Source: Alphaproteobacteria bacterium
Lineage (GTDB): Bacteria > Pseudomonadota > Alphaproteobacteria > UBA8366
NCBI GenBank assembly: GCA_021774335.1
Contig: JAJFJD010000037.1
Coordinates: 1-64,000 of the forward strand
Reading direction: 5' to 3'
Length of the DNA: 64,000 nt
Under the pieces are notes generated by a model. It ran no database searches. It was not told where the DNA came from and was given only the letters and a program-made list of their open reading frames with translations. The position numbers were made by a program, and so were the translations under genes. Shown here piece by piece: positions 1 to 64,000 of this stretch. Numbering within the stretch: the stretch's first letter is position 1; each line of letters begins with the position of its first letter.

Positions 1-75
1 ACGAAGCGCCGGGATCGCAGGGCTGCGCTCAAGTTTCTGAAGTGCGCGGTGAAGTGCTACGGCCGGTCGCACGGT
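1..75 (+). pseudogene. Possible IS6-family transposase fragment
   Basis: Frame 1 from the window edge reads KRRDRRAALKFLKCAVKCYG. This resembles the segment of IS6/IS240-type DDE transposases in which a conserved Arg-Asp is followed by AALxFLxxAxxxxGRP, between the first and second catalytic Asp. After about residue 24 the match fades: the expected second Asp region (VTDKLRSYG-like) is absent, and the frame runs on into the 3' end of the neighbouring lyase gene read antisense. I infer a decayed or truncated insertion-sequence remnant. The rest of the element, if any, lies outside the window, and no terminal inverted repeat is visible here. The match is short and could be chance. Confidence 0.35.
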
Positions 76-122
76 ATTGCGGCTGTTAGCGCATTAACCC
101 AGAAATTCGCTTTCGCCGACCT

Positions 123-989
123 TTACAGGCCGTATTTCTTCGCCATCTCCTCGAACTTCGGCAGCTCCAACAAGTCGTTTTGTTCCTGGAAGCTGTTCAT
201 GCGGTCCATATAAGCGGCCGTTGTCCCGGTATTCTTGAGATTCTGCAGAAAGCCTTCCGCTTGCCGGGCGAGGAAACGCGCCAACCCGCCAGCGAAAATC
301 ACAACGCCGTAGCCAAGGTCCTGTAGTTCGGAGGCCGACAGCAAAGGTGTCAATCCGGTCTCCACCATGTTGGCGAGAACCGGTTTGTCGATGGCTTTCG
401 GCACTGCGGTCAGTTCTTCCACGGACCGGGGACTTTCGAAGAAGATCACATCGGCGCCGGCTTCCGCATAGGCGTGGGCACGATCCAAGGCTTCGTCGAA
501 ACCGACGGCGGTGCGCGCGTCGGTGCGGGCGATGATCATGAAATCCTCGTCTTGTCGGGCGTCGAGCGCAGCCTTGAGCTTGCCCACCATCTCGTCCGTT
601 TCGATCAGGGACTTGCCCATGAAATGGCCGCACCGTTTCGGCATTTCCTGGTCTTCGATATGGATACCGGCGACGCCGGCCCGTTCATACTCCCGTACTG
701 TGCGCATGACGTTCAGAGCGTTGCCGTAGCCAGTATCGGCATCGCAAATTAGCGGCAATCCGGACGCATCGGCGAGTTGGGTGGCGCGATGGACCATCTC
801 GGTCATCGTCGTAAGCCCGAGGTCGGGCATGGCCAGACTCGAATGAGAAACGCCCGCACCGGTCATATACATCGCCTCGAAACCCAACCGCTTAATCAGC
901 TTCGCCATCAGCGGATCATAGGTTCCGGGACACATCAGGATGTCCTCCGCTTCGATGAGTTTGCGGAGCTTTGTCGTATGCTTCATCAT
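123..989 (-). CDS. Isocitrate lyase/PEP mutase superfamily lyase (2,3-dimethylmalate lyase or methylisocitrate lyase-like)
   Basis: A 288-residue cytoplasmic enzyme, usual length for the short members of the isocitrate lyase/PEP mutase superfamily. Visible marks are DADTGYGN at about residues 83-90 (metal and substrate binding), the gating-loop motif KRCGH at 118-122, whose Cys is the catalytic residue in the lyases, and the IARTDAR strand around 152-158. Members cleave 2-hydroxy-acids (methylisocitrate, dimethylmalate) retro-Claisen style, or decarboxylate oxaloacetate, or make P-C bonds; the KxCGH cysteine favours a lyase. It is divergent from an aconitase-family dehydratase pair starting at 1102, the pairing expected for a dehydratase-lyase pathway. 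A GAGAGGA ribosome site precedes two adjacent ATG codons (989 or 986). Family is certain; substrate is inferred. Confidence 0.85.
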   Translation of the reverse strand: MMKHTTKLRKLIEAEDILMCPGTYDPLMAKLIKRLGFEAMYMTGAGVSHSSLAMPDLGLTTMTEMVHRATQLADASGLPLICDADTGYGNALNVMRTVREYERAGVAGIHIEDQEMPKRCGHFMGKSLIETDEMVGKLKAALDARQDEDFMIIARTDARTAVGFDEALDRAHAYAEAGADVIFFESPRSVEELTAVPKAIDKPVLANMVETGLTPLLSASELQDLGYGVVIFAGGLARFLARQAEGFLQNLKNTGTTAAYMDRMNSFQEQNDLLELPKFEEMAKKYGL

Positions 990-1101
990 TGAATCCTCTC
1001 AAAATCCCACGCCCGTTTAACACTGGGTATGGTTGCATGCGCGGCCGGAATCCTGAAATCCGCGGATGCGCCGTCGGGCAATCAGTTGAAGGAACGCGCC
1101 C

Positions 1102-2355
1102 ATGGGCATGACAATGGTGGAGAAGATTCTCGCACGATCGGCGGGGTTGGAGACGGTGACACCAGGCGATCTCGTCACGGTCAATGTCGAGACGGCGGTG
1201 GTCATCGACCAGAACTTCATGCACAACCGGATGCGCGAACCAAAGGAAGTCTTCGATCCCGACAAGATCGTCATCATGCTGGACCATATCGCGCCGGCCG
1301 ACAGTCCTATGCGAGCGAGTATGCATAAGGCGGCGCGTCGGTTCGCGGAGAAGCACGGCATCACCAAGTTCCACGACGTGAACAACGGCTTGGGTATCTG
1401 CCATCAACTGGTCGCCGATTTCGGCTATGCGATCCCGGGAACGCTGCTCGCCTGCGTCGACTCGCACACGTGCAGCGCCGGCGCCTTCAATTGCGCCGCA
1501 CGTGGCATCGGCCATCCAGAAATGAGTTACGTCTGCGCCACGGGCCAGACCTGGTTTCCGGTGTGCGAAACAATCCGCTACGAGCTGACCGGCGAGTTGG
1601 CGCCGCTGCTGAACGGGAAGGACATCATCCTGCAGATCGCCAACGATTACGGCGAACACGCAATGCACAATGTCGAGTTCGTCGGCGATGGCGTCACCAG
1701 CATGAGCATGAACGCGCGGCGCACCCTGGCCACCATGTGCGCCGAGATCAGCGCCGAGTTCGCCGTATTCGAAGCCGACGAGTTGTGCCAAGCCCATGTC
1801 CGGGAACGCAATCCGACTGTCCAGTTCGAGCCGCAAGTTGCGGATCCCGATGCCGAATTCGCCGCCAAACGCACGGTCGACCTCGGCGCGATCGAACCGT
1901 TGGTCGCCTACCCCGATACGGTCGTCGAAAACGCCCGGCCGGTTTCCGAAGCTGACCAGTCCCACATAGATCAAGCCTTTATCGGTTCGTGCGCCAATGG
2001 GACGCTTGATGATTTCGAGATCGCAGCCCGCGTCGTTAAAGGCAAGAAGGTTGCCCCAGGCACGCGCTTCATCGTTACGCCCGGATCGCAAGCGATCTAT
2101 TTGGAGGCAATCCGGCGCGGCTACGTCGAAACGTTGATGGAAGCCGGCGCCGTCGTGACAAACTCAACCTGTGGCGCGTGTTGCGGCTACAGCAACGGCA
2201 TTCTGGCGCCGGGAGAGAAATGCGTCACCGCGTCGACCCGGAATTTCAAGGGGCGAATGGGCAGCCCCGAGGCCGAGATCTATCTCGCCTCCCCAGCGAC
2301 GGTGGCCGCCACCGCTATCCGCGGCGCGCTGACCGATCCGCGTGAACTGGTATAA
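1102..2355 (+). CDS. Aconitase-superfamily dehydratase, large subunit (LeuC/DmdA-like)
   Basis: 417 residues, matching the stand-alone large subunits of isopropylmalate isomerase, homoaconitase and 2,3-dimethylmalate dehydratase. The three expected [4Fe-4S] ligands are present: Cys297 in IGSCANG and Cys357/Cys360 in TCGACC. The DSHTC motif near residue 120 is also family-typical. It carries out reversible dehydration/hydration of a 2-hydroxy acid together with the small subunit that begins 11 nt after its stop. Start at the ATG after GAAGGAA with 7-nt spacing; another ATG lies two codons later. No leucine-pathway genes (leuA, leuB) lie nearby, while a methylisocitrate-lyase-family gene is divergent, so I favour a catabolic alkylmalate/alkylcitrate role over leucine synthesis. 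This is inference. Confidence 0.88.
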   Translation: MGMTMVEKILARSAGLETVTPGDLVTVNVETAVVIDQNFMHNRMREPKEVFDPDKIVIMLDHIAPADSPMRASMHKAARRFAEKHGITKFHDVNNGLGICHQLVADFGYAIPGTLLACVDSHTCSAGAFNCAARGIGHPEMSYVCATGQTWFPVCETIRYELTGELAPLLNGKDIILQIANDYGEHAMHNVEFVGDGVTSMSMNARRTLATMCAEISAEFAVFEADELCQAHVRERNPTVQFEPQVADPDAEFAAKRTVDLGAIEPLVAYPDTVVENARPVSEADQSHIDQAFIGSCANGTLDDFEIAARVVKGKKVAPGTRFIVTPGSQAIYLEAIRRGYVETLMEAGAVVTNSTCGACCGYSNGILAPGEKCVTASTRNFKGRMGSPEAEIYLASPATVAATAIRGALTDPRELV

Positions 2356-2366
2356 GGGATTCCGAT

Positions 2367-2879
2367 ATGCGCTTTAACGGTAAGACATGGAAGTTCGGCG
2401 ACCATATCAACACCGATCTCATCCTCCCGGGTCCGGTCATGCTGTTGCCATTCGATGAGCAACCAAAATATGCGTTTCAGGCCAACCGCCCCGGCTGGGC
2501 CGATGAGGTCTCGGAGGGAGATGTGATTGTTGCCGGACAGAACTTTGGCACCGGTTCGGGCCGACCCGCGGCCCGCTCGCTGAAGGAACTCGGGGTCACA
2601 TGCATCATCGCCGAATCGATCAACGGACTGTTCTTCAGGAACTGTGCGAATTACGGCGTCTTCGCGTTGGAGTGCCCGGGCATCTCAGAACTCATCGAGG
2701 AAGGCGACGAAATAGAGGTCGAGTTCGGCCAGTTCACGGTGCGCAACAAACGCACCGGCGAGGTTCTGCAAGGTAAGCGTTTTCCCGAAGTAATCATGGA
2801 GGTCATGGAGGCCGGCGGCATCTATCCGATGATGGAGCAGAGGGGATTGCTCGCGGAACCCAACCCGGAAACGGCGTAG
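2367..2879 (+). CDS. Aconitase-superfamily dehydratase, small subunit (LeuD/DmdB-like)
   Basis: 170 residues, the swivel domain that completes the active site of the upstream large subunit. The substrate-binding motif, usually GSSREHA in isopropylmalate isomerase or aconitase, is GTGSGRPAARSLK around residues 61-73. This is the form seen in homoaconitase/dimethylmalate-type small subunits, so it helps argue against a plain LeuD. The FGDHINTDLILPG segment near the N terminus is typical. It lies 11 nt downstream of the large subunit with no promoter space, so the two are one transcription unit. Family confidence is high; the true substrate cannot be read from sequence alone. Confidence 0.87.
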   Translation: MRFNGKTWKFGDHINTDLILPGPVMLLPFDEQPKYAFQANRPGWADEVSEGDVIVAGQNFGTGSGRPAARSLKELGVTCIIAESINGLFFRNCANYGVFALECPGISELIEEGDEIEVEFGQFTVRNKRTGEVLQGKRFPEVIMEVMEAGGIYPMMEQRGLLAEPNPETA

Positions 2880-2984
2880 ATATTTCGCCGCTCAAGACGG
2901 GCTTCGGAGCCGCAAGCATCTTGCAACGGTGATCGGCCAACCGGCCTCGCGCCAACGCGTTTCACGTCACTCAAAGGGATCATC

Positions 2985-4148
2985 ATGGAGACCCAGCCTG
3001 AGTTCTCTTCGGTTCCCGTCCCGCGGTTCGCCGAAGATCATCCCCTGTATCCGGTCCATGGTCGGCAAGCGTGGTTAGGGCCCGATTTGGCGCGAAATCC
3101 CGATGCCTGGACTTACGCGTTAACCGCACCGCAAATCGAAGAGCTGTGTGACGCGATCCGGCGGGTGGCGACCATGGGGATCGATGTCGTTGACATCCGC
3201 GCAAAGGACTTTCCCTTGCCTTCGTGGCGCCCGATTTTGGAGCGGGTGCGCGAAGACATGTTCGAAGGCCGCGGCTTCGCCTTACTGCGCGGATTTCCCG
3301 TTGCGGAGTTATCGCCGCTACAACGCTGCCTGGGTTACTTCGGTATTGGGTCGCATTTCGGTCATGCGACCTCGCAGAATGCCAAGGGGCATGCGGTTGG
3401 GCATGTCTGTGATATTGGCGTCGACGCACGGGCGGTTACGGGCCGTGGGTATCAATCCAATTTTCGCCTAGCCTACCATAGCGATTCGTCCGACGTGGTC
3501 GCGCTCTTGTGTATCAACAAGGCGGAAACCGGCGGTTTGAGCAGTTTGGTCAGCTCGGCGACCCTCTACAACGAAATGCTCAAGTGCCGGCCGGACCTCG
3601 TGCGTGTCCTCATGGGGGGCGTATACCGCGACCGCCGTGAGGAGATTCCGCCAAACCAGGGTCCGTGGTATGTGGTTCCCGTGTTCAACCCGCATGATGG
3701 TCGAGTTTTTACGACCTATGTGCGTAGCACGGTTCGCAAGGCGCAGCGATTTTCCGAGGTGCCGCGCATCTCGCCGCAACTCGAAGAGGCGATGGATCTC
3801 CTCGATGCTATGGCGAATGATCCGGCCTACCATCTCAATATGGATTTCCTGCCGGGAGACATTCAGTTCGTGTGCAATCACTTCCTGCTGCATTCCCGGA
3901 CCAGTTTCGAAGATCCCCCAGACCGGAATTTACGCCGGCATTTATTACGACTGCATCTGGCCTGTCCGGACGGTCCCGCTCTTCCGCCGGTCTACGAAAA
4001 CTTGCGCGGTTTCAACAAGCACGGCCGTCCGGGAGGCATGTTGCTCTCAGGTGTGCGCCTCAATGCCCCGCTGGAGCCTGTCGACGGCGGTCCCGGGGTA
4101 TTCGCGCAACGCCGAAAGCAAGATTTCAATGCATCCTCGGATGGGTGA
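2985..4148 (+). CDS. TauD/TfdA-family Fe(II)/2-oxoglutarate dioxygenase (copy 1)
   Basis: 387 residues. The facial triad is visible as His165-x-Asp167 (YHSDSSD) and His303 (LLHSRTSF), with the 2-oxoglutarate-binding Arg in RRHLLRLH about 12 residues later. Enzymes of this fold couple 2-oxoglutarate decarboxylation to hydroxylation, often releasing sulfite, amine or alcohol from the substrate. It is most like the copy at 6667-7779: both begin with a W-x-G-P-D-x-A-R motif, share QNAKGHxxGHVxDxG and YRDRREEIP, and end in a Pro/Gly-rich tail. Ribosome site AAAGGGA sits 6 nt before ATG. It starts about 105 nt after the dehydratase small subunit on the same strand, so co-transcription is possible. 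Substrate unknown. Confidence 0.85.
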   Translation: METQPEFSSVPVPRFAEDHPLYPVHGRQAWLGPDLARNPDAWTYALTAPQIEELCDAIRRVATMGIDVVDIRAKDFPLPSWRPILERVREDMFEGRGFALLRGFPVAELSPLQRCLGYFGIGSHFGHATSQNAKGHAVGHVCDIGVDARAVTGRGYQSNFRLAYHSDSSDVVALLCINKAETGGLSSLVSSATLYNEMLKCRPDLVRVLMGGVYRDRREEIPPNQGPWYVVPVFNPHDGRVFTTYVRSTVRKAQRFSEVPRISPQLEEAMDLLDAMANDPAYHLNMDFLPGDIQFVCNHFLLHSRTSFEDPPDRNLRRHLLRLHLACPDGPALPPVYENLRGFNKHGRPGGMLLSGVRLNAPLEPVDGGPGVFAQRRKQDFNASSDG

Positions 4149-4241
4149 GTTCGGTTGGTGCTAGAATGTTAACAATTGGCTCGCAGGGCGGGCCTTATGG
4201 AATAATGGCAACAGCCAACCAGTGATGGGAGGAATGCATTG

Positions 4242-5315
4242 ATGCGTCCTTTACCGGCGACCCCGATCGATTCCCCGGCAGCATGGCGGCCGGATGATTT
4301 CAAGGAGGACGATTCTTGGATCGTCCGTTTCGACCCGGAAATGCTCGACGAGTTGGATTCCGCGGTTGCAACCTGCAAACAGCGCGGTATCGGCGCCTTC
4401 GAGGCGACAAAGGATGATTTCGTCGTGCCCCGCGTTGCGACCTGCCTGCGCGAGATAGAACGGGAATTGGATTCCGGCAGGGGCTTTGTAATGTTGCGGG
4501 GGCTGCCGGTTGAAAAATACACGGCCGACGACCTTCGCTTGCTCTATTGGGGGTTGGGTGTCCATCTCGGTACGCCGATCAGCCAAAACGGCCTCGGCGA
4601 ACTCATCTCGGAGGTGACGGACCGCGGCTACGACCGTTCGGTCGAGAACGTCCGGGGGTACACGACACGCGGCGGGCAAAATCCGCACACCGACCACGGT
4701 GACGTCGTCGGCCTGCTATGCGTCCATCCGGCGAAATCCGGCGGGAAAAGCGCGATTGCCAGCAGTATTTCTGTCTTCAACGAGATAGTGCGCACGCGGC
4801 CGGACTATTTGCATTACCTCGGGACGGGCCTTCACTGGGATTTGCGCGGCGAAGGGCCAACGCGCGATTTGGACGAAGTGACGAACAATGAGCTCCCCAT
4901 GTTCAGTTATTTCGATGGCGCACTGTCGGTAAAGTTCAACGCGAAGACATCCGTTGCCGGCATGAAAAAGGCGGGGATGCCCTTAAGCGAAGAAGCCTTG
5001 GCCGCGATTGCCTATGTCAGCGACTTGGCGCGCAGCGACGCTTTCAGGCTCGATATGGACTTTCAGCCGGGCGACATTCAACTGTTGTGCAATCATTCGA
5101 TCATGCACGCACGTACCGGTTACGAAGACTGGCTGGAAGAAAACCGTCGTCGGCGCTTGTACCGTTTGTGGGTGAATCTACCGAACGGGCGCAAGCTTGC
5201 GCCGGAATTCGCCGACCGGACGAACATGGGCTACATGGCGGGCTTCTATGCCACGGATGACGCGCAATACTGGGCCGGGTCGTCCAAAGACCAAATCGAA
5301 GCCCGTGAAATTTAG
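4242..5315 (+). CDS. TauD/TfdA-family Fe(II)/2-oxoglutarate dioxygenase (copy 2)
   Basis: 357 residues from the ATG at 4242, preceded by GGGAGGA with 8-nt spacing; a TTG one codon earlier is less likely. Metal ligands are His149-x-Asp151 (PHTDHGD) and His289 (IMHARTGY), followed by the RRRLYRLW 2-oxoglutarate-binding arginine segment. The FQPGDIQLLCNHS strand before the distal His is shared with copies 1 and 4, so this belongs to the same subfamily but is clearly divergent from both. It follows copy 1 on the same strand after 93 nt. Nothing in the sequence fixes the substrate. Together with the neighbours it suggests a small set of specialised oxygenases rather than recent duplicates. Confidence 0.85.
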   Translation: MRPLPATPIDSPAAWRPDDFKEDDSWIVRFDPEMLDELDSAVATCKQRGIGAFEATKDDFVVPRVATCLREIERELDSGRGFVMLRGLPVEKYTADDLRLLYWGLGVHLGTPISQNGLGELISEVTDRGYDRSVENVRGYTTRGGQNPHTDHGDVVGLLCVHPAKSGGKSAIASSISVFNEIVRTRPDYLHYLGTGLHWDLRGEGPTRDLDEVTNNELPMFSYFDGALSVKFNAKTSVAGMKKAGMPLSEEALAAIAYVSDLARSDAFRLDMDFQPGDIQLLCNHSIMHARTGYEDWLEENRRRRLYRLWVNLPNGRKLAPEFADRTNMGYMAGFYATDDAQYWAGSSKDQIEAREI

Positions 5316-5444
5316 ACCCCGTGTGGGCGTTGCCGTCCCCAATCGTCTTCGTCTCGTTGCGAGGCAGGGGCAAGCCATGGGTACCGGCTACGGCCGACAT
5401 GCGCTCCAACCGTGGATGCACCGGACCTCAACGGGCGGACGCAC

Positions 5445-6335
5445 CTAAGCGGCCAGGGGCGCGTAGAAGGGTTGCGTCCCCTTGAGGACAAGACGATGCA
5501 TGAGCCGTGGATCGTCGCGGCCGAACCCCTTGCGACTGTGCATCACAGTACGGTTGTCCCACAAAATCATGTCACCGACTTGCCAGTTCTGTTCCCAGAC
5601 GAATTCTTCTTGGGTTGCGTGCGCCCAGAGTTGGTCGAGCAAATCATTACTCTCGTCCACCGGCATTCCCATGATGTAACCATTGATCCGCCGTCCCAGA
5701 TACAGGACATCGCGCCCGGTTTCGGGATGGGTCATGATTATCGGGTGAATTGGGCCAGGGATGCGCCGCACGTCATCGGTGCCTGGATCCTTCAAGCCTG
5801 GCCGGATGGTGCCGTCGCTACTGTGTACCTTTTCATGCTTGAGCGTTTTTCCGTCGATTGCGCGGTGCAAGTCCAGCGGTAATGTTTCCAAAGCCATATA
5901 CATATTGCAGAATCGGGTTTCACCGCCGCCCTTGCTGGGCACCTGTAGGGCGTGCAGCATGCTGCCCATCGGCGGTTCTTCCAGATAGTTCATGTCCGTG
6001 TGCCAATAGGCTTCGCTACTTCCCAACGAACCGGTCTTCTTGCCTTTCTTATCGACGATGTTCGTGATCCGGCTCAATTCCGGCATGTTTGGATACCATC
6101 CCTTACCGGTTAACAAAGCCTTCGGTGAGAGTTCCAAAGGACAGAAGCCTCGGCCGAATGCGAGATGGGTTTCATCGTCGAAGTCCTGACCTCGGATGCG
6201 CAACACCAGATGCTCCATCCATGCGGCGCGAATTGCGGCGAAGTCCGCCTCGGTCATCGCGTTAATATCGAAGTTGGTGATATCTGCGCCAAGTGCGGCG
6301 CCCGTTGGAATTATTTCGACTGTTGACGTCGTCAT
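5445..6335 (-). CDS. TauD/TfdA-family dioxygenase, short canonical type (copy 3)
   Basis: 296 residues from the ATG at 6335, which has GGAG 7 nt upstream; an in-frame extension of 14 codons to 6377 lacks a ribosome site. It has the canonical taurine/2,4-D dioxygenase architecture: EIIPTGAALGADI at the N terminus, His112-x-Asp114 in YWHTDMNY, His266 in VMHSRKGF and the 2-oxoglutarate-binding Arg281 in MHRLVLKG. Length and motifs are those of TauD, TfdA and AtsK, so this copy is the best candidate for a genuine sulfonate, sulfate-ester or phenoxyacid-type substrate. It is convergent with copy 2 (129 nt between stops), and the stop of copy 4 lies 331 nt upstream. Confidence 0.88.
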   Translation of the reverse strand: MTTSTVEIIPTGAALGADITNFDINAMTEADFAAIRAAWMEHLVLRIRGQDFDDETHLAFGRGFCPLELSPKALLTGKGWYPNMPELSRITNIVDKKGKKTGSLGSSEAYWHTDMNYLEEPPMGSMLHALQVPSKGGGETRFCNMYMALETLPLDLHRAIDGKTLKHEKVHSSDGTIRPGLKDPGTDDVRRIPGPIHPIIMTHPETGRDVLYLGRRINGYIMGMPVDESNDLLDQLWAHATQEEFVWEQNWQVGDMILWDNRTVMHSRKGFGRDDPRLMHRLVLKGTQPFYAPLAA

Positions 6336-6666
6336 CGCCTGGCTCCAAAGAAGCGTCTGTTGGGTGCGGCCGACCATTTTGACCCGGGATACGGCACCGC
6401 GAGCGACCGCACGGCTCTCCTATGCATACACGACAGTATGGGCCGTTGCGCGAGCATCGCAAAATATCCAGGCTTCGGCGGTGGGAATTTGTCAGTTACG
6501 AACACCGATGTTCGACATGCGTTAATCCGAGGTTTGGGCAAACACATCGCTCGTCCCGCCAATCCCTGGCCGTCCAGAGGCACCGTCTCTCCGCCATGGG
6601 GGTCGACGAAGATTTTCCAACCCCGCTTGTCGGCACGGCGTCCGAATTGATGCCTTGGCCGCTGTT
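6336..6666. other. Noncoding gap between two dioxygenase genes
   Basis: 331 nt between the start of the copy 3 dioxygenase and the stop of the copy 4 dioxygenase, both on the minus strand. Open frames inside it are short, lack ribosome sites and show no recognisable motif. Because copy 3 is so far from copy 4, it probably has its own promoter in the part of this gap near 6340-6450. I see no convincing operator or terminator hairpin. Confidence 0.4.
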
Positions 6667-7779
6667 CTATGGCCGCAGGCCGGCCGGCTCAGGCTGACGC
6701 AAAGTGCTATCGCCGGCACCGCCGTCTTCAATGTCCAGCGGCGCGTGCCGCACGCCGTCTGGCGCAATAATGCCGCCCGGCCGGTTTCCCGCGGTGCGGA
6801 CCTGATAGTCGAACATCGCCTCCGGCACCGGCGGGGCGTCATTGCAGGCGACCCATAGACGGAGCAAGTGACGCTTGCGCCCGGGTTCCTCCCAATCGTC
6901 GAAGGCGGTTCGGCTATGAAGGATCCAATGATTGCAGAGAAATTGCATATCGCCGGGCTGGAATTCCATATCGAGATGCACTTGGTCGTCTTCGGCGATC
7001 GCATCGAATAGATCCATTGCCTCTTCCTGGGCCGGCGACAGCCGCGGTACGTCCTCGAAGCGTTGGGCTTTTCGGATGCTCGACCGGACATAGACGGTGA
7101 AAAGGCGGTCATCCCTAAAATTAAAGGCCGGGAGCGCATACCATGCGTGTTTGCCGGCCGGGATCTCCTCGCGCCGGTCCCGATAGAGTGGCTCTGTTAG
7201 GGTCGCCGCGAGATCCGGCCGCCGCTTAATCATTTCATTGTAGATCGTCACCGATGGCGCGATCGTCGAAAGTCCGCCTGATTTCGGGGTCGTCAACGAC
7301 AACAGCCCGACAATGTCGCCGGCATCGCAGTGATACGGCAGGCGCGCAGCCGTCTGGTAGCCCCGTGCCGTGGGTTTCGCGTAATCGAACCCGAGGTCGC
7401 GGACATGGCCGAGCGTATGGCCCTTGGCATTCTGCGGCAGTGCCTCGTCGCCAAGACACATGCCGACGATCCAAAAAGCGATTGCGGCCTGCCGATAGCT
7501 GAGCCGGTCGATGGGCAAACCGCGAATCAAGGCAAAGCCACGCCCGAATAATATGTCTCGCCGAATGCGGCGAAGGACGGGTGACAGCAGCGGCAAGGCG
7601 GTTGTGTCCGGTGTGATCTGCATAAGGTCGAGCCCCCGCCGGTCGAGTTCGATCGCCGCGTCGACGAGCGCCGCCGCCTCTGCAGCGGTCAGGACGTGGG
7701 TCCAGGACTCCGGTTGTCGGGCCATGTCGGGCCCATACCATGCGGCGGGACTGGAACTCGATTTCAAGCTGTCAGCCAT
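6667..7779 (-). CDS. TauD/TfdA-family Fe(II)/2-oxoglutarate dioxygenase (copy 4)
   Basis: 370 residues, paralogous to copy 1 at 2985. Metal ligands are His150-x-Asp152 (YHCDAGD, with Cys between the ligands where the other copies have Ser or Thr) and His288 (ILHSRTAF), followed by KRHLLRLW. Copies 1 and 4 share the N-terminal W-x-G-P-D-x-A-R motif, QNAKGH, YRDRREEIP, the VRSSIRKAQRF-like strand and the C-terminal RPGG segment. Start chosen at the ATG 9-10 nt after AGGAAGGA. It begins 22 nt after the stop of copy 5, so copies 5 and 4 form an operon. The Cys inside the iron motif is worth noting but does not by itself predict loss of activity. Confidence 0.85.
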   Translation of the reverse strand: MADSLKSSSSPAAWYGPDMARQPESWTHVLTAAEAAALVDAAIELDRRGLDLMQITPDTTALPLLSPVLRRIRRDILFGRGFALIRGLPIDRLSYRQAAIAFWIVGMCLGDEALPQNAKGHTLGHVRDLGFDYAKPTARGYQTAARLPYHCDAGDIVGLLSLTTPKSGGLSTIAPSVTIYNEMIKRRPDLAATLTEPLYRDRREEIPAGKHAWYALPAFNFRDDRLFTVYVRSSIRKAQRFEDVPRLSPAQEEAMDLFDAIAEDDQVHLDMEFQPGDMQFLCNHWILHSRTAFDDWEEPGRKRHLLRLWVACNDAPPVPEAMFDYQVRTAGNRPGGIIAPDGVRHAPLDIEDGGAGDSTLRQPEPAGLRP

Positions 7780-7801
7780 TGATCACAAATCCTTCCTGGT
7801 C

Positions 7802-8812
7802 CTAGCCGTCGTAGCTGATGCGTCCTTCGCCCCGGAACCACAGGCGCACCAAATGACGTTTCTTGTCGGGATCCGGGTTGTCCTTGAACCCGGTACGCGC
7901 GTGTCCGATCACCCGGTTGTTGATCAACTGAATCTGTCCCGGTTGGAACTGTAATTCGACGCACATCTCTGGGTCGGCGACTATCTCTTTCATCGCTCGG
8001 AGGAGTTCCTGGCCGTCCTCGTCGATCTCTTGCCCGGTCATCGCGTAGCCGTCTTGGATGCCGGTCAAAGAAAAGTAGACCTGAATGTCATCGTTTTCGA
8101 TGTTGAGCGGTGCCTTGCGCATAACCTTTGAGGCATCTGATCTGTGCTCGTTGTTGCGGTCATAGAGGAATGTTTCGAAGGCCCGGGGCAGGAGATGCGG
8201 GCACCGCGCCAGCAGTTCGTTATAAACCGTCCGCCAGCTCAACAACTTGCTCTTACCGCCTTCCAGCGCCGTTTGGCAGCACAGCAGGCCAATGATATGT
8301 GGCGGCATCAACGCGTAGCTGTTGTCCGTGTGGAAATTCAGCTCGGCATTCGTCGTAGAACCCCGGACACCTATGCCATGCTTTGCGCCCGTGTCCCGCA
8401 CGTCATAGATCATGAGGCCATTCCACTTTTGCGCCACCGGTGGTGCGATCAACGAACCCAACAGCCAATAGGCGGCGACCGCTTCGTCGCGGCTAAATTG
8501 GCCCATCGGGAGCCGGTCCAGCACCGCGCAGCCCGTACCTTCGGTCAGCGTTCGACCGACATCCGTCATGAAAGAACGGCACGCGGCCAAATCAAACATC
8601 TCCGGCCGGAGCATAAGCGTTGGTAGCGGGTCGCGGCGCAGCGCGGCAACGACGCCGTGCAATTCGTCAAGGCAGTTCTCCGGGATGGAATAGAGGAAGT
8701 CCTCTTCCTTGAGCGTTCCGCGGGTCCAGGATTTTGGATAGGCAAATGGCCGCTTCGGTATCAAATTCCGATCAATCGGCGCGGTTGGGAAATCAAGAAT
8801 TTCCAAACTCAT
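7802..8812 (-). CDS. TauD/TfdA-family Fe(II)/2-oxoglutarate dioxygenase (copy 5)
   Basis: 336 residues from the ATG at 8812, which lies 7 nt after AAAAGGGG; the TTG one codon upstream is less likely. Metal ligands are His161-x-Asp163 (FHTDNSYAL) and His304 (IGHARTGF), with KKRHLVRLW carrying the 2-oxoglutarate arginine. It is the most divergent of the long copies; the N-terminal half shares little beyond the SWTRGTLKEEDF region. It is the first gene of a minus-strand operon continuing into copy 4, and the long intergenic region upstream separates it from the divergent asparaginase gene. Confidence 0.84.
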   Translation of the reverse strand: MSLEILDFPTAPIDRNLIPKRPFAYPKSWTRGTLKEEDFLYSIPENCLDELHGVVAALRRDPLPTLMLRPEMFDLAACRSFMTDVGRTLTEGTGCAVLDRLPMGQFSRDEAVAAYWLLGSLIAPPVAQKWNGLMIYDVRDTGAKHGIGVRGSTTNAELNFHTDNSYALMPPHIIGLLCCQTALEGGKSKLLSWRTVYNELLARCPHLLPRAFETFLYDRNNEHRSDASKVMRKAPLNIENDDIQVYFSLTGIQDGYAMTGQEIDEDGQELLRAMKEIVADPEMCVELQFQPGQIQLINNRVIGHARTGFKDNPDPDKKRHLVRLWFRGEGRISYDG

Positions 8813-9346
8813 CAAATCACCCCTTTTCTGCCGTTGCCTGTTCTCTGGGACACCGCCACCCGCAGCGTCGGCTATACGGCAGCCGCCTAGTTAGCGTTGG
8901 GACACCGCTGAAGCATCATATTGTAGTGCCTATCGGCTTCCAGACAAAAGCGTCCGCCGAAATCCGCGATGCTTGGAGATGGGTCTGCAGAATCCCCATA
9001 TTGTGCCTCTCCGACAAAGGGCAGGGCTTCCCTGTTCCATCAGAGATTTTCCCTGATCTTATGGATTGAAATCCCGGTTCTACCGCGTAAGGTGTTCGCG
9101 AAGTTTATCATTGAAATTAATATCTTAGAGCGGTATGTCTCGCTGATTCGAGCCAAATTGGAGCGAATTCCCTGCATCTTCCCTGCATAACAGTGAACTG
9201 GCAGAGACGGGTTCGTTCCAGACTCCTTGCTCCACCATTTCTCCGAAATGCCGACAACGAATAAAGTTATACGAAATCTGCCTTGGCCGAGCTGGACCGG
9301 ACTCAACTAGTCTAAGGCAACTGGGGCACGCATAGGATCCGACATC
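8813..9346. promoter_or_regulatory. Long divergent intergenic region with short direct repeats
   Basis: 534 nt between the divergent starts of the copy 5 dioxygenase and the asparaginase, less GC-rich than the flanking genes. No credible gene is visible. The 10-mer GGGACACCGC occurs at 8847-8856 and again at 8899-8908. TTCCCTG occurs at 9028, 9049, 9168 and 9179, the last two extended to TTCCCTGCAT with an 11-nt period, one helical turn. Such phased direct repeats suit a transcription-factor binding region, but no regulator gene adjoins it and the match to any known operator is unproven. Confidence 0.35.
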
Positions 9347-10345
9347 ATGGAATTTGTGAAATTGGCCGAGGTATGGCGCGGAGCGGTCGTGGAAAGCGTG
9401 CATTTCGGCGCCGCGGCCGTCGCCAATGCTGCCGGTGAAATCGTGCACGGCTGGGGCGACCCATCGATTGTCACGTTCCCAAGATCTTCTTTGAAACCGA
9501 TCCAAGCCATCGCTCTTGTCGAGACCGGCGCGGCGGAAAAATTCGGACTGACCCAACGTCATATAGCGTTGTCCAGTGCGTCGCATCGCGCCGAAGACAT
9601 TCACGTCGACCTTGTCATGGATTGGTTGGGCCAACTCGACCTCACCGAAGAGGCGCTTGCCTGCGGACCGGATCTTCCAAGGAATTCCAAACGAATTCAC
9701 GCCATCATTCGCGCTGGTGGCGACGAGTCCCGGCGATACCACAATTGTTCGGGAAAGCACTGCGGTTTCCTTACCGTCGCGCGGCATATGGGATGGGCGG
9801 TCGAAGGCTACAACGAGCCGTCACACCCCACGCAGACCCTGTATCTGGAAGTTCTCTCGGAATTTTTCGGCCGCGACGCAACGTCCCTGCCTCTGGGCGT
9901 CGACGGTTGCACGTTGCCCGCGCCCGCGATGTCGATCTCGGAGATGGCAGTTGTGATGGCGCGATACGCCGCCGCTGCGGTCTCGTCGCCGATACGCAAA
10001 GCCGCGATCCATACGATCCAGGACGCCGTGCGCCGCTATCCCGAGTACATGTCGGGCACCGGCGAGCCGACCGACCTGATTGCCCGCGCGACCGACGGCA
10101 GGGTGATCATGAAGACCGGCGCCGAGGGGTTTCTCTGCGCGTTCATCCCGGATCAAGGGTTAGGCGTGGCATTGAAAATTGCCGACGGCAGTGCGCGGGC
10201 CCGAGTCATCGCATTTCTTAACTTGCTTAGGCAACTCGACCTTCTGACGCCGGATGCTCTGCGGGCGCTGACGCCGTTGTTGAACCAGCCGGTCTATAAC
10301 AGCGTCGGGGCGACGGTCGGAAAGATTTGCGGCTGCAGCACCTGA
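9347..10345 (+). CDS. L-asparaginase, Rhizobium etli AnsA type (Asparaginase_II family)
   Basis: 332 residues. This is the asparaginase family unrelated to E. coli AnsA/AnsB. Residues known to matter in the R. etli enzyme ReAV are present at the same spacing: Ser47 and Lys50 in PRSSLKP, Ser79 in SSASH, Cys134 and Lys137 in NCSGKHCG, Cys188 in GVDGCTLPAPAM, and Lys256 in MKTGAEG. Cys134, Lys137 and Cys188 form the metal site in that family. The reaction is L-asparagine to aspartate plus ammonia. No signal peptide, so cytoplasmic. It stands alone with its own upstream region and is not obviously tied to the dioxygenases. Ribosome site AGGA lies upstream of ATG. Confidence 0.9.
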   Translation: MEFVKLAEVWRGAVVESVHFGAAAVANAAGEIVHGWGDPSIVTFPRSSLKPIQAIALVETGAAEKFGLTQRHIALSSASHRAEDIHVDLVMDWLGQLDLTEEALACGPDLPRNSKRIHAIIRAGGDESRRYHNCSGKHCGFLTVARHMGWAVEGYNEPSHPTQTLYLEVLSEFFGRDATSLPLGVDGCTLPAPAMSISEMAVVMARYAAAAVSSPIRKAAIHTIQDAVRRYPEYMSGTGEPTDLIARATDGRVIMKTGAEGFLCAFIPDQGLGVALKIADGSARARVIAFLNLLRQLDLLTPDALRALTPLLNQPVYNSVGATVGKICGCST

Positions 10346-10544
10346 ACAGAGCCATCTGTCGCAACAGGATGTGCTTCGTCAGCGAACCGCCGGTCATGAC
10401 TGCCCAACTTGATACAAATCATCGCCAGGCGGCGCATGGTGGTGAACTCTAGGTCCGTACGGGCATCGTTCGGATGGTGCGGTGAAGGGTGGCCTTTCTT
10501 CGAACGTGCTAGGGGCACTTGGTGAGAAGAGAAAGCTTTCAGGA

Positions 10545-11183
10545 ATGAGGTTCAAATTGGCCGTCGCGCTTGCCCTTTTCAGCGGTCTGCTCGCAGCGCA
10601 ATGGACGACAGTAACGGAAAGCGCCGAGTGGACTGGCGAGTTGTCCAGTTCGGTCTTTCAGGCATTGCCCGCCGACATCGTTTTTGGGGTCGTGATTTAC
10701 AATGATACGGAAGCCAACTTGGCGTTTCGCCGGCAATTTCTCGCGGCCTTGAAGAAGGCGGGTTATGCGGTGTCGGACGATGCGCCGCTGGTGTTCACTT
10801 TCGGCACCAGCGTGACGTGGCGCGAGGCGCGTCTCCGCGAGTTGGAAGAACAACGGCGGCGGCGCTTTCCGGCGGATCGGGAAGAACTCAGTTTCCCCGA
10901 CGAGCGTGACCTGAGGCTTCCGGGCGGTATCCCATCCTCGATGTTCGGCGATCGCCCGCTTCGGCCGGCGCGTGTGGTTTCGCGAATCAACAACCGAGAG
11001 CAGGACCGCCTGGACATCACGGTGGATCTGCGCGAGCGCAAGACGAGCCGAATCATCTGGGAAGCCGATCTGGTGCTGCCGTTTCTGGACGATGACCGCG
11101 ACCGAATCGCGCGGTCCATCATCGGGCCGGTCATCTCCGCAATTGGAAAAGATACCGAGCGGTTGGTGTTCCCGGTTCGCTGA
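10545..11183 (+). CDS. Hypothetical exported or membrane-anchored protein
   Basis: 212 residues from the ATG at 10545; an in-frame GTG at 10482 would add 21 residues without hydrophobic character. Residues 2-15 (RFKLAVALALFSGLL) form a short hydrophobic stretch consistent with a signal peptide or N-terminal anchor, so the mature part is probably periplasmic. The remainder alternates strands and charged turns, with an Arg/Glu-rich stretch (about residues 85-110) and a final strand-rich part. I do not recognise the family. It lies between the asparaginase and a convergent MFS gene, with no operon partner, so context gives no function. Confidence 0.65.
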   Translation: MRFKLAVALALFSGLLAAQWTTVTESAEWTGELSSSVFQALPADIVFGVVIYNDTEANLAFRRQFLAALKKAGYAVSDDAPLVFTFGTSVTWREARLRELEEQRRRRFPADREELSFPDERDLRLPGGIPSSMFGDRPLRPARVVSRINNREQDRLDITVDLRERKTSRIIWEADLVLPFLDDDRDRIARSIIGPVISAIGKDTERLVFPVR

Positions 11184-11316
11184 TCCTCAGATCGTCTTGT
11201 CGTCCCCTAGATGTCCTTACGCGCGTAGCGTCTCGATGACGCCGAAGGGATTGTCGTCGCCGTTCGCCCAGCGCGCCATGCAGAAACGCCATGTATGCCT
11301 CGCCGCGATCGGCGTT

Positions 11317-12531
11317 CTATCGCCGAAGGGTGAGTCGAGGCCCCCAAGCCATCGCCGCACCCGAAATGACTGATCCGACCGCCATCACCGCGAAGGCCCA
11401 GAACCAAGCGCCGGGCTCGCCTCGCCCACCGGCCAGGTCGACGACCAAGCCAACCGCGAGGGATCCCAGGAATCCGAACGCGAACCCGACCAGCCCGAAA
11501 AGCGTGAGCGCGGCCGCGCGCGTTTCGCCCGACGCCGCGGCCACGATGCCGCCCGCGATCGCGCCGACATCGCCGAAGCTGGTGATGCTGTGTATCAGGA
11601 GCAGCAGCAGGACGACCAAATACGGTCCCGCTGCCTGCCAGCCCAGGACCCCGCAAACAACAATCGACGCCAATGATACCGCGAGGATGACCACCCTGCG
11701 GCCAAAGCGGATTCCCAGTTCCGCGATCACCAGGTTCAACGGCACGGAAACGAATACCGATAACCCGGCGACAATCGTCGGGTCCCAGGTGGACTCGCTC
11801 ACGCTGTTATAGGCCGCGCTGAAGGTCAGGATCGGCACGAACCAAACGCGGACGGCGAAGACCTCCCATATGTTTCCGCCATATGCGATGACGTAGCGCC
11901 GAATTTCCGGGTCGCGCAGCGCCGACAGGAAATCGGGGAACAGGCGGGTGGATCGGGGTTCGTTTTCCGCCAGCGGCGGCCCGATCAGAAAGAGCACCGG
12001 AATCGACAGGAGCGAGCCAAGGCCCGCCGCCACGAATGCGGCCTGCCATCCGAAGGTGTTGGCAAGGAGGCCGGCGATGAGGAAGGAGCATCCGCTTCCA
12101 ATCGCGAAGGCCGTCGTATAGACAGCGCTCGCGCGTGCCTGCGCATTTCCCGATAGGCGGTCGGCAAGCAGTTTCATCCCGATGATGTGAACGCCCGCAA
12201 ATCCGATACCGGCGGCAAACCGCAAGACTAGTAGCCACCAGAATCCGTCGCCGAAGAGCGCGACACACAGCGAGGCGACTGCATTGGTCAGCGCACACAT
12301 CGCATACACGATGCGCCCGTCGGTCCGGTTCGCGGCACCGGCCAGGAACGGCAACGCGATAGCGTACCCGGCGAAGTAGATCCCGCCCAGCCATCCCAGA
12401 TCCGTTGCATCGAGTTGCCACAGTGCTGCCAGGTCCACGGAGAGGGCCGGTACCGCCATGATCGCCAACTGGCCGAAGATCAGGCCAAGGGACAAGGAAG
12501 ATGTGATCAGGGCCGGCGACCGGGTGGTCAT
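11317..12531 (-). CDS. MFS transporter
   Basis: 404 residues with about twelve hydrophobic helices, the layout of the major facilitator superfamily. The first half is GLIFGQLAIMAVPAL, then a GGIYFAGYAIALPFLAG helix followed by a basic loop in the motif A position (NRTDGR), and an RFAAGIGFAG helix 4; the second half begins near residue 215. It is an inner-membrane secondary transporter, uptake or efflux not decidable. It is divergent from the CoA-transferase gene at 12687 (155 nt apart) and convergent with the unknown secreted protein. Transport of an organic acid used with the CoA-transferase is possible but unproven. Confidence 0.85.
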   Translation of the reverse strand: MTTRSPALITSSLSLGLIFGQLAIMAVPALSVDLAALWQLDATDLGWLGGIYFAGYAIALPFLAGAANRTDGRIVYAMCALTNAVASLCVALFGDGFWWLLVLRFAAGIGFAGVHIIGMKLLADRLSGNAQARASAVYTTAFAIGSGCSFLIAGLLANTFGWQAAFVAAGLGSLLSIPVLFLIGPPLAENEPRSTRLFPDFLSALRDPEIRRYVIAYGGNIWEVFAVRVWFVPILTFSAAYNSVSESTWDPTIVAGLSVFVSVPLNLVIAELGIRFGRRVVILAVSLASIVVCGVLGWQAAGPYLVVLLLLLIHSITSFGDVGAIAGGIVAAASGETRAAALTLFGLVGFAFGFLGSLAVGLVVDLAGGRGEPGAWFWAFAVMAVGSVISGAAMAWGPRLTLRR

Positions 12532-12686
12532 CGGGCGGGAAGGCCCCGTAGCGGATATCGCATCCAGGGAGGCTACTCCGGTTCACCGTACTTGGCCATC
12601 GCGCGGCCGGTCCAAGAATTTGCAGTTATCCCGGAAGCCCGCTTTCATGGAGCGGCACACATTTGAAGACTGGTAGGGATCGTATC

Positions 12687-13910
12687 GTGACCGAAATTCC
12701 GACCTCTGCTTTGGCGGGCGTCAAAGTTCTGGACCTCTCGCAATTCGAGGCGGGGCCTGCCTGTACCGAAGTGCTCGCCTGGCTCGGCGCGGAGGTCGTC
12801 AAACTGGAGAACCCGAATGGCGGGGATCAGCTTCGGCGCACGGCGTCTGACGACGGTGTCACCGATTCGCCCTTCTTCATTCTCTACAATGCGAACAAGC
12901 AGAGCGTCACCTGCAACCTCAAATCGCCCGAAGGGCTGCAGTTGGCGAAGGACCTGGCGAGTAAGGCGGACGTCGTGGTGGAGAATTTTGGGCCGGGCGT
13001 CATTGAACGCCTGGGATTGGGATACGACGAAATTCTCAAGGTCAATCCGTCGATCATCTACGCGCAGCTCAAGGGCTTTGCCGAGGGCAGCCCCTACGAT
13101 GATTTCCTGGCCTTCGACATGATCGGTCAGGCGACGGGCGGGATCATGTCGATTACGGGCGAGACGGACGGCAAGCCCATTAAACCGGGACCGAACCTGG
13201 CCGACACCGGGACAGGTATGCTCCTGGCGATCGGTATTCTCGGTGCGTTGTTTCAAAAACAGGCGACCGGTAAAGGCCAGCGCATCTCCGTCGCCATGCA
13301 GGATGCGATGATGCACTACGCCCGGTTCGGGTTTTCCGATCTGCTCGTGACGGGAAAGGCGCCCGGGCGCGCCGCCGAGGGATTCGTGACCGGCGGTAAC
13401 GCGCCGATGGGCGTCTATCCCTGTGCGCCGGGCGGGCCGAACGACTACGTCTATATCTTCGTGAACCGCAGCAACAACCGGCAATGGCACCGGTTGCTGG
13501 AGTTGATCGGCCGGCCTGATCTGGTCGGTGATGACCGCTATGACGCCGCGCCGCAACGGTTCGAGCGAAAGATTGAAATCGAGGAAATGCTCGTGCCGTG
13601 GACCAGCCAACGCACCAAAGTACAGGCGATGGAGGAAATGGGCCGGGCGGGCATTCCGGTTGGCGCGGTCTTCGATTTGAAGGAGCTATCCGAAGAACCG
13701 GACTTCGAGGAACGCGGCGTGTTCCAGTGGATTGATCATCCGGTTCGCGGGCGCATGAAGCTGCTGGGCTGGCCCGTCAAGATGTCCGGCAATCCCGTGA
13801 CGCTCGAATCCGCGCCGCTCCTCGGCGAGCATACGGAAACCGTCCTCGGCGATTGGCTTGGTCTGTCGCCTGACGCCGTAAAGGCGTTACGCGATAAGGA
13901 CGCCGTCTGA
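12687..13910 (+). CDS. Family III CoA-transferase (CaiB/BaiF type)
   Basis: 407 residues from the GTG at 12687, which follows TAGGGA by about 7 nt; an in-frame TTG at 12663 is less likely. Family III marks are the N-terminal VLDLSQFEAGPACT strand, GAEVVKLE, the VENFGPGVIERLGLGY segment, and the catalytic Asp144 in AFDMIGQATGG, which forms the acyl-CoA anhydride in formyl-CoA transferase. It moves CoA between carboxylic acids. Its last 24 nt overlap the 3' end of the convergent molybdoenzyme gene. A second, distinct family III enzyme lies at 51504. Substrate unknown. Confidence 0.9.
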   Translation: MTEIPTSALAGVKVLDLSQFEAGPACTEVLAWLGAEVVKLENPNGGDQLRRTASDDGVTDSPFFILYNANKQSVTCNLKSPEGLQLAKDLASKADVVVENFGPGVIERLGLGYDEILKVNPSIIYAQLKGFAEGSPYDDFLAFDMIGQATGGIMSITGETDGKPIKPGPNLADTGTGMLLAIGILGALFQKQATGKGQRISVAMQDAMMHYARFGFSDLLVTGKAPGRAAEGFVTGGNAPMGVYPCAPGGPNDYVYIFVNRSNNRQWHRLLELIGRPDLVGDDRYDAAPQRFERKIEIEEMLVPWTSQRTKVQAMEEMGRAGIPVGAVFDLKELSEEPDFEERGVFQWIDHPVRGRMKLLGWPVKMSGNPVTLESAPLLGEHTETVLGDWLGLSPDAVKALRDKDAV

Positions 13911-16133
13911 CGCTCGGTCGACGGCGGATACCTGCACGAAATTCGTGTTGTAGGTCATGGCGCCGCTCGGGGCCACGGTGTCGGCCGTCACCGCGTTGGC
14001 GCAGCCCGACATGTCGGTCCCGTCCGCATCCGGCGTAAACCAGGCACCTTCATTGATCGATACGACCCCAAGGGCCACGTCCTCGGTGACGCGCGCCGCC
14101 AGGGATGTTGCGCCATAGGTGTTGAACACCCGCACTTTGTCGCCTTGCGCGATACCGCGCGCCTCGGCGTCCGCCGGGTGCATCCAAACATCGTCCGGAT
14201 CGACCTTGGCGAGTTGCGGCTGGTTGCCATGGATGGAATGTGTGCGCGCCCGCGACTTCGGGCTGCAGAGGCGCAGCGGGTAGGCCGCATCGTCGGGCAG
14301 ATCGGCATGCGGCACCCAGGTCGGGATCGGCGTGATTTCGCCCAGGCCATACGGGTCCGGGTTCTCGCCGAGGAAGCTGGAGTAGATTTCAATCTTCCCG
14401 GAGGGCGTCGCGAATTTGTGGTTCTCCGGATCACGGATCTGTTTGGCGAAGGCGACCGCGTCGTCCGGTTTCGGCATGCGCGCCACGCCCTGTTCCCGGA
14501 AGGCGTCGAAATCGTCAACGGCGTCCTCGGTCAGCTCCCGCAGCCAGGCTTCTTCCGATTGCAGGCTGTATCCGTTGATGCCGACCCGTTGCGCCAGGTC
14601 CGCGTAGATATCCATGTCATTGCGGCATTCATACATCGGCTTAATCGCCTGCTGCATGAAGATGCCGTAATGTCCCGCGCCGGCCCACGGCGTGTGTACG
14701 TCGTTGCGTTCCCAGAAGGTCGTCGCGGGCAACAGGATGTCGGCGTGGCGCGTCGTCGGGGTCAGGAAATGGTCTTGGCCGACGATGAATTCCACATTGT
14801 CCAACGCCTTGGCGAGCTTGCTCGCATTGGAGCATTGGTTGAACAGGTCGCCGCCCGACGAATAGATCAACTTGATGTCGGCCGGGAATCCGCCCGCTTT
14901 GCCCTTCAGGAGCAGGTCTCCCAGGAAGGGCGTCGCCACTTCCGAATCGATGGGGTTCTTGCCCGCCGGCAGCATCTTGATCCCCGCGCGGCCAGTCGCC
15001 CCATTGCTGGGGCCGGCGTTGCCGCCCGGCGTGCCGATGCTGCCCGTCATGGCGGCGAGCGCATAGGCGGCGCGGTGGAACTGTTCGCCGAATGCGGTTC
15101 GGCCTGGTGCGTAGCCGCCATGGATCGCGGCGGGCTTGCTGGTGGCGAAGTCGATGGCGAGTTGCCGGATCGTCTCGGCTGGAATGCCGGTGATCGGGCT
15201 CGCCCATTCCGGTGATTTGACCACGCCGTCGGTGTCGCCCATCAGATACGAAAGATAGGAACTGCCGGCCGGTGCTTCCGGCGGCAAAGTGGCCTCGTCG
15301 AAGCCTTGGACATACCGCTGACAAAAGGCGGCGTCGTGCAGGCCTTCGGCCACGATCACTTGTGCCATGGCGATCAGCGCCGCGGCGTCGGTGGATGGCC
15401 GGATGAATATATGTTCGTCGGTCAGTTGCTTGCTGGTGCGGGTGCGGCGGGGGTCGACGCAGATGATCCGGGTGCCGTTCTCCTTCGCCCATTTCAGATA
15501 CGGCATGGTGCCGGTGCCGAACGTGCCGTCGCCGGGCGACCATCCCCACATGAGAATGAGCTTCGAGTTGACATAGTCCGTCGGTTCGCGCCCGGCCGCC
15601 TTGTAGTTTATGTCATGCCCGAAGGTGTGGCGGATGGCGAAGACCTCGGCCTCGCAGGACATGTTCGACCAAAGATTCGTGCAGCCGCCGAACATGTGGA
15701 GAAAGCGCTTCGCGGCATTGCGGCCGTGCAAGCTCGACGTGCTGCCGGACCGGGAGCCATCGAGGATCGCCGCATTGCCATATTGATCCCGCACCCGCAG
15801 CATCTCGCGGGCGACAGTATCGAGCGCTTCGTCCCAGGAAATCCGTTCGAACTCTCCCGAGCCGCGCGGCCCGGTGCGGCGCATGGGGTATTTGAGGCGG
15901 TCGGGATGATAGACCCGCTCGATCTGGCCGACGCCGCGCGCGCAGGCCGGTAACGGCGGATGGTCCGGGTCCCAGCGGCGTGCATCCGTCGAAATTCGGG
16001 CGATCTTACCGTCGACGACATGCGCGTTGACCACGCAGCGGCCGCCGCAATTGTGGCCGCAGGTGCTTGTCACAACCGTCTCCCCGGCCTTTTCCGCCGG
16101 TCGGGGTGCCTCGTAAATCGTAGCGCCGCTCAT
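13887..16133 (-). CDS. Molybdopterin oxidoreductase, DMSO-reductase family
   Basis: 748 residues from the ATG at 16133. The N terminus binds a [4Fe-4S] cluster through Cys25, Cys29, Cys33 and Cys64 (CGHNCGGRC, then PACARG). The bis-MGD domains follow, with DGTFGTGTMPYLKW, the IICVDPRRT strand, and GxxFEQFHRAAYAL-like and HADILLPATTFWERND segments; the C-terminal MopB-binding domain begins near SPKSRARTHS. Ser159 in NMSCEAEVF is the likely molybdenum ligand by position, with Cys160 next to it. No twin-arginine signal is seen, so the enzyme is probably cytoplasmic, and there is no DmsB/DmsC-type partner. It is last in an operon after the selenoprotein and glutaredoxin genes (103-nt gap), which hints at thiol-linked electron supply. 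Substrate unknown. Confidence 0.9.
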   Translation of the reverse strand: MSGATIYEAPRPAEKAGETVVTSTCGHNCGGRCVVNAHVVDGKIARISTDARRWDPDHPPLPACARGVGQIERVYHPDRLKYPMRRTGPRGSGEFERISWDEALDTVAREMLRVRDQYGNAAILDGSRSGSTSSLHGRNAAKRFLHMFGGCTNLWSNMSCEAEVFAIRHTFGHDINYKAAGREPTDYVNSKLILMWGWSPGDGTFGTGTMPYLKWAKENGTRIICVDPRRTRTSKQLTDEHIFIRPSTDAAALIAMAQVIVAEGLHDAAFCQRYVQGFDEATLPPEAPAGSSYLSYLMGDTDGVVKSPEWASPITGIPAETIRQLAIDFATSKPAAIHGGYAPGRTAFGEQFHRAAYALAAMTGSIGTPGGNAGPSNGATGRAGIKMLPAGKNPIDSEVATPFLGDLLLKGKAGGFPADIKLIYSSGGDLFNQCSNASKLAKALDNVEFIVGQDHFLTPTTRHADILLPATTFWERNDVHTPWAGAGHYGIFMQQAIKPMYECRNDMDIYADLAQRVGINGYSLQSEEAWLRELTEDAVDDFDAFREQGVARMPKPDDAVAFAKQIRDPENHKFATPSGKIEIYSSFLGENPDPYGLGEITPIPTWVPHADLPDDAAYPLRLCSPKSRARTHSIHGNQPQLAKVDPDDVWMHPADAEARGIAQGDKVRVFNTYGATSLAARVTEDVALGVVSINEGAWFTPDADGTDMSGCANAVTADTVAPSGAMTYNTNFVQVSAVDRASDGVLIA

Positions 16134-16236
16134 GTGAATCCAATCGCCATCATCAATTGAAACGAAGACCCGATCATACCCCGGTATCGCCGGCCTCCAA
16201 AACAATCAATGCCGCGGTTTCGGCCCGGTCCACCGA

Positions 16237-16497
16237 TTAGAGGTTCAACAGGTCTTTCACATTCTGCGGATTCAGAGCATCGCCTGCATAAAGCTGACCG
16301 TCGATTTCCAACGCTGGGGTCGACCGGATTCCGGCTTCGTCCAGCCGGTCCTGGGCGTCTTCCTCCATCATGAGGTCGCGCACCTTGTACTCGACATTTT
16401 GCGCGCTCAGAAATTTTTTGAGCGCTTCGCACGGGGCGCAGAGAGGCGATGTGTAGACGATGACCTCTCTGGCCGCCTTGGCTGCGTCATCCCCCAT
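16237..16497 (-). CDS. Glutaredoxin-like protein with CAPC active site
   Basis: 86 residues, thioredoxin fold of glutaredoxin/NrdH size. The redox pair is Cys20-Ala-Pro-Cys23 in YTSPLCAPC; the cis-Pro loop is STPALEIDG near residue 60; GDAL follows. CAPC is unlike the CPYC of classical glutaredoxins and closer to NrdH or thioredoxin-like donors. Its ATG directly abuts the stop codon of the upstream selenoprotein (TAG then ATG, no spacing), so translation is almost certainly coupled. The natural inference is that it re-reduces the Sec-x-x-Cys pair of that protein, or passes electrons from the molybdoenzyme downstream. Confidence 0.88.
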   Translation of the reverse strand: MGDDAAKAAREVIVYTSPLCAPCEALKKFLSAQNVEYKVRDLMMEEDAQDRLDEAGIRSTPALEIDGQLYAGDALNPQNVKDLLNL

Positions 16498-17382
16498 CTA
16501 GACCTTCCCGTCCTCTTTCAAGCGCCGGTACTCTTCCTTCCGGGCCAGCCATTTGGCTTTCGTCTCTTCGTCCTGCCATGGCTGCTCTTCGGAGAAGACG
16601 AGGCGCTTCCACTCGTCGCCGTTGCTCCAGGTATAGCCGGCCTCCCGAGTCGTCATCGAACCCGGCGCTTTTTCAAGCAGGTCGAGCGCTTGCCGGAAGA
16701 TGCCGCGCTGCTGATCGAGATTCCCGGGTTCGCCGCATGGGCTGCCCAAGGGAAAATCGACGAACAGGAAGCGGGCGACCCCGCAATGTTCGACGATGTC
16801 GCGCGCGGCCCCGATTACGACCGTCGGAATGCCATGTTCTTCGATGTATCGGCTGATCAGACTCACGGTCTGATGGCAAACCGGTCAGAGAGGCACCATA
16901 ACAAGCGCGTCGATGCCGTCTTCGCGGCACATTTCCAGTGCTTTCGGCGCTTCCTGCGTCAGCACCTTGCGTTGGCTGTAGTTGTTGTAGGCGCCGTAGA
17001 AACGGTCGGGCATCGATCCGATAACACCGTCGGCGACGGCCTCTCGCATGCGGTCGATCGGGTAATACGCATTGACGTCGTCCAAGTGCGTTGCGTTCCG
17101 GTCGAACGAGGACGTCCGGCTATAGAAGCGTTCCGTCGGGACATCCGTCGGGATCGCGTAGACGCCGCGAAAATCCTCTTCGACGATCGGATCTTCTTCG
17201 GTTTCGGGATCGAACTTCACGGCGACTTCACTCGTCCCGATCAGGCCGACCTTGGATTCCGAAAGGGGTTTCGTCAGCGGGGTGAAGGGCGCGTCGGTGT
17301 GATGGGCCCATTTGTACTCGGTATCGTATCCCTGGCGACGATAGTCATCCGCCGTGCGATCAATGTAGCGCACGTGCTCCAT
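16498..17382 (-). CDS. Selenoprotein of the glycine/D-proline reductase B family (UGA decoded as Sec166)
   Basis: Two abutting frames, 17382-16885 and 16884-16498, are one reading frame interrupted only by TGA at 16887-16885. Read through, the gene gives 294 residues with selenocysteine at 166. The Sec sits in the redox motif U-P-V-C-H-Q-T, the position of selenocysteine (or Cys) in GrdB/PrdB-family selenoenzymes. The upstream half has the family segment SSFDRNATHLDDVN near residues 89-102, PIDRMREAV and IGSMPDRFYG; the downstream half has HGIPTVVIGAARDIVEHCG and FVDFPLGSPCGEPG. Neither half is a complete domain. Start is the ATG at 17382 after a perfect AAAGGAGG. A stem-loop begins 11 nt past the UGA. 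Such enzymes reduce C-N bonds or related substrates. It heads an operon with glutaredoxin and a molybdoenzyme. Frame continuity is direct; Sec insertion is a strong inference; substrate is unknown. Confidence 0.85.
16856..16874 (-). promoter_or_regulatory. Candidate bacterial SECIS stem-loop downstream of the in-frame UGA
   Basis: On the coding strand AUCAGAC (16874-16868) pairs perfectly with GUCUGAU (16862-16856), a 7-bp stem closed by the 5-nt loop CGUGA. The loop starts 17 nt after the UGA, carries a G at its second position, and lies inside the coding region. These are the features expected of bacterial selenocysteine insertion elements that bind SelB. The hairpin also contains the GTG that might otherwise be taken as the start of a separate small gene. 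Binding to SelB is inferred. Confidence 0.7.
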
Positions 17383-17645
17383 CGAAAGCCTCCTTTGCGC
17401 GTTGGTGACGGGGCGTTCAGCAAGAATTGACGCCCTTAGTTCAGAGCGTGCCACACATTATATCAAATGAAAAATATTTGGTCCGCATGTCGGAATTTTA
17501 TGGGTTGGCATGTTGGCGACGCCCGATGCGACCGGTTGGCATCGTTCCTCCATCCGGTCGTTTCCTGATTTATCATCGATGCGGTATGGATGGTCCGCCC
17601 GCCGTGGCTTTTCACGGCTCGAAACGCCGTATAGGGACGGATTCA

Positions 17646-19007
17646 ATGACAAATATTTCACTCTTCGACTGGTCGATCTACCGGCACATGTTCTGCACCG
17701 AGCAAATGGAGGCCATCTTCGGTGAGGCGAGTACGATCGAGCGCATTGTCGTCGCCGAAAAGGCCGTCGCACGGGCGCAGGGCAAATTGGGAATCATCCC
17801 CGCCACGGCTGCGAAAGAGATAAACCGGTGCCTCGACGCATCCAAAATCGACCTCGACCGGCTGCATGAGGACACGATGGATGTTGGGCGTCCCATCGCC
17901 GGGATCGCCCGGCAGCTCGCCGAGCAGGTCGGCGATGGTCATGACGTTTGGGTTCATTACGGCATTACGACCTATGACATCATGGACACGGGCAAGGTGC
18001 TGCAACTCCGCGACGGGTTGCAAGCGATCCACGCTCAAGTGCGGCGGTTTCGTGAGGTGTTGACGGCGCTGGCCGCCGAGCACCGGGACACTGTGATGAT
18101 CGGGCGCACCAACAATCTGCACGCGCAGCCGCAGACCTTCGGCGCCAAGGTGGCGGTTTGGATAGAGGAATTGCTGCGCCACGAAGAACGGCTGCTTGAG
18201 GTCAAGAAGCGCGTTCTCGTCGTCCAGTTCGGTGGTGCGGTCGGCACGCTCGCGTCCTTCCAGCCCAATGGGATGGAATTCAGACGACTGGTCGCCGGTG
18301 AACTCGGGCTCGGCCACATCCAATCGAATTGGCATAACGCGCGCGACGGGGTCACTGAATTGTCGATGCATCTGGGCAATCTCTGCGCCTCGCTCGCCCG
18401 CATCGCGCAGAACATCAACATGTTGAGCAGCACCGAGATCGGCGAATTGTCCGAGGCCGGCAAGCAGGGCCGCGGCCGCAGCACCAGCATGGCGCATAAG
18501 CGGAACCCGCGGGCGGCCGAGTTCGCCGAAGCGGTCGCCCGGCTCGGGCGGCATCGCGCGATGGGCATGGTCGAGGTCATGGGACAGGACCACGACCGCT
18601 GTGGCGGCACCTATATCAGCGAATGGATGCTGCTGCCGGAGACCTTCCTGCTGACGTCGGGCGCGCTCGCCTGGTCGATCGATCTCATCGACCGGCTGGA
18701 GGTACATGCCGACAAGATGCGGGCGAATGTGGATATGACGGGGCTGGCCCTGACCGAACGCTTCACGCTGGCGCTCGCCGGTAAGATGAGCAAGTTCGAG
18801 GCACGGCGTCTGATCGACGCGGCGGTGGGACAAAGCCGGTCGTCGGGCCGGACACTGACCGAAACCTTGACCGGCATGGCCGACGTGCGGGCGGTCCTGG
18901 ACGAAGCCGAGATCGAGCAGTTGGCCGATCCCGAAACCTATGTCGGTGCGGCGCCGGAGATTGTCGACGCCGTGCTAGCGGCGGCCGGGAAATCAGGGGC
19001 CGATTAG
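17646..19007 (+). CDS. Fumarate lyase superfamily enzyme (adenylosuccinate lyase / carboxymuconate cycloisomerase-like)
   Basis: 453 residues from the ATG at 17646. The superfamily signature is present as GRGRSTSMAHKRNP around residues 277-290, the flexible loop with the catalytic Ser of this fold, along with the VHYGITTYDIMDT helix (about 102-114) and TEIGELSEAG before the signature. Members are homotetramers that eliminate fumarate or open lactones with anti-stereochemistry. Length and the SMAHKRNP wording are closest to adenylosuccinate lyase and 3-carboxy-cis,cis-muconate cycloisomerase-like proteins. No purine or protocatechuate genes flank it. It is divergent from the selenoprotein operon with 263 nt between, so the two could share control, and convergent with the next gene (7 nt). 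Confidence 0.82.
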   Translation: MTNISLFDWSIYRHMFCTEQMEAIFGEASTIERIVVAEKAVARAQGKLGIIPATAAKEINRCLDASKIDLDRLHEDTMDVGRPIAGIARQLAEQVGDGHDVWVHYGITTYDIMDTGKVLQLRDGLQAIHAQVRRFREVLTALAAEHRDTVMIGRTNNLHAQPQTFGAKVAVWIEELLRHEERLLEVKKRVLVVQFGGAVGTLASFQPNGMEFRRLVAGELGLGHIQSNWHNARDGVTELSMHLGNLCASLARIAQNINMLSSTEIGELSEAGKQGRGRSTSMAHKRNPRAAEFAEAVARLGRHRAMGMVEVMGQDHDRCGGTYISEWMLLPETFLLTSGALAWSIDLIDRLEVHADKMRANVDMTGLALTERFTLALAGKMSKFEARRLIDAAVGQSRSSGRTLTETLTGMADVRAVLDEAEIEQLADPETYVGAAPEIVDAVLAAAGKSGAD

Positions 19008-19014
19008 GCGGTAC

Positions 19015-19461
19015 CTACAGCGCGTTATAGCGGGCGCGGAATGTCTCCCGCAGCGTGTCTTCGGTTTCGCCGCGGTCATAGGCCGGCGACAGGATGTATT
19101 CCGCCGCGCTGATCGAAATCACGACGAAACCGTGCATGCGGTCGACGAGATCGGAATATTTTTCCTTGAACGGCGCGGCGAGGGCGGCGCCGGCATCGGC
19201 GCTGCGAACGAACTTTGCGGTGCCGGTCACGCGGACGGCGCGCCGCAGGATGACATCCAGGAAACAGACCTCGACCGCCTGCCGGTCCTTCAAGTTGCCG
19301 ACGGTGCCGGGCGACCGGATGTTGCCGAAGGCGATCGTCGTGTGGTCCAGAATGACGAAGGTCGCCTTCGGGGAGACCGACGGCGTCCCGTCATCGTTGA
19401 TCGTCGCGACGGATCCCGCGCTGTGGTCGGTTATCAATTGCTTCATCTCGGCGGTGAGCAT
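19015..19461 (-). CDS. Pyridoxamine-phosphate-oxidase-like FMN-binding protein
   Basis: 148 residues with the split-barrel flavin-binding fold: an N-terminal helix ending in SAGSVATINDDGTPSVSP, the VILDHTTIAFGNIRSPGTVGNLK segment that contacts FMN phosphate, and the strand RRAVRVTGTAKFV. Proteins of this size are flavin-binding reductases or haem/F420-related oxidoreductases and rarely true PNPOx. It is isolated, convergent with the fumarate-lyase-family gene and divergent from the GNAT gene. No function beyond flavin binding is supported. Confidence 0.82.
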   Translation of the reverse strand: MLTAEMKQLITDHSAGSVATINDDGTPSVSPKATFVILDHTTIAFGNIRSPGTVGNLKDRQAVEVCFLDVILRRAVRVTGTAKFVRSADAGAALAAPFKEKYSDLVDRMHGFVVISISAAEYILSPAYDRGETEDTLRETFRARYNAL

Positions 19462-19698
19462 GGCGATGGTCCTATTGGTTCTTGTGCAGGGTCCGGTCGA
19501 CCCCGAACATTCACGGTGGTGTTCCGGGAAAGTCGATCCAAGGTGTTACGAACGAAAGGGCCATCTGCCGGCGGCCCACCGGTCCAATTTGCATCGAATT
19601 TCGGATTTTTGCCAATAGGTATTGGACCGATAGAAACGAAAATATTGGCACTTTGACTAGAGCCAATCCGGTGCAAGAAAGAGGAACCACTGGAATTC

Positions 19699-20466
19699 AT
19701 GCGGCCAAGGATGCTCACGACGGGTATGGACGCGCCGACAAGAAAAGAAACAATGATCGAAGAAATCTATCCGCGGACCGTATCGGGAGAAATCGTTTCG
19801 CCGCTGCCGTCCGGATTGGTGCCCGCGCGCCAAACCCTCACTGGACGCCATGTCGAACTCATCCCGCTCGACGCGGCGCGTCATGCGGCCGACCTGTATG
19901 ATGCGTCGCACGGCACGGAAGACGCGCTGCATATCTGGGATTACATGACGGTCGGCCCGTGGCCGGACGTTGGTGCCTTTACCGCCGCCTTGCGGCAGCA
20001 ATCGGCCCAGTTGGATCGTATCGCTTTCGCGATCCGTCCGCTCGACGGCGAGGCTGTCTGTGGCCAGGCCAGTTACCTGAATATCCAGGCGCAGAATGGC
20101 GTGATCGAGATCGGATCGATCTGGTTTGGACCGCAGCTCCGGCGGACACGGGCCGCGACCGAAGCGATGTATCTGCTGCTGCGCCACGCGATGGACGATC
20201 TCGGCTATCGGCGCATGGAATGGAAGTGCAATGCGCTGAACCAGAATTCCCGCAATGCGGCCAGGCGGCTGGGATTCCGGTTCGAAGGCATCTTCTACAA
20301 TTATGCGATCGTTAAGAGCCGGAATCGGGATTCGGCGTGGTACTCGATCCTCGGCGAGGAATGGCCGACGCTGCGGGGCATTTTCGAGACATGGCTGTCG
20401 CCATCGAACTTTGCCGATGACGGTAGCGCCCACCAATCGTTGTCCAGTCTGATGGCCGCGCGATGA
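19699..20466 (+). CDS. GNAT-family N-acetyltransferase
   Basis: 255 residues. The region from about residue 45 (LTGRHVELIPLDAARHAADLYDAS) to 215 is a RimJ/RimL-type GNAT domain. GSIWFGPQLRRTRAATEAMYLL is the acetyl-CoA pyrophosphate-loop strand and helix, although the loop lacks the textbook QxxGxG. It ends with the YRRMEWKCNALNQNSRNAARRLGFRFEG segment typical of the family. Several Met codons compete as the start; 19699 has GAGGAA 12 nt upstream, and 19753 is possible. It overlaps the next gene by ATGA, so it is translationally coupled to an MFS transporter. The acetylated substrate may be what that transporter carries; this is inference. Confidence 0.82.
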   Translation: MRPRMLTTGMDAPTRKETMIEEIYPRTVSGEIVSPLPSGLVPARQTLTGRHVELIPLDAARHAADLYDASHGTEDALHIWDYMTVGPWPDVGAFTAALRQQSAQLDRIAFAIRPLDGEAVCGQASYLNIQAQNGVIEIGSIWFGPQLRRTRAATEAMYLLLRHAMDDLGYRRMEWKCNALNQNSRNAARRLGFRFEGIFYNYAIVKSRNRDSAWYSILGEEWPTLRGIFETWLSPSNFADDGSAHQSLSSLMAAR

Positions 20467-21707
20467 GCGCGCCATCCGAAGCGCAGTTGGATCCGGCCCC
20501 GCGCCGCCGCGAAGGCCCAGTGGTCGGCCTGATCAGTGGCGGCCATTTCATGAGTCATTTTTTCGTTTTGTGCCTGCCGCCGCTGTTCCCCATCCTGAAG
20601 GTGGAATTCAATGTCAGCTACGTGGAGCTCGGCTTGGCGATGACCGCCTATGGGCTGTTGGGCGGGTTCATGCAAGCGCCCGTGGGATTCCTGGTGGACC
20701 GGCTCGGGCCGCGGAATCTGCTGTTCGCCGGCCTCGGGCTGAATGCCGCCGCCATCTTGATGATGGGCTTTGCGCAGAATTTTGAAATGCTGCTGGTCTT
20801 CGCCGTGCTGGCGGGGTTGGGGAACAGCGTTTTCCATCCCGCCGACTACGCCATCCTGAATGGATCGATCCATCCGGACCGGTTGGGCCGGGCCTTTTCG
20901 ATGCATACCTTCTCCGGCTTCTTCGGCAGCGCTTGCGCGCCGGTCGGGATCTTGGCCCTGGTCTCGTTTACGGATTGGCGCGTGGCGTTGATCAGCGTTG
21001 GCCTGTTCGGGCTGCTGATCTGGGCGGTCATGCTGCTGTGGCGAAGCAGCTTGCAGGGCGCGGCCGCGTCCGATTCGGACGACGGCGATGTGAGCGCGGC
21101 GCCGGGACGGACCGGCATTCGGCTCCTCCTGTCGCCGCCGGTGTTGTTGTTTCTCGGATTCTTCATCGCCTACGGCATGGTCACCGGCGGCCTGCGCGCG
21201 TTCAGCGTCACCGCGCTGGTCAACCTGCACGGGCTGGGCCTCGATCAGGCCAACACCGCGCTGACCGGGTTCCTGTTCGGCGTTGTCGGCGGCATCCTGT
21301 TGGCGGGCGTAATCGTCGACCGGTATCCGCAGCACGCCCGTATCGCCGTCGGTGCGCTGCTGCTTGCGCTCGTTTGCACCATTGCGCCGATTTGGGCCGG
21401 GCTGCCGGGGCTCGCCCTGATCGTCCTCCTGACCGTTGTCGGTGTCGGTCTTGGCGCCGCGTTGCCGCCGCGTGACCTATTGATCCGCGCGTTGATCCCA
21501 CCGGGAGAGACCGGCAAGGTGTTCGGCTTTGTCTTCGTCGGTTTCACGGTCGGCGGCAGTATCGCGCCGCCGTTCTTCGGCGGCCTGTTGGATGCGGGCA
21601 ATCCATCGCTGATCTTCGGCCTGTCGGCGGCGTTCATCGTGCTGTCGATCGCCTTTGTCATCGCGGCGCAATTGACGGCACTCCGGCAGAGGGTCAAATC
21701 CGCCTGA
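20463..21707 (+). CDS. MFS transporter coupled to the GNAT gene
   Basis: 414 residues with about twelve transmembrane helices. Helix 1 contains GGHFMSHFFVLCLPPLFP, followed by a YGLLGGFMQAPVGFLVDRLGPR motif A region, FHPADYAILNG in helix 4/5, and a second half beginning near PPVLLFLGFF. The HFMSH and FHPADY features are those of the fosmidomycin-resistance-like/NarK-neighbour MFS group. Its ATG overlaps the preceding acetyltransferase stop (ATGA). An inner-membrane exporter or sugar/acid carrier is likely. It is followed after 64 nt by tamA, which probably has its own promoter. Confidence 0.85.
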   Translation: MSAPSEAQLDPAPRRREGPVVGLISGGHFMSHFFVLCLPPLFPILKVEFNVSYVELGLAMTAYGLLGGFMQAPVGFLVDRLGPRNLLFAGLGLNAAAILMMGFAQNFEMLLVFAVLAGLGNSVFHPADYAILNGSIHPDRLGRAFSMHTFSGFFGSACAPVGILALVSFTDWRVALISVGLFGLLIWAVMLLWRSSLQGAAASDSDDGDVSAAPGRTGIRLLLSPPVLLFLGFFIAYGMVTGGLRAFSVTALVNLHGLGLDQANTALTGFLFGVVGGILLAGVIVDRYPQHARIAVGALLLALVCTIAPIWAGLPGLALIVLLTVVGVGLGAALPPRDLLIRALIPPGETGKVFGFVFVGFTVGGSIAPPFFGGLLDAGNPSLIFGLSAAFIVLSIAFVIAAQLTALRQRVKSA

Positions 21708-21771
21708 TAGTTTTCGCAAGCGTTTCCACCGCCGCAGTTCCCTTTTAGGTCCGTATTGCCCTAACGAAGCG

Positions 21772-23757
21772 GTGGCTAAACGGGCGCGGATGCTGGTAGC
21801 CTCGGGCCGCGGATACCTTCGGGTATCGTTATGGTGGGACTATTTCGTGCGCGTATACCGTGCTTGTCGATTGGAGCGGCCTTGGCGCCGCCGTTGGCCC
21901 GCTGCGTCGATCGCAGCGGCGACGGTTTTTGCGCTGTGCGGAGTGACGGCGGCGATCGATGCGACAGCGGCCGGCTATCACGGCGCCGGCGAACGGTATA
22001 GCCAAAAAGAATCAACGGGTTCAACGGACCGGAAGCCGGAACCGGCGTTGGTGGCGACCTATGAATCGTCGATCGACGGCGTCGATGATAAGGACTTACG
22101 ATCCTTGCTCGAAGCGTCCTCGCAACTCAACACGCTGGTCAAACAACCGCCGTCGACCGTTGCGGGAATCGAGCGGCGCGCGCGGGAGGATGTCGAGCGG
22201 TTGCGGAAAACGATGCGCTCGGAAGGCTATTACGACGGCACGGCCTCATATTCGCTCGATGCCGAGAAAACACCGGTTGCGGTGCGGCTCACTGTCGCCC
22301 CGGGACCGCGTTACAAGCTGACGGAATTCACGATTTCCTACACGGGGGCGGCGAGCCCACAACCGGACGTGCAGCCAAGCCTTGCCGATTTAAATATCAA
22401 TCTCGGCATGCCCGCGGAATCCGCGAAGATTGCAGACGCTCAGCGATTGCTGACCATGTTGCTGGCGGAACGCTCATGGCCGCACGCCAAGATCGAGGAT
22501 AGGAAATACGTCGTCGACCGGCAAAGCAAGACGATGGTCGCCCGGCTGCGGGTAAACACAGGGCCGTCGGCGCGGTTCGGCACGGTTACGGTGGAGGGCG
22601 CCGAAACCGTCGACCCAGCCTATATCCAGAAGCTGGTCAGTTGGCAGCAGGGCGCGAAATATGACAGCCGGAAAATCATGGAGACGCGCCGGGCATTGCT
22701 GGGGACGGGGCTGTTTTCTACCGTATCGGTCGATCTGTCGGATGCGCCGACGACCGGCGAAGAGCGCGGGGTCATCATTCGGGTCGCGGAAAAACCGCAC
22801 CGGTCCATCGGTGCCGGTTTCAGCTACTCGACAGACGTCGGTGTCGGCGGCGAAGTATTTTGGGAGCACCGCAATATCTTTGGAGCGAATGAGACCCTCC
22901 GCGCTTCCGTCAAGGCGGCCCAAATTGAACAGTCCGCGGAGCTCAGGCTGAGAAAGCCGGCGTATCTCCATCGTGATCAGGCCTTTTTGTCGAGCGTGGC
23001 GCTCACGAGTAAGGATACGGACGCGTTTGACCAATTGTCGCTCACTGGATTCGTTGGCTTGGAACGCCAATGGACCAAGCAGTTACGGACCATCGTCGGC
23101 TTGGCGCCGAGTTTCGATATCGTCGAGGATAACGATGAAGAGCGGAAGTTCGCGCTGCTGGGGTTGCCGGCCTCGGTCTTCTGGGATGCGTCCGACGACC
23201 GTCTCGACCCGACCCGCGGCTTCAGGCTGGACTTCAACACGACGCCCTATGTGGGAACCGGATCCGATACGCTGGCATTTGTGACCGCCGCGCTTGGTGT
23301 GTCTGCGTATCACAAGATCGATAAGAAAGGCCGTTACATCCTAGCGGGACGGGCGCGCGTGGGATCGTTGGTCGGCGCGGAGACGACCGAGGTGCCGGCG
23401 ACCAAGCGATTCTTTTCCGGTGGCGGCGGGTCTGTTCGCGGCTATGAATTCCAGAGCGTGGGGCCGCTGGACTCGGAGAACGATCCGCTCGGCGGCCGAT
23501 CTCTGGTCGAGATCGGCACTGAAGTGCGAATCCGTCTGACGGATACGATCGGTATTGTGCCCTTCGTCGATGGCGGGACGGTGTTTGACGAGTCCTACCC
23601 GACCTTCGATGAGACGATCCGCTGGGCTGCCGGGTTGGGGCTTCGGTACCACACGAAGATCGGGCCGGTCCGCGTCGATTTCGGGTTTCCCATCAATGGC
23701 CGGGACGACGTGGACGACGCCTTCCAGTTCTATATCAGCTTCGGGCAAGCGTTCTAG
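21772..23757 (+). CDS. tamA: Outer-membrane translocation and assembly protein TamA (Omp85 family)
   Basis: Up to 661 residues. A basic stretch (RPWRRRWP) and a hydrophobic run (about residues 45-62) act as a signal sequence. POTRA-type domains span roughly residues 110-330 (for example RLKxT-like LRKTMRSEGYYDG and FGTVTVEGAETVDPAYIQK), followed by an Omp85 beta-barrel with a GGGGSVRGYEFQSVGP lid-lock motif near residue 547 and a C-terminal aromatic strand ending in Phe. It works in the outer membrane with TamB to insert proteins and move lipids. The GTG at 21772 has a poor ribosome site; the GTG at 21847, 8 nt after GGTGGGAC, is an equally good start. tamB begins 2 nt after the stop. Confidence 0.9.
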   Translation: MAKRARMLVASGRGYLRVSLWWDYFVRVYRACRLERPWRRRWPAASIAAATVFALCGVTAAIDATAAGYHGAGERYSQKESTGSTDRKPEPALVATYESSIDGVDDKDLRSLLEASSQLNTLVKQPPSTVAGIERRAREDVERLRKTMRSEGYYDGTASYSLDAEKTPVAVRLTVAPGPRYKLTEFTISYTGAASPQPDVQPSLADLNINLGMPAESAKIADAQRLLTMLLAERSWPHAKIEDRKYVVDRQSKTMVARLRVNTGPSARFGTVTVEGAETVDPAYIQKLVSWQQGAKYDSRKIMETRRALLGTGLFSTVSVDLSDAPTTGEERGVIIRVAEKPHRSIGAGFSYSTDVGVGGEVFWEHRNIFGANETLRASVKAAQIEQSAELRLRKPAYLHRDQAFLSSVALTSKDTDAFDQLSLTGFVGLERQWTKQLRTIVGLAPSFDIVEDNDEERKFALLGLPASVFWDASDDRLDPTRGFRLDFNTTPYVGTGSDTLAFVTAALGVSAYHKIDKKGRYILAGRARVGSLVGAETTEVPATKRFFSGGGGSVRGYEFQSVGPLDSENDPLGGRSLVEIGTEVRIRLTDTIGIVPFVDGGTVFDESYPTFDETIRWAAGLGLRYHTKIGPVRVDFGFPINGRDDVDDAFQFYISFGQAF

Positions 23758-23759
23758 CG

Positions 23760-26700
23760 ATGCCGAAGAGCCGTCCGCTGCGCTTTTTTGCATACGCCGC
23801 CGCGGGCATGTTGGGGGCGGTGTGCCTGATCGCGGTTTTCGTTGTGATCGCCGCCCGCTCCGACTGGGGCCGAAGTTGGGTTGCCACCACGATTGAGCAA
23901 GCTGCGAGTACGCCGGACGAGCAACGTCTTGGCCTCGGTCGGATCGAGGGGAATCTGCTCGGTGCGTTCAGCATTGATGAAATCATGCTCGGTGATAAAG
24001 ACGGCGACTGGTTGTCGATCCGGGCGCTGGCGGTTTCCTGGAGCCCGGCGGCGCTGTTGCGCGGTGAACTGGATGTCTTGTCGCTCACCGCGGAGCGCGT
24101 TCAGGTTCGGCGCGCGCCGGTAACGCCTGCGCCCGCCGAAGACACGGACGACGCGCCGTTGGATGTGAGCCTGCCCATCGGCATTTCCCTCGACCGGTTC
24201 GAGGTCGCTGCCGTCGACCTGGAACCAGCGGTATTGGGCGAGCGGATCGAATTGGCGGTGCAAGGGTCGGCGCAAGTGCCGCTGGGAAGCCTGATCGACC
24301 TGGCCTTCGATATCAAAGAACGCAGCGCCGCAACGAAGGGCGCCCGGCTTGCGCTTCGCTACGATCCGTCCGAGGAAACGCTCAAAGTCGATGTGGCCTA
24401 TGACGAGGCGGCGGGCGGTCTGGTGTCGCGGCTGCTCAAGGCCGACGGCGTGTCACCCGTGTCCCTGCGGGTCGCCGGCGAGGGTCCGGTGGCCGATTGG
24501 AACGGCACCGTAAGTGGGATCGTGCCGGGAGCCGGGTCGGTCGATGTCGCGATCAATCTTGCCCGCAAGGACGGGCTCGCGTTCAAGATGACCGGCGTTG
24601 GCAAATATCTCGGTGAAGACCCGCCGCAGGCGATCCGGCTGGCTGGTCAGAAACTCGACTTTTCTGTCGCGGGGACATGGCGCGACGACGATGTCCTGGT
24701 GGTGGAGAGTGCCCGCGCGGAAACCCCGGCGGCCCGCATTGACGCATCGGGCCAGTTTGCGGTGGCGCCGCAAACCCTGGAGGCGCGCGCCCGTGCCGTC
24801 GTCAAGGATCGCAGCCTCTACGGCCAACTGGTTCCGGATCTGGATATTGGCAGTCTGGCGGTCGATGTCACGGCCAGCGGCAAAGTGTCGAATCCTAGTA
24901 TTCGTCTTGAAGCGATTGCCGATGATGTCAAAACGGCCGACGCCTCGGCTGCAAAGGTCACAACCGAGATCGACGTGGAATTGCGCCAGCGGTCCGATGG
25001 ATCGGTTGATCTTGCGTCGGTCAAGGTAGACGGCCGTATGACCGGCGCGGCCTTCCCCGGTATGCCGGAATTGCGGGACCTGATCGGCGAAGACATCCAG
25101 TGGAAGGTCATCGGCGTAGGCGCCGGACGCAATGCCTTCGATATTAATGAGATGCGGGTCAGCGCAAAGGCGGTGGACGCGTCGGTCGACGGCAAGGTGG
25201 CTCTCGATTCCGGCGATGCGGACCTGACGGCAGTTCTGAAGGTCAGCGACCTTGCCGGTGTCGGCGTGCTTGCTGGGATGCCGATGTCGGGCAGCGCGAT
25301 GATCCGCGCGCCGGTCACGGTGAAGGCGTTTGGTGACTCGGCGCGGGTAAACCTGTCGGGACAGATTGCCGGGCTGCGACTGGATGACCCGGCGCTGCGT
25401 GCCCTCGTCGCGGGCGATACGGCGATCAAGGCAACGATCGACTACGGCAACGATCGCCTGACCGTGAGCGATGCCGTCATCGACGCAGTCGGTGCGCGCC
25501 TGACGGCGACTGTAAAAATGACCGACGCCTTCGCCATCCTGGATGCCGATTACGATCTGGAGATCAAAAACCCGGATGCGGTTGCCGCGGCGGTGGACGT
25601 GCCGGTGCGGGCAAGTCCGGTCCGCGTAAAGGGTGTGGTGTCCGGTCCGACGGCAAATCCGGGAACCACCGGCCGGCTCTCGGTGGACCGCGTGGATGTC
25701 GAGGGGTCCGTCATCGCCGATGTGTCGGTTGCCTACCAGGTCACGGAAATGGTCGAGGCCGCTGCAGGGAAGATCGACATCAAGGCCAAGATGCCGGCTG
25801 GTGATACGAACGTATCGACCAGGTTCAAAATGGAGAAAAACGATCTCCATGTAACGGCCTTCACTTTGAAGGGCGCGGGCATCGCCGGAAACGGCAAGGC
25901 GGTAGTGCCGCTGGACGGCGCGCCGGTTCGCGGCGATCTGAAACTCGACATGCAGGCATTGCGGCCCTGGCTCGCCCTCGCGGGGGTATCGGGAAATGCC
26001 GCCGGTACGGTGCGGCTTGGTCTGTCGGATAAAGGTGGCAAGCAGGCGGCCGATCTTGTCACGCGACTTCGCGACTTTTCATTGACCCAGCCGGATCAGA
26101 CGGTGGTGAGCGTCGCATCGCTCGCGCTCGACGCGAAGTCATCCGACCTATTCGAGAAGCAGGCTGGCACGGTCACGCTTCGCATCAAAGAGGTGAAGGC
26201 GTCCGAGGGCTCGATCGCCCGGGTGGAGGTCAAGGCGGCCGGCACGCCGGCGCGGGTCGATGTGGACGCCACGGTCGCCGGGGCTTGGCACGGCGATCTG
26301 TCGATGAAGCTGCGCGGCCGGATCGAGCGCACTCCGGACCGGCTGCGGTCGCGCGTGACGCAGCTGACCGGGACGGCACTGGGCCGGCCGGTCAAATTGA
26401 ACAAGCCGCTGGTGGTGGACCTGGGTGAGAAAGGCATCAAGATCGATACGCTGGACCTCGGGTTCGGCGAGGGTCGCATCACCGCATCCGCGAATGCCGG
26501 ATCCGACCGGCTGACGGCCGATGCGTCGCTGCGGGCGTTTCCGCTCGGCGTCTTGCGGCCGTTTCTGGATACCGATATCGCCGGAAGCCTGGATGGCGAC
26601 GTGAAGATTGACGGCCCGCTCGCGAAGTTGCGCGGGACCGGCCGGATAACGGGCAAGGGCATCCGGCTCGCCAGCGCGCCGAAGGAGCAGACCCTTACCG

Positions 26701-28145
26701 TCACGGCCACCGCGGATTGGAAGGACAACCGGGCGGCCGTTGAGGGGACGATCAGCGCCTCGAAATCGTTGCAGGCCGCGGTGCGGGCAAATGTCCCGCT
26801 CCGATTTGACCCGGCTACCAAGGCGTTGGATTTGCCGGCCACGGAGAAGATCTCCGGCGAAGCCGTCTGGCGTGGCGACATTGCCGAAGTCTGGCCGTAT
26901 CTGCCGCTCGATATGCATCGGCTCGCGGGCGACTCATCGGTCGATATCCGGTTGGCCGGGACCGTCGGGACACCGCAGGTCGATGGCAAGGTGACCTTGG
27001 TGAAAGGCCGCTACGAGAACCTGTTGTCGGGAACGGTCTTGGGCGATCTCACGATCGATGTCGTTCTGGCGGGAGACCGCGTCAAGATCGAGCAATTCTC
27101 GGCAACTGATGGCGGGAAAGGGTCGATGGAAATCACCGGCGGGGCGACGGTCGACCCCAAACAGGGCTTCCCCTTTGATGTTCGCACCACCCTCAATGAT
27201 TTCACCTTGATGCGGCGTGATGACGTGATCGCCGCGGCGAGCGCTGATATTACGCTGTCCGGGACTGCCGAGAAATCCAAAGTCGCCGGAATGGTCACGA
27301 CCACTGGGGTCGAAATTCAACTTATCGACCAGTTGCCGCCGACCGTGGTCGAGCTCGACGTAACGGAGATAAACGGACCGGCCGGCACGCGGGTCGTCAG
27401 CGCCGACCGCCGTGCCGCTGGCCCGACACCCCACGTCGATCTCGATGTCCTGGTGCAGATGCCGAGGCGGGTGTTTGTGCGCGGCCGCGGCCTGGATTCG
27501 GAGTGGGGCGGCACCATTAAGGTCTCCGGCACGGCGGCCGAACCGAAGGCGGACGGCAAGCTGGACTTGGTGCGCGGACAGGTCTCAGTCGTCGGCAAGA
27601 CCTTCAAGCTCGATAGTGGGTCTGTGACCCTGCCGCCCGGCGACGAGATCAGTCCGGAGATCGACGTGGTGGCGATCCACAGCGGCGACAGCCTGGAAAC
27701 CACGGTGCGCATTGCCGGCCCGGTCGCCAATCCGGAGATCACGTTTTCATCGGTCCCGGATCTACCGCAGGACGAAATCATCGCCAAAATGCTGTTCAAT
27801 AAGAGCGCTGCCGGGCTGAGCCCGATCGAGGCGGTGCAGCTTGCGGCGGCCCTGGCCGAACTCACCGGCGGCGGTGGCGGCGGCGTTATGGACTTCGCCC
27901 GCAAGACCCTGGGCGTGGATGTCCTGCGTGTGGAATCGGACGGCACAGGATCCGACGCGTCGCCGGCCTTGAATGTCGGAAAATACGTGACCGACGGCGT
28001 CTATGTCGGCGTGAAGCAGGGGATCACGCCGGAATCGTCCTCGGTCGGCGTGGAGGTCGAAATCACCCCCAACATCTCGGTCGACAGCAATGTTCGGCAG
28101 AACGGCGCGTCGGAAACCGGCGTAAAATTCAAGCTGGATTATTAA
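23760..28145 (+). CDS. tamB: Translocation and assembly module protein TamB
   Basis: 1461 residues. One N-terminal transmembrane helix (about residues 8-30) anchors it in the inner membrane. A very long, repetitive beta-rich body typical of AsmA-like bridge proteins follows, then the conserved C-terminal TamB domain (DUF490) in about the last 330 residues, including EISPEIDVVAIHSGDSLETTVRIAG-type strands, PDLPQDEIIAKMLFNKS and a final strand ending in KLDY. TamB forms a hydrophobic groove spanning the periplasm for lipid transport and pairs with TamA, the gene 2 nt upstream. Length is slightly above the E. coli protein (about 1260), normal for alphaproteobacteria. Confidence 0.92.
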   Translation: MPKSRPLRFFAYAAAGMLGAVCLIAVFVVIAARSDWGRSWVATTIEQAASTPDEQRLGLGRIEGNLLGAFSIDEIMLGDKDGDWLSIRALAVSWSPAALLRGELDVLSLTAERVQVRRAPVTPAPAEDTDDAPLDVSLPIGISLDRFEVAAVDLEPAVLGERIELAVQGSAQVPLGSLIDLAFDIKERSAATKGARLALRYDPSEETLKVDVAYDEAAGGLVSRLLKADGVSPVSLRVAGEGPVADWNGTVSGIVPGAGSVDVAINLARKDGLAFKMTGVGKYLGEDPPQAIRLAGQKLDFSVAGTWRDDDVLVVESARAETPAARIDASGQFAVAPQTLEARARAVVKDRSLYGQLVPDLDIGSLAVDVTASGKVSNPSIRLEAIADDVKTADASAAKVTTEIDVELRQRSDGSVDLASVKVDGRMTGAAFPGMPELRDLIGEDIQWKVIGVGAGRNAFDINEMRVSAKAVDASVDGKVALDSGDADLTAVLKVSDLAGVGVLAGMPMSGSAMIRAPVTVKAFGDSARVNLSGQIAGLRLDDPALRALVAGDTAIKATIDYGNDRLTVSDAVIDAVGARLTATVKMTDAFAILDADYDLEIKNPDAVAAAVDVPVRASPVRVKGVVSGPTANPGTTGRLSVDRVDVEGSVIADVSVAYQVTEMVEAAAGKIDIKAKMPAGDTNVSTRFKMEKNDLHVTAFTLKGAGIAGNGKAVVPLDGAPVRGDLKLDMQALRPWLALAGVSGNAAGTVRLGLSDKGGKQAADLVTRLRDFSLTQPDQTVVSVASLALDAKSSDLFEKQAGTVTLRIKEVKASEGSIARVEVKAAGTPARVDVDATVAGAWHGDLSMKLRGRIERTPDRLRSRVTQLTGTALGRPVKLNKPLVVDLGEKGIKIDTLDLGFGEGRITASANAGSDRLTADASLRAFPLGVLRPFLDTDIAGSLDGDVKIDGPLAKLRGTGRITGKGIRLASAPKEQTLTVTATADWKDNRAAVEGTISASKSLQAAVRANVPLRFDPATKALDLPATEKISGEAVWRGDIAEVWPYLPLDMHRLAGDSSVDIRLAGTVGTPQVDGKVTLVKGRYENLLSGTVLGDLTIDVVLAGDRVKIEQFSATDGGKGSMEITGGATVDPKQGFPFDVRTTLNDFTLMRRDDVIAAASADITLSGTAEKSKVAGMVTTTGVEIQLIDQLPPTVVELDVTEINGPAGTRVVSADRRAAGPTPHVDLDVLVQMPRRVFVRGRGLDSEWGGTIKVSGTAAEPKADGKLDLVRGQVSVVGKTFKLDSGSVTLPPGDEISPEIDVVAIHSGDSLETTVRIAGPVANPEITFSSVPDLPQDEIIAKMLFNKSAAGLSPIEAVQLAAALAELTGGGGGGVMDFARKTLGVDVLRVESDGTGSDASPALNVGKYVTDGVYVGVKQGITPESSSVGVEVEITPNISVDSNVRQNGASETGVKFKLDY

Positions 28146-28154
28146 CGCACGGCG

Positions 28155-29789
28155 CTAGGCTGCAGCCTTCGCCTTCGCCCCCTCCGCTGCCGCCAGGACC
28201 ATCACTGAACACTTTTCGCCGATCATGATCGACGGTGCGTTGGTGTTGCCCGAGGTCAGCGTCGGCATGATCGACGCGTCGGCGACGCGCAGGCCTTCGA
28301 TGCCGTGAACCCGCAGTTGATCGTCGACGACGGCCATGGCGTCTTGGCCCATCTTGCAGGTGCCGACCGGGTGATAGGTCGTCTCGGCGTTGTTGCGGAC
28401 CCACTCCAGCAATTCTTCGTCCGTCTGATAGGCCGGGCCGGGGGCGAGTTCCTCGCCGACGATGTCCGAGACCGGGGATGCGGCCATCAATTCGCGGCCC
28501 TTGCGCATCGCGATGATCACGCCGGTCCGGTCCAGTTCGGAGGAGAGGAAGTTAAAGTTGATCGCCGGCGGCTCCGCCGGGTCGGTCGATTTGATATGGA
28601 TGCTGCCCCGGCTGTCGGAGCGCAGCACGTTGATGTTCATCGTGACGCCGCGTTGGCGGGCGATGCGGCGTTCCCGGTTCACCCGCTCGGCGAGGAAAGG
28701 CATCACGGATATCGTCGCGTCCGGCGAGTCCAGCCCTTCGCGGGTCCGGAAATACATGCGGATCGGCACCGACGACATCGCCATGAACCCTTTTCGCGAG
28801 ATGGCGTAATTCATCACTTCGCGGACGAGTTTCCAGCCGCGGCCTTTATCGTTGAAGGTGGCGTCCTTTTCCGTGATCGAAAACCGCATGCGCGGTGAAT
28901 AGTGGTCGCGCAGGTTCTCGCCGACGCCGGGCAGTTCATGGCGCACTTCGATGCCGTGCTCCCGGAGCAGGTCGGGTTGGCCGATGCCGGACAGTTCCAG
29001 CAGCTTGGGCGAGTTGATCGACCCGGAACTGACGATGAGCTCGCGGGTCGCCCGCGCTTCGCGTGCCTGGCCGTTCACCGCATAGCGCACGCCGACGCAG
29101 CGCTTGCCTTCCAGGATGAGCGACGCAGCCATGGCGCCGGTCTCGATCGTCAGGTTGGGGCGGCCGCGGGCGGGATCGAGATAGCAATAGGCGGTGCTCT
29201 GGCGGCGGCCCTTGTTGATCGTCGCCTGCGTCATGGCGATGCCTTCCTGCTCCGCGCCGTTGTAGTCGGGATTGCGCTTGATCCCGATCTTCTCCGCTGA
29301 CTGGATGAGTTTTTCGAAGAACGGCGTGATTTGCGGGGAATCGGTCACCTTCAGCAACCCGTCTCGGCCGCGGAATTCGTCCGAGCCGCCCTCGTAGGAT
29401 TCCATCATCTTGAACAGCGGCAGCACGTCCTGATAGCTCCAACCCCGATTGCCGAGCTGGGCCCAGTGGTCGTAATCCTGCCGTTGGCCGCGCACGAAGA
29501 CCATGCCGTTGATCGAACTTGATCCGCCGAGCATCTTGCCGCGCGGTACTTCGATCCGGCGCTGGCCGCTGCCTTCATCGGGCTCGCAGCTGTAGCACCA
29601 GTTGACCGCCGGGTTGTCGATTAGCTTGGCGACGCCGATGGGAATTCGGGACCAGATATAGTTCGACCCTTCGGTGCCGGCCTCCAGACACAGCACGCGA
29701 TAGTCGCCGCTCGCGCTCAGGCGGTTGGCCAGCACGGACCCGGCCGACCCGGCTCCGACGATGATAAAATCATAGGTATTCGCTTCCAT
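28155..29789 (-). CDS. GMC-family FAD oxidoreductase (choline dehydrogenase-like)
   Basis: About 544 residues. The Rossmann FAD motif is GAGSAGSVLANRLS near the N terminus. GMC signature 1 is GKMLGGSSSINGMVFVRG, signature 2 is SSGSINSPKLLELSGIG, and the active-site region has TTYHPVGTCKMG and a C-terminal GNTNAPSIMIGEKC with the second catalytic position (Asn, where some members have His). It oxidises primary or secondary alcohols to aldehydes or ketones. The ATG at 29789 is preferred; the ATG at 29807 is possible. The gene is convergent with tamB and unlinked to a betaine aldehyde dehydrogenase, so choline itself need not be the substrate. Confidence 0.88.
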   Translation of the reverse strand: MEANTYDFIIVGAGSAGSVLANRLSASGDYRVLCLEAGTEGSNYIWSRIPIGVAKLIDNPAVNWCYSCEPDEGSGQRRIEVPRGKMLGGSSSINGMVFVRGQRQDYDHWAQLGNRGWSYQDVLPLFKMMESYEGGSDEFRGRDGLLKVTDSPQITPFFEKLIQSAEKIGIKRNPDYNGAEQEGIAMTQATINKGRRQSTAYCYLDPARGRPNLTIETGAMAASLILEGKRCVGVRYAVNGQAREARATRELIVSSGSINSPKLLELSGIGQPDLLREHGIEVRHELPGVGENLRDHYSPRMRFSITEKDATFNDKGRGWKLVREVMNYAISRKGFMAMSSVPIRMYFRTREGLDSPDATISVMPFLAERVNRERRIARQRGVTMNINVLRSDSRGSIHIKSTDPAEPPAINFNFLSSELDRTGVIIAMRKGRELMAASPVSDIVGEELAPGPAYQTDEELLEWVRNNAETTYHPVGTCKMGQDAMAVVDDQLRVHGIEGLRVADASIMPTLTSGNTNAPSIMIGEKCSVMVLAAAEGAKAKAAA

Positions 29790-30034
29790 AGTCTGATTCG
29801 CTCCCATTGCCCGAATTCTTGTTCGACGCCCAAGTACAATAACGCGGTACGAAATTTCGTGCAGCTTGCGAAAAACGGCTTATGCAGACCGCCGGCGTTG
29901 ATCCATCATCGGGTGACTTTTGCGGCGATTCTACAATCTTTGGTACAAGGGTAATGCGGTGGCGCGGGACCGGAGATCACAGGCTGTCGTCCGCCGCCAA
30001 TATTTTTTCGTGACCATACCCAAGGGAGACATTC

Positions 30035-31060
30035 ATGGATTTCGGAACCTTTCTGCTGCTGCAGACGCCGACGGCGAGAAGCCCGGAAGAAATCTTCGCG
30101 CGCGGTACCGAAATCGCGCAGCATGCAGACAAGCTGGGCTTCGAAAGCATCTGGTGCGCCGAGCATCACTTCTCCACCTACGGGTATCTGTCGCGGCCGC
30201 TGCAATACGCGACCCATCTGGCGGGCAAGACCGAACGCATACGCGTCGGCTCAGCCGTGGTCGTGCTGCCGTTGCATCACCCGCTCATCGTTGCCGAGGA
30301 AATCGCTACGGCCGACCTGTTGAGCGGCGGGCGGCTCGATGTGGGGATTGGCCGCGGGTATCAAACCTACGAATTCGAGCGGCTCGGTCACTCGCTGGAT
30401 GAGAGCCGCGAGCGGTTCGAGGAAAGCGTCGATATCCTGCTCGAGGCATTCAAGGGCGAGCCCTTCGGGTATGAGGGTAAGCATTACAATTTCGGCGAGA
30501 CGAGTGTGTTTCCAACTCCCAAACAGGACCCGCATCCCCCCATCTGGGTCGTCGGGCAGAGCGCCGAATCAATCATCGCCACCGCCAAACGCGGGTTCAA
30601 TCTGGTTTCGGGCGGCTTCGGGGTGCCGATCGAACGGCTGCGCGAGTTCCGCAAGGCCTTCGACGAAACGGTTACCGACTCTGCGGTAAAGTCGAAGATC
30701 CGGGTCAGCACGCAGCGCCCGGTCTATGTCACGCATGACGAATCGGAACTACCGGAAATCGTCGAGCAGGCCCGGTGGAACATGCGGGTCACGCTCAGCC
30801 TGCGCCAGGGGTTGCAACGGGTCGAGAAGGGCCGCGCGATCGCTGTTCCCTTCGATAACGAACCGAGCACCGATGAATTGCTCGAACGCTACTTCGTCAT
30901 GGGTACGCCGAAAACCTGTATCGCCCGGATCGAGGAAATCCGCGACGCGATGCAGATCGACCATTTCAACGCCAGTTGTTGGTTCGGCGATCTCAGCCAG
31001 GATCAGGTGCTGGGTTCGATGAAGCTGTTCGCCGAGGAGGTTATGCCGGCGTTCCAGTAA
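30035..31060 (+). CDS. LLM-class flavin-dependent oxidoreductase (bacterial luciferase-like monooxygenase)
   Basis: 341 residues, TIM-barrel fold of the luciferase-like family. Marks are MDFGTFLLLQ at the N terminus, GFESIWCAEHHFSTYG (residues about 34-50), the RIRVGSAVVVLPLHHP strand with the cis peptide, EIATADLLSGGRLDVGIGRGYQ, and PIWVVGQSAES in the middle. It uses reduced FMN or F420 from a partner reductase and O2 to oxidise an organic substrate. Good ribosome site AAGGGAGA before ATG. No flavin reductase is adjacent. It ends 30 nt before the convergent MFS gene. Confidence 0.88.
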   Translation: MDFGTFLLLQTPTARSPEEIFARGTEIAQHADKLGFESIWCAEHHFSTYGYLSRPLQYATHLAGKTERIRVGSAVVVLPLHHPLIVAEEIATADLLSGGRLDVGIGRGYQTYEFERLGHSLDESRERFEESVDILLEAFKGEPFGYEGKHYNFGETSVFPTPKQDPHPPIWVVGQSAESIIATAKRGFNLVSGGFGVPIERLREFRKAFDETVTDSAVKSKIRVSTQRPVYVTHDESELPEIVEQARWNMRVTLSLRQGLQRVEKGRAIAVPFDNEPSTDELLERYFVMGTPKTCIARIEEIRDAMQIDHFNASCWFGDLSQDQVLGSMKLFAEEVMPAFQ

Positions 31061-31090
31061 CAGGACGGCGGCAGGAACAGCACCCGCGTG

Positions 31091-32338
31091 TTAGCGCTTG
31101 AGCACGCCCCAGTACCACAGCAACAGCATCGCAAACAGGCCTTCCGCCGCCATGACTGTGAGCGCGGTCGGCAGTCCAAAATTCTCGGCAAGCCAGCCGA
31201 CGTTTAGGAAACCCAACGGACCGGTCCCGATACAAAGCGCGAGGACACCCATTACGCGGCTGCGATACTCCGCCGAGGCATTTAGGTATGTCAGGGTGCT
31301 TTGCATCGACGCGAATCCGGCCATGGCGATGCCGATTGCGGTCAGCGTCAACGACGCCGCGATGAAGGAATGGTGCGGCCCACCGGAGACCGCGGCGAGA
31401 ATACCGAGATACAAAATGGCGGCTAGGCACCCGGTCGCCCCGCCGACGAAAATTCTGCCGTAGAAGCCCGGTTTCGCGATCACGGCGAGGGTCATGCCGG
31501 TAACGAACGCGCCGGCCCCTTCCAAGCTGGAGAGAAATCCTACGAGCGACGGCGTAAGGCCGAGCTGGTCCCGCCCAAGGATCGGAATCATGGACGTAAA
31601 CGGAAAGCCGAATATGTTGATCACAATGGTGACCGCCAGCACGCGCCGCAATTCCCAATTGCCGAGCGCGAAGCGGATGCCGGCGGCGAGGTCGCGAAAC
31701 AGCGACGGCGGCACGGCGCTGACCGATTGCGCCGGCAGGCGGATCCAGAAGATCAACAGCAACGCGGTGGCATAGACGACGGTGCTTAACGCATAGACGC
31801 CGACGATCCCGAACCATTGCAACATCACGCCGCCGATGAAGGGGCCGAGCATGCGGGTGGCGCTATTGGTCGCGGAATCGAGGCTCATCGCGGCCGCGAG
31901 ATTTGGGCCCGCTACGTCGCCGATGAGGCGGCGGCGTAACGGCAGGTCAGTTGCCCAGAACAGTCCGCTGAAAAGCGACGCGACGGCGATATGACCGAAT
32001 GCCAGTTCGCCGGTATGGGCAAGGAATGCCATGACCGCCGCGACGGTCAAGATCATGGCGATGCCGCCGATGAGAAAGGCCTTGCGGTTCACGCGGTCGG
32101 CGATGCCGCCGATGATGGGTCCGCCGAAGGCCAGCGGCAGTCCCCAGAGCATCGGCACGAGAGAAACCAGGAAGGGCGAGTTGGTTATTTCGAACGTGTA
32201 GACACCAAGGGCGAGGAGTTGGAACCATCGGATAAACCCGGTCAGTGCGCCGACGAACCAAATGCGCAAGTAGTTCGGATCGGCGAGTAGCGCCGGAACA
32301 CCGGTTTTCGCTGGCGTGGAGGACCCGTCCGCGCTCAT
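31091..32338 (-). CDS. MFS transporter, EntS-like (MFS_3)
   Basis: 415 residues, about 12 membrane helices. The start NYLRIWFVGALTGFIRWFQ, LLALGVYTFEITNSPFLVSLV, the FGGPIIGGIADRVNRK motif A loop and RLIGDVAGPNLAAAMSLDSATNSATRMLGPFIGG are all typical of the EntS/MFS_3 group, which includes siderophore and drug exporters. It is an inner-membrane protein. It is divergent from a HlyD-type adaptor gene 99 nt away, but EntS-type transporters do not normally use such adaptors, so partnership is uncertain. Confidence 0.85.
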   Translation of the reverse strand: MSADGSSTPAKTGVPALLADPNYLRIWFVGALTGFIRWFQLLALGVYTFEITNSPFLVSLVPMLWGLPLAFGGPIIGGIADRVNRKAFLIGGIAMILTVAAVMAFLAHTGELAFGHIAVASLFSGLFWATDLPLRRRLIGDVAGPNLAAAMSLDSATNSATRMLGPFIGGVMLQWFGIVGVYALSTVVYATALLLIFWIRLPAQSVSAVPPSLFRDLAAGIRFALGNWELRRVLAVTIVINIFGFPFTSMIPILGRDQLGLTPSLVGFLSSLEGAGAFVTGMTLAVIAKPGFYGRIFVGGATGCLAAILYLGILAAVSGGPHHSFIAASLTLTAIGIAMAGFASMQSTLTYLNASAEYRSRVMGVLALCIGTGPLGFLNVGWLAENFGLPTALTVMAAEGLFAMLLLWYWGVLKR

Positions 32339-32437
32339 CGTCCGGTGTGTCCGGGCCGCTGCAGTCGACGGGCATTCATGCGCGCGATAGGCTGCATCCC
32401 GTAAGGACGGAAACGGACAACGGTCTCACCCAATAAA

Positions 32438-33544
32438 ATGATTTCGGAAGCGGCGCTCAAAGCGAAAGTCAAACCCCTGATCGGCCTGGTGCTGGTCGGT
32501 GCGTTTGTCCTGCTCGTCTACGAGGTATTCTATTGGTTCACCCACGTCTACGAAAACGACGTGCAGGTCCAGACCGAGTTCACCGACATTTCGTCCCGGA
32601 TCGACGGCAAGATCGAAAAAATCTTTGTGGCCGAAGGCAAGCCGGTATCCAAGGGCCAGCTGATCGTCACGTTGGAGCATGATGACGTTCAATTGAATAT
32701 CAGAGGACTGGAAACCGACCTTTCGCTTGAGCAGGGAAATCGCGCCCGGTTGCAGATCGAGCGCGACGCCTTCGAGGAGGAGTTGCGGACGAAGCTCGCA
32801 ACCCAGCGTGAAAAGATTCGAACATTGGAGGTGGAGCTGGCGTCGGTCGACGACCGCCTCGTCCTTGCGCGCAAGGACCTTTCGCGGACGAATGTATTGG
32901 TCGGCCGAAAACTCAGACCCGAATCCGTGTTGATCGCCGAACAGGACAAGACGCTGGTGCTGGAAGGCCGCGCAAACCTTCTGAAGGCGGGCATCTCGGT
33001 TGCCAAGCGGGAGTTTGAACAGTTCAACGCGACCAAGCGGCAATTGGAGGTCATGGACAACAAGATCCAGGTCTCCTTCATTCAAGAGAATAAGATCCAA
33101 GACGAGATCAAGAAGCAGGAACTGCGGCTGAAGCACCGGCATATCACCAGCCCGATCGACGGGATGGTCGGAAAGATTCACCGGTACAAGGGTGAGTATG
33201 TCGAGGACGGCATCAACATTCTCATGCTGCACGATCCCAAGCTCTTCTGGATCGAAGCCTATGTCGACGAAAGCCAGATCCGCCATGTCCGCGCCGGACA
33301 GGAAGTCCTGATCGATCTCGAGGCCTATCCGTTCAAGGATTTTTACGGCCGGGTCCACCAGGTTGGCTCCGTGACGACCCGTGGCGCCGACAATGGCACG
33401 GCAAGACAAACAAGGCTGAGCAGTGCGGTCGAACGCGTGCCCGTTCGGATTTCCATCGACAATCCGCCGCCAACCCTCACGCCAGGGATGCGCGGCAACG
33501 TGAATATCCGGATTTACGATAACATCAAGCTCTGGTCCCGCTAG
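32438..33544 (+). CDS. HlyD/EmrA-type membrane fusion protein
   Basis: 368 residues. One N-terminal transmembrane helix (about residues 14-32) is followed by a beta-barrel/lipoyl segment (SRIDGKIEKIFVAEGKPVSKGQLIVTLEHDD), a long helical hairpin (about residues 88-225, rich in Glu/Lys/Gln and coiled-coil-like), the second lipoyl half (ITSPIDGMVGKIHRYKGEYVEDGINILML), and a C-terminal barrel ending LTPGMRGNVNIRI. Such periplasmic adaptors join an inner-membrane pump to an outer-membrane channel. No pump or TolC gene adjoins it in the same orientation, so it looks like an orphan adaptor, or partners with the divergent MFS gene or distant genes. No clear ribosome site. Confidence 0.82.
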   Translation: MISEAALKAKVKPLIGLVLVGAFVLLVYEVFYWFTHVYENDVQVQTEFTDISSRIDGKIEKIFVAEGKPVSKGQLIVTLEHDDVQLNIRGLETDLSLEQGNRARLQIERDAFEEELRTKLATQREKIRTLEVELASVDDRLVLARKDLSRTNVLVGRKLRPESVLIAEQDKTLVLEGRANLLKAGISVAKREFEQFNATKRQLEVMDNKIQVSFIQENKIQDEIKKQELRLKHRHITSPIDGMVGKIHRYKGEYVEDGINILMLHDPKLFWIEAYVDESQIRHVRAGQEVLIDLEAYPFKDFYGRVHQVGSVTTRGADNGTARQTRLSSAVERVPVRISIDNPPPTLTPGMRGNVNIRIYDNIKLWSR

Positions 33545-33636
33545 GGCGGGTGACGGCCGGATTTTTGACCTGTCGGCCGCTGCCTATCAGACTGACAGGG
33601 TAGTCGCGCCGCCACAGCAAGGATCGGTGAAGAGCC

Positions 33637-34746
33637 ATGAAGATCGACGATATCAGCCTGACGCTTTTCGAATGGGCCGGCATTCCGTCAACGACCTACG
33701 GCCGCCATACCGGCGAGTTCGCGGGCACCAGCCAGCTCGGCCTGTTGACCGTCCGGACGGACGAAGGCGTCGAGGGTCATTCCTTTCTCGGCGCCGCCAG
33801 CCGGCCAGCGTCGCTCGACGCGCAATCGCTTGTCGATCAATTGAAGCCGATGGTGATGGGCGCCGACCCGTTGGACCGCGAACGGCTCTACCGCGCCATG
33901 TGCAGCCGGCTCCGCGCCACGACCTATCGCGCGGTCGGCGCGGTCGATGTGGCGCTGTGGGATATCGCCGGCAAGATCGCCGGGCTGCCGGTCTATCAAT
34001 TGCTCGGCGCGGCGCGGAACAGTATTCCCGCCTATGCGAGTTCGCCGGTCCTGCCGGACAAGAGCGCTTATGTCGAGCAAGCGCTGCATCATCAGTCCAC
34101 CGGCTGGGCGGCTTACAAGATCCATCCGCCGACGCAATGGCGGCTGGATATCGACATTTGCCGCGCGGTGCGCGACGCGGTCGGCGGCGACTATACGGTG
34201 ATGCTCGATTCCACGTGGTCCTATGATTTTCCCGATGCGCTACGGGTCGGCAAGGCGATCGAGGAGCTGGGCTATTACTGGTACGAAGACCCGCTCGCCG
34301 AGGACGACATTTATAACTACGTCAAACTGCGCGCGCTTCTCGGCATTCCCATCCTCGCGACCGAATATGCGCCGAGCGGCCTGACCGGCTATGCGCCGTG
34401 GATCATGCAGCAGGCGACCGACTACCTGCGCGGTGACGTGGCGGTGAAGGGCGGCATCACCGCCTGCATCAAGGCGGCCCATCTCGCCGAAGCTTTCCAC
34501 ATGAACTTCGAGATTCATCATGGCGGCAATTCGTTGAACAATGTCGCAAATCTTCATGTCGCGTTGGCGGTCGAAAATTGCGAGCTGTTCGAAGTCCTGT
34601 TGCCCGACGAGTCGCAGAAATATGGTCTTGTCGCCGACGTCGAAGTGGATGCGCAGGGTCTCGTGCATGCGCCGACCGGGCCGGGTCTCGGCGCGGAAAT
34701 CGATTTCGATCTGATCAAGAACAAGACCATCGCAGAGCTTCGCTAG
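33637..34746 (+). CDS. Enolase-superfamily enzyme, mandelate racemase/muconate lactonizing subgroup
   Basis: 369 residues. The capping domain is followed by the barrel with Lys161-x-His163 (YKIHP), metal ligands Asp191, Glu217 and Glu243 (MLDSTW, YEDP, LATEY) and His294 in FEIHHGG near the seventh strand. A KxH second-strand motif with a C-terminal His is the mandelate racemase type of acid-sugar dehydratases and racemases. It abstracts the proton alpha to a carboxylate. The neighbours (orphan HlyD adaptor upstream, LytM peptidase downstream) do not identify the substrate. An aldonate or galactarate-like dehydratase is plausible only by family. Confidence 0.85.
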   Translation: MKIDDISLTLFEWAGIPSTTYGRHTGEFAGTSQLGLLTVRTDEGVEGHSFLGAASRPASLDAQSLVDQLKPMVMGADPLDRERLYRAMCSRLRATTYRAVGAVDVALWDIAGKIAGLPVYQLLGAARNSIPAYASSPVLPDKSAYVEQALHHQSTGWAAYKIHPPTQWRLDIDICRAVRDAVGGDYTVMLDSTWSYDFPDALRVGKAIEELGYYWYEDPLAEDDIYNYVKLRALLGIPILATEYAPSGLTGYAPWIMQQATDYLRGDVAVKGGITACIKAAHLAEAFHMNFEIHHGGNSLNNVANLHVALAVENCELFEVLLPDESQKYGLVADVEVDAQGLVHAPTGPGLGAEIDFDLIKNKTIAELR

Positions 34747-34757
34747 GCGATGCCGGC

Positions 34758-35774
34758 ATGCGGCGGCGGTGTCTCTTGAACAGGCGGGCGTTATACGTTG
34801 TGAGTGTTCTCGCCGGACTGATGTCATCGGCGTCCGCATCCGGCATCGAATTGTCGCTGCCGATCGACTGCACACCCGGCGACGATTGCTGGGTCGTTTA
34901 TCACGTCGATGTGGCAGCCGGGCCCGATATCCGTGATTTCGCGTGCGGGCGGCGAACCTATGACGATCACAAGGGCGTCGATTTCGCCATCCGCGATTTC
35001 GTGGCGATGCGGCGGGGCGTTGCCGTTCTGGCGGCCGCGCCGGGCGTCGTGGAAGCGACCCGCGATGGCATGAAGGACATCAGCTTCCGCGGCGTCGATC
35101 CGAAGTCGGTGGCAAAGCGCGAATGCGGCAACGGCGTCCTGTTGGATCACGGCAACGGCTGGACCACGCAATACTGTCACATGCGGCGCGGCACCGTCGC
35201 GGTCAAGCGCGGGCAGCGCGTGTCCGCCGGGCAGGCGCTCGGCAAGGTCGGGTTGAGCGGTAAGACGACCTATCCCCATGTCCATTTTCAAACGAAGCAT
35301 GATGGCAAGGTCATCGACCCGTTCCTGGGCGTCGACCGGGCCGCCGGGTGCGGCGCTGCGGCGGCGCCGATCTGGACGGCCGAGGTGGCCCGGCAACTGC
35401 GCTACCGTCCGGTCGAAATCTACAATGCCGGCATCTCCAATTATAAGCCGGACGGCAAGGCGATCCGCGACGGGACCTTCCTGCCGTGGCTATCCGGCCT
35501 GACCGACGACGCGGTCTATCTTTGGGCGGATGTATTCGGCATGGAGGCGGGCGACGTGGTGGTGTTCACGCTTCGCGATGGCGATGGGAAAGTGTTGTTC
35601 GAACAGACACGCGCCGCGTCCAAGCGCGGCAGCCGGGGGTTCCTGTATTTCGGACGAAATGTCGCCGGTTCGCGCCGCCTGCAGGATCGGCTGTCCGGCA
35701 CGGTGACCATCAAGCGGCGGATGCCGGATGGCGTCTACACGGACCGCCGGACCGTGAGCCCACCGGCACAATAA
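34758..35774 (+). CDS. M23-family (LytM) metallopeptidase, secreted
   Basis: 338 residues from the ATG at 34758. A basic n-region and hydrophobic stretch (about residues 11-27) ending in SASASG act as a signal peptide, so the enzyme is periplasmic. Zinc ligands of the M23 fold are His71 and Asp75 (HKGVD), and His174/His176 in HVHF, with His141 in QYCHM. All are intact, so it should cut peptidoglycan cross-bridges and is not a degenerate regulator of the EnvC kind. A C-terminal domain (about residues 205-338) is strand-rich and of unknown role. Cys pairs 38/44 and 63/122 might form disulfides. It follows the enolase-superfamily gene by 11 nt. Confidence 0.85.
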   Translation: MRRRCLLNRRALYVVSVLAGLMSSASASGIELSLPIDCTPGDDCWVVYHVDVAAGPDIRDFACGRRTYDDHKGVDFAIRDFVAMRRGVAVLAAAPGVVEATRDGMKDISFRGVDPKSVAKRECGNGVLLDHGNGWTTQYCHMRRGTVAVKRGQRVSAGQALGKVGLSGKTTYPHVHFQTKHDGKVIDPFLGVDRAAGCGAAAAPIWTAEVARQLRYRPVEIYNAGISNYKPDGKAIRDGTFLPWLSGLTDDAVYLWADVFGMEAGDVVVFTLRDGDGKVLFEQTRAASKRGSRGFLYFGRNVAGSRRLQDRLSGTVTIKRRMPDGVYTDRRTVSPPAQ

Positions 35775-35876
35775 CCTGCCGCCGATTCCCACAAGCCCCT
35801 TGAGCGGATCGAGGGGAGCGGTAAGAATGAATTCCGAAGCCGGATAAAACACGGCAAAGTTGATTGTACGCACCGA

Positions 35877-38357
35877 ATGACGACAAAAATACGCATACGG
35901 GGAGAAATCAATCCATTCGTCCTGACCGGCGACGGGCCGTGGGCCATCGGCCGCGGGGATGATAACGATCTGGCGTTTCCGAACGATCCGTATTGTTCGC
36001 GTAACCAAGCCGCCATCTCGCGGGTCGACGACCGGTATTTCATCGAATGCCTGTCCGACAACACGCCGATGACGTTGAACGGCCAGTCGTTGGAAGGCAG
36101 CGCGCCGCTCGACAGCGGTGCCGAGATCGTCTTCGCGGGACAGCATCTCACCCTTGAGGATGACGACCGCTTGTCGTCGCCGGCCACATCCATCATGTCC
36201 GCGCCGAAAACGTCATTGGCGTCACCCCGGACCACGGCATCGCCCGCCTCGGGTTTGTCTGGCGGCGTCCGGTCGGATTTTTCCGGAACGGCGAACCCCC
36301 AGAGCACGCGGCCGCCGTCCACCGAGGCGCCCGTGCTCGCCCCGGCCGCGACGTCCTTCGTGGAGAGCTTGGATAATCTGACGTCTGAGGAATTCAGCGG
36401 CCCGGTCACGGTCACCGACAAGATGAAGATCGGCCGTACCGTACCGGCGGGGAATATCCAACTCGATCATCCTACCGTCTCACGCGAACACGCACTCATT
36501 CGGGTCCAGGGCGAGCGCATATTTCTGCGTGATCTGGGAAGCACGAACGGCACTTTCGTCAACGGCGTGAGGGCGACCAAGGGCCTGATGCTCGAAGCCG
36601 GCGATCGGATCAATATCGGCCCATTCAGCCTGCAATTCGACGGACGGCAGATTACCGGGCAGTCGTGGCAAGGTGATGTTCGCCTAACCGGATACGGCCT
36701 ATCCAAGGATGTGCGTGACAATGTCAGCGGAGAGCCCTTACGCATTCTGGATAACGTCACCGTCGATATAGCGCCCCGTGAATTCGTGTGCCTCCTGGGG
36801 CCGAGCGGGTCCGGCAAGTCGACGTTGATGAACGTGTTGTCCGGGCGGTCGGTACCTTCCGAGGGCCGCGTCCTTGTCAATGATCTGGGGCTGCATGAGA
36901 ATTTCGACGCCTTGAAGCCGGACATCGCGATGGTCGAACAGCACAACGTGCTGCACGAGGACCTGACACTCGGACAGGCATTGGGCTATGCGGCGGAACT
37001 GCGCCTGCCGTCCGACCTGGCGGGCGAGGCGCGGTCCGACATCGTGGCGAAAGCAGCGGATAACGTCGAGTTGGGCGACCGCCTCGGCAATCAAATCGGG
37101 ACGCTTAGCGGTGGTCAGAAAAAGCGCGCCAGCCTGTCGAGCGAAACGCTGAACCGGCCCGGGCTTCTCTACCTGGACGAAGTGACCAGCGGGTTGGACG
37201 AACAAACCGACTGGGAACTCATGCGGTTGCTGCGTCAGATGGCCGACGACGGCATGACGATCGTCTGCGTCACCCATACCCTCGCCAATGTCGAAGCGTT
37301 TTGTCACAAGGTGGTGGTCATGGGCAGCCCCGGTGTGATGACCTTCGTGGGTTCGCCGAGCGATGCCCTGACGTTCTTTGACGTGAAGACGTTGGGCGGA
37401 ATCTTCGGCCGCTTGCGCGAAGAGCCGTCGACAGCGTGGCGCAACCGCTTTGAACAATGGGCCAAAGACCGTGGAATCGCTGCCGCGATGCCGCCGCCGA
37501 TGGACGGTTCAGCACAACACCATGCGGGCCAGAAGGCGAATTTGCGGCGTCGTCTGGAGGAAGGCGTCCGCCAATGGGGCATCCTGAGCCGCCGCAATCT
37601 GCGCTTACTCTTGGCGGACCGGAAGAACCTGGCGATCGCTGCCCTGCAGAGCGTTCTGATCGGCGTTCTCGTCGGATATGTCTTCGGCAGCATGGGCGCC
37701 GGATATGCGCGGATCGGATCGCAGACCGCGCTCCTGTTCCTGCTCAGCATGTCGGCGCTTTGGATCGGCTGTAGTTCGGCATCCAAGGACATCGTCGGCG
37801 AAGCCTCGATTTTCCGGCGCGAGTATGACGTGAATCTGTCGGCCTTTGCCTTCGTGCTGTCCAAATTCACGATCACCGGCATATTGACCACCGTGCAAGT
37901 CCTGGTGGTTTATTTCCTGACGGGCCTTCTGGCGGATGACATGCCGGGGGCGGGTGTGATGCAGCTCTTGATCCTCTTTGCGACCGGCCTCGCGGCGGTT
38001 GGCCTTGGCTTGCTGATCTCATCGCTGGCCAATACAAGAGATCAAGCAACGACGATCGTGCCGCTCGTGCTTATTCCGCAACTGGTCTTGGCGGGCGGGC
38101 TCGTTCCCACACTGCCGGGCGGGGCGCAGTTCTTGGCGGAGATCGCGGTGACCGGTTACTGGGCGGTGGAAGCGTTGACGGATATGTTCATCCGGATCGA
38201 CGGCCCGATCTCGACCTTTGTGCCCGATCTGCGGCGGACCGCCGTGATGGAGTCGACGAGCGTTTTCCTCGCCTTCCCGGTCATCATCCTGCACTGTCTG
38301 GCGTTTCTGTTTGCGGCTTGCGCCATCACGGCAGCCCGCTATCGCCGCAAAGGGTAA
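35877..38357 (+). CDS. FHA-FHA-ABC transporter fusion (ABCG-type half-transporter)
   Basis: 826 residues. The N-terminal FHA domain (about residues 15-95) has a weak GRGDDNDL loop. The second FHA (about 178-255) is canonical: GRTVPAGNIQLDHPTVSREHA, then DLGSTNGTFVNG, which binds phosphothreonine. An ABC ATPase follows with Walker A GPSGSGKS (308-315), signature LSGGQ (410-414) and Walker B LYLDE near 431-435. An ABC2-type membrane domain of six helices occupies about 575-826. Domain order matches Mycobacterium Rv1747-like and ABCG exporters regulated by a kinase. The two FHA domains probably read phosphorylation by a local kinase, such as the gene at 42565. Lipid or polymer export is likely; the substrate is unknown. 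It is the first gene of a signalling island. Confidence 0.88.
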   Translation: MTTKIRIRGEINPFVLTGDGPWAIGRGDDNDLAFPNDPYCSRNQAAISRVDDRYFIECLSDNTPMTLNGQSLEGSAPLDSGAEIVFAGQHLTLEDDDRLSSPATSIMSAPKTSLASPRTTASPASGLSGGVRSDFSGTANPQSTRPPSTEAPVLAPAATSFVESLDNLTSEEFSGPVTVTDKMKIGRTVPAGNIQLDHPTVSREHALIRVQGERIFLRDLGSTNGTFVNGVRATKGLMLEAGDRINIGPFSLQFDGRQITGQSWQGDVRLTGYGLSKDVRDNVSGEPLRILDNVTVDIAPREFVCLLGPSGSGKSTLMNVLSGRSVPSEGRVLVNDLGLHENFDALKPDIAMVEQHNVLHEDLTLGQALGYAAELRLPSDLAGEARSDIVAKAADNVELGDRLGNQIGTLSGGQKKRASLSSETLNRPGLLYLDEVTSGLDEQTDWELMRLLRQMADDGMTIVCVTHTLANVEAFCHKVVVMGSPGVMTFVGSPSDALTFFDVKTLGGIFGRLREEPSTAWRNRFEQWAKDRGIAAAMPPPMDGSAQHHAGQKANLRRRLEEGVRQWGILSRRNLRLLLADRKNLAIAALQSVLIGVLVGYVFGSMGAGYARIGSQTALLFLLSMSALWIGCSSASKDIVGEASIFRREYDVNLSAFAFVLSKFTITGILTTVQVLVVYFLTGLLADDMPGAGVMQLLILFATGLAAVGLGLLISSLANTRDQATTIVPLVLIPQLVLAGGLVPTLPGGAQFLAEIAVTGYWAVEALTDMFIRIDGPISTFVPDLRRTAVMESTSVFLAFPVIILHCLAFLFAACAITAARYRRKG

Positions 38358-38385
38358 GCGGCGTTTCCTATCACCGAACCGGGAC

Positions 38386-38769
38386 CTATTGCGGCGGGGC
38401 GTATAGGCCGTAGAGCCGCCATTTGCGCTCGATCGAGACGGCGCCGGAATACCAGAGCTGGCCGTTTGCGGTGCCGGTAAATGTTATCTTCCGGAGGCCC
38501 CGGCATTCGTTCGACAGGATGAACCGCATGTTCCGGGCCAGCTTTCCGAAATCACCCCGGTCGGATTCGAAATAGCCGCCGTCCGGTGCGCGGATCTCGA
38601 CCGCCGACACCACGCCGCATTTGACGAGATAGCCCTTCAATTCCTTATTCGGCCCGCCGGACACGACGAGGCGGGGTTCGGCGGCTGCGGCGGCGCCGAT
38701 CAGCAACCCTGAAACCAGGATCGCTGCCGCCGCTCCTCGCGCCCACGTTACCGTTAGCTGATGGACCAA
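38386..38769 (-). CDS. Small secreted protein of unknown function
   Basis: 127 residues if translated from the TTG at 38769, which follows GGGGATGGA. A longer reading continues into the preceding gene and lacks an alternative start with a better site. Residues about 12-29 (GAAAAILVSGLLIGAAAAAE) are a textbook signal peptide with an Ala-x-Ala end. The mature part has two Cys, basic and aromatic residues and a GLYAPPQ end. The stop of the upstream lipoprotein gene overlaps its first 16 nt, so both are probably co-expressed. Start codon and length are uncertain, and no family is recognised. Confidence 0.55.
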   Translation of the reverse strand: MVHQLTVTWARGAAAAILVSGLLIGAAAAAEPRLVVSGGPNKELKGYLVKCGVVSAVEIRAPDGGYFESDRGDFGKLARNMRFILSNECRGLRKITFTGTANGQLWYSGAVSIERKWRLYGLYAPPQ

Positions 38770-39554
38770 GATCCATCCCCTTGCTGACACATCCGGACCG
38801 ATTCCGTATCGCTCGTATTGTCCGCGTAGGTGACCTGTTGCTCGACGGTCTTGCACTGCTGCTTCGCCGCGATTTGGACCGTTTCGGCCGCTGCCGGAAC
38901 CTTCTGGTCGCTCTGCGCGACGGCGTAGCCGGTGGACCGCAATCCCTTCGCGAACACATAGCCGGAGCCGGCTCCGTTCTGTGCAATCAGCATCCAATCC
39001 GGTTTCGATTGCACGCGCCCGACGACATGGACGTCCTGGCCCCGTGTCAGCTTTGTGCCCACGGGCTGATAGTCGGTTCCCGGGCCGCCGCGAACGTTGA
39101 GCGCGTTGCTTGACACTTTATAGGTCTCGCCGACGAGATCGAGCGCCGGGGTCACCTTGACCCGGTCCTTCAGAATCGGGATCGACGTTTGGACGGATTT
39201 CGTACTCTCGTCCTTTACCGTCACCTTGCCCTTCACGCCGGTCTTGGGATTGCTCCAAACGCGCGGCGCGGCACTCGATGAGCTGCTCGCCAGGGCCTGC
39301 GACGTTTCCAGCGCCAACTGCCGCTTGTCGGCATCGTCCAGCCGCTTACCAATCCGGTTCCCGATGAACCCGCCGATGCCGGCGCCGACCAGTCCGCACG
39401 CCAGCTTGTATTTCTTGCCGCACAGCAACGCGCCCGCGGCACCACCGGTGACCGCGCCGATCGCGGTGCCAAAATTTTCTTTGGTCTGTTCAAGCGTTTG
39501 GCAGCCGGCAAGCGCGATCGTGCAGCCGACGACCACCCCAAATGATTTTCTCAT
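38754..39554 (-). CDS. Glycine-zipper outer-membrane lipoprotein with SH3 domain
   Basis: 266 residues from the ATG at 39554 (AAAGGGG 6 nt upstream). A lipobox LAGC ends the signal peptide at Cys18, so the protein is lipidated. A glycine-zipper segment (about residues 28-66: GTAIGAVTGGAAGALLCG, LVGAGIGGFIGNRIGKR) resembles OmpA-like/Rickettsia 17-kDa surface antigens and can insert in membranes. From about 145 to 210 it holds a bacterial SH3 (SH3b) domain with SNALNVRGGPGTDYQPVG, which may bind cell wall. The extreme C-terminal part has paired Cys. It sits inside the FHA/protease cluster on the minus strand, downstream of two FHA-bearing trypsin-like proteins. Confidence 0.82.
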   Translation of the reverse strand: MRKSFGVVVGCTIALAGCQTLEQTKENFGTAIGAVTGGAAGALLCGKKYKLACGLVGAGIGGFIGNRIGKRLDDADKRQLALETSQALASSSSSAAPRVWSNPKTGVKGKVTVKDESTKSVQTSIPILKDRVKVTPALDLVGETYKVSSNALNVRGGPGTDYQPVGTKLTRGQDVHVVGRVQSKPDWMLIAQNGAGSGYVFAKGLRSTGYAVAQSDQKVPAAAETVQIAAKQQCKTVEQQVTYADNTSDTESVRMCQQGDGSWSIS

Positions 39555-39585
39555 GTGTACCCCTTTGCGCATCTGCGCGAATGTT

Positions 39586-40866
39586 TCATCGAAACAAGAT
39601 TTTCATCGTCACCGGCCCGAACTTGAGCTCATCGCCGTTGCCTGCAATTTCGGAATAGTTTGGTCGAACGGTGCGTCCGTTCAGGAACGTCCCGTTCGTC
39701 GACCCTTCGTCCCGCACATACAACAAGCCGTCCTTGGCGTAGAAGCTCGCGTGCGAGCGGGACACTTCGTCATTGTGGATCGCAAACCGGGAATCGGGCG
39801 GTTCGCGGCCGACTGTGACGCCGGTTAGCAGATCGCCCTTATCGATTTGGATCTTGTGTGAATTTCCGGCGGCGTCGTACCCGTCCAGCGTCAAGCCGAA
39901 GCGGGGAAGCGACCCGGTATCGGTGGCGGTCGGCCGCGCGGCGCCCTGCGAGGCGCGGGCGGTCTTGCCGGCCGGTCCGCCGCGCATTGAGCGCGAATAG
40001 CGTTCAACGAGCTGTACGACCTTTTCGCGCGGCCGGCGCAGGGCGACCACCAACAGCGCCGCCAGGACGACGAACGCTGCGATGCCGATCAGGATGGAAT
40101 TGCGTAGCATGTCCTGGATCTGATCTTCGCGGGAAAAACAGCGTTCCTTAGTCGAGATGTAGGAAATATTGCGCTGATTCAGAACCTTGATCAGTTCGCT
40201 GACATTCGACGAGAAGAACGCGCCCGGTGCGACGACAAAGGATTTTCCAATCTTCTTGGTGCTCAGCCGCGTGTTGACGCCGATGACGCGGCGGCATTCG
40301 TCGAACAACGGTCCGCCGCTGTTTCCCCAGCTGATCTCGGCATTGTGCTGCACCAATTGGATCGGCGTGCGGCGCCAGCTGCCGATATAACTTCGGCTCA
40401 AGACGCCCGCCGTGACAGTGGCGTCCGATGTTATGTCCCGGCTGCCTTTGATATTGTTCTGATTCGCGGCGCCGGGATAGCCGACGGCGAATAGGGCTTC
40501 ACCCTTTCTTGGCAAAATTTCCGCTAGCGTGACGGGTTCGAATTCGTCCGGATTGGTGACCTTCAGAATGGCCAGATCGCGTTCTTGCGACGCCCAAACG
40601 ATTCTTGCGTTCGGATTGCGCACCACCGACTGGATCGCGACCGAATTGCCGTCCGGATTGACGTACAATTTTCGGCCTTTGCTGATCACGTGATGGTTGG
40701 TTGCGATATACCCTTTGTCATTGATGACGAACCCCGACCCGCTTGTTCCTCGGGAAAGGTTGAAGATCTGAACGACGCCCTGTTGTTTGTCCGCCTCGTC
40801 GAGCGCCAACGTGGGAAAGGACAACGCGATGGCGGCGAGCGTCAGGATGAGTAATCTGCGGATCAC
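39586..40866 (-). CDS. Membrane-anchored trypsin-like serine protease with C-terminal FHA domain
   Basis: 426 residues. Signal peptide at about 1-22. The trypsin-like domain (about 25-240) has an intact triad: His59 in TNHHV, Asp97 in ERDLAIL and Ser183 in GNSGGPL. One transmembrane helix at about 257-276 places the protease in the periplasm and the rest in the cytoplasm. The C-terminal FHA domain (about 325-426) has VGREPPDSRF, the SRSHASFY loop and DEGSTNGTFLNG, so its phosphothreonine pocket is complete. It starts at the GTG 5 nt after the upstream gene stop, with GGAAGGA as ribosome site. The topology implies that cytoplasmic phosphorylation recruits or controls a periplasmic protease. 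Confidence 0.85.
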   Translation of the reverse strand: MIRRLLILTLAAIALSFPTLALDEADKQQGVVQIFNLSRGTSGSGFVINDKGYIATNHHVISKGRKLYVNPDGNSVAIQSVVRNPNARIVWASQERDLAILKVTNPDEFEPVTLAEILPRKGEALFAVGYPGAANQNNIKGSRDITSDATVTAGVLSRSYIGSWRRTPIQLVQHNAEISWGNSGGPLFDECRRVIGVNTRLSTKKIGKSFVVAPGAFFSSNVSELIKVLNQRNISYISTKERCFSREDQIQDMLRNSILIGIAAFVVLAALLVVALRRPREKVVQLVERYSRSMRGGPAGKTARASQGAARPTATDTGSLPRFGLTLDGYDAAGNSHKIQIDKGDLLTGVTVGREPPDSRFAIHNDEVSRSHASFYAKDGLLYVRDEGSTNGTFLNGRTVRPNYSEIAGNGDELKFGPVTMKILFR

Positions 40867-40871
40867 AATGG

Positions 40872-42353
40872 CTATCCTTCCAGGACCTTCAGGGTCAACT
40901 TGACGCCGCCCAATTCGATCACGTCGTTGGTTGCAACATTCGCCGGGCCGCCATCGGCGGCGAGCGCCTCGCCGTTGACGCGCGTTCCGCCGGTCGAACC
41001 CAAATCCTCCAGGTACAGCCGGTTGTCGCGCACCATGATGCGCGCATGCCGGCGGCTGACGGTGTCGTCGGCGATCACGATGTCCGTCATATCCGGGTTG
41101 CGGCCGAAGACGATACCGTTGGGCGATTTCATCAAGTCCCGGCCGGACAGCCTCAGGGCCAACGGTGCGCCGGCCGCATCGGTTCCTTCCAGCAGGCAGT
41201 CGTTGAAGCGGGCATTGGCGATCTCAATCTCCGCTTCGGCGTTCCGAAGGTCGCGTTTGCGCTTCGACCAGAGAAGGAAGGACAGGATCAGCAGCACCAA
41301 TACGGCGATGCCGCCATAGATCATGTAGCGCTCGCGTTGCTCCTGCTCCGCTTGAAGTGCCTTACTCTTTTCGTCGACGCGTTGGCTGAGGCCTTCAACG
41401 GCCTTCGTCGTGTCCTGCTTGACCCGTTCGGTTTCCTTCTTGGCCTTTTCCTTTTCCTTGTCGGCCTCGGCGGCTTTCTTCTCGGCTTCCTTGGCCTTCT
41501 TCTCGGCCTGCTTCGCTTTCTGCTCCGCCGCCTTGCGCTTTTTGACGGCCTTCGCCGCCTTGGCGCTCGCGGCCTTTTCCTTCGAGGCGACTTCGGCCTT
41601 GCAATCTTTCGCCGCGACAGACGGCGCGACACCGGCGTCGCGCAACAGTGTGATGATTCGTTGCGATGAGACGAGCGATATTCTCGGCTCGATGATATGA
41701 GGTTTCCACAGGTCGTCGTCGGATTTGGCGGGCGCGCGCGCCACCATGCCGACGACACGGGCGCATGAATTCAACGCGGGCCCGCCATAGGCGCCACGCC
41801 CAACGGCGGCGAAGAGCACTGCACCGGAGTCGCTGGCCGATTCGACGACCGCGCTGACGGGGTTGCCCTTTTCCTGAACCGCGGCGATGAAATCCGGCCG
41901 TTCGGGTCCGAACAGGCTCCAGCCGCGTTCGGGCTCCGAGCCAGTCGCCCAATACCCATTGATCGACAGGACGTCCGATTTTGCGGGGGGGACGGCGGCG
42001 AAGGTCACCGGTGAAACGCCGCCCTTGGGCGACGTCGAGACACGCAGAATGGCGAAATCGATGTCGCCGAGCATCTTCACGATGGCCGCCGGGCGGCGCT
42101 CGCCGTCGTTGCCAACGATAAAGATCTTGTTTTGCCGCCGCAGAAGATGCCCCGCCGTCACGACAGTGCCGGCACCGTCGACATAGTAGCCGGTACCTTG
42201 ATTGACCAGGTCTTGGTCTTCAAAGGCCAAGACCTGCACCACGGCGGCATCGTTCGATTGCGCCGCCGCACCGACGATGGAACACACCCAAAACACGAAG
42301 ACGGCAACCAACATTGCCATCCTGCCGCGCACGGATGCCGGAACTCTCCCCAC
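40872..42353 (-). CDS. Trypsin-like pseudoprotease with coiled coil and C-terminal FHA domain
   Basis: 493 residues from the GTG at 42353 (AAGAGGGG 8-9 nt upstream); an unsupported in-frame extension reaches further. A signal peptide precedes a trypsin-like domain that has His69 (TAGH) and Asp99 (IDFAIL), but the catalytic Ser of GNSGGP is Tyr189 in GAYGGPAL, so hydrolysis is unlikely. A Lys/Glu/Ala-rich helix of about 90 residues (254-343) follows, then a membrane helix at about 344-362 and a complete FHA domain (about 405-490: GRNPDMTDIVIADDTVSRRHA, LEDLGSTGGTRVNG). It is the first gene of a two-gene operon with the active-looking protease at 39586, and is divergent from the kinase. Confidence 0.83.
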   Translation of the reverse strand: MGRVPASVRGRMAMLVAVFVFWVCSIVGAAAQSNDAAVVQVLAFEDQDLVNQGTGYYVDGAGTVVTAGHLLRRQNKIFIVGNDGERRPAAIVKMLGDIDFAILRVSTSPKGGVSPVTFAAVPPAKSDVLSINGYWATGSEPERGWSLFGPERPDFIAAVQEKGNPVSAVVESASDSGAVLFAAVGRGAYGGPALNSCARVVGMVARAPAKSDDDLWKPHIIEPRISLVSSQRIITLLRDAGVAPSVAAKDCKAEVASKEKAASAKAAKAVKKRKAAEQKAKQAEKKAKEAEKKAAEADKEKEKAKKETERVKQDTTKAVEGLSQRVDEKSKALQAEQEQRERYMIYGGIAVLVLLILSFLLWSKRKRDLRNAEAEIEIANARFNDCLLEGTDAAGAPLALRLSGRDLMKSPNGIVFGRNPDMTDIVIADDTVSRRHARIMVRDNRLYLEDLGSTGGTRVNGEALAADGGPANVATNDVIELGGVKLTLKVLEG

Positions 42354-42564
42354 TGTCTTGTGCCCCTCTTCGCGTTTCTTGAATCGGATTATAAACGTGA
42401 CGTTCGAGTGCTTGAAACCCCGGCATGAACAAAAAACGATTTGGTATGGCCGAATTGCGCCAACCGCGGGCGGTCTTGAGGACAATGCCGAACAGTGCTT
42501 AAACTTGGCGTGCAATGACTGCAAAAGACGCTCGTAGAGGGCGTAAACGGTTGGCGGCCCGCAA

Positions 42565-44013
42565 ATGGAACCAGGCGATAAGAACGACTCCGGCAATGGT
42601 CCCTCCGAAACGATCCGGATCAGGGAACAGACGCTGCCGGCGGGCTACCGGCTTCACGAATATGTGATCAGCAAGGTCATCGGATCCGGCGGGTTTGGCG
42701 TCACGTATTTCGGTCGTGACACGAATTTGGATAAAGCCGTTGCCATCAAAGAGTATTTTCCGTTCAGCCTCGCGTCGCGCTATGACGACCAATGGGTTGC
42801 CCCGAATACGACTATCCAGGACGACCAGAGCGAATATGACTGGGGCCTTTCGCGGTTTATCGACGAAGCGCGAACCCTCGCCAAATTCGAACACCCCAAT
42901 CTGATTCGCGTGGTGCGCTACATCGAGGAAAACGGCACCGCCTATATCGTAATGGATTTCGCCGAGGGCCGCCCGCTTTCCTCGGTCGTGAACGAAGACG
43001 GTTTGCTGTCCGAAGACCAGCTTAAGCCGATGCTGCTGCCGTTACTGGACGGTTTGTCGCTGGTCCATGCGGCGGACATGCTTCATCGCGACGTGAAGCC
43101 GGAAAACATCATGATTCGGTCGGATGGCACGCCGATCCTGATCGACTTCGGCGCGGCGCGTCAGGCAATTGGATCGCGCAGCCGCCCGATTTCGACGATC
43201 CTGACGCCTGGCTACGCACCCTATGAACAGTATTTCTCGTCCGGCAATCAGGGCCCCTGGACTGATATCTATGCGTTGGGCGCGGTGACCTATGCATGCC
43301 TGACCGGCGATGCGCCGCATGAAGCGGTCCAGCGCGCCGTCGAAGATCCGACGACGCCCACGGTGGAAGCGGCCAAAGGACGCGGGTCAAAACAGTTCTT
43401 GGAGGCCGTCGACTGGGCCATTCGCCCGCGGGAGGCCGATCGGCCGCAGTCCGTCGATGAATGGCGGACGGCGCTGCTGGGCGGCAATGTCAACGCCCCG
43501 GCGACCTCGTCGGCGCCGACGCAGCGTATGCCGGCTGGCTCGGGGGCTGCGACAACGGCCGCAAAACCGAAAAAGGAAAAGCAGTCTGGATTCTCGGGGT
43601 TGCAGGCGGCGGTTGTTCTCGGCGCTCTCGCGGTAGTCGGCGGCGGGGGATACTTCGCGTGGGACCTGACCACGAATAAGGGCGGATTTGTCAATCAGGA
43701 CCAAGCACGGTCCGATCCCAAACCGTTGCCGGAAAAGGTCGAAAAACCGAAAGTGCCTGAGAAACCCAAGGTCGTTGCACGGACGCCGCCGAAGCCTTCG
43801 CGCGTGACGCCACCGCAACCAACACCGATTACGCGGCGTCCGACACCGCCGTCGCCGCAACCGTCGCCACAACAGAGTCCCCAGGCGACCGCGGCGGATA
43901 ACGCGAATTTTGAAAAGGCGAAATACATCGGCACGCCCGAGGCCTACGCACTGTACCTGCGCCTGCACCCGACGGGGCTGCATGCAGCGAAGGCCAAACG
44001 CCGCACCCGCTGA
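42565..44013 (+). CDS. Membrane-bound Ser/Thr protein kinase (PknB/PpkA type)
   Basis: 482 residues. A complete Hanks-type kinase domain spans about 28-305: glycine loop GSGGFG at 40-45, Lys62 in AIKE, HRD at 174-176 (LHRDVKPEN), DFG at 194-196, and GYAPYEQY as the activation-loop end. A Pro/Ala-rich linker is followed by one transmembrane helix (about 346-366), then a Pro- and Lys-rich extracytoplasmic stretch and a C-terminal NFEKAKYIGTPEAYALYLRLHP motif, a short repeat seen after many bacterial secreted domains. It is divergent from the FHA-protease genes (211 nt) and is followed by an FHA protein and a PP2C phosphatase, forming a writer-reader-eraser unit. Confidence 0.9.
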   Translation: MEPGDKNDSGNGPSETIRIREQTLPAGYRLHEYVISKVIGSGGFGVTYFGRDTNLDKAVAIKEYFPFSLASRYDDQWVAPNTTIQDDQSEYDWGLSRFIDEARTLAKFEHPNLIRVVRYIEENGTAYIVMDFAEGRPLSSVVNEDGLLSEDQLKPMLLPLLDGLSLVHAADMLHRDVKPENIMIRSDGTPILIDFGAARQAIGSRSRPISTILTPGYAPYEQYFSSGNQGPWTDIYALGAVTYACLTGDAPHEAVQRAVEDPTTPTVEAAKGRGSKQFLEAVDWAIRPREADRPQSVDEWRTALLGGNVNAPATSSAPTQRMPAGSGAATTAAKPKKEKQSGFSGLQAAVVLGALAVVGGGGYFAWDLTTNKGGFVNQDQARSDPKPLPEKVEKPKVPEKPKVVARTPPKPSRVTPPQPTPITRRPTPPSPQPSPQQSPQATAADNANFEKAKYIGTPEAYALYLRLHPTGLHAAKAKRRTR

Positions 44014-44051
44014 CACGGGATGGCGTATCCAAATCCAAGGGAGAGCAGCAA

Positions 44052-44684
44052 ATGAGCGGCGATACCAAGAAACCCGGCGATTTCTTTTCCGGCCCGACAC
44101 GGCGCGCCACACAGCCGGGCGCCGATGCGGGCAAGCCGGATCCCTTGCGGAACCAGACGCGGCGGATCGATACACCGCCGCAGAAACCGGCGCGCCCAGG
44201 TGGCGCAGGTGCCGGCGGGCCTGACCTGACCTCCGCGACCCGCGTTTGGCGGCCCGGACAGGAGGCCGCGGGAGCCGATCCGGACACCACCGCCTCGCCG
44301 GCACAGACCGCCGATGACTTCGTCGTCGGGTGGTTGGTCATCGTCGACGGTCCCGGCCAGGGGAATGGCCTGCCGCTTGGCTACGGCTGGAACAGTATCG
44401 GCCGGGGCGAGGATCAACGCGTCCGCATGGACTTTGGCGACGATGAAATCGCGCGGGAGACGCAATGCGCGGTTGCTTATGACGGCAAAAATCGGAAATT
44501 CTTCATCCAGCATGGCGGCGGATCCAACTTGACCTATGTCGGGGACGCGCCCGTGCTGGCGCCCCAGGAATTGTCGGCCGACGCGACGATCTCGATGGGC
44601 GCGACGACACTTAGATTCGTTCCGTTCTGCGGCGATAACTTCGATTGGGCCGACCTTGGCAACGCCGACGCATCGTCCGAATGA
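44052..44684 (+). CDS. FHA-domain protein
   Basis: 210 residues. The first 90 residues are disordered, rich in Pro, Gly, Asp and Thr (RRATQPG, QTRRIDTPP, TSATRVW), with several TxxR/RxxT positions that a kinase could phosphorylate. Residues about 92-205 form an atypical FHA-like domain: VGWLVIVDGPGQGNGLPLG, GWNSIGRGEDQRVRMDFGDDEIARETQ, and LRFVPFCGDNFDW at the end. The SRxH part of a canonical FHA is ARET here, so phosphothreonine binding is uncertain. A GGGAGAG ribosome site is 6 nt before ATG. Its stop overlaps the start of the phosphatase gene (ATGA). Confidence 0.78.
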   Translation: MSGDTKKPGDFFSGPTRRATQPGADAGKPDPLRNQTRRIDTPPQKPARPGGAGAGGPDLTSATRVWRPGQEAAGADPDTTASPAQTADDFVVGWLVIVDGPGQGNGLPLGYGWNSIGRGEDQRVRMDFGDDEIARETQCAVAYDGKNRKFFIQHGGGSNLTYVGDAPVLAPQELSADATISMGATTLRFVPFCGDNFDWADLGNADASSE

Positions 44685-45475
44685 CGAAGACGGTCTATTC
44701 CGGGCAGATCCCCGGCGCACGCGAATATCAGGAAGACTATGCCGCGATCCGGGATGACGCCGTGGAAGGCGGCGGCCGCCTTCTGCTGATTTGCGACGGC
44801 ATGGGCGGGCATGCCGCCGGCGATGTCGCCAGCAAGACCGCCGCCCGCGCCTTTCTTGATCTTTACAACGAGCGCGGCGCCACGAATCCAGAGGAGTGGC
44901 TTCCCCAGGCGCTCTATGCGGGAAATTCGTCCATCGCAGACGCGGTTGCCCAGAACGACGCGCTGAAGGATATGGGCACGACGCTGCTGGCCTGCGCGAT
45001 ACGGGACGGCGGCGTGACGTGGATCAGCGTCGGCGACAGCCTGCTGTATCACGTCCGAAAGTCCAAGGTGGCGTTGTGGAACGACGATCATTCCATGGCG
45101 CCGGTCTTGGACCAGCTTGCCGAAGACAATCAGATCACGAAGGAAGAGGCGTTGCACGATTCCCGCCGGAATTCGTTGCGCAGCGCCTTGATGGGGGACG
45201 ATATTCCCTTGATCGACCTGCAGAGCAGGGAGGGCGCGCTGAAGCCCGGCGACGTTCTGCTCGCGGCGTCGGACGGAATACTGACGCTCGATAGGGAGGA
45301 AATCGCCAGGTTGACGGCGCGGCATCGATCGGCGGGCGCAAAAGCGGTCGTCGATGCGCTCCTCAAAGCGGTCGAGGGCAAGAATTTGCCGCACCAGGAC
45401 AACACGACCGTTGCCGCCTATATCCATGAAAAGGGCAAATCCGGGGGCTTTTTCCGGTCGCTTTTCGGCGGTTAG
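44681..45475 (+). CDS. PP2C-family serine/threonine protein phosphatase
   Basis: 264 residues from the ATG at 44681, overlapping the upstream FHA-protein stop (ATGA). PP2C metal motifs are in order: the N-terminal R-x-x-Q-E-D as GAREYQEDYAA, ICDGMGGHAAGD around residues 37-48, TWISVGDSLLYHV, SDGILTL and DNTTVAAY near the C terminus. It is cytosolic and metal-dependent and should dephosphorylate Thr/Ser targets of the neighbouring kinase. The 3-gene set kinase, FHA and PP2C matches the control module that in other bacteria governs type VI secretion or envelope processes. Confidence 0.9.
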   Translation: MTKTVYSGQIPGAREYQEDYAAIRDDAVEGGGRLLLICDGMGGHAAGDVASKTAARAFLDLYNERGATNPEEWLPQALYAGNSSIADAVAQNDALKDMGTTLLACAIRDGGVTWISVGDSLLYHVRKSKVALWNDDHSMAPVLDQLAEDNQITKEEALHDSRRNSLRSALMGDDIPLIDLQSREGALKPGDVLLAASDGILTLDREEIARLTARHRSAGAKAVVDALLKAVEGKNLPHQDNTTVAAYIHEKGKSGGFFRSLFGG

Positions 45476-45591
45476 GGGATTCTCCGGATTTTCCGGTCCC
45501 GGCGGGCATGCGCACCCCCTTTTGGTAGTGCTTGACTTCCTGCCCGGAAAACCCCATTTACCGGATGCGGTACTCTCGCGATTGCGCGATT

Positions 45592-45610
45592 CGCCCGGTT
45601 CTATCGGGCG
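45592..45610 (+). terminator. Weak stem-loop after the phosphatase gene
   Basis: CGCCCG (45592-45597) pairs with CGGGCG (45605-45610) around a 7-nt loop, and a short GTTATCATTT tail follows. It lies about 117 nt beyond the phosphatase stop. The T tract is poor, so this may be a weak terminator or just a hairpin in the leader of the next gene. Confidence 0.3.
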
Positions 45611-45691
45611 GTTATCATTTCGAGACCGCTTTTCGACATTCCGCTAACTCCAGGTGCGCGTGGGGACAGGCGACACGCCGATTGTCAATGA

Positions 45692-45709
45692 GGCCGATAC
45701 TGATCGGCC
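45692..45709 (+). promoter_or_regulatory. Perfect hairpin in the leader of the helicase gene
   Basis: GGCCGAT (45692-45698) pairs with ATCGGCC (45703-45709) around the loop ACTG, a 7-bp perfect stem ending 14 nt before the AAGGAG ribosome site. It could regulate access to that site or be part of a transcription start region. No T tract follows, so it is not an obvious terminator. Confidence 0.35.
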
Positions 45710-45740
45710 CGGACTCGGCGCACAAGGAGACTATTTTTTG

Positions 45741-47057
45741 GTGACTTCTACATTTTCTGCTCTCGGACTTTCCGAGAGCGTGTTGCGTGCCCTTTCGGAC
45801 GCGAACTACGAAACGCCGACGCCAATCCAGGCGCAGGCCATTCCGCCGCTGCTCGACGGTAAGGATCTGCTCGGCGTTGCCCAGACCGGGACCGGCAAGA
45901 CCGCTGCTTTCGTCCTGCCGCTGCTGCAGACGCTCGCCGAGGATCGCCGCCATCTGGTGCCGCGGGTCGCGCGCGCCTTGATTCTCGCGCCGACGCGCGA
46001 ACTTGCCAATCAGATTGCCGACAGCGTCAAGACGTATGGCCGCCACAGCGGGCTTCGTCATACCGTTGTGATGGGCGGTGTGAGCCAACGGATGCAGGCC
46101 AAGGCGATGCAACGCGGCGTCGATATTCTGATCGCGACGCCGGGCCGGCTCCTCGATCTGGTGGAGCAGCGCCGCGTTGATCTTCGCCGGGCCCAGCATC
46201 TGGTGCTTGACGAGGCCGACCGCATGCTCGACATGGGCTTCATCCGGGACGTCCGGAAGATCATCGGCGAGTTGCCCGATACACGCCAGTCAATGTTGTT
46301 CTCCGCCACCATGCCGCGCGACGTCGCGCGCCTGGCGGAAGATATTCTGACCGACCCGGTGCGGGTCGAGATCGCGGCCAAAACTGTCGCGGTGGACCGT
46401 ATCGACCAGCGCGTCTACCACGCGGATGGGCGCGGCAAGCGCACGCTGCTCACATCCCTGCTCGAGGATTCAGCGTTGGCGAGTGTCATCGTGTTCACCC
46501 GCACGAAGCGGGGGGCCGACCGTTTGTCCAAGCAGATTGCGGCCACCGGTGTGCTGAGTGTGGCGATCCATGGCGACAAAACGCAGGGCGCCCGCGAAAA
46601 GGCGCTCGACAGTTTCCGGAAAGGCCGGTCGCGTGTCTTGGTTGCGACCGACATCGTGTCGCGTGGTATTGACGTCGACGACGTGTCGCATGTGATTAAC
46701 TACGACCTTCCGCGCGATGCGGAGAGCTATGTCCATCGGATCGGCCGGACGGCACGTGCCGGCGCAAGTGGCGTCGCGATTTCCTTCTGTGATCCTAGCG
46801 AACGGGACTTTCTCCGCGATATCGAGCGGTTGCTCAAGCGATCGCTAACGGTTGTGGGCGATGCGCCGCAACCGGCAAATCAGGACCGGCCGGCGCCCGG
46901 AAAGCGGCAGGACTCAAAATACCGCGGCTCCAAACCTCATGGTTCCAAACCCCACGGTTCGAAATCACAAGGCCCGAAGCGCCGTCCGCAGGAAGGGTCC
47001 CCGGCGGGGAAGAAGCCAGGCGGCCGGCCAAATCGCCGCCGCCGCCGCGCCGCGTAA
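45741..47057 (+). CDS. DEAD-box ATP-dependent RNA helicase
   Basis: 438 residues from the GTG at 45741 (TTG at 45738 is possible; AAGGAGA lies upstream). It starts with the Q motif (FSALGLSESVLRAL, TPTPIQ), then AQTGTGKT at about 47-54, PTREL, VLDEADRML, FSATM, and the C-terminal lobe VIVFTRTKRGAD, ATDIVSRGIDV and HRIGRTARAG. The tail after residue 375 is basic and repetitive (GSKPHGSKPHGSKSQGPK, then an Arg-rich end), typical of RhlE-like RNA-binding tails. Role: RNA unwinding in ribosome assembly or degradosome action, often cold-related. A long leader with a hairpin suggests post-transcriptional control. Confidence 0.92.
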   Translation: MTSTFSALGLSESVLRALSDANYETPTPIQAQAIPPLLDGKDLLGVAQTGTGKTAAFVLPLLQTLAEDRRHLVPRVARALILAPTRELANQIADSVKTYGRHSGLRHTVVMGGVSQRMQAKAMQRGVDILIATPGRLLDLVEQRRVDLRRAQHLVLDEADRMLDMGFIRDVRKIIGELPDTRQSMLFSATMPRDVARLAEDILTDPVRVEIAAKTVAVDRIDQRVYHADGRGKRTLLTSLLEDSALASVIVFTRTKRGADRLSKQIAATGVLSVAIHGDKTQGAREKALDSFRKGRSRVLVATDIVSRGIDVDDVSHVINYDLPRDAESYVHRIGRTARAGASGVAISFCDPSERDFLRDIERLLKRSLTVVGDAPQPANQDRPAPGKRQDSKYRGSKPHGSKPHGSKSQGPKRRPQEGSPAGKKPGGRPNRRRRRAA

Positions 47058-47195
47058 GACGCCTGGGAGCGCCGGTGCGAGCCGGTGACGGGAAACTCGG
47101 GTTACGTCATCGCATCGCCGCTCCGCGCGGCCGATGCGCGACCGGCGAGCAGATACCAGCACGCTTTGTTTATGCATGACGGAGGAGCGTATCGA

Positions 47196-47408
47196 ATGGA
47201 GTCACACCGTTATAGCGTCGGAGAGACCGTACGATTCGTAAAGGCGTCACAGAGCGGCGGCATTGGCGGTACACCCGCCGGCAATTTCCGAGTGGTCAGC
47301 CGTCTCCCTAACTATGAAGGGAGCAATCAGTACCGGGTTCAGTCGATCACCGACGGGCATGAGCGCGTCGTCACGGAAGGCGAAATTGCCTTGCAGGGAT
47401 CGGCATGA
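47196..47408 (+). CDS. Small SH3-like protein of unknown function
   Basis: 70 residues starting at the ATG that follows GGAGGAG. The segment FRVVSRLPNYEGSNQYRVQSITDGHERVVTEGEI resembles small conserved alphaproteobacterial proteins with an SH3-like barrel (pattern V-x-R-L-P then Y-R-I/V then H-E-R-V-V). No signal peptide or membrane helix. It lies between the helicase and the repeat protein, each with its own spacing. Function unknown. Confidence 0.75.
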   Translation: MESHRYSVGETVRFVKASQSGGIGGTPAGNFRVVSRLPNYEGSNQYRVQSITDGHERVVTEGEIALQGSA

Positions 47409-47492
47409 CACTCTGAAGACATTCGGTACGGCATTCACGATGGTATTCCGGGGCCATTGGCCCGGCATTCGCGACCGGAAAGGGAGCGATCC

Positions 47493-48362
47493 ATGAATAG
47501 CCTGAAAACCTGCCGTCGTGTTTTTTCCACTATATTGAGCGCCGCCACGATCATCGTCTTTTCGGGTGGTCTAGCGGTCGCGCAGCAGCAGGCGTCGGCG
47601 GTCCCGACGAACGCCCATGCCAAGAGCTACGGCGAAGGTTGGGATTGCAATCGTGGATATCAGGTTTCCAAGGGAGCGTGCGTCGCCCTGAAGATTCCGG
47701 CGCATGCATATATGACGCCTTCCGGCGACCGTTGGCGCTGCGGTCGCGGCTACCGGCAGACTGCAAACGCGTGTATTGCCGTGAAGGTTCCAAAAAACGC
47801 CTATTTAGTGGAAGCCGCATTTGGTTCCGGCTGGCAGTGCGCTCGCGGTTATCGGGAAGTCGGTAAGACATGCAAGGCGATCGTGGTTCCCGCACACGGT
47901 TTTCTGGTGGACGGTTCCTATGGGAACGGATGGGAATGCGAGCGGGGTTACCGCGAGATCCGTGATGGGTGCGAGAAGATCAAGATTCCCGCTAACGCCC
48001 ATGTTAGCAATCTTGGCAGCCTGCGGGGGTGGAAGTGCGATCGGGGATATCGCGCGGTCGAGTATTCCTGCGCAGTCATAAAAGTCCCCGCCAACGGATT
48101 CCTTCATTCCTCCGGGCATAGCTGGGGTTGTGCGCGCGGCTACAGAGAGACCGGAGATGCTTGCATGGCGATTAAGATACCGGCATTCGGGTACCTGCGG
48201 GGTCAGGGCTACGATTGGAAATGCCAGCGCGGGTATACCAAGACGGAAACATCCTGCGTCGCGCTCAAGATTCCGGCGCACGCGCATCTCGACTATTCGG
48301 GGAATAGCTGGAAATGCGATCGCCGTTACCGGCGCACGAATAATAGATGCGTCGTTCGGTAG
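47493..48362 (+). CDS. Secreted protein of eight cysteine-paired repeats
   Basis: 289 residues, with AAAGGGAG upstream of ATG. A signal peptide (about 1-30, ending SGGLAVAQQ) precedes seven and a partial eighth copy of a 31-33 residue repeat of the form W-x-C-x-R-G-Y-x6-C-x-x-(I/V/L)-K-(I/V)-P-A-x-A/G-x-(L/V). Each repeat has two Cys, so a small disulfide per repeat is likely. The first residues after the signal peptide (VPTNAHA) match the end of a unit, so the array may begin with a half repeat. It is exported and Cys-paired. No catalytic residues are seen; a binding or surface-structural role is inferred. Confidence 0.8.
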   Translation: MNSLKTCRRVFSTILSAATIIVFSGGLAVAQQQASAVPTNAHAKSYGEGWDCNRGYQVSKGACVALKIPAHAYMTPSGDRWRCGRGYRQTANACIAVKVPKNAYLVEAAFGSGWQCARGYREVGKTCKAIVVPAHGFLVDGSYGNGWECERGYREIRDGCEKIKIPANAHVSNLGSLRGWKCDRGYRAVEYSCAVIKVPANGFLHSSGHSWGCARGYRETGDACMAIKIPAFGYLRGQGYDWKCQRGYTKTETSCVALKIPAHAHLDYSGNSWKCDRRYRRTNNRCVVR

Positions 48363-48404
48363 TAATGCGACGGCGGGTCTAATCGGCGCCGCCGCGGTTC
48401 CTGA

Positions 48405-50120
48405 TCACGCAGCTCCTTTCATGCCGCGCACCAACCGTCCCGGCAACGCGCCGGTCGCCTCGCCGTTCCGATAGACCGGCTTGCCCGCGACAATCGTCGC
48501 GGCGTAGCCGTCGGTCTTCTGGATCAGCCGCCGTCCGCCGGCCGGCAGATCGTAGACCACCTCGGGCGCGCGTAGTCGCAGCTTGTCATAATCGATGACA
48601 TTGATGTCGGCCTTGCGTCCGGGTTCGAGCAATCCCCGATCGTTCAATCCGATTGTCGATGCGTTGTCGTGGGTCAGGCGTTTGATTGCCCAGGGCAGCG
48701 GCACCGTATCGCCACGGGTTCGGTCGCGGGTCCAGTGGGTCAGCAGATAGCTGATCGCGCTGGCGTCACAGATGATCCCGACATGCGCCCCGCCGTCGCC
48801 GAGCCCGACCAGCGTGTTCGGGTGCTGCATCATGTCGCTGACGGTATCGAGGTTGAAATAGGTGTAGTTGCTGATCGGCCTGTACAGGAAGGTCTTGCCG
48901 TCGTTCTCCAGCAACATGTCGTAGGCGACGTCCGCCGGATCCCGCGCTGCGTTGGTGGCGAGCGCCGCTATGCTCTGATCCGGCTCCGGTTCGTAGTTTG
49001 GCGGATCGCCCAGCGGGAAGATACGCTCCCAGTTGGAAACGCGGTTGGCCAGCTTCTCGTCCGGGCAGGTTTCCGACATGATTTGTGCCCGGAAATCCGG
49101 TTGCCGCAAAATGGCAAGCTTGTCCGCCAAGGAGAGGTTGGCGATCTTGTCCCAGCTTGGCCGGCCGACGAACGGGTTTTGCGAAATCTCAAAACTCATC
49201 ACAGTGCCGGTCGCCCGCGGCAATACCTGGCCGACGATCTTTGCGCCGTCGGCGTTGGCGGCGCTGATCTGGCCCATGATGTCGCGCCACCATTCGGGGT
49301 TTCGGTCGCGCTGCAGCACGGTGATCGACAGCGGCCGTCCGGCGCGCTTGGCGATCCGGCGCAGCATCGCGAATTCTTCGTCCGACTCGTTGAAATCGGA
49401 AATGACCTGCATCCAGCCGGAGCCGACATTGCTGATTGCCCCCGCGATGTCGGACAGTTCGGCTTCCTCGGCCTCGAGTGTTGGAATGGCCTCGCCTGCG
49501 AGTGTCTGATGGTTGAGCGTCCGCGAAGTCGAGAATCCTAGCGCGCCCGCCTTGATCCCGGCGGCGGCCAACTGCGCCATCTTGGCCCGATCGTCTGCCG
49601 TTGCCGGTTCCCGGTTTACGCCGCGCTGGCCCATGACATAGACGCGCAGCGCCGCATGCGGCACCTGTGTGACGACATCCAGGTCGTAGGGGCGGGCATC
49701 CAGGGTATCCAGATACTCTTCGAAGGTTTCCCAGTTCCACGGCAAACCTTCTGTGAGAACGACCTCGGGGATGTCCTCGACGCCTTCCATCAGTTTGACC
49801 AGCATGTCGCGCTGCTCCGGCAGGCACGGGGCGAAGCCGACGCCGCAAGTGCCGATCATGGCCGTGGTCACGCCGTTCCAGGATGATGGCGTGATGTGGT
49901 TCGACCAGGTCACCTGCGCGTCGTAATGGGTGTGCAGGTCGACGAAGCCCGGCGTGACCATATGGCCCTGCGCGTCGATCTCCTCGTCGCCTTTCGGCAG
50001 ATTGGGGCCAATTTCGGCGATGCGGCCGTCCTCCACCCGAAGGTCCGCGTCATACGGGTCGCCGCCGGATCCGTCGAAAATTGTGCCACCGCGAATGACG
50101 AGTGAGGTTGAATCGGTCAC
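48405..50120 (-). CDS. Amidohydrolase-family N-acyl-D-amino-acid deacylase-like enzyme
   Basis: 571 residues. The composite fold has an N-terminal small domain (TSLVIRGGTIFDGSGG), the metal-binding HTHYDAQ motif around residue 63, TAMIGTCGVGFAPC, and a C-terminal GDGGAHVGIICDAS segment near 450, where an Asp of the barrel is catalytic. Length and TWSNHITPSSWNGVTT are those of D-aminoacylases/dihydroorotase-like deacetylases of family 3. It removes acyl groups from D-amino acids or hydrolyses related amides. It is cytoplasmic, and divergent from a histidine kinase across 196 nt. The exact substrate is not known. Confidence 0.86.
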   Translation of the reverse strand: MTDSTSLVIRGGTIFDGSGGDPYDADLRVEDGRIAEIGPNLPKGDEEIDAQGHMVTPGFVDLHTHYDAQVTWSNHITPSSWNGVTTAMIGTCGVGFAPCLPEQRDMLVKLMEGVEDIPEVVLTEGLPWNWETFEEYLDTLDARPYDLDVVTQVPHAALRVYVMGQRGVNREPATADDRAKMAQLAAAGIKAGALGFSTSRTLNHQTLAGEAIPTLEAEEAELSDIAGAISNVGSGWMQVISDFNESDEEFAMLRRIAKRAGRPLSITVLQRDRNPEWWRDIMGQISAANADGAKIVGQVLPRATGTVMSFEISQNPFVGRPSWDKIANLSLADKLAILRQPDFRAQIMSETCPDEKLANRVSNWERIFPLGDPPNYEPEPDQSIAALATNAARDPADVAYDMLLENDGKTFLYRPISNYTYFNLDTVSDMMQHPNTLVGLGDGGAHVGIICDASAISYLLTHWTRDRTRGDTVPLPWAIKRLTHDNASTIGLNDRGLLEPGRKADINVIDYDKLRLRAPEVVYDLPAGGRRLIQKTDGYAATIVAGKPVYRNGEATGALPGRLVRGMKGAA

Positions 50121-50316
50121 TGCTCAAATCTCCTTCCCAAGGGGCGACGAGCCGGACAGATCGATCCGGAGGCGCCGTGATCGTCCCGATAGCATCGGCG
50201 AAACGCCGGTTTCTGGCAAGTTGCCGTCGCTAGAGCGGATTCTCAGTCTTTAAGCATTGATAAACCAAATACCCGTAAAATTTTAGACAAACCCCGAAAA
50301 GAAACCGAAAGAAGCA

Positions 50317-51387
50317 ATGCAGGATAGCGGGAACATCCAATTCCGGAGCACCGGATGGTTTCGAAGGCTGGCCAATCGGGATTTGGCCCTGGCGGCGCTG
50401 TTCTTTGCCTTGATTGTGGTTTTCCTCGTCACATTTGATTTCGTCGATCAGCTATTCCGTCTCACGCGCGATCTCGAACATCTTGAAGTCGATGAATGGA
50501 TTGCCGCCGTTCCGGCGCTGGCGGCGGCGGCGGGTTGGTACTCCTGGCGACGTTGGCGGGCGGAGGCCCGGCTTACGCAGAAATTGGCCGCCAATGTCGA
50601 GATCCTCGAGAACACGACGGAAAGTCTCACCGAAGCGAAAGGCGATGCGGAACGGGCCAGCCGCGCGAAATCTGAATTCCTCGCCAATATGAGCCACGAG
50701 CTGCGAACGCCCTTGAACGCCATCATCGGCTTTTCCGAGGTGATCAAGGACGAACGATTGGGGCCTGTCGGAACGCCGGCTTATGGCGAGTACGCAGAAA
50801 AAATTCATGAAAGCGGACTTCATCTCCTCGACCTCGTGAATGACATACTCGACCTGTCGATGGTCGAGGCCGGTGCGGCGGACGTCGCCGATGAGGTCGT
50901 CGAGGTCTCGACAATCGTGGAGTCGGCAGTCCGTCTCATTGGGCAAACGGCGGCAAAACGGTCGCTCAAGATCGAACGCGACCTTCCCGACCGGTTGCCG
51001 ATGCTGCGGGCCGATCCGCGCAAGCTGCAGCAAATCCTACTCAACCTGCTCAGCAACGCCATCAAGTTCACCCCGCCACACGGGCGTGTGCGGCTGAAGG
51101 CCTGGAACAGTGAAGATGGCGGGTTCGTAATTCAGGTCGTCGATACGGGGGCGGGTATTGCGCCCGAGGATATCCCGAAGGCGCTGTCGCATTTCGGCCG
51201 GATCGGCAACGTGTTCACCCGGCAACAGGGCGGGGCCGGTCTGGGATTGCCGCTCGCCAAGACGCTGGTCGAACTGCATGGCGGATCGCTCGATCTGCAG
51301 AGTGCCGTCGGACAGGGCACGACCGTCACGGTTCGCTTGCCGTCGGCGCGGGTGGTTCAGTCAGGCGATCTTTCCTCGACAGCTTAG
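50317..51387 (+). CDS. Membrane-bound sensor histidine kinase
   Basis: 356 residues. Two membrane helices (about 22-42 and 61-77) bracket a short loop of fewer than 20 residues, so no periplasmic sensing domain exists and the signal is likely in the membrane or cytoplasm. A coiled coil (80-115) leads to the DHp motif SEFLANMSHELRTPLNAI with the phosphorylated His127. The HATPase domain has N-box QQILLNLLSNAIKFTP, VDTGAGIAPED and GGAGLGLPLAKTL. No receiver gene is adjacent, so it is an orphan. It is divergent from the amidohydrolase gene. Confidence 0.9.
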   Translation: MQDSGNIQFRSTGWFRRLANRDLALAALFFALIVVFLVTFDFVDQLFRLTRDLEHLEVDEWIAAVPALAAAAGWYSWRRWRAEARLTQKLAANVEILENTTESLTEAKGDAERASRAKSEFLANMSHELRTPLNAIIGFSEVIKDERLGPVGTPAYGEYAEKIHESGLHLLDLVNDILDLSMVEAGAADVADEVVEVSTIVESAVRLIGQTAAKRSLKIERDLPDRLPMLRADPRKLQQILLNLLSNAIKFTPPHGRVRLKAWNSEDGGFVIQVVDTGAGIAPEDIPKALSHFGRIGNVFTRQQGGAGLGLPLAKTLVELHGGSLDLQSAVGQGTTVTVRLPSARVVQSGDLSSTA

Positions 51388-51503
51388 GTTGCGCAATAGC
51401 CTCGGCGGCGCGCTGTTGTCCGCCGGCGGTTTGCAGGTAGAGTGCCTCGCCGGCCGCGCTCTGCGGTTTGGGCCTGCAAGTGCCACAACGCGAAGCTACA
51501 TCC

Positions 51504-52736
51504 ATGAGCCGAATTCTCGAAGGTGTCCGTGTCCTGGACCTGTCGCAGTTCCTGGCCGGTCCGCATACGACATTGCTGCTTGCCGGGATGGGGGCCGAGG
51601 TGATCCGCGTCGACAATCCCGGGACCGGCGATACCCTGTCCGGCGCGCCGGTTTTCTACGGCAAGGATGGCCCATCGCTCGAAAAACGAGATGACAGCGA
51701 TCTCGGTATCGCCTTCCTGAAACGGTCTCGCGCGAAGAAGTCGATTGCCCTCGACCTAAAGTCCGATGAGGGACACGCCTTGTTCCTGAAGCTGGTCGAG
51801 CAGGCCGATGTCCTGGTGGAGAATTTCTCGGTCGGCGTTACCGAACGCCTCAAGATCGATTGGCCGTGCCTCGAGGCGGTAAACCCGCGGCTCGTCTATT
51901 GTTCGATCACCGGTTACGGCAGCACCGGACCTGACAGCGGCCGCCGCGGCTATGACGTGACGACGCAGGCGATGTCGGGATTGATGAGCATCACGGGGCA
52001 GCCCGGCAGCCCGCCGACCAAGGCCGGCTCGCCGCTCGCCGATACGGTGTCCGCTGGCTTCGCACTGTCCGGCATACTGGGCGCGCTCTATCATCGCCAG
52101 GCCACGGGTGTTGGCCAGTTCGTCGATGTCTCGATGGTCGATGTGCTGTTCTCGCTGTTGTTCGACGAGCCGCTCGACTGCTATCCGGCGCTCGGCATGG
52201 ACTATCAGCAAGGCAATCGCGTGATGCGGTTCTCGCCGTTCAATTCCTATCCGACGCGGGACGGTTGGATGGTGATCTGTTGCGGCACGGACGCCATGTG
52301 GCAGGCGATATGCGCGGTGGTTGGCCGCGACGACCTGGTCTCTCACGAAGACTGGGGCAGCATGAGTTGGCGGGTTGCGCACAACGACGCGGTGGATGCG
52401 ATGCTCGGCGACTGGACGCGGGAAAATACCACTGACGATGCGGTCCGGCGGCTGACCGATGCCGGCGTCGTGGCCAGCGCGGTGCACACGATTGACGATT
52501 TGCTGCAGTGGCCGCACCTGCAGGCACGCGGCATGATCGACACGGTTGAGCATCCGGCGCTTGGCCCGCTGACCGGTCTCAAGGCGGCGGGGTTCCCGTT
52601 GAAGTTCAGCGGCGCAGAGACCGGCTACGGCGGGGCGGCAGCGCCAAGCGGGACTCACACGCGGGAGGTCTTGTCCGACCTGCTCGGCCTCGATGCCGAA
52701 GCACTCGACGACCTCGCCGCGCGGTCGATCATTTAG
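51504..52736 (+). CDS. Family III CoA-transferase (CaiB/BaiF type), second copy
   Basis: 410 residues from the ATG at 51504. Family marks are VLDLSQFLAGPHTT near the N terminus, GAEVIRVDNP, VENFSVGVTERLKIDW, and the catalytic Asp151 in RRGYDVTTQAMSGLMS. Only about a third of positions appear shared with the copy at 12687, so they are paralogues with different substrates. It starts 117 nt after the histidine kinase on the same strand and has no enzyme partner nearby. It is convergent with the aspartoacylase-family gene downstream. Confidence 0.9.
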   Translation: MSRILEGVRVLDLSQFLAGPHTTLLLAGMGAEVIRVDNPGTGDTLSGAPVFYGKDGPSLEKRDDSDLGIAFLKRSRAKKSIALDLKSDEGHALFLKLVEQADVLVENFSVGVTERLKIDWPCLEAVNPRLVYCSITGYGSTGPDSGRRGYDVTTQAMSGLMSITGQPGSPPTKAGSPLADTVSAGFALSGILGALYHRQATGVGQFVDVSMVDVLFSLLFDEPLDCYPALGMDYQQGNRVMRFSPFNSYPTRDGWMVICCGTDAMWQAICAVVGRDDLVSHEDWGSMSWRVAHNDAVDAMLGDWTRENTTDDAVRRLTDAGVVASAVHTIDDLLQWPHLQARGMIDTVEHPALGPLTGLKAAGFPLKFSGAETGYGGAAAPSGTHTREVLSDLLGLDAEALDDLAARSII

Positions 52737-52746
52737 ACCGGCGCTG

Positions 52747-52815
52747 CTAGACCCACCACTTAAGTTTGCGCACGAGCCAGACGTCCAGTGCGATTAATCC
52801 GTCGGGTTCGGACAT
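52747..52815 (-). CDS. Possible 22-residue peptide gene
   Basis: A minus-strand frame of 22 codons starts at the ATG at 52815, 9 nt after AGCAGG, and ends at TAG. The peptide is Trp-rich and positively charged near its end (LDVWLVRKLKWWV). It lies about 97 nt downstream of the aspartoacylase-family gene on the same strand. A frame this short can arise by chance; the ribosome site, composition and position after an ATP-grasp/deacylase pair are the only support. Confidence 0.22.
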   Translation of the reverse strand: MSEPDGLIALDVWLVRKLKWWV

Positions 52816-52912
52816 TTAAATATACCTGCTAAAACATATTCAGCGCCGTTTCATCACGCGGCAATTCTTGAACCGAATGGTGGCAGTTGATTGTTGTGCC
52901 ACTTACTTAGAC

Positions 52913-53950
52913 TTAAACAATGACGGTGCTATCAAACAACGGATCGTTTTCGATCTCCTGCTCGAATTGCTCGACGTGGTCCTCTACATCATCTTCCGCG
53001 TTGACCTTGGCGATATGGAATAACGCATCGCCTTGATTGACTACCGGCAGATTGGTGCGCCCGACGATAACGCCGGCTCTTGACGGAAGAACTTCTGATT
53101 CCTTATGCCCGAATGGATCGGAAATAAAACCGATCGATTCGGCTTCCTCCACGAAATCGCCTAACCCTTTGTGGGCCCGGAGAATCCCGCCTGCTGGTGC
53201 GCGTAGCCAGTAGCTCGATCTCGATATGACCGACTGCTTGGCGGCTGCCTTCGGTCGTGCGCTTCGCAGAATGCCGAGATGGCGGCATACGGATAGCACG
53301 CCCTTGACGCCGATTCTTATGGCAACTTCGTCGAATCGCAGCGCTTCCCCGGCTTCGTATAGCAAGGTATCGCACCCGATTTTGCAGGCTTCCTGCCTTA
53401 GTGAACCGTCCCGCAGGCTGGAATTCAGGATGAGCGGCGCACCGAAGGCCTGTGCCAGTTTCCGAGTTTCCTTCTGGCGAATATTGGCGCGAATTTGCGG
53501 CAGGTTGGCCCGATGGATCGCCGCTGTATGCAGGTCGATTCCGTAGTTCGCCTGAGCTACGATTTCCGTCATGAACACATGCGCGAGTTGTTCGGCCAAC
53601 GATCCGTCTGGCTTGCCAGGGAAGGAACGGTTCAGATCGCGCCGGTCCGGCAGATATCGAATGTGGCTTATGAAACCGAAGAGATTGACGATCGGGATAA
53701 ACATGAGCGTGCCGCGCGGGCGGGCCACAGCGGATGATTGAACCAGCCGTCGGATAATTTCCACACCAAGGATCTCATCGCCATGGATGGCCGCGCTGAC
53801 AAACAACGTGGGGCCATCCCGGCGACCATGGATGACATGGACAGGCAGCACCATGGGGGTGTGATTGGAGAGCAGGCTTATGGGGATATCGACGGTTCGC
53901 CGTTGACCCGGGGCAATGGTTTCACCGCCGATTTCGAATGCTGGCCTCAT
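52913..53950 (-). CDS. Succinylglutamate desuccinylase/aspartoacylase-family zinc hydrolase
   Basis: 345 residues. The M14-like fold has the zinc ligands His55 and Glu58 in SAAIHGDE, the RDLNRSFPG substrate segment, and the third ligand His141 in DLHTAA. A C-terminal strand-rich domain (about 245-345, RAPAGGILRAHKGLGDFVEE and an acidic tail EDDVEDHVEQFEQEIEND) is typical of AstE/AspA-related proteins linked to RimK. It begins 3 nt after the stop of the ATP-grasp gene, so the two are one operon. In known RimK loci such hydrolases may trim or counteract glutamate-type modifications; this is inference. Confidence 0.85.
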   Translation of the reverse strand: MRPAFEIGGETIAPGQRRTVDIPISLLSNHTPMVLPVHVIHGRRDGPTLFVSAAIHGDEILGVEIIRRLVQSSAVARPRGTLMFIPIVNLFGFISHIRYLPDRRDLNRSFPGKPDGSLAEQLAHVFMTEIVAQANYGIDLHTAAIHRANLPQIRANIRQKETRKLAQAFGAPLILNSSLRDGSLRQEACKIGCDTLLYEAGEALRFDEVAIRIGVKGVLSVCRHLGILRSARPKAAAKQSVISRSSYWLRAPAGGILRAHKGLGDFVEEAESIGFISDPFGHKESEVLPSRAGVIVGRTNLPVVNQGDALFHIAKVNAEDDVEDHVEQFEQEIENDPLFDSTVIV

Positions 53951-53953
53951 CGA

Positions 53954-54859
53954 TCAGCCCTTACCCCGTGTGCGGGTCTTGTTCGGTTTCGCATGCTTTT
54001 CGATGAATTCTATCACCTTACCGGCAACGTCAATCCCAGTTGCCGCTTCAATTCCTTCGAAACCGGGAGACGAATTCACTTCCATCACCACAGGGCCATG
54101 GTTCGCCCGCAGCAAATCGACGCCGCACACGTTCAAGCCCATTGCTCTTGCCGCGGCAACCGCGATAGATCGCTCCGTGGGCGTAATTCGGGTCGCTTCT
54201 GCGGTGCCACCCTGGTGAAGGTTCGACCGAAAATCCCCCTCTTTTCCACGGCGCAACATGGCGGCAACGACACGGTCGCCGATCACCAGGCAGCGAATGT
54301 CTTCCCCTTCCGCCTCTTTGATGAATTCCTGGACGAGAAAGTTTGCGTCCAACCCCGCGAAGGCTTGAATGATGCTTTTGGCCCCATTCTCTGTCTCACC
54401 GAGGACGACGCCCAGTCCTTGCGTTCCTTCCAGTAGTTTGATGACGACCGGTGCACCGCCGAGCATTTCGATAATGTCGTCGGCCTGACCGGTCTTATGG
54501 GCGAAGACGGTGACCGGAAGCCCGATTCCACGCCGCGCCAGCAGTTGAAGGCTTCGAAGCTTGTCGCGTGACCGGGTGATCGCGAGCGATTCGTTGACGG
54601 AATACACCCCCATCATTTCGAACTGGCGGACTACGGCAGTACCAAAAAAGGTCACCGATGCTCCGATCCGCGGAATCACCGCATCGTACAAGGGCAGTTT
54701 CTTGCCGCTAAAGTGAATTGCGGGTTTCGCCGATGCGACATTGATGTAGCAACGGAGGTGATTAATAACCTCGATTTCATGGTCGCGCTCCTCGGCGGCT
54801 TCGACCAGTCGTTTGTGACTATAGAGGTCTGCGTTGCGGCATAATAATGCAAGTTTCAT
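53954..54859 (-). CDS. rimK: RimK-family ATP-grasp ligase
   Basis: 301 residues from the ATG at 54859 (AGAGG upstream). The pre-ATP-grasp part ([45 protein letters not shown]) is followed by the ATP-binding [16 protein letters not shown] and the metal-binding acidic strand [15 protein letters not shown]. In E. coli RimK adds glutamates to the C terminus of ribosomal protein S6; others make peptide-like or coenzyme bonds. Length equals E. coli RimK. It heads the operon with an aspartoacylase-family hydrolase. A role in S6 modification is likely but not shown. Confidence 0.88.
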
Positions 54860-55148
54860 TGTCGCCTCTTTCAAGGATCAATGGCCGGTAGGAATTTATG
54901 TATGAGTCATATTTGGGTGACAGCCGTGGTCCGCATAATCAAGGATGCGTGGACTTAACGGATCTGCACCGAATCTATTATCTCAGATTTGAGAAAGACC
55001 TCTTTACCTCTGCTCCGTCAACTCCGAAATTGTGAGACACCGGGGGAATTAATGGGCTCGATAGAGTAGGTGCGTTGGCCTGCATCGAGGGTGTGGTCGG
55101 CGCATGTGTTTCGAGTGGGCTGGGGGTCACACCGCCGGCAGACAAACT

Positions 55149-56081
55149 TTACCGACGTGCCTTCCACTGCCCGTCGGCGGTCAAGGTCGTGGCGGCCTTG
55201 CGCACCAGCAGGGTAAATCGCTGTGCGGCGGCGGAATGTTCGACCGACCGGCAGACCAGGTTGAGCGGTGCGGTCAGGTCAGCGGATCGTTTGAGCGGCC
55301 GATACACGACCCCCTCCATCTGCGACTGGCGTAGCGATGCGGGCACGAGCGTGATGCCGAGACCGGCGGCGACCAGGTTGAGCGTGGAGACGATGCGCGG
55401 CGCTTCCTGTCCGATGTTGGGGTTGAAGCCGGCCCGGTGACAGGCCGCGATGATTGCATCGTATAGGCCGGGACCGGTGCGGCGGCGGTACAAGACCAGC
55501 GGCTCGCCGCTGAGGTCGGACAGGGAAATTGGCTTGTCCGTTGGATTGGCCAGGCGATGCGTGCGCGGCAGGGCGGCCAGCATCCGTTCCTTGAACAGCG
55601 GATGAATGCTCAGCCCTTCGGTTTCGGTGACCGGCGAGCGGATGAAGGCGGCGTCCATCCGTTCGCTCCGGACCGCTTCGACCAGGTCGCTGGTCCCGCC
55701 TTCCTCCAGCTGGATCGACACCAGTGGATTGGCTTCGCGAAATTCGCTGATCTCATTGGGCACGAAGGGATGGAACGGGGCGGAACTGGTGAAGCCCAGG
55801 ACGATGGCGCCCTGTTGCCCACGTGCGGTCCGTTGCGCCCTGGCAACCGCGCGTTCCACCTGATCGAGAATGCTGCGGGCGTCGGCTGCGAAGGCGCGGC
55901 CGGCTTCGGTCAGTTCTACGCCGCGCGGTTTTCGACGCAGGAGCTGCACGTCGAGTTCATTTTCAAGACCGCGAATCTGTTGGCTCAGCGGGGGTTGCTG
56001 AATACCGAGCCGTTCCGCGGCGCGAGTGACATGCTCTTCCTCGGCAACGACGACAAAATAACGAAGGTGGCGTAGTTCCAT
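55149..56081 (-). CDS. LysR-family transcriptional regulator (BenM/CatM-like)
   Basis: 310 residues. The N-terminal winged helix-turn-helix (MELRHLRYFVVVAEEEHVTRAA, LGIQQPPLSQQIRGLE) is followed by a substrate-binding domain from about residue 90, with the GFTSSAPFHPFVP start and LAALPRTHRL region characteristic of aromatic-acid LysR regulators. It is divergent from aconitase with 167 nt between. A LysR-type T-N11-A site lies in that gap, so it probably controls its own gene and aconitase. The inducer is not deducible. Confidence 0.88.
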   Translation of the reverse strand: MELRHLRYFVVVAEEEHVTRAAERLGIQQPPLSQQIRGLENELDVQLLRRKPRGVELTEAGRAFAADARSILDQVERAVARAQRTARGQQGAIVLGFTSSAPFHPFVPNEISEFREANPLVSIQLEEGGTSDLVEAVRSERMDAAFIRSPVTETEGLSIHPLFKERMLAALPRTHRLANPTDKPISLSDLSGEPLVLYRRRTGPGLYDAIIAACHRAGFNPNIGQEAPRIVSTLNLVAAGLGITLVPASLRQSQMEGVVYRPLKRSADLTAPLNLVCRSVEHSAAAQRFTLLVRKAATTLTADGQWKARR

Positions 56082-56113
56082 TAATCTATATCAATAACAT
56101 ATCCAAAAGACTT

Positions 56114-56126
56114 TAATCATATATTA
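56114..56126. promoter_or_regulatory. Candidate LysR-type operator (T-N11-A)
   Basis: In the AT-rich gap between lysR and aconitase the sequence TAATCATATATTA is TAAT-N5-ATTA, an inverted repeat fitting the T-N11-A consensus of LysR regulators. It lies about 32 nt from the LysR start and 123 nt from the aconitase start. Assignment rests on position and symmetry only. Confidence 0.4.
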
Positions 56127-56248
56127 GACCATAGGTAAGTTTGGCGCTACGGTTTCCATGCCGTCGCTGGACTCCGCCGAGCGGGCCGCGACGTGCGTTT
56201 CCAAATCCAATCCGCATTCCGGATAGGCAATTCAGAGGAGCCGCCGCC

Positions 56249-58537
56249 ATGAGCGCGAACGACAGCACTGTCACCATCGAAGTCACGCCGGAAGGGGCGC
56301 AGGCATTGTATGAACGGATCGAGCGCACGCTCTCCGTTGTCCGCACCACGGTTGGCCGGCCGCTGACGTTGTCCGAGAAGATCGTGCTCGGTCATCTGGA
56401 TGATGCGGAGACACAGGATCTGGTGCCCGGTAAATCCTTCCTCGATCTGCGTCCGGACCGCGTGGTGTTCCAGGACGTGCTGGGGCAAAGCGGGATGCTG
56501 CAATTCATGCAAACGCAGCGAGACCGGGTCGCCGTTCCGACCACGATCCACTGCGATCACCTGATCGAGGCGCGTAATGACGGCGCGGCCGACCTTCGTG
56601 ATTCGCTGGCGGAGAACGGCGAGGTCTACGACTTCTTGAGATCGGCGGCGGCGAAATACGGCGCTGGGTTCTGGGGGCCGGGCGCGGGCATCATCCATCA
56701 GGTGGTTCTGGAGAATTACGCCATGCCCGGCGCGATGATCATCGGGACCGATTCGCATACGCCGAACGGCGGCGGGCTCGGCGCCTGTGCGGTCGGCGTC
56801 GGCGGTGCGGACGCGACCGAGGTGATCGCCGGGCTGCCGTGGGAGCTGCTGTATCCGAAACGGATCGCGGTACATCTGACCGGCGAGATGAGCGGCTGGA
56901 CCGCGCCGAAGGATGTCATTCTCTATGTTGCCGGTCAGTTGACGGTATCCGGCGGCACCAACGCCATAATCGAATATATCGGCCCCGGCGCGCGGACGAT
57001 TAGTGCTACCGGCAAGGCGACGATTACCAACATGGGCGCCGAGGTTGGCGCCACCACATCGATCTTTCCGTATGACGATCGCATGGCGCGGTATCTGAAA
57101 TCGACCGGGCGGGGCGCGGTTGTCCCGATCGCCGACCGCTTCAAGCATCTTCTCGAGCCTGACGCCGAGGTCGAAGCCGATCCGGCGGCGCATTACGATC
57201 ATGTGGTCGAGTTGGACCTGTCCGCGTTGGAACCGCATGTGGTTGGCCCGCATTCGCCGGACCGCGCCCGCCCGATTTCCGCGTTGTCAGCGGAGGTTGC
57301 CGATTCGGAGAACGGATTTTGCGATGCCGTCAGCACGGTCCTCATCGGCAGTTGCACCAACTCGTCCTACGAAGATATGAGCCGGGCTGCCGATGTGGCC
57401 GGTCAGGCGAAGGCGCATGGTGCCGCCGCGGCTTCGTCCTTCCTGGTCACGCCGGGATCGGAACAGGTCCGCGCTACCATCGACCGCGACGGCCAGATGC
57501 AAACGCTGTCGGATATCGGCGGGGTCGTGCTCGCGAATGCCTGCGGCCCCTGTATCGGTCAATGGCGCCGCGCCAAGGAAGCGTCGCGCGAGCCGAACAC
57601 GATCGTAACGTCGTACAACCGGAACTTTCCGCAGCGGAACGACGGCCAGCCGACGACGATGAATTTCATCACCAGCCCGGAATTGGCGACCGCCTTCGCC
57701 CTCGCCGGGCGCCTGTCCTTCAATCCGCTAACCGATAGCTTGGAGGATAAAAACGGCAACCCGTACAAACTGACGCCACCGCGGCAAGCCGCGGACGTGC
57801 CGCCGGCCGGATTCGATCCCGGCAAATCCACGTATACCGCGCCGCCAGCCGATGGGAGCGCAATCGACATCGTAATCGCCCCCGACAGCGAACGGCTGGA
57901 AGCGCTGCAGCCGTGGCCGGCCTGGGACGGCACGGATTTCACCGAGATGCCGGTCCTGCTGAAAGCCAAGGGCAAGACGACGACCGACCATATCTCGCCC
58001 GCCGGGCCGTGGTTGCGTCTGCGCGGCCATCTCGACAAGTTCAGCGACAACATGTTCATGGGTGCGGTCAACGCCTACACCGACGCGCGTGGCACCGGCC
58101 TCGACGTCTTATCCGGCGATACCGACAGCGCCTATTCCAAGACCGCGCGCCACTACAAGGCCGAGGGCCTGCGGTGGGTCGCGGTCGGCGACAGCAACTA
58201 CGGCGAAGGTAGCAGCCGCGAACATGCCGCGCTGTCGCCGCGGCTGTTGGGCGGTGCTGCGGTCATCGCCCGCAGTTTCGCGCGCATTCACGAGACCAAC
58301 CTGAAGAAGCAAGGATTGTTGGCGCTGACCTTCGCCGATCCGGCGGACTATGACCGGATCCGGTCCGACGACCGGTTGAGCCTCGCCGATCTCGCCGGCC
58401 TGACGCCGGGCAAGCCGGTCGACTGCCTGGTGCGGCATGCGGACGGGTCGACGGAGACGCTGAAGCTGAACCACTCCTACACGCAATCGCAGATCGAATG
58501 GTTCCGGGCGGGTTCGGCTCTCAACCTGCTGCATTAG
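56249..58537 (+). CDS. Aconitate hydratase, mitochondrial-type
   Basis: 762 residues from the ATG at 56249 after GAGGAG; an in-frame ATG at 56141 has no ribosome site. Cluster ligands are the Cys of IGSCTNSSYED and the Cys pair in ANACGPCIGQW. The swivel domain has GEGSSREHAALSPRLLGG and FARIHETNLKKQGLL, wording of the mitochondrial aconitase branch rather than bacterial AcnA or AcnB. It is the citrate-isocitrate step of the TCA cycle; a role in a special pathway is possible because a LysR gene is divergent. It ends before a strong terminator. Confidence 0.92.
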   Translation: MSANDSTVTIEVTPEGAQALYERIERTLSVVRTTVGRPLTLSEKIVLGHLDDAETQDLVPGKSFLDLRPDRVVFQDVLGQSGMLQFMQTQRDRVAVPTTIHCDHLIEARNDGAADLRDSLAENGEVYDFLRSAAAKYGAGFWGPGAGIIHQVVLENYAMPGAMIIGTDSHTPNGGGLGACAVGVGGADATEVIAGLPWELLYPKRIAVHLTGEMSGWTAPKDVILYVAGQLTVSGGTNAIIEYIGPGARTISATGKATITNMGAEVGATTSIFPYDDRMARYLKSTGRGAVVPIADRFKHLLEPDAEVEADPAAHYDHVVELDLSALEPHVVGPHSPDRARPISALSAEVADSENGFCDAVSTVLIGSCTNSSYEDMSRAADVAGQAKAHGAAAASSFLVTPGSEQVRATIDRDGQMQTLSDIGGVVLANACGPCIGQWRRAKEASREPNTIVTSYNRNFPQRNDGQPTTMNFITSPELATAFALAGRLSFNPLTDSLEDKNGNPYKLTPPRQAADVPPAGFDPGKSTYTAPPADGSAIDIVIAPDSERLEALQPWPAWDGTDFTEMPVLLKAKGKTTTDHISPAGPWLRLRGHLDKFSDNMFMGAVNAYTDARGTGLDVLSGDTDSAYSKTARHYKAEGLRWVAVGDSNYGEGSSREHAALSPRLLGGAAVIARSFARIHETNLKKQGLLALTFADPADYDRIRSDDRLSLADLAGLTPGKPVDCLVRHADGSTETLKLNHSYTQSQIEWFRAGSALNLLH

Positions 58538-58582
58538 GCGGCAATCTGGACGTTCCGATCGGGCAATTTGGCTCGACGCACG

Positions 58583-58621
58583 AGGCCACGGCATTATTGC
58601 CGTGGCCTTGCTGGCATTTTT
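58583..58621 (+). terminator. Rho-independent terminator after aconitase
   Basis: An 11-bp perfect stem AGGCCACGGCA / TGCCGTGGCCT with a 4-nt loop TTAT (58583-58608) is followed by TTGCTGGC and then a TTTTT tract at about 58616-58621. It lies 46 nt after the aconitase stop and insulates the aryl-polyene-type cluster. Confidence 0.8.
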
Positions 58622-58671
58622 CTGCCGCGGTATCCAAGGGTGCAAAACAAATCTTTAGAATTAAGGGGATG

Positions 58672-58677
58672 TATAAT
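58672..58677 (+). promoter_or_regulatory. Possible -10 element before the ACP gene
   Basis: TATAAT lies in an AT-rich stretch about 90 nt before the ACP start and after the aconitase terminator. No good -35 element sits 16-18 nt upstream, so this is only a candidate promoter for the downstream cluster. Confidence 0.3.
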
Positions 58678-58763
58678 ATTTTGTCGCACTGATTCCCTAT
58701 CAGATGCATATAGAATAACCAGGAATGCGGCTCCGGCCCGCGCCGCAAAATAGTGAGGTGACC

Positions 58764-59030
58764 ATGTCCCGTTGTTCGACGATGGAACATGAATTGGCGA
58801 TGTTGATAGTTTCGGCTCTCGATCTGGACGTGAAACCGGACGAGATTCCGTTGGACGGACCGTTGTTCGGGGATGGGTTGGGCCTGGATTCGATCGATGC
58901 GTTGGAGATCTCGCTCGAGATCGCCAAGAAATACGGTGTAGAGATCAAGGCGGAGGATGAGCGCAGTCAGCAGATCTTCAGCTCGTTGCGATCCCTCGCC
59001 ACCTTTGTTGGTCAACATACGACTAAGTGA
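58764..59030 (+). CDS. Acyl carrier protein of the aryl-polyene-type cluster
   Basis: 88 residues. The phosphopantetheine attachment Ser43 sits in GLGLDSIDALE, the classic ACP motif, with acidic flanking helices (EIPLDGPLFGDG upstream, DERSQQ downstream). TGAGGTG lies just before the ATG. It opens the seven-gene same-strand block that runs to the window end, in the order ACP, membrane protein, AMP ligase, dehydratase, acyltransferase, carrier, exporter, as in aryl-polyene, flexirubin or xanthomonadin-type loci. Its stop overlaps the next gene by 4 nt (GTGA). Confidence 0.9.
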   Translation: MSRCSTMEHELAMLIVSALDLDVKPDEIPLDGPLFGDGLGLDSIDALEISLEIAKKYGVEIKAEDERSQQIFSSLRSLATFVGQHTTK

Positions 59031-59683
59031 CGGCGCGTCAGACGCCGCCCGGGAACGGAGAGTCCGTGATTAGGCTGCTGTTGTTCGGCCTGGTGCTGAT
59101 ATCGGTTCATCTGCTGACCTTGGCGGGTGATATCCCGCTTGCCGCGATGATCGTTGTCGGTGCGCTGATCCTGATCTGGGCGACGGCCATGCTGCGCGGC
59201 GCCGCCCGCCGGCGCATCAACGCCGCTATCGTCGCCGTAGTCTGCCTGGCCGCCGTGGGTGTTTTCGCCGCGGTTCCGACGCTTGATATGCACACGGTCC
59301 TCATCGCGCCACCGCTTCTCGGTTATCTACTCACCAGTGCGGTGTTCGCCTATAGCCTCCTGCCGGATAAAGAGCCGTTAATTACCCGGTTTTGCCGGTT
59401 GATGCGCCGCGGCGCGCTGCCGGACGGATTGGAGGCGTATGCCCGGATGCTGACCTGGGCCTGGGCCATCCTGCCGGCGTTTCTGGCGGTGACGGCGATG
59501 GGCATCTATGCCGCGTTCGGACTAAACGCATGGTCCTGGGCGAGCAATGTCGTCAATCCGGCCTTGCTCGTGACCTTTTATGTCGGCGAGCATGTATTCC
59601 GGGGACTTTGCCTGCCGCATCTGGGCACCCCGTCGATTCTCGAGACGGTCGAGGTCATGTTCGACCCGGTATCGTGGCGGTGA
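59027..59683 (+). CDS. COG4648-type membrane protein of the aryl-polyene cluster
   Basis: 218 residues, GTG start overlapping the ACP stop. About five or six hydrophobic helices span residues 14-190, with a KEPLITRFCRLMRRG loop between helices 4 and 5 and a conserved C-terminal FYVGEHVFRGLCLPHL. Proteins like this accompany ACP and AMP-ligase genes in aryl-polyene and related clusters; their role is unknown. It is an inner-membrane protein. Its stop overlaps the next start. Confidence 0.72.
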   Translation: MTARQTPPGNGESVIRLLLFGLVLISVHLLTLAGDIPLAAMIVVGALILIWATAMLRGAARRRINAAIVAVVCLAAVGVFAAVPTLDMHTVLIAPPLLGYLLTSAVFAYSLLPDKEPLITRFCRLMRRGALPDGLEAYARMLTWAWAILPAFLAVTAMGIYAAFGLNAWSWASNVVNPALLVTFYVGEHVFRGLCLPHLGTPSILETVEVMFDPVSWR

Positions 59684-61077
59684 TGGCGGACGGCGTATCG
59701 GGAGACGTGATCCTGGCACCAACGCAGCCGAAAGAATGGCCGCTGATCGATCCGTTCGAACCGGGTCGCCCCGCTTTCTGGACCGGTGACGGGCCGGTAT
59801 CCCAGGACGAACTCTATCTTCGGGCCGAGCATCTTGCTGCCCGACTGCCCGATTGTCCGGTTGCGATCAACTATTGCTCGGCGCGCGACGATTTTACCGT
59901 GGCATTGCTGGCGATGTGGATGCGAGGCCAAACCGCCCTGTTTCCGGCGGATGCGGGGGTGCACACCTTCGCCGCGCTCGTCGCCGACTATCCGGACCTG
60001 TATACGGTTTCGGATCAGCCGTTGCCGTTCGAGTCGCCGTCGGCAATCCTGCTCGACCCGGATAGCCGGCCTGCAGGGACAGTCAGCAGCGTTGGTGCAT
60101 TGCCGTGGGCGCATCCCACCGCCAAGGTGTTCACATCGGGATCCACCGGCAAACCGTCGGTCAACGACAAGAGCTGGGGCATGCTCGTGGCCGGCGGGAA
60201 GACAATTCCCCGGATGCTGACTCTCGATGACCTGACATTGCCCGCCGTCGTCGCGACGGTGCCGAGCCAGCATATGTATGGTTTCGAGACGACCGTCATG
60301 AATGCATTGCAGGGCGGCGCCAGCGTGCATGCGGAACATCCGGTCTATCCGGCGGATATCGCGCGTTGCCTCATGGATGTTCCGGAACCGCGGGTGCTGG
60401 TCACCACGCCGGTTCACCTGCGCGCCTTGGTCGGCAGCGCGGTCACGTTACCGCCTATCGCGCGCGTCATTTCGGCGACCGCGCCGCTGGCCCCGGCACT
60501 GGCGCAGGCTGCCGAGGCGCGGTTGGGCGCGGCAATCTGGGAAATATACGGCTTCACCGAGGCCGGATCCGTTGCGGCCCGGCAGACCACGCAATCGGAC
60601 GAGTGGCGGCTGCGGGAAGATTTCACCGTGGTCGCGGAAGATGGCCGGCAGTATGTCGACTGGGCGGATTTCGAGCGGCGCGTCCCGTTCCCGGACGTGA
60701 TCGAGGTGGTCGATCCGCACCGCATCCGGTTGCTCGGGCGCAGCCAGGACATGGTCAACATCGCTGGAAAGCGCGCGTCGCTCTCCGGGCTGACCGCCCA
60801 ACTGCTTGAGGTCGAGGGCGTGGAGGATGGTGTTGTTTGGCTGCCTTCCGAAGACGATGGCTCGGGAACGGTCGCGCGGCTGGTTGCCTTTATCGTCGCC
60901 CCGGAGCGCAATGTGGACGATCTGCAGCGCGTCCTCAGAAATCGGCTGGGGGCCGCATTTGCGCCGCGCCGGATGGTGTTAGTCGATGCCCTGCCGCGCA
61001 ACGCGACAGGCAAGCTGACGCAGGCCGCCCTGCGCGACCTCGCATCCCGGCACGGGGTCGGCAATGCAACGCGTTGA
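59683..61077 (+). CDS. AMP-dependent acyl/aryl ligase of the aryl-polyene cluster
   Basis: 464 residues from the ATG at 59683 (or the GTG one codon before). The adenylate-forming marks are FTSGSTGKPSVNDK (about residues 150-163), IYGFTEAGSVAARQ, a hinge LLGRSQDMVNIAGKRAS, and the C-terminal LPRNATGKLTQAAL with the catalytic Lys. It probably activates an aromatic starter (such as 4-hydroxybenzoate or coumarate) and loads it on the ACP, as ApeH-type ligases do. It overlaps the membrane-protein gene by one nucleotide and the dehydratase by 14 nt. Confidence 0.88.
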   Translation: MADGVSGDVILAPTQPKEWPLIDPFEPGRPAFWTGDGPVSQDELYLRAEHLAARLPDCPVAINYCSARDDFTVALLAMWMRGQTALFPADAGVHTFAALVADYPDLYTVSDQPLPFESPSAILLDPDSRPAGTVSSVGALPWAHPTAKVFTSGSTGKPSVNDKSWGMLVAGGKTIPRMLTLDDLTLPAVVATVPSQHMYGFETTVMNALQGGASVHAEHPVYPADIARCLMDVPEPRVLVTTPVHLRALVGSAVTLPPIARVISATAPLAPALAQAAEARLGAAIWEIYGFTEAGSVAARQTTQSDEWRLREDFTVVAEDGRQYVDWADFERRVPFPDVIEVVDPHRIRLLGRSQDMVNIAGKRASLSGLTAQLLEVEGVEDGVVWLPSEDDGSGTVARLVAFIVAPERNVDDLQRVLRNRLGAAFAPRRMVLVDALPRNATGKLTQAALRDLASRHGVGNATR

Positions 61078-61357
61078 AACATTGATCCGATTCGTCGCCG
61101 ATGACCCCTGCCTGGAAGGACATTTTCCCGGCAATCCCATCGTGCCGGCCGCGGCGATCCTGTCCGAGGTGGTGATGCTGGTCGAAACTGAATTGGCGCG
61201 GACCGTTGTAGGGGTTACGCGCGCGCAGTTTCGCCAACCCCTGGCACCGGAGGTCGAGTGGCCGGTGACAATCGAAGCGGCGGATGACGGTACGGTCGTC
61301 GTCAGCAGCAGGGTCGAGGGCAAGGCTGCCTTGACCGTACGGCTGATCGTGGCATAG
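61064..61357 (+). CDS. Short hotdog-fold 3-hydroxyacyl-ACP dehydratase
   Basis: 97 residues, the small single-domain form. The catalytic motif is LEGHFPGNPIVPAAAIL (residues 18-34), with His20 as the FabZ/FabA-type catalytic base; the Glu or Asp partner of FabZ on the long helix (SEVVMLVETELA) is Glu36 or nearby. It resembles ApeI, which dehydrates the growing polyene chain. Its start overlaps the end of the AMP-ligase gene, and the acyltransferase follows after 9 nt. Confidence 0.82.
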   Translation: MQRVETLIRFVADDPCLEGHFPGNPIVPAAAILSEVVMLVETELARTVVGVTRAQFRQPLAPEVEWPVTIEAADDGTVVVSSRVEGKAALTVRLIVA

Positions 61358-61366
61358 ACCGGCGCG

Positions 61367-62275
61367 ATGGAGATTAACTGGCGAGACCGGCCGGAACGCG
61401 GCGGTCGTCGCATCACCCGCTTTTACATTTGGTTGTCGTTGACGGTCGGCCGTCGCCTGGCTCGGCCGATCCTCTATGGAATTGCGCTGTATTTCTTCGT
61501 ATCCGCCCCGGCCGAGCGCTGGGCGTCGCAGGATTATCTGGCGCGCGTCCTGGGTCGACGTCCGACGCTGGTTCAACGGTACCGGCATTTCTTCATCTTC
61601 TGCACCTTGATGATGGACAAGATTTTCTTCCTGGCGCGCCGGACCAAGGACGTGAGTTTCAGCGTCCATGGGGTCGAGATCTTCGAGTCGCTCGTGGCGG
61701 AGAAGAAAGGATTCCTCCTGGCGAGCGGCCATATCGGCAGTTTCGAAGCGTTGCGGGCACTCGGCATCAGCGAGAAGAAGCATCCGGTCAAGGCGCTGAT
61801 CGATGTCGAGACATCGCGCCGGTTCTACAACATGCTCCGGGACATCAACCCCGAAGTAGTCGATAGCGTGATCCCGCTCGGCCAGCCGGGAACGGTTCTC
61901 GAGATTCGGGAATGGATCGACGGCGGTGGGGTCGTTGGTATTCTGGCCGACCGGTCGATGTCCGGCGACCGGGTTACACCGGTCGACTTCCTGGGTGCGC
62001 CAGCGAACTTCCCGCTCGGACCGTGGCTCCTCGCGGGCATGCTAAACGTTCCGGTCGTGTTGTGTTTTGCGGTCTACAGCGGCAAGGGGCATTACGATGC
62101 TTACTTCGAATTGCTGTCACCGGCGGCAAATCCGGAACGGTCGCAGCGCGTGGAACATGCCCGCAGCCTTGCGATCCAGTTTGCCAGCCGGTTGGAGCAT
62201 TTTTGCCGCCTGACGCCGTATAATTGGGCTAATTTGCTGAACTTCTGGGCCAAAACGGACGAATCGAATGAGTGA
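61367..62275 (+). CDS. LpxL/HtrB-type lysophospholipid acyltransferase
   Basis: 302 residues with an N-terminal hydrophobic helix (about 33-50). The catalytic His-x4-Glu motif is His122/Glu127 in ASGHIGSFEAL. EWIDGGGVVGILADRSMSGD marks the substrate-binding part of the LpxL family. It is an inner-membrane-associated acyltransferase using acyl-ACP; in the aryl-polyene setting it likely attaches the polyene to a lipid or sugar. The related ApeJ has an additional glycosyltransferase domain, absent here. It overlaps the next gene by 8 nt. Confidence 0.85.
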   Translation: MEINWRDRPERGGRRITRFYIWLSLTVGRRLARPILYGIALYFFVSAPAERWASQDYLARVLGRRPTLVQRYRHFFIFCTLMMDKIFFLARRTKDVSFSVHGVEIFESLVAEKKGFLLASGHIGSFEALRALGISEKKHPVKALIDVETSRRFYNMLRDINPEVVDSVIPLGQPGTVLEIREWIDGGGVVGILADRSMSGDRVTPVDFLGAPANFPLGPWLLAGMLNVPVVLCFAVYSGKGHYDAYFELLSPAANPERSQRVEHARSLAIQFASRLEHFCRLTPYNWANLLNFWAKTDESNE

Positions 62276-62879
62276 GCTGCGCGGCTTGCGATCTGCCATT
62301 GCCGGTTTGGCGGCGATCGTGATGCTGTGCGCGCCAGTTGCGATGGCGCGACCGGCACAGGCGCTGGAACTGGAGGCCTTGCTCGACGGCGTTGCGCAAA
62401 CGGAGCGGCGCGAGGTTGCGTTCGAAGAGACCCGATCGATTGCCGGGGTAACAAAGCCGCTGATGTCGCGCGGTCGCTTGATCTATGAACCAGGCGGCCG
62501 GCTGATCAAGCGGTTCGAGACGCCCCGCCGCGAGACCGCGATCCTCGACGAAGACCGGCTGACGATCCTCGATGCGGACGACACCGAGGTCGCGACGATA
62601 GACCTCTGGATGCAGCGCGACCTGCAGCTCGTGTTTACCGGCCTGCAGGCGGTGTTCAGCGGCGATGCCGCGGCCTTGCGGTCCGCCTTCGACATCCAGG
62701 TCAGCGGCGATGCCGGGACGTGGCGGTTGCAGTTGACGCCGAAATCCGAGGAGGGTGATACGCGTCTCGACCGCGTGGTCGTCTCCGGCAGCGCCCGGCA
62801 AATCGCGAGCTTCGAGGTGCGGGAACGCGATGGCGATACCTCCATCATCCGCCTGCTCGGCGCTGCGTCCGGGCGGTGA
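62268..62879 (+). CDS. LolA-like periplasmic carrier protein
   Basis: 203 residues. The signal peptide (about 1-32, ending in ARPAQALE) is followed by a LolA/LppX-type half barrel: VAFEETRSIAGVTKPLMSRGRLIYEPGGRLIKRFETP is the first part. No lipobox Cys is seen, so it is soluble in the periplasm. It would carry the lipidic product from the inner-membrane exporter toward the outer membrane. It overlaps the acyltransferase upstream, and its stop overlaps the GTG of the exporter. Confidence 0.82.
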   Translation: MSELRGLRSAIAGLAAIVMLCAPVAMARPAQALELEALLDGVAQTERREVAFEETRSIAGVTKPLMSRGRLIYEPGGRLIKRFETPRRETAILDEDRLTILDADDTEVATIDLWMQRDLQLVFTGLQAVFSGDAAALRSAFDIQVSGDAGTWRLQLTPKSEEGDTRLDRVVVSGSARQIASFEVRERDGDTSIIRLLGAASGR

Positions 62880-64000
62880 CCGGAAGGATGCGATACGCCG
62901 CCCGTCTCATTCTGATTTTGTTGGTCCTTGCGGGGGCCGGCGCCGCGTTGTTCCGGTATTTGCCCGTTCAATCCGACATGACCGTCCTGCTACCAGAGCA
63001 ACGGAGCGGCGACCTTGGGCTGTTGTTAGGCGCCCTGCAGCAAGGGGCGGCGAGCCGCACCGTAATGATCGGCCTTGCGTCTGAAACTGCCGCGGGCCCG
63101 ATCGATCGGGCGCGGACGCTCAGCCGGGCGTTTCGCCAGGCCCTTGAGAAGAGCGGTCATTTCGATTGGGTCTCGAATGGCGAGGTTCGGCGCGACCGGA
63201 AGGCGATCGAACCGTTTTTCCGCCATCGCTATCATCTGGCCCCGGCGCTCGACCCGGAACGGTATTCGGCTGCCGGATTGCGGGCGGCCTTCGAGGATTT
63301 GCTGCAGCGGTTGCAGGGTTTCGGTGCGGCGGTGGTGAAGGACATCATGGCGGCCGATCCGACATTGCGGACGTTCGACGTGCTCTCGCGCTGGTCGCCG
63401 CCGCCGACCAAACGGCGTCAGGGGGTTTGGGTCGACGCAGACGATCGGCAGCTTCTCTTCCTGGGGCGCTCGGCGGGCGAAGGATTCAGTTTCACGGGTC
63501 AGTCGGCGATGATCGCCGCGGTCCACGCGGCCGCCGAGCGGCTTGAAGAAAAGTTCGGACCGTTGCGTGTCGTGCTGTCCGGACCGTCGGTCATCGCGGT
63601 GGAAAGCCGCAAGCAGGCGGAGTCGGAGTCGCAGCGTCTTGTCTTCCTGTCGGTTCCGCTAGTCGCCGGCCTCCTGTTGTTATTTCTACGCCGGTTGATC
63701 GCATTGCCGTTGGGCTTCCTGCCGCTGCTATGCGGGTACATCGCGGGCACAGCCATGGTTGGAGGGGTTTTCGGGACGGTCCACGTCACGACCCTGGGGT
63801 TCGGCGCGACGCTGTTGGGCATTGCCGTGGATTACCCGCTGCATCTGTTGTCGCGCATCCAGGGCGGCCTCGCTCCCGGCGCGGCGGCACGACGCATCTG
63901 GCCCGCGCTGTTGCTCGGCGCGGCGACGACGGTATTCGCATTCCTTCCGCTGATCCTGTCGAGCTTCCCCGGCTTGGCGCAGCTTGGCGTGTTCACGGTG
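62876..64000 (+). CDS. RND/MMPL-type exporter (truncated by the window end)
   Basis: At least 375 residues, open at the right edge. The GTG at 62876 overlaps the preceding stop (GTGA), as elsewhere in the cluster; the ATG at 62888 is an alternative. The first transmembrane helix (about residues 6-24) is followed by a large periplasmic domain (about 30-255) and the start of the membrane block: SVPLVAGLLLLFLRRLIALPLGFLPLL, then GFGATLLGIAVDYPLHLLSRI, the MMPL signature with the Asp of helix 4. ApeM-like exporters move the aryl-polyene lipid across the inner membrane. The C-terminal half is outside the window. Confidence 0.88.
   Translation, partial: MTGRMRYAARLILILLVLAGAGAALFRYLPVQSDMTVLLPEQRSGDLGLLLGALQQGAASRTVMIGLASETAAGPIDRARTLSRAFRQALEKSGHFDWVSNGEVRRDRKAIEPFFRHRYHLAPALDPERYSAAGLRAAFEDLLQRLQGFGAAVVKDIMAADPTLRTFDVLSRWSPPPTKRRQGVWVDADDRQLLFLGRSAGEGFSFTGQSAMIAAVHAAAERLEEKFGPLRVVLSGPSVIAVESRKQAESESQRLVFLSVPLVAGLLLLFLRRLIALPLGFLPLLCGYIAGTAMVGGVFGTVHVTTLGFGATLLGIAVDYPLHLLSRIQGGLAPGAAARRIWPALLLGAATTVFAFLPLILSSFPGLAQLGVFTV

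Follow-up and report, generated by a model that had tools for sequence, protein, structure and literature searches.

The split gene and its neighbours

On the minus strand of the 64,000-nucleotide stretch of DNA analysed here (the window), one reading frame runs from 17382 to 16498 and is interrupted only by a TGA at 16887–16885 before its terminal TAG (16500–16498). The first-pass annotation had proposed that the two minus-strand frames flanking this triplet (17382–16888 and 16884–16498) are halves of one gene split by the UGA, and that the motif U-P-V-C-H-Q-T lies at a selenocysteine (Sec) site. Both proposals hold: this is a single PrdB-like gene of 294 codons plus stop, beginning at ATG 17382–17380 with a strong ribosome-binding site (AAAGGAGG) six bases upstream, and when TGA is read as U it gives a 294-residue product in which the motif is present within LVMVPL-U-PVCHQTVSL. 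In a scan, 46 TGA codons of the window proved to be flanked by long open frames on either side, six of them with a Cys nearby, and the family motif occurs only at 16887–16885. Sequence comparison confirms one selenoprotein gene, of the sort that ordinary ORF calling cuts in two, whose internal UGA (codon 166, the Sec of the UPVC motif; 16885–16887, minus strand, aligned to TGA or TGC/TGT in homologues) encodes selenocysteine.

The stop codon of the selenoprotein gene is directly followed by the ATG of a glutaredoxin-like gene (16237–16497, minus strand), which encodes 86 amino acids with a CAPC motif (Pfam Glutaredoxin, E 5.5e-13). A CxxC glutaredoxin gene is found immediately downstream in 13 of the 18 clade members that have sequence there. 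Besides Minwuiaceae, these comprise a second family of the order, a more distant alphaproteobacterium and one record that bears the label Betaproteobacteria. It is missing in 5 of the 18, including a Minwuiaceae copy that is 81% identical (L053). Glutathione-disulfide reductase is encoded by the next gene upstream in two relatives (L066 and L067) and nearby in a third (L071). The open-licence PMC papers yielded no description of the selenoprotein–glutaredoxin gene pair. Judging from this gene order, the adjacent CAPC glutaredoxin is the probable reductant partner.

The next gene, in the same direction, encodes a molybdopterin oxidoreductase of the DMSO/selenate reductase family (13887–16205, minus strand; TIGR02166, 607 bits, below the cut-off of 778). 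It could be imagined that the selenoprotein is a Se-dependent reductase in a longer operon with this enzyme, serving for example the reduction of an S-oxide or a selenium oxyanion, which would suit the family of the molybdopterin enzyme. The order selenoprotein–glutaredoxin–molybdopterin oxidoreductase, with its 31-base gap, is also kept within the genus, as the congener (L052/L064) shows. However, the link to the oxidoreductase is absent in four other genomes (G003, G011, G014 and G019) that retain the selenoprotein–glutaredoxin pair, and we regard this reading as unlikely.

Family identity and partner subunits

By profile comparison the product is a member of the GrdB/PrdB superfamily, in a PrdB-like branch outside the PrdB equivalog. 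The PrdB model TIGR04483 matches residues 31–240 (E 2.7e-32), and this match spans the UGA, in agreement with the early observation that both flanks resemble the family. Its score of 112.1 bits is nevertheless well below the cut-off of 300 for the PrdB equivalog, while true PrdB proteins reach 310 and 425 bits. The Pfam model GRDB (PF07355) passes its cut-off of 22 with 30.1 bits (E 3.9e-7), over residues 13–163 only. The initial label 'GrdB/PrdB-family' is thus correct at the superfamily level, but the protein falls outside the PrdB equivalog by score (112 bits against 300) and its partner subunits are missing.

PrdB and the product share 28–29% identity, are collinear and have in common the Sec column and a U-x-x-C-H core. 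They differ in the motif, which is U-P-V-C-H-Q-T here and U-G-T-C-H-R-S in PrdB, and in an N-terminal segment and a C-terminal tail of ~50 residues that are absent from PrdB. With GrdB, GrdF and GrdH (protein B of glycine, sarcosine and betaine reductase; PF07355, TIGR01918) the homology covers the C-terminal half, whereas the N-terminal half of GrdB is missing here (profile positions 196–345 of 347 are matched).

Is the protein then a true D-proline reductase subunit, or one of a glycine, betaine or sarcosine reductase? In proline and glycine reductases the amino acid is activated by a pyruvoyl group, which sits on a PrdA/GrdE-type subunit. In such a system this partner would hold the amino acid in Schiff-base linkage, and the Sec of the present protein would carry out the reductive cleavage. 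PrdB is indeed the best family model, the Sec column coincides with the Sec of clostridial PrdB, and marine surveys classed such genes as proline reductase PrdB. However, apart from the low score, the PrdA model has no match in G000 (the window genome, a draft with an estimated 97% completeness and 7% contamination), G001 or G003, while the two clostridial records used as positive controls gave E 2e-296 and 1.5e-167. GrdE/Gly_reductase (PF09338) and GrdA (PF04723) are likewise absent from G000 and both were found in the positive control G028, which speaks against a glycine-type reductase, including those for sarcosine and betaine. Furthermore, no prdC or prdA adjoins the gene as in Terrisporobacter; the place beside it is taken by the glutaredoxin gene instead. 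Since the pyruvoyl-bearing subunit is missing from the genome, D-proline or glycine reductase chemistry appears unlikely for this protein, and that it is a genuine subunit of one of these reductases we consider very improbable.

Two observations were made in the control genomes. In G028, an alphaproteobacterial draft, a GrdB-like match lies side by side with GrdA (which has a TGA) and a GrdE-type subunit (C421:22344–25355; L073, L076), probably a complete glycine-reductase-type locus unless it is contamination. In Peptoclostridium acidaminophilum (NZ_CP007453.1, 258978–260267; L077) a PrdA match is found just before prdB, at a place where the plasmid table lists no gene.

Decoding of the UGA

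Homologues were found in 32 of the 114 related genomes, most of them with exactly one internal stop, a TGA. The first-pass annotation had asked whether the UGA column holds Sec or Cys in the family: among the UPVCHQT-type homologues examined, codon 166 is TGA in about 30 and TGC or TGT (Cys) in the remaining four. The TGA is shared at this column by relatives ranging from 93% to about 30% identity and is therefore not there by chance. The aligned codon is TGA also in the annotated clostridial PrdB genes of Terrisporobacter and Peptoclostridium, and TGC in two annotated alphaproteobacterial homologues. In the tree, three Cys rows form a single clade nested among the Sec forms, a topology consistent with one Sec-to-Cys change. 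One Cys-type homologue (L044; G113 C321:7851–8657) has an internal TAG and is either a pseudogene or an assembly error.

Downstream of the UGA lies a SECIS hairpin (16856–16874, minus strand) with a 7-bp stem, AUCAGAC/GUCUGAU, and a 5-nt loop, CGUGA, spaced 17 nt from the UGA to the loop. It stays within all the limits of the published model for bacterial SECIS elements, as quoted in PMC13188914, and the region folds with −12.9 kcal/mol for 50 nt. Because the thermodynamic z-score of this single sequence is not significant (z −1.45), the hairpin was analysed by covariation; an Rfam search at the site gave no match. Standard pairs fill 97.9% of the stem cells in 27 distinct Sec-type sequences, compared to only 15–31% for slid controls. 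Double-changed cells number 15 against 5.1 expected (0 of 500 shuffles), with compensatory changes at two stem pairs (U-A/C-G and G-C/A-U). Codon usage points the same way: the Ser codon of the 3′ arm is AGT in all 27 Sec homologues that have Ser there, although eight window genes use AGT for 6.5% of their Ser residues, and two more homologues, with Cys or Gly at this position, keep the third-base T. The four Cys homologues have AGC at this Ser codon and a broken stem. The selenocysteine reading is supported by this SECIS, which covaries among the Sec homologues and disappears in those with Cys.

The Sec machinery is also in place, as a search for selA, selB, selC and selD, suggested at the outset, found all four in the window genome. 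Genes selA, selB and tRNA-Sec (anticodon UCA; 75.7 bits in Rfam, called SeC(tca) by ARAGORN) are clustered on contig C4, and the scores are 598 bits for SelA, 454 for SelB and 419 for SelD. The selD on C38 (C38:4650–5579) is itself a Sec gene, its catalytic position being encoded by TGA (GGGUGCKVAP). A second selD (C62:27362–28279) is of the Cys type and lies within an open frame of 763 residues that may be a fusion. Among the genomes with UGA copies 26 of 28 have SelA above cut-off, against 5 of 86 others (Fisher p 1.7e-18), and the four Cys-only genomes all lack it; the two UGA-copy genomes in which SelA was not found (G007 and G053) are only 64% and 77% complete.

That the UGA is instead an ordinary stop, a disabling mutation or sequencing error leaving downstream a gene remnant or an independent gene that begins at GTG 16866, draws on the in-frame GTG 18 bases past the UGA, due to which the ORF caller lists a 122-aa ORF, but is hardly credible given that the same UGA recurs in about 30 relatives from several families of Alphaproteobacteria, that coding conservation runs on across it, that a covarying SECIS and full Sec machinery are present, and that the cut would take away the invariant UPxC motif. 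Decoding of the UGA as selenocysteine is, on these comparative grounds, strongly supported.

Proposed mechanism and relation to marine 'PrdB'

In all 36 sequences compared, P167 and C169 are unchanged and position 166 is U or, in some, Cys; in the predicted structure (pLDDT 92.4) Sec166 sits at the N-terminus of helix 167–182, right after strand 159–163. Searches of the PDB returned nothing above chance with either Foldseek (best E 0.01) or VIA-align (best Z 8.9, for LacI-type binding folds), and by sequence the family has no member of solved structure, as the only match there under E 0.001 was to 30 residues of a designed protein.

We propose, with reasonable but not full confidence, that this Minwuiaceae-like alphaproteobacterium produces a PrdB-like selenoprotein, its UGA decoded with SelB and the SECIS, which acts as a stand-alone selenol-thiol oxidoreductase recharged by glutaredoxin and glutathione. 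Aided by the hairpin 17 nt downstream, SelB and Sec-tRNA-Sec would decode codon 166, the UGA, and the product would carry its U-x-x-C redox pair where the helix begins. The selenolate would then attack a small electrophilic substrate, a selenenyl-sulfide would form with Cys169 in a resolving step, and the selenol would be regenerated by the CAPC glutaredoxin next door, which would itself draw on glutathione and glutathione reductase. Unlike D-proline and glycine reductases, such a PrdB-like enzyme would have no need of a pyruvoyl subunit. The reductant and the catalytic cycle we infer only from operon structure and gene neighbourhood.

Genes of this kind are already known, as UxxC 'PrdB' was reported in 2005 and 2008. 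In the Sargasso Sea it ranked third in abundance among known selenoprotein families, with 42 genes, and all such genes in that data set were misannotated (PMC1088965); the Global Ocean Sampling study then listed 235 'PrdB' UxxC selenoprotein sequences (PMC2398784), which places the family near the top of the selenoproteins by abundance there too. Our gene shares with these the marine origin, PF07355 and the UxxC motif, while they are metagenomic sequences filed as proline reductase (PMC1088965, PMC2398784). Matched by their descriptions, they likely belong to the same subfamily. What is added here is this lineage's version, paired with a glutaredoxin and without the proline reductase partner: although the family commonly goes by the name of proline reductase, the subunit enabling proline reduction is missing in this lineage. 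It is conceivable, at a little under even chances in our estimate, that the abundant marine 'PrdB' largely represents a distinct PrdA-free reductase family that has its own glutaredoxin and glutathione reductase and uses a small molecule as substrate in bacteria with many paralogues. The conserved glutaredoxin pairing offers a concrete lead to what this selenoprotein family, among the commonest in the ocean, really acts on.

Related loci are found elsewhere in the window genome. It contains four longer GrdB-type paralogues with a UGA (U-P-x-C-T motif). Besides the window gene, a search for the GrdB/PrdB superfamily gave six matches with an in-frame TGA, at C49:14870–15727, C36:43170–43934, C1:187204–187803 and C1:220472–221071 and, in tandem, at C55:117783–118304 and C55:119017–119613. 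CoA-transferase family III (CaiB/BaiF) genes (L057:5484–6752 and L058:7083–8423) adjoin the two other PrdB-like paralogues of this genome, and one is also found near the window gene, at 12663–13910.
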